A stretch of 64,000 bases of DNA, taken from Fragilaria crotonensis. Its lineage: Eukaryota > Bacillariophyta > Fragilariophyceae > Fragilariales > Fragilariaceae. Made by a program: the position numbers and the translations under genes. This document shows positions 1 through 64,000 of the stretch, one piece after another. The notes below the pieces were generated by a model that saw only the letters and a program-made list of their open reading frames with translations, was not told where the DNA came from and ran no database searches. Each line of letters starts with the position of its first letter. Positions within the stretch are counted from its first letter, which is position 1. Where the stretch lies: contig JAKSYS010000146.1 of assembly GCA_022925895.1 (NCBI GenBank), forward strand, positions 41,903-105,902, written 5' to 3'.

Positions 1-854
1 CAGTACCAGCAGATGACTGGGATGGCGCCAAAGTGGTTCATGGCGTATCCAAGGCCAGCGAGACCAGCCAATGTAGTTACTGTAGAGAGGGCGATCTTCG
101 CCTTGATCTTCGTTGGAAACATGGGAGAATTGGGGCGGAAGTGGTCGGCAATGCGTCCGTCAAGAGGCTTGCCGTCCTTGTCGAGTCTTCCAGTTGATGC
201 GAGGCCGAACAAGTATAGAGGCCATCCGAGAAAGAGATGTGACCAGATTTGGAAGACTGCAAAGGCATCTTCTCCCATTACCTCATGCCAAGCAGCATAG
301 AAAGTATTGCGCTCCAAGTTTTCACCCAACCCATTATCTTCTTTGTCAGAAGGAACATGGGACTCTCCGTCGACGATATGGTTTGTTCGACGGTGGTGTT
401 TGGCGTGCGTGTATTGCCAACCAAAGTATGGGACCAAGAGTGCTTGATGCAGGATGAAACCAATGATATCGTTAAATGTTTGCGAAGGGGAGAAGGCGCC
501 ATGTCCACACTCATGTGCTAGAACCCAAGGGCCTGTCAAGATGGTGCCCATCCAGAAGGCATAGAATGACCAACCAGCGAGCCATAGCAGAAGGTCAAGA
601 GGTGCGGAAACTGAGGGTACATCAGTCGACAGCACCTTGGAAGTTGCGTAAACAAAGGCAGATGCCATGGTCAAATCTCGAACAACGAGAACCATGGATT
701 TAAGGCCTGATCGTTCGAAGCACTCGGCAGGTATGGAAGCCTTGATTTCTCCCTTGGTTGGAAGGGTTGGAGCATTCTTGTCCAGAGGATTGTATGGACT
801 CTTCCACACGCCTGCCTTGCTCTCCACAACTTCGCTACGTCCACCTTTTCCCAT
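1..854 (-). CDS. FAD2: Delta-12 (omega-6) fatty-acid desaturase, microsomal type, 3' end outside window
   Basis: Membrane di-iron desaturase that introduces the delta-12 double bond (oleate to linoleate) on ER phospholipids, the entry step to diatom polyunsaturated fatty acids. The reading frame is open from an ATG at 854 to the left edge (284 codons). Visible: N-terminus MGKGGRS, then SPYNPLDKNAPTLPTKGEIK, hydrophobic segments around residues 60-75 and 88-112, first His box HECGH (114-118) and second His box HAKHHRRTNH (150-159). The third His box (HxxHH) would lie beyond the window. The start is supported by the match to the diatom delta-12 enzyme N-terminus as I remember it. A delta-15/omega-3 specificity is possible but less likely. 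The family and position of motifs are seen; exact regiospecificity is inferred. Confidence 0.93.
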   Translation of the reverse strand, partial: MGKGGRSEVVESKAGVWKSPYNPLDKNAPTLPTKGEIKASIPAECFERSGLKSMVLVVRDLTMASAFVYATSKVLSTDVPSVSAPLDLLLWLAGWSFYAFWMGTILTGPWVLAHECGHGAFSPSQTFNDIIGFILHQALLVPYFGWQYTHAKHHRRTNHIVDGESHVPSDKEDNGLGENLERNTFYAAWHEVMGEDAFAVFQIWSHLFLGWPLYLFGLASTGRLDKDGKPLDGRIADHFRPNSPMFPTKIKAKIALSTVTTLAGLAGLGYAMNHFGAIPVICWY

Positions 855-1418
855 GCTGCCTAGGTTGTATAAATTGTAAGTAGAACTGTTGTTGTTGTTA
901 TTGTCCTTCTGGTTTTGGTTCGGATTCTGGCTCTCAATACACTGTGAGCTCTTTCCAAATCTTAACAAATAAACCTTGCATACCTATTCCTTCACCGAAC
1001 GCGAAGAAACCAAACGATTGGCATTTGGATACCGAGTTTTCAGTACTTGTACCACGTACAAGCGCCACGTAGCCATCGATATACACATACGTTGTTCGAG
1101 GTTGCTCAAAAAATGTGACGGGTGACGGGACACGCATGATAGTAGTACATCATCACTTCCATCTTCCATAACATCCTCGTCCCACCTCATCATCAATTCT
1201 TCATGGAAACGATGACATCATCAAGTTCGTACGGTTACTGGTATGATACACTTCCGGTTTTTTTTGCAACCGTAGACCGTACTAGCTCCTATCGTGGATA
1301 GTATGTTCATGCGAGTAATGTGGTCTTTTCTCAAGTTCATCTCATATATACGACTGGTACGACAGTATTTTATCCAGCTTTGCTATCGCTAGCTATCCTA
1401 CTCTATTATAAATTAATT

Positions 1419-1446
1419 GTGTGCGTGCGTGCGTGTGTGCGTGCGT
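1419..1446. repeat. GTGC/GT microsatellite
   Basis: Alternating GTGC and GTGT tetramers over about 28 bp; a simple-sequence tract of alternating purine-pyrimidine. Confidence 0.8.
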
Positions 1447-1450
1447 CTGT

Positions 1451-1620
1451 TACGGAGTATGACCACTCTGGGGTACTGGATCAAATGAATACTGTCTGAA
1501 TTTTTTCACTACGGAGCTTCGCCAGGGTTGAGTAATTACGGAGTATGACCACTCTGGGGTACTGGATCAAATGAATACTGTCTGAATTTTTTCACTACGG
1601 AGCTTCGCCAGGGTTGAGTA
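1451..1620. repeat. 86-bp perfect tandem duplication
   Basis: Bases from 1451 (TACGGAGTATGACC...) are repeated from 1537 with a period of 86 bp, ending ...CCAGGGTTGAGTA at 1534 and 1620. The copies look identical, so the duplication is recent. Confidence 0.93.
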
Positions 1621-1719
1621 CTGAAAGTAAACAGTAACCAAGAAGCTTCGCCAGTATTGGTGCTTGGCCTCCCCATGAACGCAAATTACTTGATTCCAAA
1701 AGTCATCCCCTACTCAAAT

Positions 1720-1782
1720 AACGTTTTATTAACGGTGGGTTTTTTCGTTTTTTAAAAAATAACGCTTTATTAACGGCGGGTT
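1720..1782. repeat. Pair of 22-bp direct repeats around a T-run/A-run spacer
   Basis: AACGTTTTATTAACGGTGGG at 1720 recurs as AACGCTTTATTAACGGCGGG at 1761, separated by TTTTTCGTTTTTTAAAAAAT. Function unknown. Confidence 0.75.
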
Positions 1783-2036
1783 GCGTCGTGAAGTTGTATT
1801 ACTGGTGGTCATTGCACAGTACTGTACGCTGGCTGTACTGTAGTCCCTGTTACGACTCTACATTGTACTCGCACTACACACAACCGGGCACAACCCATAA
1901 CCCATACCGTACATGTATTCCAAAAGTCCGACCAATTGGGAGGCACCCACTAGTATACATAAAGATCTTTGCAAACTGCAAACCAAGCGCCTGTACATAG
2001 TTCGTAGTTCGTACGTCTAATAACTGCATGTACGCA

Positions 2037-2912
2037 CTTGATACTGTAAGGTAACTGAAGAAGGACCGATCAAATCCTTGTTTAACATATCACCATCAAA
2101 CAATGTGGAAACGACGAGAAAGTGGCTGCTATGGATGATGAGAACGGAGGGCGTGAAATCCCTTCAGTCTTGAATGAAGACATATCGAATTTTCGAGCAC
2201 AAGGATTTGAAGTCAACAATGATAATGAGCCTGCTCCCGAAAATATTCCGATTGGAACCGACACTGGCACAGACAATATGTACCGACCATGGGGAAGTGA
2301 GCCCTTAGATGCTAGAAGGAGCGACGATTGATGTCGTACCCTGCTGTGATTTTTTTATCGTTAAAAATAGCATTCCGAAAAATAAACGGCTTTGCCATGG
2401 CGTCGGAGCAAAGGTCTCCGTCTACAAGAAGTTTCTTCACCCAAGGAAGGCTGTTTCCACAAGATATCCTAATTACACAAAGAATGAGGTGCTTAACAAC
2501 CTTCTTGTCATTGCACAGGAGGAGAAACTTGTTTCCAAGCGTCAGCAGGTCTGTTTGACGATGCAAGGACAGGATGATTTTGACGATGGTCAAACTCTCC
2601 ATGCTGTTGCTTGATACTGTAAGGTAACTGAAGCAGGACCGATCAAATCCTTGTTTAACATATCACCATCAAACAATGTGGAAACGACGAGAACGTGGCT
2701 GCTATGGTGGATGATGAGAACGGAGGGCGTGAAATCCCTTCAGTCTTGAATGAAGACATATCGAGTTTTCGAGCACAAGGATTTGAAGTCAACGATGATA
2801 ATGAGCCTGCTCCCGAAAATATTCCGACTGGAACCGACTCTGGCACAGACAATATGTACCGACCATGGGGAAGTGAGCCCTTAGATGCTAGAAGGACGAT
2901 TGCTGGTGTCGT
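2037..2912 (+). repeat. About 300-bp direct duplication inside the piggyBac-like relic
   Basis: 2037-2338 and 2610-2912 are close copies (both start CTTGATACTGTAAGGTAACTGAAG and encode ENGGREIPSVLNEDIS). The 270 bp between them encode NYTKNEVLNNLLVIAQEEKL, which also looks like transposase N-terminal sequence. The second copy leads directly into the transposase body; the first is followed by the intervening block, so a segment of the element was duplicated. Confidence 0.9.
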
Positions 2913-4477
2913 CAGCAATGTCAAGCCTTTTTAGTAAATGCCGACCCATCTCAGCATACCGTGTTGGGGTTCTTTCTTCACTTTTTACCGATGGAGTTCT
3001 TCAAAACGACCATTATGGATGCAACTAACCAAACACTTTCGAATCCTCTCACATGGGATGAGTTCTTGAGGTTCAGCATGGCATGTCTTTTCCTCTTTGG
3101 AACAATCCAGGGAGTCCCAAGACAAATGTTCTGGGCAAACGACTCACCTGACATATATTATGGTGCCCCATTTTGTCTCCATTCTCACATGTCCAGGAAC
3201 CGTTTTGAGGCAATCCTGAAGAAGTTTAAGCTCACAACAATGCCCGCCCCAACATTCAAGCATCCATTTCATCCTGTGAATGATTTGATTGGTGCTTTTA
3301 ACAAGCATACGGCAGCTTGCTTCAGTCCGGGCTGGGTGGCTTGTCTGGACAAATCGATGTCGGTCTGGACGAACCAGTGGACCTGCCCTGGCTGGATGTT
3401 TGTTCCAAGGAAACCCCATCCGATGGGGAATGAATACCATTCTATTTGTTGTGGTCTGAGCGGAATAATGTTTGCGATTGAGCTTGTCCAAGGGAAGGAT
3501 GAACCGTCACAAATCCCGAACGAAAAATATTCGGAACACGGTAAGACTGCAGGTTTGCTAATGAGGTTGACAGAATCCATACACCACTCTGGAAGAGTGG
3601 TGATCATGGACAGCGGTTTCTGTGCGCTTCAATCTTTGATTCAACTGGCTTCTGTTGGCGTCTACGGGTCGGCCGTGATTAAAGAGCGTCGGTACTTCCC
3701 AGAGTACATCAACGGTGATGCAATTGACCCGCATTTTGAAAGCAAAGGCATCGGTGAAACAGATATCCTCCCAGGCACTTTGGACGGCATTAATTTTAAA
3801 ATCTTTTGCATGAAAGAGGAAGATTACGTAATGAAGTTGATGGCAACGTATGGAGCACTGAGACCAATGGAGGGAGGAGAGACGAACCAAAGCTTGACTA
3901 GTCGAAACGGGACTCGCGAAAACGTGAGTTTTTGTTACACCGAGCATTTCCTGAACCATTTCAAGTTCAGGCATCAGGTTGATGACCACAACAATGCCCG
4001 CCATGCTCCAATGTTGTAGGAGGAAAGTATCAGGACCAAGGATTGGAAGATCAGGGTCTTCATGTTTGTAGCTACTTGCCAAGGTCAAGGTCAATGCACG
4101 TCTAGCCCACTCGTTTTGCACGCAATCTGACACTCTCAGCCAACTGGAATTCAGGAGACTACTGGCAAAAGAGTTGATGGAGTTCTCATTGACAGTTATT
4201 TCACCAATCAAAAGGAGGTCAAGGCAGAGTATGGTGCCAGTGTCAACCAAATGTGGTGTGGAAACGGTGCCCTTGTACGGTGGAAATTGGACGGGAACGG
4301 AATGGCACTTTGCACACTTCATGTCAACAAGCAAAATACCCGCAGCACGTTTGCGAGACAGTTGGCTGGAAAAAGCGCGTCAGAACCTAGTATTGTAGGT
4401 GCTGCATGAAAGGCTTCTGGTTATGTCCCGATTGCATCTGCATACACATTGCACGAGTCGCTGAAACCTCGTGCTGA
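2695..4477 (+). pseudogene. PiggyBac-like transposase (DDE_Tnp_1_7), broken
   Basis: Transposase of the piggyBac superfamily. The longest intact piece (2961-4019, 352 aa) starts at GTG and contains HFLPMEFFKTTIMDATNQTL, the block LDKSMSVW with the presumed first catalytic Asp, VIMDSGF with the second, and a C-terminal VDDHNNARHAP motif. Upstream, ...AGVVSNVKPF stops in one frame while VNADPSQHT continues in another; the break lies at the T-run near 2928-2932, consistent with a one-base indel. Downstream a TAG at 4017 and another frame change interrupt it, after which CCMKGFWLCPDCICIHI (4400-4450) resembles the Cys-rich zinc-binding tail of this family. At least three lesions: not functional as assembled. 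The family call is firm on motifs; the lesions could partly be sequencing errors. Confidence 0.85.
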
Positions 4478-6603
4478 GCAAGCGACGTAATTACAAAATT
4501 CAAAAAAATCATTTTCTTCTCGGCCCTTCTACATTTAATATCTTTCTATCTATTAGAGCCTCAACATTGCTTCCAGTTGCATAACTGTAGAGTTGTGAAT
4601 GATCTATCCAATTGTCCTTGCGATTCCAGCAAACATTTTTTGATGAAGATCGAGTTGGTTATGTGACCAACATAGCTAATTACGCACATACCCCGGTTTT
4701 GAACCCGTTGTACGAGAGAACTGCGTACTTTTGCAACAACCCAATACGTTGTTTTTGCTATTTGAGAATTAGTGTACTCTATCAAGTACATTGAGCCCAG
4801 TAGCTAGTACGTAGCTAGCTAGTAGTAGTCGCAAATAAAATGACGCAAATAAAGTGTCACAATATACCCAATGGAGGTTGTCCACAATTACATCTTTTCA
4901 TGATAAATGAATGTAATTGTATTACTCGTCCTTTGAGTAGGTCTAGTACTAGTAGCTGATGTTGGTGATGTAGCAATCAGAGGCAGAGACAAACGTCATT
5001 TGGGTTGGGCAAAGGTGGACAAGAAAGAAGGTGTGACTTGAGACAATTGCCTTGGTCTGCAGGTCTCAAATCCTGAGAGGCGACTGGAGTTTCAGAATAG
5101 AGGAGACAATTGTCTTCAAATTGCAATTGCCATCATGCTGACAAGCTGCTGAACCAACAAAAAAGCGAAGCCTCATTCCTTTGGCAGCAGCTACTCTGGA
5201 AGTAAAGAGAACAGCACCTCCTGTAGAACAAATCAAGAACTTGAATATAATTGAGAAGAATGCATTTCAATTTTGGTAATGTCGTCAAGCCACTTGCTAT
5301 GCTGGAGCATATCCGCTGCGCCTATGGCACCATCATCTAAGGCGCACAATATCGCCTTCGCCCCAGTCAGATTCTGATTTTAATATATGTATGAATTTTT
5401 TATTCCACAAACCTGAAGAAAAAGGGTATAGCAACTGTGGTTTGGATCATCTATTCTGAGCTTATGCACACAAAAAGCTCAAATTACTGAATAACTTTTA
5501 AAGCTTTTGTGCCGCACAGGTTGTTGTTGGTAACAAAAATTTTCAATTTCAAAGTCAGAAAATAAGCCCATTCAAGTTTTCGGGTGAAATACTAGTAACC
5601 TTAAAGATGGACATTTGAGTACCCGAGCTTCACGAATCATCTCTTCGTCTTATGATTACGAGTGAAGTGCAACATCAAGGCGAGTCATGAATAAGCAATG
5701 CAAAGAACGTATGGCAAATCAAAAGTACTTAGGGTTTTGGTGAAACGGGGAAATAACCGCCACGCGCCAGCATGGTCAGCACGTAGGATTGATATGATTT
5801 TCAACACCAGAATGACTGATTGTAACGGTGAAACGTGTTCTCGAAGAAAATTCTGGGAGGTTTTTTATGGGACAGAGAGAGTGAATAAGATAAGGTCTCT
5901 GTACAAAAAGGTTAGTCTTTGCACTCTTTTTGGCTCACCTTCACAAATCACACAGTTACTAGTTGTAAATGTTTCCAGTGTGCATCATAAACATCCAAAT
6001 GTAACATAATTGGTTCTTTATAAACTAGTAACCAATACAATGCAGAAAGGTCATGTCTAAGTGATTCAGCAACATATTTCTGAGTGTCAATAAACAAGTG
6101 ACTCTCATGATTAATAGAACGTGTGGACCAAAAAAACAAAATCACATATTATATTAATTGAGTTTTAAAAACCGATATCTTCATCTACATTGCGTTTCAT
6201 TTATTTGGCGGCTTTCATTGTCGTTGTTGCTGTCACTTTGATCAGAATGAATAGCCAATTCAGACTAAAGTATGCCTATTTGCATTGAACCATTCAGACA
6301 GGAGTTGTGACACGCACGTTGATGGAAGGGGAATCTTTTATTCTTGTTCTTTAAAAACAAGAACTTCTAAATAGTAATCTGCTCCAACATCTCTCTCTGT
6401 CCTAAGGCCGGAAAGCACCATATTTTAAAACGTGACAGTTGCTTGAACAACTTTCCCCGTCCAGAGACGGATTTCCCGCCAATATGACGCCCTTGATTCT
6501 TCCCCATGTTCTCTCCTAAACATGAAAGTGCCTTGGCTGGCTTGTTTTTAGGCGGGAACACAATGCTAGTTCTTCATTAACTTTTGGCACACATGTACAA
6601 CAA
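4478..6603. other. Intergenic, no recognised gene
   Basis: AT-rich. Several short reading frames occur (for example 5698-6009 plus) but none shows a motif or convincing composition. Probably old mobile DNA and spacer. Confidence 0.5.
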
Positions 6604-8133
6604 TTGTGGATAGAAACATACAGCAATTACAAAAAGAATCTGTCGCTGCATCAAACTCTTCATCTCACTTGTTATCGTTGCCCTCATCCTCTGATGATTC
6701 TGACCTATCAGCTGAGGATGAGGATTTGGACCAGGACAAGGATGTGGACAAGGACTTGGTGTTGGACAAAGGAATCTACCATAAAGGAAATTTGCCTGCA
6801 GTATTTGGCTGTACCAGTGTCTCGTGATAAAAATCATGTGCAATAACGTGAGGATACCTTTCCTTTGCCATCACTTGACACTGTTCTTGCCAACTACATT
6901 TGGGCACCAGAAGATGAAGAAGTTCTCCAAACAATGACTGAATTACATTCGCTTGTCTGAAAGCATGCCGTAAGGTTTGGAGTTCCTCATTATCGGGAAA
7001 TGGTGATGATTAAGATCCTGCATCAGCACCTTTTTTCACGGCATTTGCTCCTATCGTCATGCCTGGAATGCATGGCACCAACAAGCAAATCGTGCTAACA
7101 AGTTCAAAAAGTACGATAAAACAGAAAGAGAATTAGTTTTGACTTTAAGGCCTATAAGCCTTCTTGCCTTGAGAGCCAATGGTTCACAAGTGGATCACTC
7201 TTTATAAGGAAAAAATTGATGCAAAAGCATGGCTCAAGCAGTGGGCACCCACTGCTCATACTTTCGAGGAACAGAACCAGCATTGCCTTCTGAGAGGAGA
7301 TCTTCCCGCACACAACAATAATGCTGAGGACAGAAACAATGGTGACACAATTTTCCTGGACCACAGGAAGCCTCTCACAGCTGAGTTTGTCCATCACCTT
7401 GCTGTCATGATGGAGAATCGTTCCAATTCTGACTGAAATTTTGCAATCACCTCCATCGCTTGGTTCATTGTTGTGCATTTTACAAGAATGTGTATTCTAC
7501 TATTCTTGGGCTCAGTGATGGTGTTGCAACACCCCTGACTGTAACCCTTGATTATCGGAATGCAGCTTTAGGGTTTCCACAGGGATCTCTGCTTATTGCC
7601 TCGCTCAACCGATTTTTTGGAGCAGAAGGGCAACTTCGTTGGAGAAGAACAGCAGTTAGAAGACAGTGGCGGAAGGAACAACATGCTTCTTTTGCAGCAA
7701 TCAGCGGCAAATAGAAAGCGGCGTTTGTGTTTTTTGCTTATGACCACCGAAAATGATCGTTGCGATGCGGGAATGGCAATCTCAAACATCAAAAAGATGA
7801 AATACCATGAAGCATACAAGCAAGCGCTTGCTAAGCCATCCGGATGAGAGCACAAATGGCTTAAGCAACAATCATGAAGAGAATTGTCAGCACAATTTCC
7901 TAAAAATCCTATCAAACTGTGGGTTGTCTCCGGTTCCAATTGAACAAGTACTAGTGGTCATGGGTAGCGGAGGTCTGGTTTCCTGCAGTTGTCCAATTTA
8001 CTTGTCATATGCCTGGTGTAAGCACGCATGTGCCTTTGCGTTTGACTGTGGAATCACATCAAATTACCCTGCGACTATGCATCCAAAATCCACTCAGGCA
8101 CAAAGAGCACGTGGTAGAAACAAAAAATCTTGA
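6604..8133 (+). pseudogene. Relic of a SWIM-containing Mutator-like transposase gene
   Basis: Coding similarity is spread over all three frames. 7179-7436 reads WLKQWAPTAHTF...GDLPAHNNNAEDRNNGDT; the LPAHNNNAEDRN block looks like the conserved NN.E..N region around the third catalytic acid of protist Mutator-like transposases. 7807-8133 reads VSCSCPIYLSYAWCKHACAF, a SWIM zinc finger (CxC...CxH), followed by MHPKSTQAQRARGRNKKS, a basic tail. An acidic stretch (SSSDDSDLSAEDEDLDQDKD, near 6700-6760) may be the N-terminal part. No terminal repeats were found. The SWIM motif is clear; assignment of the rest is inference. Confidence 0.6.
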
Positions 8134-8880
8134 AAGGGAGGAGCCTTGGATGTTGAACTTTAGGTGACAAGCTTCTCACAAGTCATTCTGCTGCTTGATG
8201 TGGTTTCTTTTAAAGTAACCAAACATAAATTTGCCGGAAGCCTAATAGAGGCAATGCAAATTACACCAGTTTTGAACTACATACTTCCCTAATAGGTTGT
8301 GCACCAAAGGACTTACCTCCCGGTCCCGACTGCTGTTTTTCTGTGGTTGCGCAATGTTCTTGAGTACTATTTGGTGCAACAATAATGATTAATGTTAGCA
8401 TCATCATTCCATGTTCAAAACTATGGTACTGTGCCCGATGTATACTACATGTCAAGAGTTGACCATAATGACAAATTATTGCTCTCATTGTCAAAAGTTG
8501 CTCAATTTCTGTTTTGCATCCGGTGACCAAGGACATAAGGAGCATCACAAATGGGTTGGGTTGCAGTTGGTATGGGGCATGCATCCTTCTACGTGTTGAT
8601 GCTGACGCCGAAAAAAATTGGAACGCAATTGAGCTTCGCTCTCCGAACTGTGGAATCTAGATGACCCAGCAATCGAAGACTTGTGGTCGAAAATTGCTAT
8701 CTCTGTCCCTCAATTCCCCCTCCCGGTTACATTGGCAATGATCGTAAAACCTGGCCTCCTGGCCACCAAAACCGACAAATTCTGCATTTCATCCTAGCGC
8801 CGAATTGACGCTCTTTCTCTTCAACCACGCCGAGTTCAAGTAAGGAAATCAAGAGCGCATTTGACAACGTACTGCTACCG
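8134..8880. other. Intergenic, no recognised gene
   Basis: Only short frames without motifs. It links the SWIM relic with the copia-like relic to the right. Confidence 0.45.
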
Positions 8881-11264
8881 ACGCGGGCTTCCAGCATGGA
8901 GCTCACCAAGCCAGTGTTTTCACGCCACCTCCCAGCAGTGCCACAGCCACATCCATGCTTAGCTAACACGACGACTGCCACCACACCTAGTACGCCAGTC
9001 CAGCACGTATCTGTTGATGGTGGCAAACTATACTGTTGTTTGTCCTATGATGGTCTGTCTCCAAATCGGAATCACAGGTCCGTCACATGCTTGAACAAAG
9101 CGGCGGGTGTTTGCTATGAAGCCAGCGATGCCACAGCTTTCTGCATGCAGGGCAGCAGCAACATAATCTCCACAGGCTGCTCACATTGCTTCCCTGCCAC
9201 CAAGTGCAATGACAGTATAGCTAGGGAGCCTGTCATTTGCACTTTAGCACCGAGTCCCTAACCATCTAATGTTTTGAGAGTAGAAAATACTGGCTGTTTA
9301 CACATGTCAGCAATCTACCGCTCATGTAAGCCCCCCACCATCATTCTCCCAATGTCACTGCCAACACAGATAGTGACAGCACCAGTCATGTTTGCACTAT
9401 CACTGCACAGCACAAAACCATATAAAATGCATTACTGTCGCCCCTAGCAGCATTACTAATCCTAATGATACGGCAATGTATTCAACCTACAAAGCAGAAG
9501 CAACCTAACTTCCCGTGCCTGTACCCTGCAGCCCGCGGCATTCACATTGTACCGGCCTTGAAAACCATATTTTCTGCTGATCATGGGCCAGTTATGTAAT
9601 GTCGGTTGTGAAGTCTTCTTTGCCGCCATCACCGTGCATGTTTGTCATGACAAGAACGAGCTAATCTTAAAATGCCAGTCGTTCCCCTCGTATCGGTCTC
9701 GTCACCACTACGTCCCATGACACTACAGTCGCGCCCCACTGACCGCTACCTTCCACACACATTGTCGCCGCCATCACTTCTACCATCCCTTCCGACCTTG
9801 TCATGAGTACACATGCGACTTTTTTTGCCGGCGCTCTCAACACTCAAAATTGCTCTCGACCGGAGGTACTTGTTCTACTCCACTTGCTCGAAACAAAAGC
9901 GTTAACCAAAAGCCCGCTGCTGACAGTGCCTATGACTAAGGGCAGGCCATCTCGTCATCCAATTGCAAAGAATCTACGATTGACCAAACCCCCAGGTGAC
10001 ACCGCCTCTTTGCCACGTTCAGCCGACACCAACGACGATGCGGAGTTCTCAGATTTTCCCACCAGTAACCCGACAACTCACGCACGCATCATTGTTTTAC
10101 TGCCATCTTTGAACTGGCCTCCAACCAAATGCATGCCGATCAAACAGACCGCTTTGTGGTTGCGTCCAGCACGGGCAACAATTGGATTATTGTCTTGTAC
10201 GATTCCGTCAGCAACAGCAGCATACTAGTAGTGGAACTGATGCGCAATCGCACCGGCACTCGCATCCTCAGCGCCTTCAAAATCTTATCCGCACGCCTTG
10301 TTGCTGCCGGCCTCCAAACCAGGCTCCAATGCCTTGACATCAAATGCTTTGAAATGCTCACTAGATGCAAGATGGTTCTCACCAAAGAAACCGCCATCAT
10401 CAACATTCAACTAGCGCCCCCACCGGCTTACTACATCGAGACAATGCCGTCAAATGTGCTATTCACACGTCCAAGAATGTTTTCATTGCCGGTCTTTGCA
10501 GTATTGACAAAGATTTGCACCAACAGGACTACTGGCTCTTGATACAGCAGACTAACCTTGAAATGCTGGGATTACAATCATGCATACATTAGTGACGTGT
10601 CCATGCACGGGTTCATCGATCACACGCTCCAACGGTTCCAGCATCGCACACCTGCCCGACCAGAGCATGCTGCCCCACATCCGTGGCATAACCCAACTAG
10701 CTATGGCACGAAACGCAATTTGCCATTCTTCCTGAAGGCACCGCCAACCTTGATGCTACCGCCAAACAATGCATTCTCAAAGCACATGGCACGCACCTGT
10801 ATTCCGTGCACGGCATTGACTTAATGCTGCTCCTTCTTACAGATATTGGAGAACTCACCTCTGAACCATCCAAAGGTCCTTAGGCCACAACAGTGGAAAA
10901 ACTCTTGCAAGTGTTGAATTGCTTACTGTGCAGCAATCCTGACGCCACCATTTGATTCACAGTCAGTTATATGCTCCTTGTTGTTGAAAGCGATGCCTCA
11001 TATTTGTCAGTTGTCAAAGCTCGTACATGTGCCACCAGAATTTTTCAACTTACAAACATACCTGCTGCTCCCACCACAAATCTCACACTCAACGGCGCCG
11101 TCCATGTCCTTTGCCATATCATGCGCAAGGTTCTTTCATGCGCCGCTGAAGCCGAACTCGGCGCTCGCGCACTGACACCCTCACATCACAGAAAGGGTAA
11201 AAAATATGTTTATATGCCTTTTTATTGCTGGATCCGCAATCAAATTTGTCAAAGATCAATTTAA
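8881..11264 (+). mobile_element. Decayed Ty1/copia-type retrotransposon (gag, integrase, RT end, RNase H pieces)
   Basis: Fragments appear in copia order. 9000-9170: LYCCLSYDGLSPNRNHRSVTC, resembling the zinc-knuckle region of a gag protein, with later residues lost. 10129-10592: integrase core, MHADQTDRFVVASSTGNNW (first catalytic Asp region), then after a frame change RDNAVKCAIHTSKNVFIAGL. 10740-10800: APPTLMLPPNNAFSKH, resembling the end of reverse transcriptase. 10975-11160: ESDASYLSVVKAR and AAEAELGARA, the RNase H core. Most of the reverse transcriptase between integrase and this point is absent. No long terminal repeats recognised. An inactive relic with many stops. Confidence 0.72.
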
Positions 11265-12993
11265 AATCCTGCGGAGCAAATGTCAGACCTAGCTATTGTG
11301 CCGATTACTTTTCCGAATCTCACCCTGCCTCCCATCATCAGGCCATTCAATGTACGTACCTGTATTCTCATACAAACCCCAAATAACTTTGACAATCTGT
11401 AATACTATGCAGTGGCTGGATGCTTGGTGGGGTGTTGTTGCTTAGCCCTGGGGAACCCGGAGGGTCATCGTTGCTGTGTTGCAGAGCACATCACAATGAC
11501 CAAGTCCAGGGCCACCCAAATCTAGTTCATCATTTGCTCAATGTTTTGAATGACATTCACTTTAACCGGTAGTAAAGATTTGTAGACAAGAACCTTGTCA
11601 TTCATGAACTCGTGGCTTAACTTTCTGATCTTTGTGCTCATCATCAGTCCACTATTGACATTCCCTGTTTCCAGTTGTCTCCTTCTTGTTGAAGTACTTG
11701 CAATCTAATTGTTATCTTGTTCAGCTTGCAAAGTTCCTTGCCCCATGTCTTCATGCCTCCTTCATGTGGATATTGGCTGGTCTTGTCATTGTTGTTATTG
11801 CTAATGAAGAGCCCTACTGTGATCTCTGGCTTGCTCCTGACCTCTTTGCGGCATTTGGTTTCTTAAATTTCATGTCTGCCAGATGAATTCCTCTGACTTA
11901 GTATGGACTCTGCTGTGTTGTTCTTGAACCAAGTCAACCAGCTGTTGCATCAGCTGGACTGCAGTTCATGGGTGACATTGCTGCAGCGCTTGGGCAATGA
12001 GCCCATCTCAGCAATATTTATGCTTCCCAGTTGTCGGGTCACCCTGGGAAAGGTGTGGCTGGTGAAGAGGCCCTGCTGATTGGGCAACCTCGGAAATGGT
12101 GGGACTGCATGTGTATAGGTGCTGTCCCCTGCCACTATGACCACTGTTTGAGATGCTTCAGAGTGAAAAGTATGCATTCAACCACCTGGTGTTGTGATGA
12201 AAATGATGCAATTAGCTACTAATGGAGGCAGCACAAATGGCTGATGGATATGCACAACATTTGTTGTTGATAATTGATGGCATGACAGCAGTGCATAACT
12301 CACCATCTTGTTGTCAACAGTATCACGAAGAATGTTGCTGCTGTCAATATGACAAAACCAGGCAAAAAGCAAGTATGTTGTGCTTTATTGACTTGATGTT
12401 ATTCAAATGTTGTATCATCCCATAGTGAATGCAAATGCGATATATGAAAGAGAATGCCTAATTTTGCATTTGGTCTTTCGTGTGTCATCTCAAACCTGGC
12501 ATCCTGGTTTGCAAAACGTGACATCTGAGTTGTTTTGGTTGAAGCCCCTGTCAGCATTGGATTTTGACAAAGAAGCAACAAAAAAAAAAACCCAAAAGAA
12601 GCAGTCCCTGTAGTGTTGTTTGAGTTTGGTTAGCCAAGCAATGTCGTCAAAGTGGAGACGGAGTACACTTGTACTGGTTGAAGGTAACCTAAGTACGTGT
12701 ACCCCACCCGAGTAATCCAGTCCAGAGTGGTATGCATATCTGACGTATGACAGTGTGTAGTGTGCACTACTCCATAACATTGGCTTAATGTTGGGACAAC
12801 AACACCCGGTTTAACTATTCCGTTTTGATTCAGATGCTAGAGATCTTCCCAGCAGATTTCAGCATTGTGTTCGACAGTCAGCAATAATTACACCAACTGT
12901 TTCGCCGCAACATGTGGGCGATGCTGTATCAAGCGTTACCGTTCATACGCTGATACATTCAAATACTCCACACTCCAACCAGAAGTCACAATA
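11265..12993. other. Intergenic, no recognised gene
   Basis: Short frames only, none with a motif. It may include further decayed retroelement sequence. It ends downstream of the minus-strand gene at 12994. Confidence 0.45.
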
Positions 12994-13524
12994 TCAATCA
13001 TTTGACGAGGAATTTTGAGGATCCTGTTGCGCATCATCTTCATCGTCCATAGTTTCTTTCGAGATTTCAAGAGCTCGCTCCAGAATTTCCAACACTCTTC
13101 GCCGTCGAGCCTCACTTTCTTGCAAAGTTTCGCCCACACTGGTTTGCCGGGGATGTTGTCGCTGCTCAGCATTCATGATGGCCCTGTGAAGGTAGGTGGA
13201 TGCAATCGATTCCATGTCACTGTTGTCAGTGGTGAAGTTCGTGAGACCGGCAAGGGCCAAGTCTTCATCGTCGTCGCCTCGTGCATCGTCTTGGCCAATG
13301 TTGGCATCGGTAGCCCTCGTTATCTCTCCTTCATTCGAAAAATTTGCCGCCTCAGCATCATTTGGGTCATTCGATGGTGGATGCCTCCTTCTCTCGGAAC
13401 CATCTCTTGCAGGTAGCCCGCTTGGTTTCATGGTGATCAATCCCTCCTTGGACTGAGTAATGCACTTCGCTGCAAGGTGTGAAACCGAAGGTGGATCGCA
13501 AAGTTTTCGTCTGCCAAACTCCAT
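12994..13524 (-). CDS. Small acidic hypothetical protein (176 aa)
   Basis: Not recognised. The frame starts with ATG at 13524 (MEFGRRKLCDPP) and ends in QQDPQNSSSND. A second Met at residue 32 (MKPSGLPARDGSERRRHPP) is an alternative start. The middle is acidic and low in complexity (DDARGDDDEDLALAGLTNF), followed by a probable amphipathic helix (ESEARRRRVLEILERALEISKETM, about residues 137-160) that could form a coiled coil. No signal peptide or membrane segment. Composition is like that of other host proteins in the window rather than of the decayed elements. It is isolated between long gene-poor stretches. A real but lineage-specific gene is likely, not certain. Confidence 0.6.
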   Translation of the reverse strand: MEFGRRKLCDPPSVSHLAAKCITQSKEGLITMKPSGLPARDGSERRRHPPSNDPNDAEAANFSNEGEITRATDANIGQDDARGDDDEDLALAGLTNFTTDNSDMESIASTYLHRAIMNAEQRQHPRQTSVGETLQESEARRRRVLEILERALEISKETMDDEDDAQQDPQNSSSND

Positions 13525-16500
13525 AAATGTGCGTATTTATAGGACACAAGATCGAAGTCAGACATCACAGAATTGGAAAGTTTGGTCGTACAAATGTTGA
13601 AGCGGTAGTCCTTAGTTGTCCTTATTCCATACTCATAAGCAAGATGGAAACTGGAGACAAAAATCGATGTCAAACTTCAATTGGAACATTTTTCCAGTAT
13701 GAAAGTCGTACATCTAGAGGAAGTCGGAAATAGCCCGGAACGTACACGAGCAGTACTTTATTCGAGCACATGACGTGAAACATGGAGCACAACTACCGGT
13801 AGACCCCCTATTTTAGGAAAATCGAGATACTCGGAGTACCACTGAAAGGTAGATTTCTTTATATTCTGCGTCCAGGTTCCCCGCTGGAAGTGGAGCTCCA
13901 GCTTGTAGTATACGAAAAAAAAGCGAAACCACGTGACAAATACCGCTAGTCGTACGACTTTATTACCTTCACCAGAAAACGTCGACTATACCGTATGTGA
14001 TCAAAACATTATGGATGAGTGGCTGGATGCGACTATTCAACTCGTGAATGCCCGCTTTTGCTGTTGTACATGTACCTGGTGCTGTAGTCTAGTGTCTACT
14101 AGTCCCTTCATTATAATCATACTCTGACTATAGAATTGAATTTGAACCGATGGCGAATTAAACCATTAACCGTTAAAGCGTTAATTCCTTGTTCCTCTGC
14201 GATGAAAGCACGATGTCTGTCATATGCTGGTTCAGTCAAACAAATCATATGTAGAATGTAGAAGTATGTGCGTATGGCGGTACACTTGGTCCCAGTACAA
14301 GTACATATTGTCGCGTTGAGTTATGTCATATTTGGAGAGGTGTACAAGTACTGGAGTCAGTGTACATGGTTGTCTACCTGGTATATGTTAATCATTAAGT
14401 CCGCCCCATTAGTGTTGACGTGTTGAATACTGAAGCAGCCTACGAACTAAAGGTCACTTTACTTTGGATAGTTAATGCACCTTATATCCTTATTAGTACA
14501 TTCAACTACTAGTAGCAAACCTACAACTTTACTGTTGTGTTTTGCGGGAGTACCGGTACTACAAACATGTAGTGACTGACAGGTGGTGAACACCTTCATT
14601 TCATCGATGTCTATTGTATACATATATTTAGTAGAAAGATTTGCTGGTGAAGATGATGATGTGCAAAACCAAATAATTAGTTTAAATATATCCTGCATTT
14701 AACTAATAGTCGGGAGGGGAATGTGCATTGACTTGCACAAACATGAATGTGTAATACGCATAAAAATGATCCAAGAGTGTCCTTCCAATAAAAACCCATG
14801 ATCAAGCCCTATAAAACCATTCTTTGCATCTCTAAGCCAGCTTTCAGATATTGTTGCTAAGCAGGAATCCTGCATCTACAAAACTGGGGTGGGGAGTGTG
14901 GATTGCTGCTTGCTCAAAAGTCCATGGATGGGCATGCTTGATACTATGATGAATGGCTTGAGGCCTCCTGCAGCCATGATGTTGATGACTTGCTTACTAC
15001 AATGCATTTCATGGTGGGTTAAAGACTGTAAAATTTACATGGATTCTTCCCAAGAGGCCTTCATTCCATGCTTGGCAGATGTATTCATAGTATTGTATGT
15101 GCATGCCACCAATTGCTGTACAAGATGACAATTGGTGCAATCCGTCCTGCATCGACAAATGACCTTTTCTGTGTTGGCCAACTGAAGGCTGTTTAAGGGG
15201 TTGCTGTTCAATGAATGGCATGTGTAAACTTCACATTTAACCTCTCCATTTTGCCTTCGTTCTTGAGAGAATTGAGGTGTTGGCATGATTTTTAGTATTC
15301 TTTCCAGAAAGCCTCAAAACCTAACTACAAAGCGCTCATGCTCAACAAGCTAGATTAGCACTAGCTAGTTGTACTACTTCTAGTACTCCTTCTGACTCTC
15401 CAAAGAACCGAAAGATTGTAAAAACATAGCTGTACCTAAAAATTGCACGGAAATGTATGTTACTACCAGCACTGCCTGACTGGAATACTCTCTTCTCTAG
15501 CTAGTAGCCACCCAACAGGTACAATCCAAATTTGCCAAACTTGAATTTTTTAGAAACCATGAAAGGTTGCACGGTGGACTACGAGGTAATTTTTCTTCAT
15601 ATGTACCTTGCACTATGATTTTTCCATGAATTTGTTGGGTTCTGAGAATTTCCAGACCATGATATCATTCAAGCACTTACACCAACACCTTGACAAGAAC
15701 ATCACCATATGAGCTGGAGATGAGCAACGTCAATCCTCATCCTGTACCCAGAACAAAGGTGCATACTGGAAAAAGTAAAGCAATGCATCTGGCATCTTTG
15801 ATATGCTGGCAAATTTTTGCCAACAAAAGTACCAGCAATTGGATTGGTGCTCCTCACTAGTTAAGTGGCTCAAATTTTTCTTCACATCTGCTGTGGTGCT
15901 AATTGTGTATGATCAAATCCTTCAGGAAAGTTCTGAAGAAGCCAAGACCTAGTAATTCATTTCCCAAATCTTTGAATACTTGTAATTAGAGCAGGGTTCT
16001 ATGGTTATGTCACTGAAGTGATCTTGACAACAAGAAATTCACATTTGAGGTGAACCTATAAATTCAGTCTAATTTTTATCTTCTTGATTCATTGGTCTTT
16101 CAATGGCATTGCTTGATGTGATCCCATTGAACAGTAAAACGAAATAATGGTTCAGAGCAGGATGATGCTAGTGATACTGCACGAGCTAAGTTAACAATTG
16201 TGGTACCAGCAGGTTCTGGAGTATCGACTTCCTTATTGTACACTAGCAAACAATCCTACCACTGAGTATTTTAGCTCAATTCTGGGACAAAACCATGCCA
16301 CTGCAAAATGTCATGACATCAGGTTTGTCATGAGCCATTGAGAACATCAAGGGACAAGCATACTTTCAATTGGGGATGCGCAACAACTCATTGTATGAAC
16401 AAAATAGTGTATACAATGCGTTAGTATATACGTTCATTGGACAATAATAATTTATGGCATGCATCTCACAAAAGCAACCCAGACAAATGGTGCCAACACC

Positions 16501-19500
16501 ATGGTTGTAGCATCCTCATCTGAATAATGCAATTGCTGATTGTGACTTTATGGCGGATTCTGATCGTGGCATTTTTGGTGCCACTCTGCCGGTGAACCCA
16601 TCATGCGTTTTGCAACGGCTTAATTGGGAAGGTTACGTTTCCGGTTATGAAAAATGTGCCTGACCGCAAAAAGGCAGCCTTAAGATTAGTTGGCAATGCA
16701 TTTTCACAGCAGGTTACATCCCCAATCATTTTGCAAAGCCTACGTTGCAACAGATTTCAGCAATTGTATTACCAATTTAACAAAAACATCTGCTGCCAAA
16801 CATGTGGGATTGGTCTTTTTGTTCGTCATACTTTACCAATATGATGAAGGATTGATCATTTTGTCCAAAGCACTTCAACAAAAAGATCGAACAAGCTTAA
16901 AACATTATCAGCATGTTTTGATGCATGGCTATGATGATGCTTTGACCAGTGGCTCAACAAATCAAACTACTTGCAGAAAAAAGATGAAGCGGAGGAGGAA
17001 AACAGTGATTAGCAGGGAGACAAGGAAGATACCCTTCAAAAGTCTTTCCAAGCCACTCGTTTGCTTCTATGGTAATGGTCATGCATGCTGGTGGGGATCT
17101 TTCAAAGAAGCATTGAATTCTTCCTTTTCAGCAGCAAGCCCTCATTCATTTCATCCAATCCCTTGAGAATAATCTTACATGATGTGGAAGAACGCAAATG
17201 CCTCTGTTCTGAGATGATTTCAGCTTTTTATGCTTTCCTTTGGTGCTTGCAGTGTTGTGGCTTGGCATTTACGAGCTTTTATGATCAATCATGTGTCTCT
17301 TCGAATTCTTTCTCAACTCTACTTGCCAACTCTCGGGCATGTCTACAATGCTGTGCTTACCCGCCGGAGAACATCTACCTCTGACAAACTTCTTCCTACT
17401 AATAAGGAATTCAACGCCTTGAGGAACCTGCTGCACCCACCAGTCTGATTCATCATGACCTATATTGATGATTTGGTGATACATTGGTTCAATTTAAGAC
17501 TTGGTGACCCATTCTTCAATTTCTCCTTTCCTTGCCCAACATAATCATTATATAATGCTTTTTTTGGAATGCCTTGTTTTTGGTCCTCAGTCAGAGGACC
17601 ATTTGAACTTCCTCTGTCCAAACCGATTTATCTTGAAATGAATTTGTTTTTGCTTGTTTGTTGAACTGAGCCCTTCACACCGTTGTTTTCTGGGTGCATT
17701 TGAATTATTCTGCAAATAATTCGAAATTTGGCTTGCTCACCTTGCAAAGCATTTATAATCATGTCAATTTTTTGAATGGCTTCCTTGGCGATGCCCTTCA
17801 CAGTCTTTGCTTTCCCCAGCAATCTGGTTCAGCGGCTTGTTGTTGAGCACCTGAATGCCAGTTCATGCCTAAGGCCTTGTTTGATGTATGCTTCAACAGC
17901 TGCGTTGTCGTCAGATCGTTTTGTTGCGGGTGGAGTTGGCAAAAGCGTTAGATAAGGAGGCACCACGCATGCCTTTTCCAGTTTGTCCGCATCGACTGGA
18001 TCGTTGACTCTGATTTTCGAAGCAATTCCGCCATTTCTTCCACAGCGTCAGCTTCGCATTAAACGGAATGCCAATTGCTTAGTGTCTAATTCCGCAGACT
18101 CTGCCACTGTTTAACGTTGTGTAACGTTGTTTGCTGTAGCCGCCGGTTGATTATCCACATTCACAGACATTCAACTGGCTTACTGCTGTCATCTGCTTCC
18201 AAGTCCAACTGAGCCTCAACGACAACACCTTTTCTCACAGGGGTTTCAGAAGAATCACTTTACACAGCAGCCACATCAGATTCAACTACTTTTTTCTCCT
18301 TTGGGGAGCCCTTTGGTAAACTTCTCATCGTGCCTTTGTTGGAGCCATCGGTGATGGAAAAGCTGCTTGTTCTCTCAATGCCAAGGACAACTCCTGATTT
18401 CCAACTGGCCATTGAGAGTTGGGAGCCAAGTATTTTGTGTAAACATCTGGGACATGACAGTCATCAAAAGCCAGCCATTTGGGTTCCACTTCAAATTGAA
18501 GCTTGGCCCGCTGGTCAAACAACAACTTACTTCTCTTGCAACTGGGGTAGATCGGGGGTCCAGTTACAAAATTTGTGATGAACTATACAGGTTAACCTCT
18601 TGTGCTGGGAATGTTTTGCAAGATTTCACCGGGTACCTGACCTTGGCGCCTTCTCAATGTTGGAGGGATTAGAAGTATAGGGACATGAATTGATAGGTTT
18701 TGGCCGAATAACTTTCCCACATGGTTCAAACCCACATCCTCACCACCAGCACAGAGGTGTAAGAATTTAGGCACTATGAGATATCCTGATATCCTTCATT
18801 GATATTACACAGAAGGTAAAGCTTATATGGGAGGTCCACTGGCAAGCTCATGATTTGTTTGAATTCATCATCTCTCCGAATTAGTCAGCCAATGCACCTG
18901 ACCGCATCCATCTACGGCCTGTTCGAGAAGCAATGTCGTGGGCAACCAAGAATGGCTTCTTCTTAACTAGCTTGCATGGCAATGGCACTCCGGATAAAAA
19001 TGTCAGGAGGGAGAAGAAGGGGAGTCCGATTTGAATTAACTATAGAGGCATTGCCTTGTTGGTCTTTGCTTGATACGTTGTGAAGACGTTTTCAGAATGT
19101 TACGCGGGCGTTCCGTATTTTGCGTCCAACAACCTAACAAGTTTGGAGTACAGTGTACATGGCGAGGGACTTGAACTATCGAACATTGAACATTATAAAC
19201 ATTGAACTACAGAAGCGAAGGGTTACAGCTACTTGTACCAGGTACCACCTAAAAAGGGCTTTGAACCAATAAATTCCCGCATCTTTCGACTCAAAGGAAG
19301 TTTCTCAAAAAGCCTCCAACGCAACATCCGTTGCCTAAAGTATCACTCCTGCTTTATGCTAATAATGAATCATTTCAGTACTGGAGTTAAAAATGAGAGA
19401 GGAATGAAGCTTTGTCGAAGCATCATTTCTCGGTTATTGGTTCAAAGCCATATATACGATTTGTATCCATACATGATATAAAATTTATACTCATGGATTG

Positions 19501-20096
19501 AATGTTTTCCCACATCTGCGACGTTTTTTCATGGAATAATTTTTTACTGCTATGCTAGCTTCGTACCAAAGCTACGTATGTACCTGTTTATCTGCAATGC
19601 ACTCAGTGTGATTTGGTACAAGGTCTACGATGGCACGCCCGACTCGATGAGGGAAAAAGTCAGAAATCTCATTGCAGAAATACAGTGCGATTTATAAGCC
19701 GACTGTCAAGAGGAACTTCACTTCGAGACCAGTAAAGGTTTGCTTCGGTACACATAAATGAAGAGGTTTGCCATACAAAGAACGGTCGTAAATCTGAAAA
19801 TCCAAATTTTTTCAGTATGAGAGTATGAGTTAAGAAATTTCCCACATCATTGGTTCAAAGCTTTCATTAGGACTGTACCCTGGCTAGCTAGCTAGTAGTC
19901 CATATTTAGTATATAGATGTATGCATACTGCATACTGCATACTACTAGTCGCACGTATGTTAACGCAATAACTTGGCACGTAAGGACTACTGGCACTGTA
20001 GTACTGGATTCCCAGAGTAGCCTACCTGGTACGTGAACGGTTCGTACCATCATCCATGATATCATACCCTGCGCAATACACACACATGATGCTGGT
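13525..20096. other. Long gene-poor stretch with possible unrecognised relics
   Basis: About 6.5 kb with no intact gene. Some pieces keep protein-like frames without a family I can name: 16540-17166 plus, 17230-17448 plus, and 18325-18525 minus (EVEPKWLAFDDCHVPDVYTK). These look like worn coding DNA of old elements. Close to 19900-20090 the DNA is rich in short GTAC/CTAG palindromes. Confidence 0.5.
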
Positions 20097-21015
20097 ATGC
20101 ATATCGAAGAAATACCAGTCGTCGTCACCATGTTAGATACCAATGACATGAACTTCTCTGCAGGGGACGAGGAGAAACGACAATGTGACGATCGATCAAC
20201 GCCATCAATCACGAAATTCGGTTTGAAAGAAGAAATCTCTAAGCTTGTGGTTCGTAAAAAGCTGGCAAAACAACGCCATTTGGTCATCGCAAAGGGAATA
20301 CAACCTGCGTATCTTGATTCCCTGTTTCCTGATCTTCTGTCGCATTTTGATCCTCAATTTGTCAACGTAAGTGTAGCATGTGATACCATTTTTTCTTCCT
20401 TCGCTAAAAATCTCAGCCTAGGATTGTCTTCGTTTGTGAATGCTCGAAACCGTTGGCCCGTAGTACAACGGTGGTATCGCAAAGGTGAAGGAATGGAAGA
20501 TCAGCTGTTACTTGGAAGTCATGCAAGGAGGCATCCCGTGTACCAATCCTAACCTTGAACTTCTGAAACTGTTTACTCCTCTCTTGGATGCATGCAACGA
20601 TGCATTTTCCCACTGGTATCGACAACAGCATACCTGCAACCGACCGAATGCCACATCTCTGAAAGATATTCATGTTCATCGACTCATGACGTTTGTCACG
20701 AGGTACACGCCCAACCCTGGTGAACAAGCCTTGTTAAAGCATGTGGACGGAGCTGGCAAAGTGGATGGCAGCGTCGTGGTGGCGCTGCCAACCGATCGAT
20801 GGTCAGCACCTGAGGAAGTCAATGCATTCGAGGGAGGTGGATTGACGTTTTGGGATGGCAGAGATGAAAATAACGTTCCCCTTGAAATCCACTACGACAC
20901 ACGCTCTGGAGACCTGGCGTTTATTGATCGCGCGGTATGGCACCAAGCAGATCCGATTTCGAAAGGGACACGATGGGCTTTAGTTATTTTCTATCAAGTC
21001 AGGAAAAACACATGA
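20097..21015 (+). CDS. 2-oxoglutarate/Fe(II)-dependent dioxygenase (273 aa, one intron)
   Basis: Double-stranded beta-helix oxygenase. Exon 1 is 20097-20366 (MHIEEIPVVVTML...HFDPQFVN). A 97-bp intron 20367-20463 begins GTAAGT and ends CCCGTAG; exon 2 is 20464-21015 (YNGGIAKVKEWKISCYLEV... to TGA), and both borders are phase 0. The iron-binding HxD is in LLKHVDGAGKVDGS, the distal His in RAVWHQADPISKG, and the Arg that would bind 2-oxoglutarate follows in GTRWALVIFY. EGGGLTFWDG and SGDLAFIDRA are the usual strands between them. This resembles the prolyl-hydroxylase-like class (P4Hc), but the substrate cannot be read from sequence. No signal peptide or membrane anchor, so probably soluble. Motifs are seen; the intron is inferred from frame continuity. 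A shorter 51-bp intron ending at TCTCAG would break the frame. Confidence 0.85.
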
Positions 21016-21225
21016 TTCCCAAACATCGTCCTAGGCAACAGATAAACCAATTACTTGTCTGAGTGTTCTGGCTTTCTGATGTATGCATACATGCAAATCA
21101 TATCTATGAAGTGTGTGAGATAGCTTTCAACTACCATATCACAGAAATCACGTTTCTCTCATCACTCTGTATTTCAACATGAGATTCGAAATCACAGTTC
21201 GCCATTGCTAGTGAGGGCACCTGGT

Positions 21226-22188
21226 TTATTCGATGATCTCAATACTCTCTTCGAGATGTGTACTGGCCTTGGCGCGCGGCCGGTATGTTCTCAATGCAGC
21301 TTCCTTCTCAAACTGAAGGCGCTTCTTCTCCTCATACTGAGCCTTCTCAAAGGCACGTCGCTCTTTTTCATCTTGTTCTGTAGCATCCCCAAACAAGAGA
21401 CCGATACCACAAAATTGGAAACACCCTGGTGCGTCTTCATTCGTGGACTTGGATTTGCTGGAACGAGCACGACGACGACGGCGTCTGTTCCTCATTCCAG
21501 TAGTCTCGAGTCCTTGAGCAGCCATATCATCCATGACCTTATTACGACGGTAAATCGACTGCACCTTGATGGCGGCCGCAGTTTCCTGCCATAAACAAGG
21601 TGGTTAGCGGGGTACGTGATACAACGTGCATCATTTTTGGCCATCACGAGTACGTTTCAAACTTATAAAACACAGAGACGAAATTATTCGACACACGAAT
21701 GGAACGAAAAGAAAACATAACCGTACTTTACCCGACACAAAGCCAGAAATAATTGCAGTGGTGATGTTCAAAGCAACAAACGATGGGAGTAAGGCACTTA
21801 CAATGTCGATCCAATCATAACGCGGTGGTCCACTGAAGGCAGAATCGCGAGCAGCAGGAGCCTTTGCCAAAAGAATAGACTTTTTCTCAACCTTGACTCC
21901 TTTCTTCGTAAACTTGCGGTTTTGGCGAACGTCCGATGGCTTGAAGGAATGATCGGTCCCCGCAGCGGCAGAGATGATTGGCACGCCTTCGCGAGTAACA
22001 GTTGCTGGATGTGGCTGCGCTCCAGTGGAAGGGGATGGATGTCGCGTTTCATCCGATTCTACCACTGGCTCAGTCTCCGTCGGGGCCTCGGACGTTGCAT
22101 CTGCCTTTGTTACCTTCTCCGACTTGGTGCTACGCAGACGACTAATGAAACTCCTCCTCTTCGTTTGCGATTCTCGAACAGCCTCCAT
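21226..22188 (-). CDS. Basic protein with IQ-like motif, two exons (248 aa)
   Basis: Exon 1 is 22188-21802 (MEAVRESQTKRRSFISRLRS... to PPRYDWIDI). The intron 21801-21586 (216 bp) starts GTAAGT and ends GGCAG; exon 2 is 21585-21226, both borders phase 0. Across the joint the protein reads DWIDIETAAAIKVQSIYRRN, in which AAAIKVQSIYRRNKVM resembles an IQ calmodulin-binding helix. Then come an Arg-rich stretch (MRNRRRRRRARSSKSK), a Cys-containing patch GCFQFCGIGLLFGDA and a charged helix (DEKERRAFEKAQYEEKKRLQFEKEAALRTYR). The N-terminal third is low-complexity and rich in Ser, Thr, Pro and Glu. I recall similar proteins in other diatoms but no assigned function. Binding to calmodulin, and a patch lying on membranes, are inferences. 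Reading through the intron gives a false hydrophobic tail. Confidence 0.75.
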
Positions 22189-25100
22189 CTTGAAATGCAG
22201 GAATTAGCTGAAGCAATCAGGACAGTTGTGATCTATCACGTAGCAAGGTCTTTGCCCTTAGAGTGTGTCAACTTTGAGAGATCGGCGATGGCGGCAGTCT
22301 TGTAGAGCAATTAGTCAAGCCACTGTCCCGAAAAATGTGATCCTCTTTCCAGTACCACGTCTACGCAAGGTATCAAGTATGGGCGTGGGGAGATTTAGCA
22401 ATAATCAGAATGGAGAAGAATGAAATTATGAATATATCCATACTGAGAATACTTTATAATCTGTCATGCGCGCGATCTCGCCAAATTATTCTCCATGCGA
22501 CCATGTGAATGTGAACATTCTCTTGCACACTCCTACCGGAAGTACAGTAGTACCGGTAGTAGTAGTACCTTCTACTCCGACCGTACCGCCTGCCGGCCTG
22601 CCGGTATTGATTGGTGAAGGCCCGTGCGCATGTATGCATATTCCCGTTCATAGTGCTGATGTCAACTGTACTATTTCTACCGGTACATTACTGGAGTACT
22701 ATACTCGTATTATCGTCCGTTCGTGCTCATATTTCATATTCCAGACATATACTACTGTACATATATGAAAAGAAATACGGTAGTACTGAGTACAATACTC
22801 TGTCGTGTTCATCTTACATTCCATGACAATGTCATGATTGAATCCATTCAATCCCAACTTCCTTAGAACCACTAAATTCATAGGGTTGCACCTCTACACT
22901 GTTGTGAACGTCAATGGTGAAATACATATCTTCCAGCAGTCCCTTTCTACTTGTGTTGCAAACAAGCTTGCTTCACAATTGTTGCTGCCTGTATCCATTT
23001 TCTTCAGTTCAATGCACCAGGTTGTTAACCTTAGCTTCAGGGAACACCCATCTCATGATGTCACCCAATCCTCATTGGAAGTCAAAGTGCTGTTTCCAGC
23101 AAGTGTTTTGTAGTACTTGGCTAAAGCCTTTTATGCATTTGCCTGCAGTCATGGTTGTTGACCCTGGTGGTGTGCAATCAATTTGAGATAATCGTTGATC
23201 CAGAGTATGATGCCCTCTAAATGGTTTGTTGATGACAAGGATACATCCAATATGACCGCCAGTACTAGTTCAAAGAAGGACATATTGCTCTGTCAATTCG
23301 TTTACAATGACGCCGCAAAGCACGATACAAACATTTCCAATCCCATCCCATGCACAAGAGTCAGATACTAGTATGATATTGAGTGTAAAGGGAAACATGA
23401 TAAAGAGTCACAGATCTGGTTCAAGCATGCATCACAAATCATGTAACAGCATGATTTTGATTATGCAATCAACAAGATCGTTCTTGATATGGAAGCGTAC
23501 ATTGGGACCGATTTCTTATTCGTTAATTTTGCCAAGGAGTACTTACCAATATGAGGACAATGCATTTATACAGATGCATTTTTGCAAAAGTTGATACATA
23601 CTACTCAATGGACGATCCTAGGTCAAATGTTTGGCGGACAAACGCTTGGTTTAAGTCCTCTTCATGCTGGGTTGATCCTGACATCTCTTGAGCAACAAGA
23701 AGGATATGACCAAATTGCTGTCCTCCAAACATACTTTGTCAATGAATCCAGGTATGAAAATAAATATACTTGTGAGGGTATGACCATGTTTGATTTTCCA
23801 GAACCATTCCGCATGATTGGGATACAACTGGGTCACTTGTCCTGGTGCACGAATAGTCCAAACATCTATTCAGAACTTATACGATGAGAGTTATTCAGAG
23901 TCTTTGACCAGGCATAGAGTGGACCCCTTCCCTGACCTGTGATTGATTATGAGGATGCATGCGCACACTTATTCCACTTCACTTGTCACACATCACATTG
24001 TATACCATTTCCACCACACCAAGCTCCTTAGTACGCTTCTACGGGAGGAGACTCCTCCTAACACAACAAGTACAATGGTTAAACTGAATCGGAATCAATT
24101 TAATGCGCATGCAACAAAACAATCTATCTTTGTACATCCCTATTAGCAATGCCAATACGGACAAGTCGTACTCGGTGCACATGCGTGCCGAATTCCGTAG
24201 TTCTGCTACGTACACAATATACTCGGGTAAAGGGTAAACACTCTAATACTCGGAGTAGTAGAGGACAACAAAGTACAAGGTACTGTCATAAATCGTAGGT
24301 CTACTTGTAGCCCAGCTTGAAGTTGATCACAAATAGGTATGATACGGACGAAGGGCAAACCAACAGGTGAGCATACCGGCTTATTGCTATAAGTACTCCT
24401 AATTCTACCAGTTGTACGTTGCACTACTATAAGCTATCAATCTCTCAAAAGCATGACACGGCTCACACAACCTAAACACACCTGTCATACCAGGGCCCCG
24501 AGTACCAAACTGGCTACTCCAAGCAGCCGATGCGAAGCCTCAACTTGGCATTGAATTTGTTTCTGCGAGGACTATTTCTCAACATGCATATGAATAATAT
24601 GCGAAATCAGTACCGGGATAACTTCTGTGGCATTCGTCGGACCCAGTTGAAAACGTCGGACCTCCTACACGACAAACCCATCATGTCATACGATTGTTTT
24701 CTCAGATGTCAGTAAGAAACCGAATTCGAATCAACACAGTTCTGCATGAAAATTTTCGCTGCCTGGCATTAATCGATACAGCAATGGCCCGTGCGTGAGT
24801 GTTGTATTGCAGTTGCGAACACCGTCTGGCAATCATTTTTTGGTGGATGGGAATACTTCCTATCTGTTTTCAATACCGGAGTCCGCATATGAATGTCTCT
24901 TGTCCATCTCGAATTTGAGTTCCGTCCGTGTCGAATCCGGTCCCGAAACGACAAAGCGAAGCGTCACATCATGTGTCTTATTCCACGCATATATGTACGT
25001 ACTTGAGGTCATTGTACAACATTTATTGAAATCAATTTTATGCTCTTTTCCTGTATATCCCAAGCTTTTTAAGCGCACTTCAATTCGAGAGAAGACATTC

Positions 25101-25440
25101 TATCAAATTAGTCGTGGAATGTTTGTGTTGCTGACCTTTCATCAAGTGGTTCTCATAGTGGCTACACGCCGTTTCGCCACTCACAAGTAGTCATCACGGA
25201 GATGGACATTCTGGAAACGCTTAAGTAAATTGAGGGAACAGGATTATATGCAGGCATTGATCGAGGGCATTCGTGTCGATCCTAAGTAAACTTGTTGAGA
25301 GTGCTCTGGAGTGCTCCCAGTATTTTTTTACGTTGTTCCATTCGGTTTTCGAAGAGCTCGCTGACACCTTATATTAGTGCCGTTCGCGTTGTGTTGTGTG
25401 TTTCTCCGCGTTTCATAGAATTCCAACTTCACTAAGCAGA
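22189..25440. other. Divergent promoter region and gene-poor spacer
   Basis: It separates two genes transcribed away from each other (22188 minus and 25441 plus), so promoters for both must lie at its ends. The interior contains short frames without motifs (for example 23582-23887 plus), GTAC-rich palindromic patches around 22530-22600 and 24180-24300, and no recognised RNA gene. Confidence 0.5.
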
Positions 25441-26511
25441 ATGAACAGCAACCTCATGTTCGAGACTCAACGAAAAGGAGAGCCAATGCCCGGCAACATG
25501 CCAGGCAACATCTCCTTAAACAACCAACAGAATTCGGATGAAGCACGTATCGCCCTTTTCAATCAGCTCACCGGCGGAGATTTGAATACTCTTGCTCTCC
25601 TCAACGCACAACAGCAGCGTAATCTTACTTTTACGACTCAAGATGCAGCGCAGCGTTCTGTCATGGAAGTCCTCGCTCGCCACAACACCTCCTCTGACGC
25701 TCTTAATGATGGAGATGAAGTGCAGGAAAAGCGTAAGCGTGAAGAAGATTCGAGGGACAATAACTCCAAGAAACAACGCACATCAGATGCCGCTCGCGAT
25801 ATCGTTCCCAACGATGACGATTCCGGCCCTCCCCCGATCCCAGCGTCTGAGGAAGGCATTAACTACTTTAATGACAACGACGTCCTCAGCGGCCGTGGAG
25901 GAGGCACCAACGTCCACCCAGGAAATCGTCACTTTCGCGATCTCATCAACCTTCATCGTAGAGCCTACCTGAAGGCACGAAAGAACGATAAGCCTGCCAT
26001 TTCCAGGGCCATTGTTCGCGGCATCCGCGAGAACAACGGTGCCTTTTTGAAGCGCGACGAGAAAACCGGCCTCTGGTTCGAAATTGGTGATGACGCAGCC
26101 CGCGAGAAGACATCCCAAGCCCTTCGCCAGCGAGCTCCGGAAATGCGTAAAATCTTGTTCGAGTCCGAGAGGGAACAAGCGCGTCAAGAAGCGGAAGATC
26201 AGCTTCGTCAACAGCAACAGTTCGTTGCCTCTGGTCTTGGAGGGAATATGGGCGGTAATGCTCCAGACCTCTCGGTTCTAGGGGGAAACTTCAATCTTCA
26301 AGGTCTCAACCAAGGAATGAATCAAATGCTCAGTCAGCAAGGAGGTAACCATATGTTGAACCCCCTTTTCGCCATGCAAATGAACAAGCAAGCGCTCGGC
26401 GGACAAATGGGGAACCTTAACAATGATCCATACTCGCAAATGAGCCAAAACCTCATGACTGCGGCATTGTTGGGCGGAGGGATCAATCGATTCACCCCGA
26501 ATGGCGCATGA
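25441..26511 (+). CDS. DUF6824 domain nuclear protein (356 aa)
   Basis: Protein with the DUF6824 domain, which I know as strongly expanded in diatoms and suspect of DNA binding. The domain spans about residues 143-232: FNDNDVLSGRGGGTNVHPGN, then NLHRRAYLKARKNDKPAISR, GAFLKRDEKTGLWFEIGDD and EKTSQALRQRAPEM. Before it lies a bipartite basic patch, EKRKREEDSRDNNSKKQR (about 96-113), a likely nuclear signal. Flanks are Asn/Gln/Met-rich (for example MNQMLSQQGGNHMLNPLFAM), typical of a regulatory protein. The ATG at 25441 is chosen because the frame extends upstream only with non-ATG codons. A transcription-factor role is inference from domain and composition. Confidence 0.85.
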   Translation: MNSNLMFETQRKGEPMPGNMPGNISLNNQQNSDEARIALFNQLTGGDLNTLALLNAQQQRNLTFTTQDAAQRSVMEVLARHNTSSDALNDGDEVQEKRKREEDSRDNNSKKQRTSDAARDIVPNDDDSGPPPIPASEEGINYFNDNDVLSGRGGGTNVHPGNRHFRDLINLHRRAYLKARKNDKPAISRAIVRGIRENNGAFLKRDEKTGLWFEIGDDAAREKTSQALRQRAPEMRKILFESEREQARQEAEDQLRQQQQFVASGLGGNMGGNAPDLSVLGGNFNLQGLNQGMNQMLSQQGGNHMLNPLFAMQMNKQALGGQMGNLNNDPYSQMSQNLMTAALLGGGINRFTPNGA

Positions 26512-26805
26512 AACGCGGCTGACACCACCAGTAGCTCTTTCAACCTGGAAAGCGTATGATAAAGGGGCGGTCAACTGTCAAAGTGTACCATCTACGTAAG
26601 CACTGGTGTAATATGTATCTACATGAGTGCGTTAGCAGATTTATGATAACCTGTTTTTGAATGATTGAATGTATACACTGCCTTCTGGAATCACGCATTC
26701 AATGCCGACTCGCCAACGGCTGAAAAGAGCACACACGCGTCCAAGCTTGACATGAACCATTATTAGATATCGGCGCGTTTATACATGCGTCGTTCGGCTC
26801 GTCAT

Positions 26806-27459
26806 TTAGTAAGGTGATGTCACGGTCGATTGAGCTTGCCTTGAGGTCCAATGCTTGTGAGGCTTTTCCTTGTTCATCTTGGGACGCGGAGTCAATTCGG
26901 GGCTAAAGATAAGAGCTGTCGCTACGAGGGGAGAAAAGACGGGACTTCGTGGGGAGCGGCAGCCTCTCATTTGTCGGCTCAATCGTCGGGATAGAAACAT
27001 ACGTTGCGCGCTATGATGACTGCGAGCATGGGCCTTTGCGGCCCTTTCCCGTCGCCGTAGCTCGGAATAAGAAAGCTTTTCTTGTTTGCATTTCATGAAT
27101 TCATATGGCGCCTTGGATTCAACAGTAAAGGAAGTACCACCACTTGAAGAAAGGAGAGTTGCAGTTGAACCCATGGAAGACTCTGCGTCTTCTGAGGACA
27201 GTTGATCATCAGGGACTTCGCCTACATCTACTTTACCATCACAGTCTTCTCCTCTATTCCTTTTCAGTCCTTTAGTTGACGCCTCATCGTCTGCTCCAGT
27301 CTTTTGGTTGAAATGATCTGAAACGGAAAATTTCAAATTTGTTTCTTCGAAATCTTTGGCCTCCCAAGCCCTTACTTGCTCCAGATTCGCCTTAATCTTG
27401 TCAGCCGCTCGAGCAGCAGCGAAGCGCGTCGGTAAAGTACGTGAGGGAGGTTGTGACAT
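26806..27459 (-). CDS. Hypothetical protein (217 aa), basic C-terminus
   Basis: Not recognised. ATG at 27459 (MSQPPSRTLPTRFAAARAAD). Residues 15-40 look helical (AADKIKANLEQVRAWEAKDF); the middle is acidic and Ser-rich (DDQLSSEDAESSMGS); then SKAPYEFMKCKQEKLSYSEL leads into a basic helix (RRRERAAKAHARSHHSAQRM) and an Arg-rich, Ser/Pro-rich tail. No signal peptide. Conversion from acidic to basic along the chain suggests a nucleic-acid or chromatin-associated protein, but this is a guess. It is convergent with the DUF6824 gene (294 bp between stops) and divergent from the membrane-protein gene at 28009. Confidence 0.65.
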   Translation of the reverse strand: MSQPPSRTLPTRFAAARAADKIKANLEQVRAWEAKDFEETNLKFSVSDHFNQKTGADDEASTKGLKRNRGEDCDGKVDVGEVPDDQLSSEDAESSMGSTATLLSSSGGTSFTVESKAPYEFMKCKQEKLSYSELRRRERAAKAHARSHHSAQRMFLSRRLSRQMRGCRSPRSPVFSPLVATALIFSPELTPRPKMNKEKPHKHWTSRQAQSTVTSPY

Positions 27460-28008
27460 GGTTGGAAGAAGAATGGACTGGTGGATAAAACGTTTGTCTC
27501 AACGTGATCGAACGAAAAAGTGAGGATCCAAAAGGATTCTTTCGTCGTGACTTCAGTTTTCCAATTTCTTTTGAAATTTCAGTTTCAGTGCCGTCGGTGA
27601 TTCTGTGATCGAAAAAACCCATGTGATGTCATACATATGATATGATAGAACGAAATGGACCGTCCGTCAACCCTACCGGTACAGTACATTCAACATGCAA
27701 CCAGTTCATGTCTGCGAATATATTTTTTATTAATGACTGATTACATGCTGATGTTATGTATAGACTGCTATGAATGATAGTAGCGAAGCACATGTTGGTA
27801 TCATAAAACATCCCTCTCACAAAACCTTGACTCGTTGCATCTTTTGCGAGATAGCTGCGGTGATAACCTCGCAAGAGTCGAGCAAGAAGGTGCTCTCTGA
27901 CATAATTAACGCCCACGAGAAGTACAGGAAATCCTTGATCATTTCGGTCTTGCGAGTTTTGTGTGCTGTGGTTCAAAATCTTGTGAACAACCAAGAGAAC
28001 TGCTCATA
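27460..28008. promoter_or_regulatory. 549-bp divergent intergenic region
   Basis: It lies between the starts of the 217-aa gene (minus) and the 942-aa membrane-protein gene (plus), so it should hold both promoters. Two overlapping frames of 80-120 codons in opposite directions have no motif and are not called. Confidence 0.5.
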
Positions 28009-30899
28009 ATGGAGTTTGCAGAGCCTCGTGACATCGATTTCGATCCAAACAGACGAATGATTGATTCAGGAGAAGTATACGAAGCTCCTGAGTACAACAG
28101 AGTAAGAAAGACAGGGTAGGATACTGTGGTGGAGCCATATCGTAACTCACCACCTCGTTTCAGGATGCATTCGTCGACAGAATGAACTCGTTCTTTCGAG
28201 CTTTACGAATATTTCACACGAAGAATTTCGCAGATTATTTCTCCACGTCGCGTCGAGCACACGATGAATATGTTTATGGCATTGTGTTTGTGTTATTCTT
28301 GGTGGCGCTCACAGTATTCAGCTGGGGGGTTATTCTCATTGTCATGAAGTACCGTAGTGGGCAGTTTGGATGCGCTGCAGGAAAGCCATTTCACACACAT
28401 TCTGAAGGGTCTATACGAACACAATCATCAAGTGGAAGAGGTGCCGAATCACTAGAAAATGATTCTTCACTTGATTCAGGAAGCAATGGAGGCTCTACCG
28501 CAAGCTCTATCGTAGGCCAAACAACGAACTCCTCCGCCTTGGCGGCGAACAGAAGAAGAGCCAGAAGAACTCGGGTCGCCTTTCTCGTCTTCGGTGTGAG
28601 TGCAATTACAATAATGGTGCTATTGATGGTCTTTTCTTTTTCCAGAATCAAAGAGTCAATTGAAACCAGCGAAAGTTCATTGGTGGCAACACAAGATATC
28701 ATCGATCAAGTACGATCAGCCCTGCGGTCTGTGGAATCTGCTGGGCAGTTCGCTATTCAGGTTGTTTCAACGACAAACTTCGATTTATTGACCCTGTGTC
28801 CGAACGCGTCGAGTGTAGGTTATGACCTCGGTATCGATCTGGAAGGCTTCGCTGCGCAGGCTTCTGCTGACTTCAGTACTCTTAAAATGATCGTGGAAAA
28901 CAATCTGACGACCTTCAATGACACAGTGCAGAATATTCAAGACATTAAGGAGGAAGTCGAGGTGAACCTTGAGTACACACAACGGTATTCATGGATCATT
29001 CCAGGACTTCTTCTAGGCGTCGCGATCACGGCAACATTTGCCATGCTCGGAGTGACCCTTGCCTGGCGAGGGAAGAGTGGAAAGACTTTCCAAAAAGGCA
29101 TGTCCTACGTAGCCCTTCCGATGCTTATCGTCTTCTCCTTAGTTTGCTGGACCTTAACCATGGCCGCAGCTGCAGGTACCATTTCTACTGGAGACGCGTG
29201 CACCGGAGCTGGACAATATGGTGGACCGGACGCCACTGCTGTCAATATGCTGAACCAATCGCAATTAGACCAAAATGGCACAGCGTACAGAATGATGTAT
29301 GCCTACACGAATGCATGTCGCGGAGAGAGTCCCACATTTGAGTTGGAAGCTCTGGAGGAGCTTCTTCAAAATTCTGTGAATGATATTTGGAGTAAAATTT
29401 CCACGATCGATTCCATCGGGCGGGAGAACCTTGCCAAAGCCTGTGGAAATGAATTGGGTGACGACTTCGACAATTTCTTGGAGGGAATACGCCAGCTCGC
29501 TAAGTCCCTCAGCACCATTCGAAAGGCATTTGACAGCACAATCGGTACACTGCAATGCAAAAATATCAACCCAATTTATGTCGATGTGATTCACGAATCC
29601 TTGTGCAACGAAGTGGCACCAGGATTCGGCATTGGATTCGTCTTATTGCTTGCGCTTTCAATCTGCATCATGGTACTCATTACGTTGAGAGCAGCCTGGC
29701 TCCATAAGGGTGGTACGTCACGGGATTATGACAAGGTTTACGATGAGAATGAGGTCGCTGAAAACATGGTTCTCGATGAATACGAGGAGTATCTTGCATA
29801 CATTTCCAAATATAAACATGAGTGGGAGGATTATGAAGGCATCAATCACGCTATTGCGACCCAGGACGCTTCACGGGAGCGTGTGCCAGATAGTAAGGAT
29901 GCCGTCGTACCTCTTTCATCAAACGACGATGACGTGTATGTGGATGAAGGTGATGTCGGAGAGTCCGTGTGCGAATCCTCCGCAGCAGAATCATCCCTCC
30001 CCGACGATATATCATTCCCATCTCTTCAACTCACACCCTCAGTGACCGAAGCCGCCGCTGGCATCATGGTTGTTCCTTATCTATTGCCCCGTAACTACTC
30101 GGACGACGAAGACGAAGATCGCGAAGCCTTTGAAATCATTTCTCCTCGGGCGAAAGCTGCACCTGGAGTTCCAAACACGATTCATACAACTTCTATGAAT
30201 GGCGATGAGGCTTCTACAAATGGTGGAAGTGTCATGGATTGGCAACAAGAACCAGAGCAACACCGAGAAACGCAGGATGACGCTGGTATCGGACTTCCCT
30301 CTGCGATTCATACCTCTCCTGCGAATGCCGATGAGAATCCCAAGAATGATGAACGGGTTATGGATTGGCAACAAGAACGAGAACAGCACCATGGGACCAA
30401 GGATGTCGAGGATGGCAACCCAACGCCCAAGTCCCAATCAAGTTGGAACTGTTTCGAAGACGTGTCTGATAATGAAGTACGTCAAGAACAAACCATCCCG
30501 CCATCACCTCATCGTCGCGACTTTCCGAAGCACATCCCACGCCTTAGCGATGCTGATAGCATCGTAGATAAGATAATGAGATCCTTCGATGCTCCATCCG
30601 GAGCGGATGATGACGATCATATCGTGCGTATGTATGGAGTTCGAATTCGGACCAAGGAATCTATCGAAGCCGAAATGGATCTTCATTATGGTCGTTCCGG
30701 TGAGGAAAACGAATGCCGCGACCCACCACCGCCACCAGACCCTCCCATGTCGGGAAAGAGAATGGACTTCAACGCGTATTGTGATGGCGACGAATCCAAC
30801 AATCCTTTCATGTCTCGAACAGAATTGCCCAAGAGTCCAAGAAATAGTGTTTCGGAGAGAATGCAAGAAATGATTACGAAGTTCAATCATTTTGGTTGA
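28009..30899 (+). CDS. Five-span membrane protein with prominin/tweety-like topology (942 aa, one intron)
   Basis: Exon 1 is 28009-28101 (MEFAEPRDIDFDPNRRMIDS... to PEYNR); a 62-bp intron 28102-28163 (GTAAGA..TTTCAG) is followed by exon 2, starting DAFVDRMNSFFRAL. Membrane segments lie near residues 69-91, 169-191, 308-331, 345-369 and 518-542. The two large loops, about 115 residues (between segments 2 and 3; Cys, N-x-S/T sites, long helices) and about 150 residues (between 4 and 5; Cys-containing), would be on the same face. This is the layout of prominin and tweety proteins, but I see no diagnostic motif. The 400-residue C-terminal tail is acidic and Ser-rich, with a repeated VMDWQQE.EQH block (about residues 690-735) and a PPPPPDPP proline run, presumably cytosolic. 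Role in membrane shape or ion transport is speculation; topology is from hydropathy. Confidence 0.85.
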
Positions 30900-31127
30900 C
30901 TTGCTTTTCTCGCTTTTATTTCGTGATTTGGTGGATCGCGTCTATTCATAAAAAAGATGCCATGTCACTTGTCCTGATACAAAATGAATCAATAGTAATG
31001 TTTATAACCACGACTGTTTGTAGTTGTGGTTCTTGCTCCATCGAATAGTGTCGACCTGGTCGGTCTCAGGATCTGAACTTTCGAGATACTCGATCAAACT
31101 CCAGAAAGTAGTCCATTCCATTTGCAT

Positions 31128-31781
31128 CTATCGATCCATTCGTTGCCGGGTTGGCGCTTGAGTGGCTTTCTCCCGGATTACAATTTCGTGATGTGCCTGC
31201 GCGGTCGTGCACCCCGCAACGGATAAGAAGACTGCATCGGCAATGAGATTGACAATGTGCGCAATCTGGTCGTCGCCTTCGCAGCTGGTCATGCACGCGA
31301 TCAACTGACAGACGCAGGCCAACATCATCAAACAGTTGCTGCACCTGATCAAACGAACATCGTCATCGTCCAAACCCAAGCCGTAGTGTTCGCGCACGAC
31401 CATGGACGTGGCGCTGACAGCAAGACCGGCACAGAAGCAGGATTCGAGGCACATGCATGGAACCGGACAAGTTTCTTCGCACATTTGACCGGGCTGCAAG
31501 CAGCAGCAGCCACCGAAGTATCCTTGGCAGCATCGGTAGTTGCTCCAACCAGATCCTGGTTGGACATGATTGAGAGCGCGATGGCGCATCCATACTTGAG
31601 CAGGGCAGAAGCAGAGTACCGAAGTGATGCAGCATGGACAGGCAGATGAACATGGAACTTGACAGAGAGAGAGATCAAACGTCTCTCGGCCGTTGTCGGC
31701 GAATTGGCCAAGGAGAGAGCCATGACGGCCTTTCCGTTCGTCGTCAGAGAGCGGCCCGGTAGGGAAGCAAAAAAGACACAT
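31128..31781 (-). CDS. Cys-rich conserved protist membrane-associated protein (217 aa)
   Basis: Start chosen at 31781 (MCLFCFPTGPLSDDERKGRH). The frame stays open 43 codons upstream, but that part looks non-coding. The body is rich in Cys: PCSSACPCCITSVLCFCPAQ, then HRALNHVQPGSGWSNYRCCQ, GYFGGCCCLQPGQMCEETCP and LESCFCAGLAVSATSM, followed by RLIRCSNCLMMLACVCQLIA and IVNLIADAVFLSVAGCTTAQ. I recall similar proteins with conserved Cys pairs in diatoms and other protists; they superficially resemble PLAC8 proteins. The Cys clusters near hydrophobic helices suggest palmitoylation or a metal site at a membrane; function unknown. Convergent with the five-span gene (229 bp between stops). Confidence 0.75.
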   Translation of the reverse strand: MCLFCFPTGPLSDDERKGRHGSLLGQFADNGRETFDLSLCQVPCSSACPCCITSVLCFCPAQVWMRHRALNHVQPGSGWSNYRCCQGYFGGCCCLQPGQMCEETCPVPCMCLESCFCAGLAVSATSMVVREHYGLGLDDDDVRLIRCSNCLMMLACVCQLIACMTSCEGDDQIAHIVNLIADAVFLSVAGCTTAQAHHEIVIREKATQAPTRQRMDR

Positions 31782-32163
31782 GCTGACACGGAAAGGGAAC
31801 GGGATGCTAGATCCTACTTCGAATAAAGTTGGCACCTGGTGGAAGAGTGAGTATGAGAGTATGATAGATCGTAAAGTGTGAAGTGTGAAGTCACAGCAGT
31901 GGAAGAGCAAATGTGCAATACTTTCTATACCGGTAGTAGTTGAGTACTCCTACTCCAGTAATAGTCTTTTTTCTTCATCATCATCTGATTCTGGATTTTT
32001 CCCTATCATATATACAGTATATATCATATACTCATACATGTGAAAAAGGAACTCCAATGACACGTATGGACGAAGGACGGCCAATGTACTGTACAGAGTT
32101 TCCCCTCCATATGAATGGTAATTCGCACTGAGTTACGAGTACTGTATACGCCTCCGAGTCCGG
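31782..32163. other. Upstream region of the Cys-rich gene up to the element border
   Basis: Promoter side of the 31781 gene, followed by AT-rich DNA with an ATATA palindrome near 32010-32030. No gene seen. The composite mobile region begins at 32164. Confidence 0.5.
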
Positions 32164-32186
32164 GAAGCGATTAGAATGCAAGGAAA

Positions 32187-32194
32187 TGACGTCA
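32187..32194. promoter_or_regulatory. TGACGTCA palindrome in element end (A, left)
   Basis: Perfect CRE-type bZIP site inside the conserved terminal 33 bp. TGACGT-type sites are known CO2/cAMP-responsive elements in diatom promoters; use here is inference. Confidence 0.5.
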
Positions 32195-32532
32195 ACATTT
32201 TTTGTCACAGAACTTGAGTTTTTGGAATCTAGAGATTTTCTCACTTCACCCGGAGCAATTTTTCAAGAAGCTCGTATTCAAAACTTCATCATAGATACAG
32301 AACATAAATCTACCCGACATTTGTTCGAACGGACATAAAAATCTTCCTGCATTGATGTGATTATAACGTTGAAAATCTCAACTTCTTCCGTCCCAAAACA
32401 CCACAATTTTACCACTTTGTGGTCAACGCCATGGTTTGTTTTGTTTTCATTGCTATAATCACTGATGATGCTTGCTTTGTGTTCCTTTTATCTGCATTTG
32501 CTGACTCATTCCATCTCTTCATTGTTGTGTAG

Positions 32533-32700
32533 GAGCCAGAAGCGGTGTTCGTATCAGAAATTTCCGAGCCAAAGCCTGTGATGGACGTTTTTAGTGATGC
32601 CGTTACAACTTACTCTTTTCTGCCCTTGGACTTCAGCCATTGTTTGCCCATCCTCTACAGCATGAAGCAGCAATGTAACTTGTTTGTTATTCTTGAGATG
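32533..32700 (+). pseudogene. Mirrored fragment of the element's own transposase 5' region
   Basis: After an acceptor-like TGTGTAG the plus strand reads EPEAVFVSEISEPKPVMDVF. The transposase on the minus strand starts, after its own acceptor CTTTAG at 41013, with DPDELVVSPTKPVDAFLTAF. The intron-like DNA before both (CCATGGTTTGTTTTG and CCATGGTTCGTTTG) also matches. A stop (TAA) follows near 32710. The left arm of element A is therefore a worn inverted copy of the gene start, not just of a non-coding terminus. Confidence 0.6.
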
Positions 32701-32924
32701 CTGTGTTAACTTGTTGATTGTTTTGTTGCATTCTTGATCAGCATTATGATGCTATAGAATATAGGTCTACTTCTACTCGAGAAAAACAACACACAACGTG
32801 AACACCCTGCCTGGTTATGACAAAACAACCATGACGTTCTCTACACGATTTTTTTATTGCGTTTCATTGCTTGCTTGTTTGCCTTTGGTAGTTGTCATTT
32901 GTCTGCAATGACAAATTAGGACGG

Positions 32925-33712
32925 TGACATAAGTAGTTGAAAATTGTACATTACTAATGCTGCTCATCTAAGTGACGGCGACATTGGTGGTAGAAAATAA
33001 TCCACTAATGCCGCTCTAGTAGCATTCGTACCTGGTACCTGGCATGCATACTCCCCCGCTCTTCTACGGGACGGCGGCAATAGTGGTACAGAATTATCCA
33101 CTATATTGCCGCTCTTCTACGGGACGACGGCATTAGTCTAGTGGAGAAAATTATCCACTAATGTCGATCTTCTAAGGGACATCGACATTAGTGGTAGAAA
33201 AATATCCACTAATGTCGATCTTCTACGGGACATCGACATTAGTGGTAGAAAAATATCCACTAATGTCGATCTTCTACGGGACATCGACATTAGTGGTAGA
33301 AAATTATCCACTAATGTCGATCTTCTACGGGACATCGACATTAGTGGTAGAAAATTATCCACTAATGTTGATCTTCTACGGGACATCGACATTAGTGGTA
33401 GAAAATTATCCACTAATGTTGATCTTCTACAAGTACGAGACATCGACATTAGTGGTAGAAAATTATCCACTAATGTCGATCTTCTACAAGTACGGGACAT
33501 CGACATAAGTGGTAGAAAATTATCCACTGATGTCGATCTTCTACGGGACATCGACATTAGTGGTAGAAAATTATCCGCTAATGTCGATCTTCTACGGGAC
33601 ATCGACATTAGTGGTAGAAAATTATCCACTGATGTCGATCTTCTTCGGGACATCGACATTAGTGGTAGAAAATTATCCACTGATGTCGATCTTCTACGGG
33701 ACAGCGACATTA
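32925..33712. repeat. Hairpin minisatellite array 1 (51-bp units)
   Basis: About 11 regular units of 51 bp (57 bp in two units with an extra AAGTAC) from 33170, preceded by three more divergent units. Core: CGACATTAGTGG, an 11-base spacer TAGAAAATTAT, then CCACTAATGTCG, a 12-bp-stem hairpin; linker ATCTTCTACGGGACAT. The first divergent units carry GCGG/CCGC versions. Both strands stay open as ORFs because 51 and 57 are multiples of three; coding is not supported. The array is interrupted by element C and resumes at 34678. Confidence 0.92.
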
Positions 33713-34677
33713 GGGAGATCCGGGTAGAGTCGTGTTTCCACTAAGTTTCCCTTTTCATAACGAAAATTTTAGTGGATGCGAAACTCAATATAAAATCGGA
33801 ACTTAGAGATCCGGCTTGACTTTATACAAGGGAAATTTCTACTTTATTCTACGACAAGGATTCCTACTGAACACCAAGTAGGATTCCGCTTTGAGTTCCT
33901 TTTTCATCGTATGCTGTTTGTGCTTTTCTCGCCAGATTTGGATTGCTGAGCACTGTCGTTTCTATCATTGGATTCGCCGTATCAATATTAGTCTATTATC
34001 TAGAAGGTAGTGAGTCGTTTAGCCGCTACATCGCCGGAATTGCAATCGTCGTCATGGCAAATGAGTTGTGATATTGATTTTTACTTGAGTGCGCACAAAA
34101 GAACGCGCGAAATTTAGAATGAATTCGAGGACAAGGATTCCTCCGACACGTCAAATAAGATTCCGTACAAGGGTTCATTGATGTCAAAAACCTGTTGGTG
34201 CTTCGTTCTCGACCGATTTAGATCTCTGAGCACTGTCGTTTCTTTAGGTGCATCCGCCATGTCAATATTAGTCTACGTGTGATTGTTGGTCCGAGGTGTA
34301 GACTCATAAGCATCGGTATGGCAATCGTCGTCATGGCGAGAGAGAGATGACAACATTTTCCTGCAGAGACCGACTAATTCGAACGCTTTTGTTGACAGCT
34401 TTGTTTTCAAGTACTAAGTTCTGCTTTGGTCTACAGAAATATGGTGCAACGTGGAACTACGAATGCAATAAATTGAACACGTGTAACGGAATCTTGAATA
34501 ACAGAAACTTAGTGGAAAGAAGCGGCTCCTAATTTCCACTAAAGGCCCAAAAATCGACCTTTAGCGGAAATTGCGAAACAAGAGTCACTAATTTGTTTCC
34601 GTTATTTTGACTCATAACCGGTTCTGAGTCCAAATAACAGAAACTTTAGTGGAAACACGACTCTACCCGGATCTCCC
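33713..34677. mobile_element. 965-bp inverted-repeat element C inserted in array 1
   Basis: Ends GGGAGATCCGGGTAGAGTCG and its exact inverse, extending into GTTTCCACTAA. The insertion splits the array motif CGACATTAGTGG: the left flank is CGACATTA and the right flank TATTAGTGG, so ATTA is duplicated (4 bp, possibly 5). It has no transposase, so it is non-autonomous. A subterminal hairpin (GACTCATAACCGGTTCTGAGTC) lies at about 34604-34630. Inside, 33853-34070 and 34130-34347 are diverged direct repeats. The first encodes FGLLSTVVSIIGFAVSILVY and GIAIVVMANEL, two hydrophobic segments that look like a captured gene piece; the second copy has a stop. Confidence 0.85.
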
Positions 34678-34770
34678 TATTAGTGGTAGAAAATTATCCA
34701 CTAATGTCGATCTTCTACGGGACATCGACATTAGTGGTAGAAAATTATCCACTAATGCCGCTCTAGTAGC
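34678..34770. repeat. Hairpin array 1, right remainder
   Basis: One and a half further units of the 51-bp hairpin repeat, ending in the CCGCTCTAGTAGCATT variant also seen at 33000-33030 and 41420-41450, followed by CAGGTACCTGG. Confidence 0.88.
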
Positions 34771-34822
34771 ATTTGTACCAGGTACCTGGTGTGCATACGG
34801 ATCCGATTAGAATGCAAGGAAA

Positions 34823-34830
34823 TGACGTCA
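34823..34830. promoter_or_regulatory. TGACGTCA palindrome in element end (B, left)
   Basis: Same site and surroundings as at 32187, followed by CATTTTCGTCACAG. Confidence 0.5.
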
Positions 34831-35070
34831 ACATTTTCGTCACAGTAATGAAGCTGCGTGGGACCATCATGTAGAGCACCAGTGACACGCGTAGGCCGAA
34901 GAAAACATGGAATCTTTGTTTCTCATTTCTTTCATGGGTTTTCCAGTACGCCTGCCCACCCTTTGTTCACGCCAGCCAGTTAATTTTTGAAATTTGTTAT
35001 GCGTGCAACAGCATACTTGATACGACACTCCGTTGCGTTGTATGATAACCGAATGATTTGAATTGGTAAC

Positions 35071-35500
35071 TCGTACAACGCAGCGACATTAGTGTTTTTT
35101 TTTCTACCAGTAATGTCGACGCTTGTACAACGCGGCGACATTGGTGGATTTTTTTCTACCACTAATGTCGACGCTTGTACAGCACGGCAACATTAGTGGA
35201 TTTTTTTCTACCACTAATGTCGACGCTTGTACAGCACGGCGACATCGACATTAGTGTGATTTTTTTCTACCAGTAATGTCAACGCTGGTACAACAAGGCG
35301 ACATTAGTGTGATTTTTTTCTACCACTAATGTCGACGCTTGTACAACACATCGACATTGGTGGATTTTTTTCTACCAGTAATGTCGACGCTTGTACAACG
35401 CGGCGACATTCGTGGATTTTTTTCTACCAGTAATGTCGACGCTTGTACAACAAGGCGACATTAGTGGATTTTTTTCTACCAGTAATGTCGTCACATGTAC
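35071..35500. repeat. Hairpin minisatellite array 2 (left arm)
   Basis: Eight units of 51-59 bp. Core CGACATTAGTGG, spacer ATTTTTTTCTA, CCACTAATGTCG; linker ACGCTTGTACAACGCGG. It runs opposite to array 3. The inner border, CACATGTACACGATG, is mirrored at the inner border of array 3. Confidence 0.92.
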
Positions 35501-35654
35501 ACGATGCGCTGCGCAAAAACACAGCGGCACTTACGAGAATTCAGTGCGTCAGTTGCGCAAACGTCATCAAAGAACATGTTTTTCAGAAATGCACTTCAGA
35601 AATTCCTGTGTATTATTTGCCATCTCATTGTTAGCGGACGTTGAAGGATCAACG

Positions 35655-35912
35655 CGGAAACCTTTGTGAGGCGTAGTACAGTTGTGAAAAAGGACACCGC
35701 TAGCCGTGACATTGTTCATGGTAGCAGCAGATCCGAGATCAACGGGGAAACGATCATGAGGCGTAGTACCGTTGGGAACAACGACAGCGAGGAAACCTTT
35801 GTGAGGCGTAGTACAGTTGTGAAAAAGGACACCGCTAGCCGTGACATTGTTCATGGTAGCAGCAGATCCGAGATCAACGGGGAAACGATCATGAGGCGTA
35901 GTACCGTTGGGA
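35655..35912. repeat. 135-bp tandem repeat (nearly two copies) open on both strands
   Basis: GAAACCTTTGTGAGGCGTAG starts at 35656 and again at 35791, period 135 bp (45 codons). Inside each unit GAGGCGTAGTACMGTTG occurs twice. The plus strand gives RRSTVVKKDTASRDIVHGSS, the minus strand NGTTPHDRFPVDLGSAATMN. Either could be a 5' exon of a neighbouring gene; neither has a clear start. Confidence 0.8.
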
Positions 35913-35936
35913 AGACCGACAATTCCGCTATCTTTG

Positions 35937-37010
35937 ATGTTGACAGAGCTGAAAAGCGGCTTCCAACACGTGTACAAATCAAGGAACACTAGTTCGAGTT
36001 GCAGAGTCCAGGTGGCGTACAACTTGTCAGGACAGTACGGCTATCCTCGAAGCAAGCAGGCAATGAAACGCGATAAAGCAAAGAAGAAGAAGATAGATTG
36101 CCTGCAGACCATTTCTTCATCACCACGGCATGCACTGTGCAAAGCCTTCTTCTTGAGCAGTAGACCTATCTTCTATAGTGGAACACTGGACACAACTGCA
36201 ATCCTTCCAGGTAATGTGGGTAATTCAATTGTTCTAACGGTCGCTGAAAATCTGCAAGTTGTTGACACTATTTCTGGAGCCCGTTTGGAATCGGCATGTG
36301 GAGACACTGTATTCACATTGATTCCAAGACAGGCTGCCATCAACAAGTTGACGCATGTCCACAAAACAATCATCTCGCTATACGCACTAGAGGACGCAAA
36401 AACGAAAGCTGAAGTTCGAGGAAAGAAAAGAGTTACAATTGCAGAAACGGATGGAAGGTACACCACTGTCGGTCTAAAACCTAACAGAGGTACACCCGGT
36501 ATTATAGACTCTTGGCCAAAGAAGTTAAGCGTGTGCGCCAAGAAAAATATTTGCAACTTAATGGCTAGATGCGAAGAAGTTGCAAAAGGGTACATACCCT
36601 CAAATGCAATGCGAGGTCTGCGAATTGCACAACTCCTTGTCGATTGGCCAGAGATGGAGGGAAGTGCATCGCAGCCTATCTGGAGAAGTCTTGCCTGTGG
36701 AAAGAACTACTACTTGAATTCACATTTGGACGATGATTTCTTTTATTCGTTGACTACCATTGCTTCCGAATTTGGACTTCAAGAAGATGTTGATAAGTAC
36801 AGATTGGATGCAAAAGTCTGCAACTACTTCACATTTGCAGAACAAGGGATAGCTGTCGCGCTGAGACCGGGAGATATGCTTATTTTCAATCCAAGATATC
36901 ACCACTGCTTGTCATCACGCACGGACTCTTACCAATGTAAGGATGTTTTTTGTCTATCCTTATATCTAAAAACTGCAGTTGTAGGAGGAAATGACAACTC
37001 ACAGCCCTGA
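35937..37010 (+). CDS. 2OG-Fe(II) dioxygenase-like protein carried between inverted hairpin arrays (357 aa)
   Basis: Single open frame; starts at 35937 (MLTELKSGFQ) or 36063 (MKRDKAKKKKIDCLQ), undecided. The C-terminal third has the pattern of a double-stranded beta-helix oxygenase. A putative HxD lies in YYLNSHLDDDFFYSL (His codon 36723). Next comes AVALRPGDMLIFNPRYHHCL, with the distal His about 59 residues after the first, then a strand CKDVFCLSLYLKTAVVG. The 2-oxoglutarate-binding basic residue may be the Arg in SSRTDS or a later Lys. The N-terminal half has no recognised domain. I recall multicopy diatom proteins with this tail. Substrate unknown. Its place between mirrored arrays inside a transposon suggests cargo or an accessory factor. 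By analogy with TET/JBP genes carried by some fungal transposons, action on DNA is imaginable, but this is speculation. Confidence 0.6.
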   Translation: MLTELKSGFQHVYKSRNTSSSCRVQVAYNLSGQYGYPRSKQAMKRDKAKKKKIDCLQTISSSPRHALCKAFFLSSRPIFYSGTLDTTAILPGNVGNSIVLTVAENLQVVDTISGARLESACGDTVFTLIPRQAAINKLTHVHKTIISLYALEDAKTKAEVRGKKRVTIAETDGRYTTVGLKPNRGTPGIIDSWPKKLSVCAKKNICNLMARCEEVAKGYIPSNAMRGLRIAQLLVDWPEMEGSASQPIWRSLACGKNYYLNSHLDDDFFYSLTTIASEFGLQEDVDKYRLDAKVCNYFTFAEQGIAVALRPGDMLIFNPRYHHCLSSRTDSYQCKDVFCLSLYLKTAVVGGNDNSQP

Positions 37011-37089
37011 ATAACAACGTTGTTTGTTGCAACCTGAATAATCTGCAAATTATCGAATTGGTAGCATAAAATCCACTCATGTGGCCATC

Positions 37090-37785
37090 GTGTACATGTG
37101 CCAGCGTCGACATTACTGGTAGGAAAAAATCACACTAATGTCGATGTCGCCGTGCTGTACAAGCGTCGACATTAGTGGTAGAAAAAAATCCACTAATGTT
37201 GCCGTGCTGTACAAGCGTCGACATTAGTGGTAGAAAAAAATCCACCAATGTCGATGTGTTGTACAAGCGTCGACATTAGTGGTAGAAAAAAATCACACTA
37301 ATGTCGCCTTGTTGTACCAGCGTCGACATTACTGGTAGAAAAAAATCCACTCATGTCGCCGTGCTGTACCAGCGTCGACATTACTGGTAGAAAAAAATCC
37401 TCTCATGTCGCCGTGCTGTACAGCAAGAGTCGACATTACTGGTAGAAAAAAATCCACTAATGTCGCCGTGTGGTACAAGCGTCGACATTACTGGTAGGAA
37501 AAAATCACACTAATGTCGATGTCGCCGTGCTGTACAAGCGTCGACATTAGTGGTAGAAAAAAATCCACTAATGTTGCCGTGCTGTACAAGCGTCGACATT
37601 AGTGGTAGGAAAAAATCCACCAATGTCGCCTTGTTGTACAAGCGTCGACATTAGTGGTAGAAAAAAATCCACGAATGTCGCCGTCGTGTACAAGCGTCGA
37701 CATTACTGGTAGAAAAAAAAACACTAATGTCGCTGTGTTGTACAAGCGTCGACATTACTGGTAGAAAAAAATACACTAATCCTGC
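37090..37785. repeat. Hairpin minisatellite array 3 (right arm, inverted to array 2)
   Basis: Thirteen units of 48-59 bp: CGACATTAGTGG, spacer TAGAAAAAAAT, CCACTAATGTCG; linker CCGTGCTGTACAAGCGT. Some units have CTGG in place of GTGG, weakening the stem by one pair. A higher-order copy is visible: the block from 37103 recurs at about 37479. Confidence 0.92.
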
Positions 37786-37889
37786 CATCATTGATAACAA
37801 TACCCGATTTTGTGCAACTACCGTAAATAAGTCCTAAGTGTAACGCCGGAAATACGATGCGTACCATACATCTATGACGCAACATCGCC

Positions 37890-40800
37890 TCAACCACACC
37901 AAGCAGAAACTTTTGATTTCTTCACTTTGCCTACCGGGCATGACGACACCACTCCCCCAATGGGTGGTGGTTTCTCGGATGCAAGGTTTGCCTTTTCGAC
38001 AGAAATAAGCTTGTCCAGAGCTTCCTCGACCGCTAGTCCACGCTCTCGGCAGTTTTTTGATGCTGCAACAATACTCACTAACTCCTTTACTCTTGGCATG
38101 AACATGTCGTATGGATTGTAGAACAAGGAATCTGGGAACTCGTCCTGGTGGTGAACACGTGATCCAAAGTCAATACAATCACTTTCCACTTTGGATTCAA
38201 TGAGCCAGGCATCATCGTCATCATCGTCCTGGTAATCGTCACCACTGCCACCATCATAACAGTCATCACACAATTCATGCTGCAAATGAACTTCTTGGGA
38301 CATGGACATGGGAACATTTGTTGAACTGTGCTTAAGGGCAACCATCACCTCATCCCGTGAGTAGTTTATTACCCGGTTGATTACGGAGTCTTTTTTGAAA
38401 AGTAATGCTAGGCAGCGTTCTGTTGCATTCCGAAATGTATCGTTCGAATTCTGTCCAAATTGATACACGCGACGAAATGATGAAACTGTGTGGTCATAAG
38501 TCTTTTCTGAGAAGGTAGGTCCTTGGCACTCATTTCGCCTAAGTGAGTCCAACTCTCTTTTTATGTCGGCCTCAGTGGATGAGCAATCATGGACGTTCTT
38601 CATTGCAAAGTACAGATACGCTTTCCACCAACGTACTGAAATGTCGTGGTGAGTGATCATGGACTTGGCGGCATAGTACATCTTTACATGTACCAAATGC
38701 TGGCAGACCATGCCATTGCATTCAAAGTATTTGCAGTCACATAGGAGACAGCCTCGATCCTGGAAAGAATGCAAAGAAACGGTGTACACTCTATGAAAAC
38801 GGGGTACCAATGAATGCACCTCCCGTTCAACAGACCTGACAACAAGCCACGTGTCTTTGCTTGTTCTCCAAGATGCATAGTTCTCGCACTCCCGAATAGC
38901 AAATTTCAACATGAATTCTGCTGGGAGAGTAATGTCGTTCACAGTCAGGGAGGTACTCCATGTTGCTCTTCCAAGCAACGCGGTAGCTAGATGACGACGA
39001 TAGAGGTCGAACTTGTTACAATCCATATCCAGCTGAATTTTGGCCGATTTGTCAATTGCATGCTGTGGAAGTACACGGGAAGGACCAGATTTGATGGCGT
39101 GATTGGTCCCTTCATGACCAGAGTTCGTGGTGGTCTCAAAGTGCCTAATGCCCTTCCGCAAGTAGAAACAATAACTTTGCTCATGTGGGATGATACAACC
39201 ACGGATGAAGTCCAACAGTTTCTCTCCACCATCATCGCCGAAAATGGCCTTCACAACATCTGACTTCAAATAAGTAATTAATAGGGCCTTACTTCTGTAG
39301 TCACAGTGATCATGTTAGGTACAGTCAACGACATACATGTGGAGACCAAAATAGTGTGACTTACACTTCATATTCTTCTTTCGAGTCTACCCCGCGGCGC
39401 ATCCAGCTATATAGCCAGTTTTGAATTACTCTCACCTGACTTCTTGCAGAATCTCTCTTTGCGAAAGCCTAAACCTCTACATTCTCGTCTCCAGCCTTGA
39501 TGAACAAGATGCCATCCACAGCGACTACGAACTGCGTTGACAAAATATGTCGCAATTGCGTAGTCGACCTGCGCCATTTCTTGGGAGTCGCCATCTGTCA
39601 TGACAAGCTTAACCAACCGCAATGTTTGAGTACCTAAGAGCACAGGAAGTGCTTCTTGGAATAACCAACGGAACAACCAAGATCTTTCATTTGGGGCAAA
39701 GCATCTGACCACTACCATCACATTTCCGTCCGAATCCTTGACCGAAAGTGTAAGCAAGGGTCTGCTTTCATTGTTTGTCTCATGTGTCCCATCAATGCAA
39801 ACGACTTCTGGAAAGGCTTGAAAGAGACGTCTACCATCTGGCAACACCCAGCAACATGCAATAAGAATGTCCTGGTCGTCCCTTGCTCCAACTGCGTGCC
39901 TACTTCTCTGGGCATATTCCTTGAAATCGGCTGTCTCTGTGACCTCCAGAGGTACAGACTTATGGGTTGGGGCGCTTTCCATTGTGGTCACCATGGAAAG
40001 GCTGGTTAGATTAACCCCATCATCAACAGGATTGCCTTCAGTTCGTGCCGCCTTGCGATTTTGACCACGAATTTCTTTCGTATTCCCGTTATGATACAGA
40101 CAGACAAATGATGCGCCAATTTTTTGGAGATAATTCAGCATACTGTCTGACGGTGACATGTCAGAGGGTAGTGCAGCACCCTGAGGTGACGAATCCATTA
40201 AATCTTGTGCCATTCGGGAGAAACCTTGAACATAAGCCATCTGTCCGCGTGTAAACAGCTCACCAGTACTGCTTCGGGTGAACAATGCAGCTTGTGAGGG
40301 CAGGATATTGGCAGCAGCCATTGCAGCTGCATTTTCCAGGGTTGGGGCGTCCAGAAAACGTTTGCGATTGGTTATCTCGTTACGAGACATGGGTGGGTGA
40401 CCCCTATGCTGGTTGTCTCCAACCCCACAGACTAGATGAAAGCTGTACTGGTCCAGTCGGATGACAATTTTGGCAGAACAAGTGCACCTTGTATCGCGTT
40501 GCGTGCAATTACGTCGTCGCAATGCCTTTCCTGAGTTATTGGAACCACGAGAGTTTTTTGTCACCAATATAGGTTGTCACACGATAAGCATCGGCTTGGG
40601 CACCATCCAAACGCTGATGATACTTTCGGCCGTTACTGCACAACAAAACACGTTGGTCCTTGCAGGCTTTAGCACTACTTCCATTAGATATCAGAGCACA
40701 GTTACCATGAGATCTGGCGGCTTGGCATAAATCAGTGATAAGTTTTTGGCCTCCAGAATCCTTGCCGAATCCTCCCACAGTAGGGTACAGCAATGGACTG

Positions 40801-41012
40801 AAGCGCACAATAAACTTCATGGGGCCTTTGTATACGGAACTAGTAGTGTACTCGAACAGGTCGTGCTTCGTTTCCGATGAGGCACAGAAATCTTCGGAAG
40901 GTAAGCAAAGGTGTCCATTGAATGGGAGCGACCCAATCCACGTTGCAGTCTTGAAAGCAGTTAAAAAAGCATCCACAGGCTTTGTAGGGGAAACTACTAA
41001 CTCGTCTGGATC
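37890..41012 (-). CDS. Mutator-like (MULE) transposase with SWIM finger, two frame breaks
   Basis: Catalyses cut-and-paste transposition. The frame starts after an acceptor (CTTTAG) at 41012; an upstream exon is expected. Pieces: 41012-40536, 40567-39407 and 39269-37890. Catalytic acids: Asp in VVCIDGTHETN, Asp in LVMTDGDSQEMAQ, Glu in TTNSGHEGTNHAIKS. SWIM finger: LLCDCKYFECNGMVCQHLVH. The acidic C-terminal part ends in VGKVKKSKVSAWCG. Between the second and third pieces QNWLYSWMRRGVDSKEEYEV joins SKALLITYLKSDVV across a roughly 70-bp GTAAGT..CTACAG intron, keeping frame. The break near 40545 is either an A6 indel or a 52-bp intron (GTGTGA..CTCAG). The break near 39450 is a real frameshift by my reading. 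Probably inactive, or mis-assembled at two bases. Confidence 0.82.
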
Positions 41013-41343
41013 CTAAAGGCAGGAAAACGAATGGAGAGAGCATCGTGTGAGCATCGAAGAGTATTTTGGGAAAGCAACACGGATTGAAGCAACAAAAACA
41101 AACGAACCATGGTGTGGACCATAAAAGGTTGAACCTGTGGTAAATTGTGGCGGAAATGTTGTGGGTATTCAATGTTATAATCACATTAACAGACGAATAT
41201 TTTTATTACTGTTCAAACAAATGTCGGGCAGATTTATGTTCCTTATCCATGACGAAGTTTTGACTAAGGTTGCTTGAAAAATGGCTCCTGTTGAAGCGAA
41301 AAAATGAAGATTCCAAAAAGTCAAATTCTGCGACAAAAAATGT

Positions 41344-41351
41344 TGACGTCA
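41344..41351. promoter_or_regulatory. TGACGTCA palindrome in element end (A, right)
   Basis: Mirror copy of the 32187 site in the right end of element A. Confidence 0.5.
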
Positions 41352-41376
41352 TTTCCTTGCATTCTAATCGCTTCCG

Positions 41377-41636
41377 GTCTTCTACCGGACGGCGGCATAA
41401 GTGGAGAAAATTATCCACTAATGCCGCTCTACCGGTAGTAGCATTCGTACCAGGTACTTGTACCTCGTACCTGGTATGCATACTCCCACACTCCCACAGA
41501 TCGCGGTATGGTATACATGTATGCACAAATTGGATGCAAATTGAATTTCAAACAAACATTTAAAACCACCCACATGGTGAACTGTCATAAACGATCTCTA
41601 CTATCGGTAGTAGTATAGGTCTACGTATTTGAATTG
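41377..41636. other. Segment between the right ends of elements A and B
   Basis: Contains one hairpin unit (GCGGCATAAGTGG...CCACTAATGCCGC, 41388-41425) of the array family and CAGGTACTTGTACC palindromes. No gene. Confidence 0.6.
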
Positions 41637-41783
41637 CTGCTGTCCTGACAACAGGCTGGGCCGGCGTATTGGAAACCCATGAAAGAAATGAGAAACAAAG
41701 ATTCCGTGCTTTCTGCGGCCTACACGTGTCACGGGTGGTCTACATGACTGTCCCACGCAGCTTTATTACTGTGACGTAAATGT

Positions 41784-41791
41784 TGACGTCA
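41784..41791. promoter_or_regulatory. TGACGTCA palindrome in element end (B, right)
   Basis: Mirror copy in the right end of element B, with an extra half-type site TGACGTAA at 41772-41779. It lies about 500 bp upstream of the nuclease-helicase start codon. Confidence 0.5.
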
Positions 41792-41815
41792 TTTCCTTGC
41801 ATTCTAATCGGATCC

Positions 41816-42289
41816 ATGCTTGGAGTACGGCTGTTCCATGTACTTGTACCTGGTACCAGGTACCAGGTACCAGGTATCCATACTCCATACTCCATAATGT
41901 AATATGCACATAATACAGTACCTGGTACCTGGTACAAGTACCCCGAGTACCCAGTGGAGTATAGTAGTATAGAGTATAGAGTATAGTATTCTGCTCGGAA
42001 TTTTTTGCATACGCATACGCCAGATACGACGAAAATTTAGGTGTCGTATGTCGTATGTCGTTTGCATGTACCGTACGTTTAACTTTTCTTCCGTGAGCTG
42101 CGAGCTGCGAGTGAGGATTGACCACCGATTGTGATGGACAACTGCACCTGACGAAACCTATTGCTCCACATTCTTTTTTTTCTCCATGATCACAGTATTA
42201 CTCACAATTCACATTTGCAACGTCTCTATCATATCGGACACGTCGCACTCAACAACCTCACATCATCGCTGCAACGACTAGACGAAATA
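41816..42289. promoter_or_regulatory. Upstream region of the nuclease-helicase gene
   Basis: The first 130 bp consist of repeated GGTACC/CCAGGTACC palindromes (41843-41945), followed by GTATAGAGTATA-type repeats. The 5' UTR and promoter of the gene starting at 42290 should lie here, directly next to the element end. Confidence 0.5.
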
Positions 42290-45200
42290 ATGGGAGTACG
42301 GGGCCTCACGACTGTGCTGGAACAGCATGGTTGGATCCCATCAAGGAAAGGTTGCATCGCTCCTCTGTGGCGAGATGATTCCTTTCCAATGGAGCGCATT
42401 GAACGCCTTCCAGCAGGTTCAACCTTGGCAATCGATGGCAATGGCTTGGCTCATTATCTTTTTGATGTCGCCTATTCTAGACATTGGGAGAATCTGGGTC
42501 TAGTGACGGAACGTCCGAACTCTGGAATCGACTGCTCATGTCCACAGGAGTTGACACAGGAAACGATTGTACAATGTTTGCCTCAATCGGTACCTCTGCA
42601 AATCTTGGATCAAGTTGTTCGCGAATTCGTTCATGCACTTTCCTCTTCCGGTATGACACTTGTCGTCTATTGGGATGGTAAATTACGTCGTTTCAAGGCG
42701 GCAACTGCCAAGGAGAGACGGGCGTCGCGGGCCGAGAAGTATTCACACTTGCGTCAATATTGTCAATTTGGATCGCTTCCATTTCCGAAACCATGTTGTC
42801 GCCGCAATTTTCAATCAAGCTTCCCACCATCGAACTTGATTGTCGAACAAGTTCGATCAACGCTACGTAGCATCACTTACATTCAACACATACAGTGCAC
42901 AGAAGAAGCCGACGCTGAGGTCGCACGAGCGTCCAGTGAATCAATCGGGACCTACTGCGTCGGAATGGATTCCGATTTTTGGCTCTTTCGGGATACCAAA
43001 TATGTTCCCATCTCTACAATTCGTGCCTCGACGACGTTAGTGACGGCAAGTGTGATGACACGGGACGATGTGGCGACCTTACTGCATCTACCATCTAGTG
43101 AATCTATTGTCGAGTTAGGGATCCTCCTGGGCAATGACTATATCAAGAAGAAGGAAACATTAAGCCAATCGTTCAAGAATGCAGAAGAAGCCATTGAATT
43201 TCTGCAGTATCAGACAGCGGATTATCGAGTGACAGCTACGTCGAAGCCAGTCCAATTGGCGCTGGACTTCATTCGAGCACTCTATTCGTTTGCATGCCTC
43301 GATGACTTTCCGATCGATCCATTGACAGACGACGATGAAGACGATGGCAACTCCGACCATCCTGTGCTACCAGCCTCTCTTGACTTGTCTCTCGTTGCCA
43401 TGGAGCCAATTGAGTTCTCCCTGCGAGATGTTATGCTTCGTCCCCTTCAAGCCTACGTCGATCAAACAACAGACTCAAACTCTGCCGTCATTTCACAGTT
43501 ACATCTCGATACCTACATCGAACTCAACAAGGCTTTGGAACTCAATTTGGACAGGAGAACTCCGTCTGCTGGAGCTTCGATACACAGACCAACTTGGGAG
43601 GATATTTTGGCTTCTTACGCAATTGAACGTACTCTGGCGCATATCTTTGGCAGATATGCCGGTGCACCTGTCGTGCGATACTCGTCGCCCATGAAGATGT
43701 TTGATGCACTTTCCTTTCAAAACATGATGAATGCGGCAAGAAAGTTGTCGGAAGAACATGCAGCCGCGTTGTTGCCTGCTGCACCTGCTCCGAAGGCCAA
43801 CGGAAACTTAGTCAAGGTTAAACAAGCGACAGCTACTACAAAGTCGAACGGGACTGTAGTAAAGGCTGAAAAAGCCAAACCTGTCGCAAAAATAGTGGAA
43901 ACGCTCAAACTCCCGATTGATGATTTCGAAGAAGAGATTCTTCGCACGATCAGAAACCATCGCGTTACTATCATTCAAGGAGAGACTGGATGCGGCAAAT
44001 CCTCACGTGTCCCCATCATGATCCTTCGAGCACCCGTACCCCACGACGCCTTGAACGAAGTGAAAATGTTCATCTCTCAACCGCGCCGCATTGCAGCAAA
44101 AGCTCTTGTCGAACGCGTGCGATCATGCGAACCAGACCTCCAACACAAGATCGCACTTCGCATGGGACACGGGGAACGAGAATATGAGACTACGCAAACC
44201 AGGGCTTGGTTCGTTACGACAGGATACCTGGTGCGAGTCTTGGCGAATCATCCGGAACGCTTTAACAATGTGTCCCATCTTATTGTTGATGAAGTGCACG
44301 AACGCTCTGTCGATTCGGATGTGTTATGCCTACTCTGTAAACGATTGCTCACTACCAATAAGACTATCCGTCTGGTACTCATGTCCGCAACCTTGGCCGC
44401 CAACATGTATGCCGATTACTTTGATGTCACGGAGCCTCCTATCAAAGTTGGTGGACGTAGATTTCCAATACAAGAATTCTTTATCGAGGATCTCATTTCA
44501 AAATTCAAGTTCCCTGCGAAAGACCAGAAGACGGCAAAGACAATAAAAGAGCAATGTGAGAAGAGCAGATGCAAACAGGAACCTACTAACCACTATATGG
44601 AGGGCTTGTATCAGCTGGCTGTCCGAACTACTGCGGCTGTTGGCCAACCGGGGACTTCTGTACTCATCTTCGTACCAGGAATGCATGACATTGTGTCAAT
44701 CATTGACTTGATTGAGCAACTCTACGTTCCAGGAGCTAATTTCACTTGCTTTCCAATTCACAGTGATGTTCCTTTCGAAGAGCAAATGGCTGCCTTTGAC
44801 ACACCGGCGGTGGATGAAATCAAAGTCATTATTGGCACCAATGCTGCCGAATCTTCCATCACTCTCCCCGATGTGGATCACGTTATTTGTTTAGGACTTC
44901 AGAAGCAAATAGTCTATAATCCGGCGACTCACAGGCAACTTCTAACCCCGGCGTGGATCAGCCAGGCGAGTGCAATTCAACGCGCAGGACGAACAGGCCG
45001 AGTTAGGAATGGCAACGTATATCGGCTTTACACGCGAGCAGCGTTTGAAGATTATATGGCCAAATTTGAGGTTGGGGAAATGTCACGAATGCCGCTCGAT
45101 TCTGTCATTTTGGATCTGAAGCAGATCCTACACGAAGAAACGACTCCTGTGTTGCTCGAGTGCTTGGAACCTCCCGAGTTGCGAACAATCGAACGGTCCT

Positions 45201-48200
45201 TCGAGAGCTTGCACCAGCAAAAGTTTCTTTCAACGCCTGATGACAGTGGGGACATCACAAACCTTGGAAGTTTTGTGGCGAGTCTTGGCATCGACCTACT
45301 GCTGGGCTCCTTGATAGGTCTTGGGATCCAATTTGGAGTCGGAGCCGAGGCGATCGAAATCGCAGCAATCCTTTCGTTTTCCAAGAGTCCTTGGATCATA
45401 AGCAATCCACTATTTCACGAATCCCCGGAGTTCAATGGTAAGTTCACTCGCAATAGAATCTAGAGCTCCAATCATCATGACTCCTGAATGCTAACTTTTG
45501 TGCGAAGACTTGACGTCTAAAACATTCACTTCTCGGTGTCACTTCGATGCAAACCTATACTCGGACCCCCTTGCCATCATGAACCTTATCTGGGAATACG
45601 AGAGGGCTGCCCACAACGGGAAGTTTGGCTGGAAATTCAGTCTAGCGATGGCACGTGTCAAACGACTCGTGGCTACTCGCAACAGCATTCGTAGTCGCGT
45701 GGCTCAGTTTATTGGCGGCGACCCTTCAAGTTTTGCAGTTCAGGATCCTCCATCTCTTATGCCACACTCGAAGGTTGTCCTTCTTCGAATTGTTCTGGTG
45801 TGGGTCCTGCATGACAATCTCATCCAGTCGTTTCAAGTTCCCACAGTATCTGACGATTCTGTGATTATAACCATGAGGAAGAACCTGATAAAGGATGAAC
45901 AGCTCAAGCAAGTGCTAGATGAGACTCGTCACCCTTATCTCCTTGTGACTAATCAGGAGACGGAACAGAAGGGCACGTTTATTCGCAGTAATTGCAGCGA
46001 AGACTTCTTATCGTTCCTAGTTGCATTTGAGGACAGATTCATCTCTTATTGTGCGGATAGCGACTTCAGAATGGCATGGTATCGCGTTGACAGTGAAGTG
46101 TTCGTGCTCCTTATTGCTGACGTTGTTGCCAAATCGTCAAGCTTTATCCAAATGAAAGAAGATGTGCTTGCAGGTTTTGACGAATCCTACGCGACGGCGA
46201 CTGCTAATATTGGCAGCAATCACAGAGGTAGAAACGGTCGTCCTTGTGGGCTGTGGAAGGTGGAACATATGGAACATCGAAACGGGAACCCTCAAAATGA
46301 CGACAAATGCCTTCACTTTGTGAGGTTAACAACAGACCGAAAAGAGAAAATCAAGGAGCTCGCAAAGTTTCTTAAGATTAAATCCCTTCAAACCGCGCAT
46401 GTTGAGAAGACATTGTCGTGTCACTTCTTCGCACCTACCTTTGGAAAGAAAAAGGGCGATGTGTCCACTGGTTTTTCCTTATTTGTCCGTGGCCAAGGAA
46501 ATCAAGTCTCACGGCTTGATGCTATGGACCTCTTCTTGACAACTGAGTTGGAAATGTCTTCCAGAGAAAGTGAGCGACCAACACAAGAAGTCCGATTCAA
46601 GATCGTGCCAAGTCTACCTCTTGGCTCCGTGAAAAATGGAACGATGCTCAATGGGACAATTGCTGCTTCGTCGAGCTGGACGAGACCACTCCTAAATGAC
46701 ATCCCAGAAGGAGCTCGAATATTGTCCGTCGTCGCATCAAACCGACGACCAGATCATTACATCAACTTTTCCGCGTCAGAAGGTGAGGACGATGAAGTTA
46801 TCAAGGTCGAAATGAGTCGAACAGAAAGTAGAATTGGAGAAAGATGGATTTCATTCCCCAACTGCAAGAGTGTATTCGTCGATGTCAACTGCGTCCCTGC
46901 AGCGTCACTGTCGATGGATGGTCCTATTGAAGTGTTTGCGGTTGCCGGGGATTCCCTTGAGTTAAAGGGTGGTCGGCTTAGAGTTTCAGGGCTGACACTT
47001 CTTCCTCCTGGACGACTATTTCTTCTGCTTTGCATGAAAACATTCGGCCTGCACCCTGAAAAAACATGGTTCGGAGATGAAGACGCGGAACTTGACCAGT
47101 GCTTAGTGTGGCTACAAAAGGCGAGAGGGAAAGTCTCGCTGGGAAACATTGCGTTGGATGAAATGGTCGATAGGATCGTGAGCGCGATTAATTTCCATGA
47201 ATATTGCGGGAACCTTGGGGAGAACCTCGTCTGCTATCCAGAGTTTGTCGTCAGACTTCTTTCAATCTTCGACCAGGTAGACGGTAACCCCTGTGCCCCG
47301 TGGGAGGGGTTGTTTGCGTCACCTAGAGAAGATGACAAGAAAACCTCTACGATGAAACTTGCCATGTCCATGAATGCAGCCCCAATCGCGATTGTCGCAA
47401 AATCCCCAAATCCTGTGGCAACTGGGGTTGATCTTTCCGCCGCCAACGTCGGGGCCGTTCGTATAAATAAGTCTGCGAATGAAGGTGTGACGATTTTGAC
47501 CAAGAACAAAAAGAAGAAAACAAAGGGGAAAACGTCGGCGCCAACGAAATCCAAAGATTCCACCCAGTTGCCAGAACGCGAACAATCACCATCTCCCCCC
47601 CAAAAGAATGCAATTGAAGGAGTACATCTCACTCATTTCAACAGGAAAGCTCGTAAACTATCAGCAATCTTATTTTCCTGGAAGTCCGACCACCCTGACA
47701 TTGTCGATCAATGTGATCTCCCCAGCACCAACGTATTGTCTTGCCTTGCGGAATACTACAACGAGGAGGTCCGAAACGCCGTTGAAGACGTGCCACTGCA
47801 TGATGCCGCCGTCGTTCCACCACAATGGGCAATCTTTGTCGAAATCGCTGAAGCCTCCAGAACGAAGGCCGAACCAATTTCTCTTTCGCCAGATCAATGG
47901 CGAATCTTCCGGGTGCAAGGAAAGAATGGCATGGACTGGTATTCCGCAGCGTTTGTTGGTTCGTCGGTTCCGCTCCTTCCACTCGAAGGACGAGGCGTGA
48001 CAAAGTCCTGGATGAAGAATGAGGTCGTTAAGCCTACCAAAAGTGAGGATGCAATGAGTTGCGTACCTCCCAATGTGGCCGGTCGCCTGACCCACTGGAC
48101 AGCACGACTGACGAACAACGAATCCAAGCAAGAAACTATGGTACTGTTTCCAGACCTGGAGACGGCCGTCCGCATGGCAGCCGCCTACTGGTTGGAGCGG

Positions 48201-48284
48201 CAGTTTTATGATGGTCGTCGGCATTGGTACCAACTTGAACTGCACGATATGAAACAGAAACTTAAGGAGTTGGCTCGCAAGTAA
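42290..48284 (+). CDS. XPG/FEN-type nuclease fused to DExH-box helicase (1974 aa, one intron)
   Basis: Exon 1 is 42290-45437; a 70-bp intron (45438-45507, GTAAGT..GCGAAG) splits a Gly/Asp junction codon to give PEFNDLTSK; exon 2 is 45508-48284. The start MGVRGLTTVLEQHGW is the classic XPG N-terminus. Nuclease acids are present: D49 (LAIDGNG), D129 (YWDGK), E206/D208/E210 (CTEEADAEVA), D227/D229 (MDSDFW), D283 (LLGNDYI). Helicase motifs: I GETGCGKS (564-571), Ia QPRRIAAKA, II DEVH (667-670), III SAT, V IIGTNAAESSITLP, VI QRAGRTGR (897-904), then a helicase-associated region to about 1150. The last 800 residues are unrecognised, with a Lys-rich linker (KNKKKKTKGK, near 1700). The helicase is of the DEAH/RHA class, so RNA or structured nucleic acid is the likely substrate. 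Frames on both exons are intact over 5.9 kb. The fusion is seen directly; a coupled unwinding-cleavage role is inference. Confidence 0.93.
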
Positions 48285-48435
48285 TGAGCGACAAGCATTT
48301 ATGTTCTACCTCGATGTAATTCAGCTAAAGTAACTTCTGCCAAAGTACTCATTAGTTATACAGTTCTGAAGTCACTTCTCAGTTGGATATCCTTCTCCTG
48401 ACTTCCAAACAAAATATTCTAACATTGTCGCGACA

Positions 48436-48810
48436 TTACGGGGAGGGGACGTTCTCCTCTTCCTCCTCGTGCGATTCCTCCTTGGACGTCATCATTTTAA
48501 TCAACTCACTGGTTTCCTCTCTAACAACACTGGCATCAGCCTGCCCGAAATCATGTAGCGCAAGTGCGGTATCCTTGACGAAGTCTCCTGTTTCTCGCAT
48601 CACCATACTCACAACCTTGGGAGGTTCTCCAAAAACGCCATGCACGACTTGGCCCGCAGCCATGAGAGCATCATGAAACGAGTCGGCGAAGCCGCAATCT
48701 GATTTTGCATTCTGGAATGTTGCGCTTTCCTTGGAATCAACCGAGTCGTCATCCCCATTCGATAGATTTGGGTTCAGCTGAGTCTGATCACCTTCTTGCG
48801 TGGCTGCCAT
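48436..48810 (-). CDS. Small acidic hypothetical protein (124 aa)
   Basis: Not recognised. ATG at 48810 (MAATQEGDQTQLNPNLSNGD). Residues 39-100 look like a folded helical core (CGFADSFHDALMAAGQVVHG, PPKVVSMVMRETGDFVKDTA, EETSELIKMMTS); both ends are acidic and disordered, finishing EESHEEEEENVPSP. No signal peptide or membrane segment. Convergent with the nuclease-helicase gene (151 bp between stops) and divergent from the secreted protein at 49445. Confidence 0.65.
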   Translation of the reverse strand: MAATQEGDQTQLNPNLSNGDDDSVDSKESATFQNAKSDCGFADSFHDALMAAGQVVHGVFGEPPKVVSMVMRETGDFVKDTALALHDFGQADASVVREETSELIKMMTSKEESHEEEEENVPSP

Positions 48811-49444
48811 GTTTCAAGCAAAGTGGTTGATCCTTGATCCGATGCTCCTGCTCGTTTTAAGATGTTCGGGAAAAAAGTGCCAAGGGTCTGATACAGTACT
48901 GGTACAAATAAATAGGTGGTGCCATGCAGGTGCGCCGGGGAAAATGTTGCCCTTCTCCTTTCTGACATTGGCGAAGTTTGAAGTCCGTTGAGCGTTGGAT
49001 CGCGAAATGCTCTTCTGCAGGGTATACGTGAGCCCAATAATCATATCAATCACATTTAGAATGGCCAACGACACTTTAGAATGAACGATATACCAATTTT
49101 TGCCCGAAAGTGTAAAGTTGGTGAACTCATTTCCGTTCGTTATATATCTGTTCGTCCTCATACTTGTAGGTTTAGTTTATTCTGAACCTCTCTTTCGAGC
49201 GTTCAGCGCCAAGTTACGTCATCAAATCAGGATAGTGAGCGTTCTATTTAGAGTTGATGTGCGCTTGAGAACAGGGAATCAAACAATGGGGTATACAGAT
49301 TCTTATAAATCATTAACATCAAGTTTCGTGATTATATTCGGTAAACATTCCTGAAAAATAGCATGTAAAAATTGTTCGACGGATCACACACTATCAATTG
49401 CGCCTGATTTCATTATCCTAGATATACCTGGGATTTCGAAGGCA
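48811..49444. promoter_or_regulatory. 634-bp divergent promoter region
   Basis: Between two start codons facing away from each other (48810 minus, 49445 plus). Short frames inside have no motif. It presumably holds both promoters. Confidence 0.5.
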
Positions 49445-50413
49445 ATGCTATTGCTTCGAACAACTGCCGTATGGGCTCTGGCGGCAATGGCAACGTCTGT
49501 TGCCGCCGAGGAGAATCGTCAATTGTCTGAATACAAGTACATCGATGACCTTTCAGGCTACTATGCATCCTACAAGACTTGCTTTCGCGTGAAAATCAAC
49601 AACAATGACGATGATGCCGAAGGCGAATCGTACTTCTACAACGGCAAGTACTACGCAAAATACAAGAAATACGTTGCGTTCGACCTATGCAGCTCCTGTG
49701 GAAGTGGCTGTGATGAATCCACCGGATATGTTACTTCTTTGGATAAGTATGTCGAAGCCATGGCCGACTATGTTAAGGACTACTGCGAAGAATGCAGCCA
49801 GTGCCGACGCCGCCTGGAAGATGCCGAGGAAGACGCTGTCACTGTCGACTGTAGCACATGTACCAGTAAGTGCTCGCTTTATGCATCTTCTTCGGAAGGC
49901 GGATATGACGAAGCGAACTACTTGGAATGTCAAGCAGGTTATAATGATGGCAACAAGCAATACTACCAAGCGCCAACCTGCACTGACGGAAAAATTGTGA
50001 TGGGGTTGTTTTACGATAACGAGTGCACTGTAAAGACCGACCAGAAGCCAGAAATGCAGTTCGACTACCATACGTTCAAAACCATTGAAAAAATGTGCGT
50101 CGCCTGCGCCAGTGGTGATGAGGTTTGCCTCTATGACGATTCGACTCATTGCCATGGCTCGACCGCTATGAAGGGTGACCAGGGAAATGATGTCTGCTCG
50201 AAGTACAGTGAGGCTGTCAGAACGGTCACATACTCTGCTCGCAAAAAGCAGTGGAATGTGTTTCCTGGAATCATGATATGCCTGGCCGTTGTGGGACTTG
50301 GGTGCTTCTTAGCCCACACCTATTATATTCGTCATCGAGACAAGAAGGCAGTACCCCTTGCAAACTTGGACCACGGTGCTGAAAACGAATCGTCTCTGCC
50401 AACATTGTCCTAA
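49445..50413 (+). CDS. Secreted Cys-rich type I membrane protein (322 aa)
   Basis: ATG at 49445. Signal peptide about residues 1-21 (MLLLRTTAVWALAAMATSVA), a lumenal/extracellular part of 250 residues with about 20 Cys in clusters (CSSCGSGC 82-89, CEECSQC 114-120, CSTCTSKC 136-143, CVACASGDEVC 218-228), one membrane helix at about 272-294 (NVFPGIMICLAVVGLGCFLA) and a short cytosolic tail. The lumenal part is rich in Tyr, Asp and Lys. RQL (25-27) and RRL (122-124) match the RxL cleavage signal reported for some diatom silica-associated proteins; this is only suggestive. Similar Cys-rich proteins are widespread in diatoms as far as I recall, function unknown. It could be a cell-wall or vesicle protein. 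Confidence 0.8.
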   Translation: MLLLRTTAVWALAAMATSVAAEENRQLSEYKYIDDLSGYYASYKTCFRVKINNNDDDAEGESYFYNGKYYAKYKKYVAFDLCSSCGSGCDESTGYVTSLDKYVEAMADYVKDYCEECSQCRRRLEDAEEDAVTVDCSTCTSKCSLYASSSEGGYDEANYLECQAGYNDGNKQYYQAPTCTDGKIVMGLFYDNECTVKTDQKPEMQFDYHTFKTIEKMCVACASGDEVCLYDDSTHCHGSTAMKGDQGNDVCSKYSEAVRTVTYSARKKQWNVFPGIMICLAVVGLGCFLAHTYYIRHRDKKAVPLANLDHGAENESSLPTLS

Positions 50414-50706
50414 AGTTGGGGTAACGATGTAAATGTGATATGTAGGTCCTCGAATCATTTTGTTGTCTATCAAAACGAAATGGTTGTCCTGTTGTCTTAA
50501 GTGAACGTCAATATATATAATGTTAAAAATCAGAGGTAATCGTTCGCGAAGGAACGTAGCCTTAACCTGTATTGATGGCATGAGCTATGCATAACACTTT
50601 CTTGGATAGACGCGACATACAGCACGTATATACGCGGGAATATCACCGCATCGGAATGACGGTAGGTCACCTACGGATGGGTATGTTGGTATGTTTAATT
50701 GAAGAG

Positions 50707-50790
50707 TATTCTACCGCCTGTATTCTACCGCCTGTATTCTACCGCCTGTATTCTACCGCCTGTATTCTACCGCCTGTATTCTACCGCCTG
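50707..50790. repeat. 14-bp minisatellite, six perfect copies
   Basis: TATTCTACCGCCTG repeated six times, then a degenerate copy (TATTAGACCGCTG). It lies in the spacer after the 322-aa gene. Confidence 0.93.
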
Positions 50791-50890
50791 TATTAGACCG
50801 CTGTATGACAGTAGAAATTGTATTTTAATGTTTAATGTATAATTGAATTAACCTTTAGGGTTAAGGGTTTATGATATTTTCGTGCTACCG

Positions 50891-52890
50891 GTAGAACCCC
50901 TGGTTTTGTAGGTCGTCAAAGCTGCCTTTTTGGGTCATTGTCGGTTAAAAACAGCCTACAAAACCTGAGAGGATTCGTCCCCCCAAATCGCTGTTACGTA
51001 CAGTAGTACTAAAATTGTATGTAGAAATTTTTCTTCCCGGGAAGCCCAAGGTTTTGTAGGTGTCATTAACCTACAAAATCAAAGATCAATTTTCTATACA
51101 TTATCGTAGTGTAGCTTCAGATTGACATTTTTCTGTCTGTGCCGTCAACTTGCCTGTACTACAGTAGCCAAGAGATCGCGATGTGTACCGGTGCCAGTAC
51201 AAAACCATTGAATTTATGACTTGCTACTTGCTACTGTCCATTCCGGATCGATAGCTGGTACTACGGTAGTGTGTGGGACCTGCACTGCCGAACGTACATA
51301 GCCGTATACGCCTGTACCCTGTAGCCATTACCACCATTATTCTACAAGCTATGCTGTACTCCGGAGTCCGGAGTACCAGTACTGTGGACTGTGGAGTACA
51401 GTACGAGTACTCGGAGTCCGGAGTACTTGTACTGGAGTACATTTTACAAGTAGACTATGAGTACAGGAGTACAGTATTACGTGATATCATGTATTCATTA
51501 CTCCGAGTATGACTTGCTGTCCAATCCGGATCGATAGCAGATATACGTAGCAGGTACGTACTGCGGTACTCGTAGTACGGAACCTGTACCGCCGAACGCA
51601 GCCGTATACTCCTGTACCCAGTACCACCATTATTGTACAAGCTATTCTCCGTATGCATACTGTGGAGTACTCGTAGTAGTACAAGTACTCAGGAGTACTG
51701 GAGACTGGAGTAGCCTATGAGTACAGTAATACTTCATATCATATTCATTTATTTTTATATTGAATGCACCTGTGGTGCATCGCAGTCAGGCTCCCTGGGT
51801 GAATTGTTCCCAGCTGTTGGGCATGCCCGTATGTAAAACTTGTACCAGCATAGTGTAGGTTCAATATGACCTACAAAACGGAGTGTGAAGTAGAACCCCT
51901 GGTTTTGTAGGTCGTCAAAGCTGCCTTTTTGGGTCATTGTCGGTTAAAAACAGCCTACAAAACCTGAGAGGATTCGTCCCCCCAAATCGCTGTTACGTAC
52001 AGTAGTACTAAAATTGTATGTAGAAATTTTTCTTCCCGGGAAGCCCAAGGTTTTGTAGGTGTCATTAACCTACAAAATCAAAGATCAATTTTCTATACAT
52101 TATCGTAGTGTAGCTTCAGATTGACATTTTTCTGTCTGTGCCGTCAACTTGCCTGTACTACAGTAGCCAAGAGATCGCGATGTGTACCGGTGCCAGTACA
52201 AAACCATTGAATTTATGACTTGCTACTTGCTACTGTCCATTCCGGATCGATAGCTGGTACTACGGTAGTGTGTGGGACCTGCACTGCCGAACGTACATAG
52301 CCGTATACGCCTGTACCCTGTAGCCATTACCACCATTATTCTACAAGCTATGCTGTACTCCGGAGTCCGGAGTACCAGTACTGTGGACTGTGGAGTACGA
52401 GTACGAGTACTCCGGAGTCCGGAGTACTTGTACTGGAGTACATTTTACAAGTAGACTATGAGTACAGGAGTACAGTATTACGTGATATCATGTATTCATT
52501 ACTCCGAGTATGACTTGCTGTCCAATCCGGATCGATAGCAGATATACGTAGCAGGTACGTACTGCGGTACTCGTAGTACGGAACCTGTACCGCCGAACGC
52601 AGCCGTATACTCCTGTACCCAGTACCACCATTATTGTACAAGCTATTCTCCGTATGCATACTGTGGAGTACTCGTAGTAGTACAAGTACTCAGGAGTACT
52701 GGAGACTGGAGTAGCCTATGAGTACAGTAATACTTCATATCATATTCATTTATTTTTATATTGAATGCACCTGTGGTGCATCGCAGTCAGGCTCCCTGGG
52801 TGAATTGTTCCCAGCTGTTGGGCATGCCCGTATGTAAAACTTGTACCAGCATAGTGTAGGTTCAATATGACCTACAAAACGGAGTGTGAA
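50891..52890. repeat. Recent 1-kb tandem duplication
   Basis: 50891-51889 (999 bp) and 51890-52890 (1001 bp) are nearly identical; the visible difference is a few bases at about 51390/52390 (GTACAGTACGAGTACTCGG against GTACGAGTACGAGTACTCCGG). Each unit itself holds two diverged subrepeats starting TCCGGATCGATAGC and ending near CTACAAGCTAT, plus inverted TTTTGTAGGT...ACCTACAAAA pairs. No gene is inside. It could be a true recent duplication or an assembly duplication. Confidence 0.93.
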
Positions 52891-54556
52891 GTAGAACTCC
52901 AACACTCCAACCATCATCAAAAGAAAGCTGTTTTGTGTGAAATTGCATTGTCTTCCCGCAAAGATTCTGCCACTCAGCATGTAAGTATTGGTAGAGTGTG
53001 CAGAGTGCACTAATTGACAAGATAGCGTTTAGAATGCAGACCAAATCTGAGATCTGGAAGCACTAGTAGCTAGTATGGGGATGTTTACCAGCCACACACT
53101 GTTGATGATGGTACCAATCAACAGCACAAAGCTTAGTCAAAGTAGGAGCCAATTATTGCAGCATCTGGGCAGAGAGAGAAGCAGCAGAGAGACATGTAGT
53201 TGATGGTATTGGTAGCTAGAACTATTGTTGATCTCCTATCATAATACCTTTGCTCTCACCTCACCATTGAGTAGCACTCGGGTGAAACAGTACTATGATA
53301 AAAGCCGTGTACTGCACGTACTGTTCTACTCAATACTGTACTGTAGAGCTGTATTATACCATGTGGTATTATATGGTATTATACGGTATAATACAGCTTC
53401 CCATTTCAGAAATGGTATAATACCCATCGATAGGTAGGTCCTCCCATCACAGATCCATAGATATCATACCGCTGTGGCCTCATGCAAAATTTACCTCATC
53501 CTTGGGCTCTTGGGCGCTCAAAAGATGCATCATGCAACGAACTAACTCGTCGTCATGACCTGTGCTTGATTATCAAATCCAAGCAAAAAAATGCCCGGGA
53601 AGTCGAAAGCATTGTAGCAAACATCGCAATTGATTCCCTGGTTGACGCATGCTGGCATTTATCGGTGCAATGGTTCTTACAAACACTGGCAGAAGTATAT
53701 TATTCAATTTCCAAGACATCGAACCTTAGATTTTGAAATGCAATCACCCATCAGCAGTTGAAGTGCACAAGTTTGCATGGGCTTGGCCAATTTCAAATGG
53801 GTATACATAGTAAAAAATTTGCAAATGGGTGATTGGTGACACATCCATTGTCCAGCCATCTCAATATATTTTTTTGCATTTCCAAGTCCAGGAGTGCCAT
53901 CCTCAGTTTTTGCAACTCAACTTGAGTTCAGCATCAGTGCTGCTAGCTTGTAAGTTGTACGCAAGCTTGAAACACTTCATCCATCTTCAGCAAACATGTA
54001 TGGTACTGAAGAAAAGTTTCAAGGGTGCCATCAACACCATCTATTCAATAGCAACAAACTCTGATTGTCAAGCCACTGGTGCTTCCTTGTCAGCCCATCT
54101 TGTGTGTGCTCCTAAGAATCCAACATACAGTTGCAGAGTCACAACAAAAAATGCTAGCACATTGCAGAATTCTGTGTCCTGAGGGGGTGGAAAGTGCTTG
54201 GTGATTTGTTCCCAATAGCTATTACGACAGCAATCATTGCTGGGTACTGGCTACTGGCTACTGGCACACATAGTCCTGCAGCTTGAACTGCACTCGCATA
54301 CTGTACTACTGAATACTGTACAGTTGTATCTATACATTAGTGATTTGTACTCCGTATGGACTATGGACTAATTCCCAGAATAGTAGAGTTCTAGTACTTT
54401 ACTCTAGTACATTCTACATTCTCACACGCCCACTGCTTTTTTGCCAGATAAGGGCATGTCTTCTTTTAGTTGACAGTAGTAGTACATGCCACGTACTCAT
54501 AGTGTACTACACTTCATACTGTCAAATCCTGACTGCCAGTTTGCGAGTCCATAATT
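52891..54556. other. Intergenic, no recognised gene
   Basis: Contains an inverted repeat GCTGTATTATACC...GGTATAATACAGC (53348-53397) and frames of up to 117 codons without motifs (53482-53736, 53829-54182). Nothing else recognised. Confidence 0.5.
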
Positions 54557-54856
54557 GTTTCTGTTTCTGTTTCTGTTTCTGTTTCTGTTTCTGTTTCTGT
54601 TTCTGTTTCTGTTTCTGTTTCTGTTTCTGTTTCTGTTTCTGTTTCTGTTTCTGTTTCTGTTTCTGTTTCTGTTTCTGTTTCTGTTTCTGTTTCTGTTTCT
54701 GTTTCTGTTTCTGTTTCTGTTTCTGTTTCTGTTTCTGTTTCTGTTTCTGTTTCTGTTTCTGTTTCTGTTTCTGTTTCTGTTTCTGTTTCTGTTTCTGTTT
54801 CTGTTTCTGTTTCTGTTTCTGTTTCTGTTTCTGTTTCTGTTTCTGTTTCTGTTTCT
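54557..54856. repeat. Hexanucleotide (GTTTCT)50
   Basis: 300 bp of uninterrupted GTTTCT, exactly 50 units as assembled, running straight into the TTC tract. Confidence 0.96.
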
Positions 54857-55480
54857 TCTTCTTCTTCTTCTTCTTCTTCTTCTTCTTCTTCTTCTTCTTC
54901 TTCTTCTTCTTCTTCTTCTTCTTCTTCTTCTTCTTCTTCTTCTTCTTCTTCTTCTTCTTCTTCTTCTTCTTCTTCTTCTTCTTCTTCTTCTTCTTCTTCT
55001 TCTTCTTCTTCTTCTTCTTCTTCTTCTTCTTCTTCTTCTTCTTCTTCTTCTTCTTCTTCTTCTTCTTCTTCTTCTTCTTCTTCTTCTTCTTCTTCTTCTT
55101 CTTCTTCTTCTTCTTCTTCTTCTTCTTCTTCTTCTTCTTCTTCTTCTTCTTCTTCTTCTTCTTCTTCTTCTTCTTCTTCTCTTCTTCTTCTTCTGTCTTC
55201 TTCTTCTTCTTCTTCTTCTTCTTCTTCTTCTTCTTCTTCTTCTTCTTCTTCTTCTTCTTCTTCTTCTTCTTCTTCTTCTTCTTCTTCTTCTTCTTCTTCT
55301 TCTTCTCTTCTTCTTCTTCTTCTTCTTCTTCTTCTTCTCTTCTTCTTCTTCTTCTTCTTCTTCTTCTCTTCTTCTTCTTCTTCTTCTTCTTCTTCTTCTT
55401 CTTCTTCTCTCTCTTCTCTTCTTCTTCTCTTCTTCTTCTTCTTCTCTTCTCTTCTTCTTCTTCTTCTTCTTCTTCTTTTC
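54857..55480. repeat. TTC trinucleotide tract, about 620 bp
   Basis: Nearly pure TTC with CTCTTC interruptions after 55180 and a single G at 55195. The strand is all-pyrimidine over 338 bp and again over 285 bp, so it could form triplex (H-DNA) as GAA/TTC repeats do. Long ORFs over it (FFFF.., LLLL.., EEEE..) are artefacts. Confidence 0.96.
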
Positions 55481-57453
55481 GTCTGTGCTGTGTCCATTTT
55501 CTTTTCAGACCGTCACAATGATGCGCTTCTTCTGTTCTGCACGACTTCCTGCTCCAGTCTTCCGGACATGACCAAAGTAGCTTTGGTCATATGTAGGACT
55601 ACCGTGAAGCAGCAACTGGAGTACATATCTCCCAGATATCCTCTGAGAAGTACAAAGCCAGGACTGAATCTCCATAGCATTAATGCTCAATGGCTCTATT
55701 ACGGCAGGTTGAAATTTCAAAGCTTGTACAACAAGCAAGTGACAATTCAGATCAACTTTGCATAGCATACTCAATTGTTTGGCACAATGATTTTTCAAGA
55801 AATCCAAGATGATTGTGACTTCCTTGAATACAGTACCATTAAAGCGGTTTGCTGTCCGGCCTTCAGGAACTTTTCTGCGATGCACAGTTTTTGATGTCGT
55901 GAGTCTGTGTCATCAAGCCCTACACCTCGTTTTGCAGAATCTATGCATAGCTACTACATTGAGAGGGCACTATGTGCTACATAACAAGCACATTAGAATC
56001 CCAACAAAGCCAACAAACAGATGGACAAGGACTCCAATGCATTTGATAGTAGGACATGCAAAGTAAGACAGCATGCATGCCCTCCATCCTTGTTCACATA
56101 GCTCATCAAGAAGACCGATTCTGCTATTGAAGTCAGAGAACTAGTACCTGGAGATATGATAGTACTAGCGGGAACTTTGCCTTCTTAATTCCTTGGCCCT
56201 ATGTGGATTGTTAGGTTGCAGATAGTCAATGTAACCCTACCACCACGATTCACTCGGAGCGACCTGCAACTTTCATGTCATAGACTCCAGTCGTAAGACT
56301 TCACTCTGCTGCCACTTAATTTTCTGCCAGAACATGTTGTCCAAAGTAAGGCATGCCTTTATCGTTTGTTGTCATTGTTTTCTTGCATGAGCTATTTGTC
56401 GAATTTCTCCTGCTGGTCAATCTCGCAACTTCAGTCAAATCAATCATTTTTAGTGAGCAGACCTTCCACACCACCTCCACAAAGGTCCTTCAGCATGTCA
56501 ATTTGCAAAAAGTCTTGAAGCTTTCACACCCATGGTTGCTTGAGAAATGGCTTCAAAGGGGGTGGATGGAGGTAGAATATGCTTTGACAAATAATGTCTC
56601 CAGTCATGGCTGGTAGCGAATACTCCAGTGTCGATATTTGATGGCAACCGGGTCCTCTTAAAAAAAGGTGTCGATTGTCGATTGTCGATATTTGTCAACT
56701 ATGTTGAGAACGTAAGCGTTGATTTTTCTTAAAAATGTCGATCTTTATTGTCTGTAAGGATCGGCCTGAGTCGATATCAATATTTTGTTGATTGAACCAG
56801 TGAAGATGCGCATGCGTGATAGAGACGAACCCGGTTCCAGGTGAACCTCTAAAAACCGATACTACTAAGAACACCGGAAGACATGACAAATCCGGTTTGA
56901 TTTATTTAACTGAAGAAGCACAGCAATGATCTGCGACCTGAGAAAACGACACAACCTGGGGGACATTCTGAAGTGTACCTCTGCCTTGTACTGATCAAGA
57001 AGTAGAAAACCGTAATGATATCCCGATTCTCCGGATGTCCCTTTCAAGGATAAGAACCGCATATGAGCCTCACGCCGAAAATAGTCATTTCGTCAATCTT
57101 GGTTGACCTTCAATACCGCGATCGAAAACGGTATTTACGGTGCAGGATAAATAGTTTTACCGGAGACAAGACCTCTGCAATATAGAGTTTCCCACGACGT
57201 TTCTGTTAGTTGCTCCGAAAAAACGTCGTTCCTTATCTGTAAAAGGTGTTGGTCGGATGCCGCTGACAATTGTCCCATAATGAATAGAATGATCAAATCT
57301 CCGAACTCGTGTTACAGTCATAGGTCATCCCGAGGAGAATTTCGCTGTATGAAAGTGAAGATGAAGGACACTCGAAATCACAATCGGATCTGCATCATCA
57401 CGACGATATGCCACAAAATCTTATTTCAGTGATTTCCTGAAGGTTATTCTGTT
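55481..57453. other. Intergenic with one possible gene remnant
   Basis: No intact gene. A short P-type ATPase-like peptide is listed separately. 56630-56770 is rich in TCGAT/ATCGAC repeats (GTCGATATTTG, GTCGATTGTCGATTGTCGAT). Confidence 0.5.
56102..56188 (+). pseudogene. Possible P-type ATPase fragment
   Basis: 28 codons read LIKKTDSAIEVRELVPGDMI VLAGTLPS then stop. VRELVPGDMIVLAGT matches the conserved actuator-domain block of plasma-membrane P-type ATPases. No flanking similarity was found in any frame, so it is either a tiny remnant or chance. Confidence 0.35.
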
Positions 57454-57808
57454 TCCATCCATCGATCCATCCATCGATCCATCCATCGATCCATCCATCG
57501 ATCCATCCATCGATCCATCCATCGATCCATCCATCGATCCATCCATCGATCCATCCATCGATCCATCCATCGATCCATCCATCGATCCATCCATCGATCC
57601 ATCCATCGATCCATCCATCGATCCATCCATCGATCCATCCATCGATCCATCCATCGATCCATCCATCGATCCATCCATCGATCCATCGATTGATCCATCC
57701 ATCGATCCATCCATCGATCCATCCATCGATCCATCCATCGATCCATCCATCGATCCATCCATCGATCCATCCATCGATCCATCCATCGATCCGTCCATCG
57801 ATCCATCC
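57454..57808. repeat. 12-bp minisatellite TCCATCCATCGA, about 30 copies
   Basis: 355 bp of TCCATCCATCGA with one irregular unit (ATCCATCGATTGATCC) near 57680-57695 and a C to G change near 57793. All three minus frames are open (DGWI, MDGS, DRWM repeats) because 12 is a multiple of three; coding is not supported. Confidence 0.96.
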
Positions 57809-57819
57809 CGACGCCTGCA

Positions 57820-58128
57820 ATGAACTACGACAGCTACCCAAATAACTCTCCGAGCTCTCTTTCAATTACCTTTCACGATTCCATAGAACAATCCCAATTC
57901 CGCACTGACCCCCCTTCCCTCGCAAAACACAGAACAAGTTCCAGAAACGAAAATCCCGTTCCAACCATCTATAATCCAGTTACCCCTCCTATCTCGAGAT
58001 CGACGTATAATATGCAGTTGAGCCCATGGGAAAACAAGGCATGTATCGAGGCTTCCTCGTTTTCAAGTGGTCTCTCGATGAGAGATGACTATCTCTCCAT
58101 TCAACTTACGATTGCCAAGAGTGCATGA
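57820..58128 (+). CDS. Possible small protein (102 aa)
   Basis: Open frame from an ATG directly after the 12-mer array ([20 protein letters not shown]). Ser-, Pro- and Asn-rich with no motif. Composition is compatible with a disordered protein, but there is no independent support. Confidence 0.25.
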
Positions 58129-58976
58129 ATCATGATACGACCCAGACCTTCCCAAGCCCGACAAGTGCTGTTCAGGGTAGACAATTCTCAACATGCAGAA
58201 TCTAGTTATAATTGATTCAACCTATTGTATAGATCAATTTGAGTTGTTGATTCGTGCAATTCTGATACATCCATTTTCGATTACAAGCAAGTCACAAGCA
58301 AGAATGAAACCTGTCACCTTGTTAGTTTGGAACAGGTACGTGTATTCCCTTCGAAAGAATGGTGGTATCTCCTGGAATCCCTCAGGTAACTGGTAGACTC
58401 GAGTGTTCATCTGCAGGTCGAAACCCATGTGAAAACAAACTCCTAAGCAATTCATAATTGCATCAGCGTTGAGTCTAATACCGGTGTACGAAAATCTGGT
58501 AAGCACATGTACCACTGCGTTGGAAAGCATTTCTTGTCGCGATGGAAGTGGAATACTCGGTTTACGAAACAAATGACATACAATGATCACTTCATGTCCG
58601 CTGCGTTAGTCCAACACCATACCGATTCATCTGGTTGGTCTAACATGGCGAAAACTATCAATGCCATTACCACGTCGAGAAACGATGCCCATGCCTGCCA
58701 GGTGCCCTTGGTATCATCCTGTTCTCTAGGGAAGACACGAGTCATCGTGTCATAGTCGCAATGTCTAATCCATCAAAAGGGTTAGACGATATACTTGCAG
58801 TCTATAAGGATGTTCTTGCCTTCCCTATTCAGATTTCCGAATCAAATTCCAATAATCCATTCTCGATCAGCCACTATTCCGAGGTGAACCACCGAGGTGG
58901 ACTCGCGAACGTGGGTAGATGAATTGCTCATTGGAACAACAACAGCATCCTCAAATTCTGATAATCCTAATGATCA
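58129..58976. other. Downstream spacer of NAA50, no gene recognised
   Basis: Only short frames on both strands without motifs. Confidence 0.5.
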
Positions 58977-59480
58977 TTACCTCAGCTTCTTATACAAAAG
59001 GTAGCAATGGGGTGGATCGATTCTGCGATAGTAGTTCTCAACCATTTCTCCTTGCACGAAACCAAACCTGTCAGTGTAAAACCGAATGGCGTCATTGTTC
59101 GATATCTGCACGTGAAGCGCAATCTCGTCCACATTCGCCAACGAATCATCCTTGTTAACTTCATAGTAATCCAGAACGGACTGAATCAACTGCGTCCCGA
59201 CCTCTCGTCCTCGATAGGCGGCTAGTACGCCCAACGTCATGATGTACAGGCGGCTCCGGGTGTCATCGGAAGGTAAGGGTTCTATCCGCGTGCACACAGC
59301 GCCAACCACAAAGCCACCATAATAGGCAAATTTATTGAGGCCCTCGTCCAGCCGAGAAACAATGTCTTTGTAGAAATTGTCATTGTATGATATGGGAAAA
59401 CAGGACGCATTAACTTTGCGAAGGATTTCCACATTATTCTCTGAGATGGCCCCGAACTCGATCTTGAGAGCTTTCGGCAT
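58977..59480 (-). CDS. NAA50: N-alpha-acetyltransferase 50 (GNAT family, 167 aa)
   Basis: Acetylates protein N-termini starting with Met (NatE activity), usually bound to the ribosome-associated NAA10/NAA15 complex. ATG at 59480 (MPKALKIEFGAISENNVEIL). Family hallmarks: CFPISYNDNFYKDIV (about 27-41), VVGAVCTRIE, RLYIMTLGVLAAYRGREVGT, where R-x-x-x-V-G-T is the acetyl-CoA loop, IALHVQISNNDAIRFYTDRF and YYRRIDPPHCYLLYKKL. Length equals the usual 165-170 residues and all conserved blocks are present, so it should be functional. Intronless. A Mutator-like element sits 290 bp upstream of the start codon. Confidence 0.93.
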   Translation of the reverse strand: MPKALKIEFGAISENNVEILRKVNASCFPISYNDNFYKDIVSRLDEGLNKFAYYGGFVVGAVCTRIEPLPSDDTRSRLYIMTLGVLAAYRGREVGTQLIQSVLDYYEVNKDDSLANVDEIALHVQISNNDAIRFYTDRFGFVQGEMVENYYRRIDPPHCYLLYKKLR

Positions 59481-59770
59481 GATAATCGCGCACCTCTCGC
59501 CTCTCGAGACTTATAAGATTGTCGGTTCAAATGTTCTCCTGGAGAGATGTAACGGCGGGATAGGTCAAGAGGGGAAATTCGATACCGTTGTTGGCATTGG
59601 ACGACGTCCTGTCCCTGATCAGAACGCAATTGCACATCGACCGAGGCGGTGGCGTCGCCACCAGCACAAAATTGAGGATGGTGAGACTACGAATGGTACC
59701 AGGTACAGTACTACAAACTACAAGTACTTGTAGTACTACCGGTAGTCTATGTAATAGAGTATTTCATAGG

Positions 59771-60324
59771 GGAAATTGCTATCGTACCTGTTATCTATTC
59801 CAAAAATTGAAAACACCTGTTATCGGCTATAATATACCCCCTCAAATGACAATAATAGCATGCTAACTTTTACTATATCAAAAACACCTATTATCTTTTT
59901 GCCATGTTTTCAATAGCACCATTTATGTTTTACACAACTTGCAATATCACCTATTACAATTTGCAATAACACCTGTTTCGATTATGCCAATTTCAACTCC
60001 ACGCAAATTATCGTACCCCATAACGTAGAATGCCAACACATTGACACACTTTCAAACGTAAGGATCTCACGCATTGCTTAGCATTATCATGTGCTTCTCA
60101 CTGATGAAATAAGCTGTGTTATTCCATTGACAATGCTTGGTGTGATGGTGTGAGGAAGTATGTGGTCATCTTGTGTGCTCTTGGGTACATTCTGGTCGCA
60201 TTGTCATATGTCTTCAGATTTCTTGGGCTTGAGACGGGTCAGTAACAAAAAATCGCTCGTATACAGTGGTGTACAAATGTACAACGACGATCTTTTATGA
60301 CACCAACACAACACAATCTCATCA
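59771..60324 (+). repeat. Left terminal inverted repeat (554 bp)
   Basis: Pairs with 63465-64000. Differences are scattered single bases and short indels, e.g. near 60235-60290 (CGCTCGTATACAGTGG against CTTATGTGGTGC). The gene starts 84 bp inside. Confidence 0.88.
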
Positions 60325-60407
60325 GCCATTCATCATCATCAACAGCATCACCCTCTCCCTCCCCCTTCCCTTTTTGACAGTCCCTGACACTGATTTCTTG
60401 TCTCATT

Positions 60408-62783
60408 ATGCCACCAAAGAAGAAGCCAAGAAGAGCAGCAGTTGAGAAGAGCTTTTTTCCAGGAGACCCAAGGTTCTCTATTCCTCTCTCGGCACATGCA
60501 GAAGATGTGCAGGCGCTGCAGGAGAATAAGTATTTGAGTACAAACCTGTTGGACTACTTGATCCAAAGAGGAGCTCCATCTCCCACACCACCGTTGCTTC
60601 CCTCTCAGGATGAAGATATATCCGCACCACCATTGTACATTGGTGGATTAGCAACAACTTTCTTCATTGAGAAGGCAAATGAACTGGTGCTCGAATCAAC
60701 GTCGCGAAAGAGCCTTGAAATCATTCGAACGAGCCTGAAGAGCTACAAAGCCACCACCCTTGCCAGGGGATCAAAGCTTGTTGTGCCAATGGTTCATAAG
60801 TCACATTTCTTTGTCCTTGTGATTGAGTTGACTGGAAAGCATGGTTGTGAATTCTACAAGGGTATTGAGTGCTACGACTCGATGGATTTTTGCAGTGCAC
60901 CTACGACAAGGACACGAGGTGCAGCAAGTCATATTCGTGCATTTCTTGCTGAATTTCACAAATTCGCGCTTTACTTTGTCTGTGATGATAAGTTTAAGAT
61001 AGGTCGCCCTCAAACTCAGGTCAAGCACTGCCCATGTCCGACTCAAGGTAATGTGATTGATTGTGGCCTCTTTTCGATTGGTGTGGTTCTGCACATCATC
61101 GACAGTATTCCAATCACCAATGAAACTTTCAAACAAGAACATATGACAAAACTACGTTCTGATTTGGCAACTCACCTTGCCGCTGTTGAAAACTTATCCA
61201 AGTATCCACTTCCTTGCAGTGTCATCAGAGGATGCTTTCCCGCATTGCTCACCATGGACGACACCGATGATGGCAGCATTGTGGTTCTTGGAGTATCAAA
61301 AAATGCAGAGGACTCAGCAAATGCCGAGTCCTCAACTACTGAAGTTGAGGTCATCATGGACGGAAAAGTATCAACAAATGATGTGTCTGCTAATGTTGCA
61401 GAGTCATCCGCAGCCTTCTCATGTAACGTCATTGAGGGTATAGTGGATGGTAATGTAGCAACTAAAGAGTCAGCAGCAAAGGATGCAACACAGTCGCCTG
61501 GCATGCTTAAGCTTCTCATGGAAATGATCTCACCGGCAAGCCGTGCCATGAAGAAGTGTGGAGGCAAGATATTGAGATTTGAGGAAGGAGAGGAGAAGAA
61601 CGATAAGAACGATACTGAAAAGAAGAAGGTTGCTGGCGGTAGCGATATTGTACTAGTGCAAGCCCAGAAGACAGACTCCCAGGGCATGCCAAGTGAAGGT
61701 CAGGAACAACAAGGATGCCAACCACTACAAGCACCTAACAAAATGAACACCGACGCAAAAGAGCATGTTGAAGATGTTGTATTTTCCAAACTAGTGAAGG
61801 AACTCAAAATTGAGTCCTTCAAAAGCCTTGCTGATGTGACTCCAGTCATGGAGCAATACCAGAAGCAGTCGGGATGTCAGGTTGCGATTCGTCAAGTGAA
61901 GGACAAGTTCCGGGTCTACAAATGCGCTGAGCACGTCAACTGTGTGTTCAAGGTTCATGTTGGGAGGAGACGAATAGATGGCAAGTATGTCATCAAGAAG
62001 CAATCTGTGTTGCGTCACACAACGGTCCGTTGTCCACTCAAAGCAAGTGATGGGCGACAGTGGAAACAGCGGCGCGCTGAAAAAGTTCAGGAATACATTG
62101 AAGAGGCTGCAAAAACGAAGGTTGGAATACCAACTGCCCGAGATGTGATGAAAACCGGATCTCTGAAAGGAGATACTGTGTCTTACTTGGCGCATATGAA
62201 ATGTGCTGACCATGTTGGCACTCTTTACATTGTTGCTTCTGTATTGTCAGGAGCTAACGAGGTATATCCGATTGGCTTCCTGCTGTCTTCTGGAAATGAA
62301 GACCGAGAAACATGGACACACTTCCTGACAAAGCTGAAACAGGCTTGCCCTTTTTTGTGTGAAAGGGATGCGACAACTGAGCTGAATCCTTTCATCTTTA
62401 TCTCAGATCGTGACAAGGGACTTCAACAAGCCCTGGATGACGTGTTCCCAGACAACACAAACGTGTTGTGTGTCAAGCACATTGAAGCCAATGTGAAGCA
62501 GAGGTTTGCACAATGTGCGGCATATGTATTTCGGATTGCAACATTCTCTACTCGGCAGGAGAAGTTCTTCATTGATCAAGTACGGAAGCTAAGACCAGCC
62601 GCTGCAACCTACATAGAAAGCATTGATGGATTGTGGAAGAATACATCTTGGCTGGATGAGAACATGAGACTTCCGCCTCGGTATGGAATCATTACATCAA
62701 ACACAAGCGAATCTGCCAATAGCATGTTCCTTACTCGCAGCATGCCATGGCTCAAGCAATCGAGAAGATTATTGACATCATGA
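60408..62783 (+). CDS. Ulp1-like protease / Mutator transposase fusion (791 aa to first stop)
   Basis: ATG at 60408 (MPPKKKPRRAAVEK, basic, nuclear signal-like). Residues about 80-260 resemble a Ulp1/C48 cysteine protease: His in HKSHFFVLVIEL, Asp in IECYDSMDF, Gln and Cys in PTQGNVIDCGLFSIG. An acidic linker follows, then a zinc-binding type segment (YKCAEHVNCVFKVHVGRRR). The transposase core reads VGTLYIVASVLSGANEVYPI, ISDRDKGLQQALDD (second Asp), VLCVKHIEANVKQRF and ITSNTSESANSMF (third acid). The first catalytic Asp usually precedes HMK...GTLYI, but here the sequence is SYLAHMKCADH: the Asp and about 100 upstream residues seem deleted. The frame breaks at 62750 (next entry). Ulp1 domains associated with Mutator-like elements are known from plants. 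Confidence 0.85.
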   Translation: MPPKKKPRRAAVEKSFFPGDPRFSIPLSAHAEDVQALQENKYLSTNLLDYLIQRGAPSPTPPLLPSQDEDISAPPLYIGGLATTFFIEKANELVLESTSRKSLEIIRTSLKSYKATTLARGSKLVVPMVHKSHFFVLVIELTGKHGCEFYKGIECYDSMDFCSAPTTRTRGAASHIRAFLAEFHKFALYFVCDDKFKIGRPQTQVKHCPCPTQGNVIDCGLFSIGVVLHIIDSIPITNETFKQEHMTKLRSDLATHLAAVENLSKYPLPCSVIRGCFPALLTMDDTDDGSIVVLGVSKNAEDSANAESSTTEVEVIMDGKVSTNDVSANVAESSAAFSCNVIEGIVDGNVATKESAAKDATQSPGMLKLLMEMISPASRAMKKCGGKILRFEEGEEKNDKNDTEKKKVAGGSDIVLVQAQKTDSQGMPSEGQEQQGCQPLQAPNKMNTDAKEHVEDVVFSKLVKELKIESFKSLADVTPVMEQYQKQSGCQVAIRQVKDKFRVYKCAEHVNCVFKVHVGRRRIDGKYVIKKQSVLRHTTVRCPLKASDGRQWKQRRAEKVQEYIEEAAKTKVGIPTARDVMKTGSLKGDTVSYLAHMKCADHVGTLYIVASVLSGANEVYPIGFLLSSGNEDRETWTHFLTKLKQACPFLCERDATTELNPFIFISDRDKGLQQALDDVFPDNTNVLCVKHIEANVKQRFAQCAAYVFRIATFSTRQEKFFIDQVRKLRPAAATYIESIDGLWKNTSWLDENMRLPPRYGIITSNTSESANSMFLTRSMPWLKQSRRLLTS

Positions 62784-63442
62784 CGAGTCGCATTTCAAGA
62801 AATAGAATGAAGTATGTTGACAAGAATCCAGATAATGTTGCTGCTGTCTGGCAAAGGATTAGAGAAAAGGGATGCCGGCTTTGATGTGTACGAGTTGGCA
62901 AGTGGAGGAGGGCAATATAAGGTAACACCTCAAACACAAGAAATGAGTTCGGGGATCGTGCAACACATAATTGGTAATCGAAAGGTGGTGTACTTGTGGC
63001 TTCTGGCAAGATATTGGTATTCCGTGCCGTCACTTCATGGCATGTTTTGAAAATTGAGAGATAGAATGGAATTCACAAGTCTGTTGTCTGAATCACACGA
63101 TGGCATACCAGACTTTTACAAGTACAAGGCACTGCAGCTTTATGAACCGAACATTGTTCCAGTTGTGGTAGACAATTGGTTATGACGGAAAACAAAGCCT
63201 CCACCAAGAATCAAGAGACAACCTGGTAGACCAAAAGTGAAAAGATACCGCAGACGGAGTGAACTCTCTGACCCATCAAAGTCGCCAATTGTGTGTTCCA
63301 AATGTAGAGAGCGTGGACACAATCGCCGAACATGTGGAATGAAACCAAAGGTGGTCCTTACAGAGGTTGCTGACAACAAACAAGAAAAGTGTCTTAAAGT
63401 AGTTCAAGTTGCATGTATATGTGTTGTGGGTGTTGTTGCTTG
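62745..63442 (+). pseudogene. Out-of-frame C-terminal part of the same transposase: SWIM and zinc knuckle
   Basis: Continuation in shifted frames: QAIEKIIDIMTSRISRNRMK (62750-62810), FDVYELASGGGQYKVTP (62880-62930), SWIM finger CTCGFWQDIGIPCRHFMACF (62990-63048), FTSLLSESHDGIPDFYKYKA, and KPPPRIKRQPGRPKVKRYRR leading to the zinc knuckle CSKCRERGHNRRTC (63297-63338), ending 63442. At least four frameshifts or stops separate these pieces. They are in the right order, so the gene was full length before decay. Confidence 0.82.
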
Positions 63443-63464
63443 ATCATGAAGAACAGCTACTTCA

Positions 63465-64000
63465 TGATGAGATTGTGTTGTGTCATGGTGTCCAAAAGAT
63501 CGTTGTACATTTGTACAGCACCACATAAGATTTTTTGTTACTTACTCCGCCCAAGAAATCTGAAGGCATATGACAATGCGACCAGAATGTACCCAAGAGC
63601 ACACAAGATGACCACATACTTCCTCACACCAACACGCCAAGCATTGTCAATGGAATAACACAGCTTATTTCATCAGTGAGAAGCACATGATAATGCTAAG
63701 CAATGCATGAGATCCTTACCTTGAAAGTGTGTCAATGTGTTGGCATTCTACGTTATGGGTGATAATTTGCGTGGAGTTGAAATTGGCATAATCGAAACAG
63801 GTGTTATTGCAAATTGTAATAGGTGATATTGCAAGTTGTGTAAAACATAAATGGTGCTATTGAAAACATGGCAAAAGATAATAGGTGTTTTTGATATAGT
63901 AAAAGTTAGCATGCTATTATTGTCATTTGAGGGGGTATATTATAGCCGATAACAGGTGTTTTCAATTTTGGAATAGATAACAGGTACGATAGCAATTTCC
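63465..64000 (-). repeat. Right terminal inverted repeat (536 bp, touches window edge)
   Basis: Inverse of 59771-60324; the end of the element may be 1-2 bases beyond the window. Confidence 0.88.

What the first reader, a model, noticed from the sequence alone, without database searches (positions are those of the whole stretch)
35071..37785. Dioxygenase-like gene flanked by two mirrored arrays of hairpin repeats
Array 2 (8 units) and array 3 (13 units) have the same unit, CGACATTAGTGG-N11-CCACTAATGTCG, in opposite orientation. Even the inner borders (CACATGTACACGATG) mirror each other. So each arm is a tandem of hairpins, and the arms together can fold back around one intact gene. This resembles fold-back transposons whose inverted ends consist of tandem repeats, but with a hairpin in every unit and a putative oxygenase as cargo. 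I know of no described element of this kind.
Basis: partly seen in the sequence, partly recalled or inferred. Interest (0 to 1): 0.82.

Follow-up and report, generated by a model that had tools for sequence, protein, structure and literature searches.

The report
Jumping gene with hairpin-bracketed companion gene
In a diatom genome, a Mutator-type transposon carries a second, oxygenase-like gene that sits between two mirrored rows of DNA hairpins, an arrangement that recurs with different hairpin sequences in related elements and may help the transposon resist host silencing.

Summary
The mirrored hairpin arrays are real, but they are not the ends of a foldback transposon. They lie inside a MULE with an open transposase gene (34799-41375; ends GGATCC.../...GGAAGC), itself nested in a MULE (32163-41815) that holds array 1 and no matching gene. 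The "cargo" is a recurrent companion gene: of 54 loci in this diatom genome, 31 lie on the 3' side of a MULE transposase (28 convergent, 3 flipped) and 17 lie convergent to a helicase gene. Three unit types (A, A', B) differ in sequence, yet form hairpins in mirrored arrays around the gene. Type C has direct, hairpin-less arrays; D and E show no pair; single arrays also exist. One copy (C361) has A-type ends and transposase but B-type arrays and companion remnant, so there the arrays track the companion, not the transposase. The protein has N-terminal repeats and a C-terminal domain with invariant HxD...H, under purifying selection; its likeness to Fe/2-oxoglutarate enzymes is sub-threshold. 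Best mechanism, inferred: the protein binds its own arrays and counters host methylation, as VANC does for VANDAL MULEs. New variant of a known kind.

The parts
34799..41375 (+). E1: the MULE that contains the finding (transposase ORFs open; companion gene frame-shifted relative to C388)
   Evidence: Other copies start at 34795-34799 and mostly end at 41375; termini GGATCC (companion side) and GGAAGC (transposase side)
34799..34846 (+). left terminal inverted repeat of E1 (about 48 nt by eye, GGATCCGATTAGAATGC...)
   Evidence: Sequence; ends of other copies. The first 143 nt also match the equivalent end of E2 at 93%
35073..35501 (-). array 2, about 8 hairpin units, 52-nt period
35650..35992 (+). 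two 135-nt (45-residue) repeats, N-terminal part of the companion protein; out of frame with the rest in this copy
   Evidence: repeat 35656-35921; TRF periods 135, 132, 138, 93 in most copies, 131 (C305), 134 (C270), 137 (C121) in others; in C388 one open frame joins repeats and C-terminal domain
35937..37010 (+). companion ORF, oxygenase-like C-terminal domain (H263xD265...H323, R328)
   Evidence: dN/dS 0.03-0.22 in the 17 of 28 pairs with finite dS
37100..37780 (+). array 3, about 12-13 hairpin units, 52-nt period
37893..40567 (-). MULE transposase gene: ORF 40567-39410 (MULE domain PF10551, E 5.5e-12) and ORF 39269-37893 (SWIM-like CxCx..CxH by eye; no Pfam hit), with an intron-like gap (GTGAG...ACAG, by eye)
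41328..41375 (-). right terminal inverted repeat of E1 (ends ...GCTTCC)
32163..41815 (-). E2: non-autonomous, oppositely oriented MULE into which E1 inserted (E2 sequence = 32163-34798 plus 41376-41815)
   Evidence: end pairs of the same kind in C698, C248, C108, C8; for C661 only the GGAAGC end was found
32929..34770 (+). array 1 (51-nt period, TTAT variant) of E2, interrupted by a 976-nt insertion

Best explanation
Shown: the finding is the interior of a two-gene MULE (TIR - hairpin array - companion gene - mirrored hairpin array - transposase on the other strand - TIR). In one recombinant copy (C361) arrays and companion gene have been exchanged together, independently of transposase and ends, so they can behave as one module. 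Inferred: the companion protein recognises the palindrome units of its own module, perhaps through its N-terminal repeats, concentrates on the two noncoding gaps, and its oxygenase-like domain removes a silencing mark there (methylcytosine is the obvious candidate). It would thus work like the VANC proteins of Arabidopsis VANDAL MULEs, whose targets are also fast-diverging tandem repeats in noncoding regions, but with an enzyme as effector. The mirrored layout would let recombination flip the gene in place; that may be a by-product.
For: (1) Partnering: 31 of 54 companion loci have a MULE transposase match within 8 kb; all 31 lie on its 3' side, 28 convergent and 3 flipped (rows, all 112 + 112 + 100 counted). 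(2) Arrays in the two gaps next to the companion gene in types A, A', B (mirrored hairpins) and C (direct), with different unit sequences. (3) C361: A-type ends and transposase (second ORF 95% identical, with 2 stops) but B-type arrays around a B-type companion remnant. (4) Derivatives C241, C785, C586 have no match to the transposase or to the companion C-terminal domain on these stretches yet keep both arrays. (5) Companion dN/dS 0.03-0.22 in the 17 of 28 pairs with finite dS; the 5 pairs with dS under 0.5 give 0.03, 0.05, 0.05, 0.20, 0.22 (only copies with open frames were used). (6) CpG transitions exceed non-CpG ones 3.5-7.3 fold in coding parts and are 15 of 368 against 1 of 736 within 92 E1-type 35-nt units, as expected if these elements are methylated; arrays A, A', B keep CpG o/e 1.16-1.95 against 0.71-0.82 in companion and transposase ORFs. 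(7) H, D, H, R invariant in one member of each of five subfamilies; all 6 PDB hits of that profile align at the distal histidine, 3 named WelO5 and 3 named only Oxidoreductase, all sub-threshold (E 0.64-1.7; that WelO5 is an Fe/2OG enzyme is recalled).
Against: No Pfam, PHROG or NCBIfam assignment (only chance-level hits such as TRI9, E 0.019, in 3 of 10) and no significant PDB match; with the full-length profile the two best PDB hits are an unrelated coat protein and a coiled-coil protein. The fold could not be predicted, so 'oxygenase' is a motif argument. Array CpGs decay, so arrays are not shielded from methylation. The companion's own repeat region is also CpG-rich (1.23) and the one C array measured is not (0.98). 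Subfamily C has direct, hairpin-less arrays, and D and E have no array pair within the fetched 1.5 kb, so neither mirroring nor hairpins are obligatory. Single arrays occur. Binding, demethylation and expression are untested. C361 is a single case.
Confidence: 0.42

Rival explanations
1. The arrays are subterminal binding sites for the transposase (or a TIR-binding partner) that help assemble the transposition complex.
For: The left array starts about 270 nt inside the TIR in E1; copies without genes keep arrays; tandem subterminal transposase sites exist in other superfamilies (recalled).
Against: C361 has the same transposase type and ends but the other array type. Array 3 lies 3.6 kb from the right end. 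C198/C376 have nearly lost the arrays. E2-type copies carry one array only.
Confidence: 0.17
2. Functionless minisatellites: palindromic units expand by slippage in noncoding gaps and are homogenised; the positions only reflect where repeats are tolerated.
For: Tandem repeats of other kinds occur in the same window; array length varies widely; single arrays occur; C-type arrays have no hairpin; D and E manage without pairs.
Against: Three unit sequences (A, A', B) hold more stems than shuffles and all are mirrored; arrays survive in gene-less derivatives; an A-T to G-C double change at stem pair 3 in C388/C860 keeps the pairing.
Confidence: 0.22
3. The mirrored arrays are recombination arms: they let the companion gene invert in place, switching its promoter, or let cassettes swap between elements.
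For: The three non-convergent MULE pairs (C130, C93, C63) all lie on the 3' side of the transposase with the companion gene flipped; C130 has arrays with normal internal geometry; C361 shows cassette exchange with junctions at the arrays.
Against: 28 of 31 are in one orientation; C-type arrays are direct and cannot mediate inversion; arrays of C93 and C63 were not read, and C63 is a 55-residue fragment.
Confidence: 0.1
4. The arrays act in RNA: structured 5' and 3' regions of the companion transcript, or a dsRNA trigger between the convergent genes.
For: Strong predicted folding of A and A' arrays and of the B 3' arrays; array 3 lies between convergent 3' ends.
Against: No transcript data; the three B 5' arrays folded are near shuffles over 320 nt (C105 z -1.7, C304 z -0.5, C77 z -0.4); a long dsRNA would be expected to harm the element.
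Confidence: 0.08
5. One reading: a foldback transposon whose inverted ends are the tandem hairpin arrays, with an oxygenase passenger.
For: Mirrored arrays, cassette exchange in C361.
Against: Ends lie elsewhere and were read in 17 end pairs; homology to other copies continues through the arrays into TIR and transposase.
Confidence: 0.03

Closest known systems
VANDAL21/Hi and VANDAL6 MULEs of Arabidopsis with VANC anti-silencing proteins (PMC5735166: passages and Discussion; PMC10398659: abstract and introduction)
   Same: MULE with extra gene(s); noncoding regions carry tandem repeats that diverge quickly between families while their role is kept; protein with conserved domains and variable, repeat-associated regions; acts in trans on copies of its family
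   Different: Here units are hairpins in mirrored arrays around the companion gene; the companion looks like an oxygenase (how VANC removes marks is open); no sequence link was tested
MULE-Diatoms (group 37, table in Dupeyron et al. 2019, PMC6446971: abstract, one section and passages)
   Same: Diatom host, SWIM in the transposase (here by eye only), no target-site duplication
   Different: Table lists one ORF and 123-124 bp TIRs; here two genes, about 48-nt E1 TIRs and arrays
TET/JBP-encoding DNA transposons of fungi (PMC12730594: abstract and passages)
   Same: An oxygenase gene carried by several unrelated DNA transposon lineages, proposed to defeat methylation-based silencing
   Different: Abstract lists no MuDR lineage; protein family not shown to be the same; the words 'tandem repeat', 'Mutator' and 'MULE' do not occur in the text
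MULE/Foldback elements Tm1 and FARE (PMC3169594, passages) and Rehavkus (PMC6446971, section 8)
   Same: MULE-related transposase with repetitive arms, or a minisatellite before the 3' TIR (Rehavkus); Tm1 also has different short motifs at its two ends
   Different: There the repeats belong to the terminal arms or one end; here they are internal and bracket the second gene
maize MuDR (mudrA/mudrB)
   Same: Two genes, convergent (orientation recalled)
   Different: mudrB is a different protein (recalled); no hairpin arrays (recalled)

Membership tests
MULE (Mutator-like element) | MULE transposase domain | tested here: met
   PF10551 E 5.5e-12 and PF21056 E 1.3e-12
MULE (Mutator-like element) | terminal inverted repeats (lacking in some MULEs) | tested here: met
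   GGATCC/GGAAGC + GATTAGAATGC... ends
MULE (Mutator-like element) | 8-11 bp target-site duplication | tested here: not met
   1 of 17 end pairs has an 8-nt near-match (C270); random pairing gives 0.24 on average. The published MULE-Diatoms entry also says 'No TSD and not indicated'
Foldback transposon | element ends formed by tandem-repeat arms | tested here: not met
   arrays are internal
VANDAL/VANC system | second gene plus family-specific tandem repeats in noncoding regions | tested here: met
VANDAL/VANC system | protein binds its own repeats and removes DNA methylation | not testable with these tools
   needs experiment
VANDAL/VANC system | companion homologous to VANC | not tested
   no VANC sequence was used
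Fe(II)/2-oxoglutarate oxygenases | HxD...H iron ligands in a double-stranded beta-helix | tested here: inconclusive
   H65, D67, H125 and R130 invariant in A2, but only sub-threshold PDB matches and no fold
TET/JBP | match to the TET/JBP family | tested here: not met
   scan of 10 members at E up to 10 gives only PF08195 (TRI9), best 0.019, in 3 of 10

The most novel reading that the evidence does not exclude
A self-addressed epigenetic eraser module (repeat-domain plus oxygenase-like protein with its own hairpin landing arrays) whose gene is shared by at least two different kinds of diatom transposon, which can be swapped between elements as a cassette and can flip in place through its mirrored arrays.
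Probability: 0.25. Interest if true: 0.88.

Novelty: new variant of a known kind. Interest (0 to 1): 0.68.

Why it matters
If right, a transposon anti-silencing system like VANC exists outside plants, with a candidate enzyme and a visible, exchangeable pair of protein and DNA target. That would make two open questions testable: how such proteins remove silencing marks, and how they change target. It would also extend to diatoms the fungal picture of oxygenase genes spreading between transposons. Even if the function is different, a companion gene found beside both a MULE transposase and a helicase gene, always on the 3' side of its partner in the 48 partnered loci, is a new fact about diatom mobile elements as far as the searches here show.

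Tried and rejected
Foldback interpretation: rejected because homology runs through the arrays to MULE ends. First reading of the right end as 41815: rejected, since most copies end at 41375 (C198 and C376 are truncated there) and 41815 belongs to the outer element E2. Idea that arrays are protected from methylation because they are CpG-rich: rejected, since array CpGs show an excess of transitions (the 23.6-fold figure is inflated by a spacer variant, so the 35-nt count is used, which leaves out position 9 and units with more than 8 mismatches). Covariation of the stem: weak. 166 of 173 units were kept, all chosen by similarity to palindromic consensus sequences; 0 of 500 shuffles reach the observed paired fraction or double changes, but the number of extra pair types is not above chance (280 of 500), and the main double change (pair 3) is probably one event. 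The fuzzy scan labelled some right-array units of C270 and C786 as '<'; the exact matches and the scan read them as '>'. One search used only part of the transposase rows and part of the helicase rows; one search repeated both with all rows and gave the same partner counts. Empty site for E2: not found; other insertions were not tested. Relatives of the companion protein in viral contigs and genome contigs: none by tblastn (no eukaryote collection could be scanned). Helicase partner: Helicase_C and DEAD domains; transposon class not settled; a recombinase-like motif seen by eye (recalled) gave no Pfam hit.

Full report
What is in the sequence. Two tandem arrays with the same 52-nt unit in opposite orientation lie at 35073-35501 and 37144-37780. 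Each unit holds an inverted repeat with an asymmetric loop, so orientation can be read: '<' on the left, '>' on the right. The pattern search with up to 3 mismatches gives 28 hits in the window (arrays 1-3 together) and none in 100 shuffles; folding is far stronger than shuffles (z about -12). The stem is imperfect in many units.

Where it is. The window is part of contig C54 of a 62.1 Mb genome in 881 contigs. Strong silicon-transporter matches (best E 4e-193, some as fused tandem units) point to a diatom (that such transporters are typical of diatoms is general knowledge). Some loci are duplicates: C57 holds two mirror-image copies, C198/C376 and C428/C768 share flanks. Repeat counts from the genome search are lower bounds.

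What the element is. Comparing the window with its relatives shows that homology does not stop at the arrays. It begins at 34795-34799 and runs on into a MULE transposase on the minus strand (PF10551, E 5.5e-12); in C169 one match covers gene, array 3 and transposase (window 36427-38600, 94%). Most copies end at window 41375. Seventeen end pairs (14 read as short stretches, plus C241, E1 and E2) give a companion-side end GGATCCGATTAG and a transposase-side end GGAAGCGATTAG; C57 has a variant transposase-side end, the second end of C661 was not found, and the transposase-side ends of C198 and C376 are truncated. There is no target-site duplication: 1 of 17 end pairs has an 8-nt near-match, against 0.24 expected from shuffled pairing. 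The published table entry for diatom MULEs also says 'No TSD' (PMC6446971, passages). E1 (34799-41375) sits inside E2 (32163-41815, opposite orientation, no companion or transposase match), which carries array 1. That accounts for the third array and for the extra inverted motifs at 32163 and 41815.

The second gene. The ORF called cargo has 54 loci after clustering the 112 matches. Counting all rows: 31 of 54 have a MULE transposase match within 8 kb, 28 convergent and 3 (C130, C93, C63) on the same 3' side but flipped. The C-type partners are distant MULEs (32-33% identity). Of the other 23, 17 lie convergent, 108-398 nt away, to a helicase gene (17 of 17 convergent; 15 of 32 helicase loci have no companion within 4 kb). 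Six have no partner found: C108, C197, C287, C305, C739 and the second C411 locus. In a protein tree of 14 members, MULE-borne group C joins helicase-borne group D (support 99/98), apart from helicase-borne E (a long branch) and MULE-borne A and B, which suggests that the gene has changed partner. Pairwise dN/dS is 0.03-0.22 in the 17 of 28 pairs with finite dS; the other 11 are saturated; only copies with open frames were used, and many other copies carry stops. In copy C388 one open frame joins 45-residue N-terminal repeats to the C-terminal domain; repeat periods are mostly multiples of three (135, 132, 138, 93; but 131, 134 and 137 in three loci). In the window copy the two parts are in different frames. 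The C-terminal domain has invariant H, D, H and R residues. A profile of it finds 6 PDB sequences at E up to 10, three named WelO5 and three named Oxidoreductase, all aligned at the distal histidine, best E 0.64; the full-length profile puts two unrelated proteins first (E 1 and 1.1). Pfam, PHROGs and NCBIfam give nothing useful.

The arrays in relatives. Type A (C54, C57 twice, C241, C270, C785, C786) and A' (C388, C860, C586) have mirrored arrays; in C786 one array is degenerate and was seen by alignment and the fuzzy scan, not by the stricter scan. C169 and the E2-type loci (C8, C108, C248, C661, C698, array 1) show one array. Type B, with a different 73-nt unit, is mirrored in 7 of 7 loci examined; five are wholly polarised, C105 has 1 opposite half-site in its 3' flank and C130 has 3 in its 5' flank. 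Nearly every B unit in the six B arrays tested holds a perfect 9-bp stem (for example 17 stems in 17.9 units, shuffle mean 0.13); A arrays hold fewer (3 in 8.2, 4 in 12.2, 8 in 12.9). Type C (4 loci) has arrays on both sides, direct, and the three C arrays tested have no such stem. In D (7 loci; C389 was too short to test) and E (4 loci) no array pair was found within 1.5 kb; a lone 36-nt inverted match in C271 is not an array. So hairpins and mirroring go together in A, A' and B and are absent together in C.

Module behaviour. C361 has A-type ends and an A-type transposase (second ORF 95% identical, with 2 stops), but between them two A units, then B-type arrays (the right one 87-89% identical to other B loci) on both sides of a B-type companion remnant. 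C241, C785 and C586 have no transposase match and only a remnant of the companion repeat region, but keep both arrays; the far end of C785 was not located. These facts tie the arrays to the companion gene more than to the transposase.

Methylation traces. In pairwise comparisons CpG transitions are 3.5 to 7.3 times as frequent as non-CpG ones in element coding parts, 15 of 368 against 1 of 736 within E1-type units and 5 of 84 against 1 of 168 in E2-type units. CpG observed/expected is 0.71-0.82 in companion and transposase ORFs, 1.23 in the companion repeat region, 1.05-1.06 in two host genes, 1.16-1.95 in A, A' and B arrays, and 0.98 in one C array. The host has probably methylated these elements, arrays included; the arrays stay CpG-rich by recent homogenisation or selection.

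Mechanism. The best analogue is the VANC system (PMC5735166: passages and Discussion read; PMC10398659: abstract and introduction read): MULE-encoded proteins bind short motifs that form fast-diverging tandem repeats in noncoding regions and cause loss of DNA methylation. Here array type and companion type changed together in C361, the protein has its own repeat region, and an oxygenase-like domain could be the eraser, as proposed for TET/JBP genes in fungal transposons (PMC12730594: abstract and passages read). Binding and erasure are inferences. Foldback-like MULEs are known (PMC3169594, passages read), but their repeats form the ends. The listings of eight paper searches showed no description of a diatom MULE with such a companion gene or mirrored hairpin arrays; subscription journals and Repbase entries are mostly outside that library.

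Noticed in passing
33713-34690: A 976-nt insertion with its own inverted ends (GGGAGATCCGGGTAGAGTCGTG...) interrupts array 1; a different element without a long ORF.
   Followed up: partly
L030 (C592), L027 (C411), L114 (C783): A helicase gene (Helicase_C plus DEAD, zinc-knuckle-like C-terminus) in 32 loci, convergent with the companion gene in 17; transposon class undetermined.
   Followed up: partly
L007, L008 (C57): Two near-identical copies of the element lie in mirror image about 17 kb apart, a large palindrome or an assembly artefact.
   Followed up: no
62238-62489: A second MULE domain match (801-residue frame) near the right end of the window.
   Followed up: no
54556-55477 and 57454-57808: Long simple arrays (TGTTTC, TTC, TCCATCCATCGA).
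   Followed up: no
G000 contigs C97 and C771: Fused silicon transporters, three and two units in one open frame.
   Followed up: no
34799-41375 and relatives: MULE ends without target-site duplication in 16 of 17 end pairs; how a DDE-type transposase inserts without one is unexplained.
   Followed up: partly
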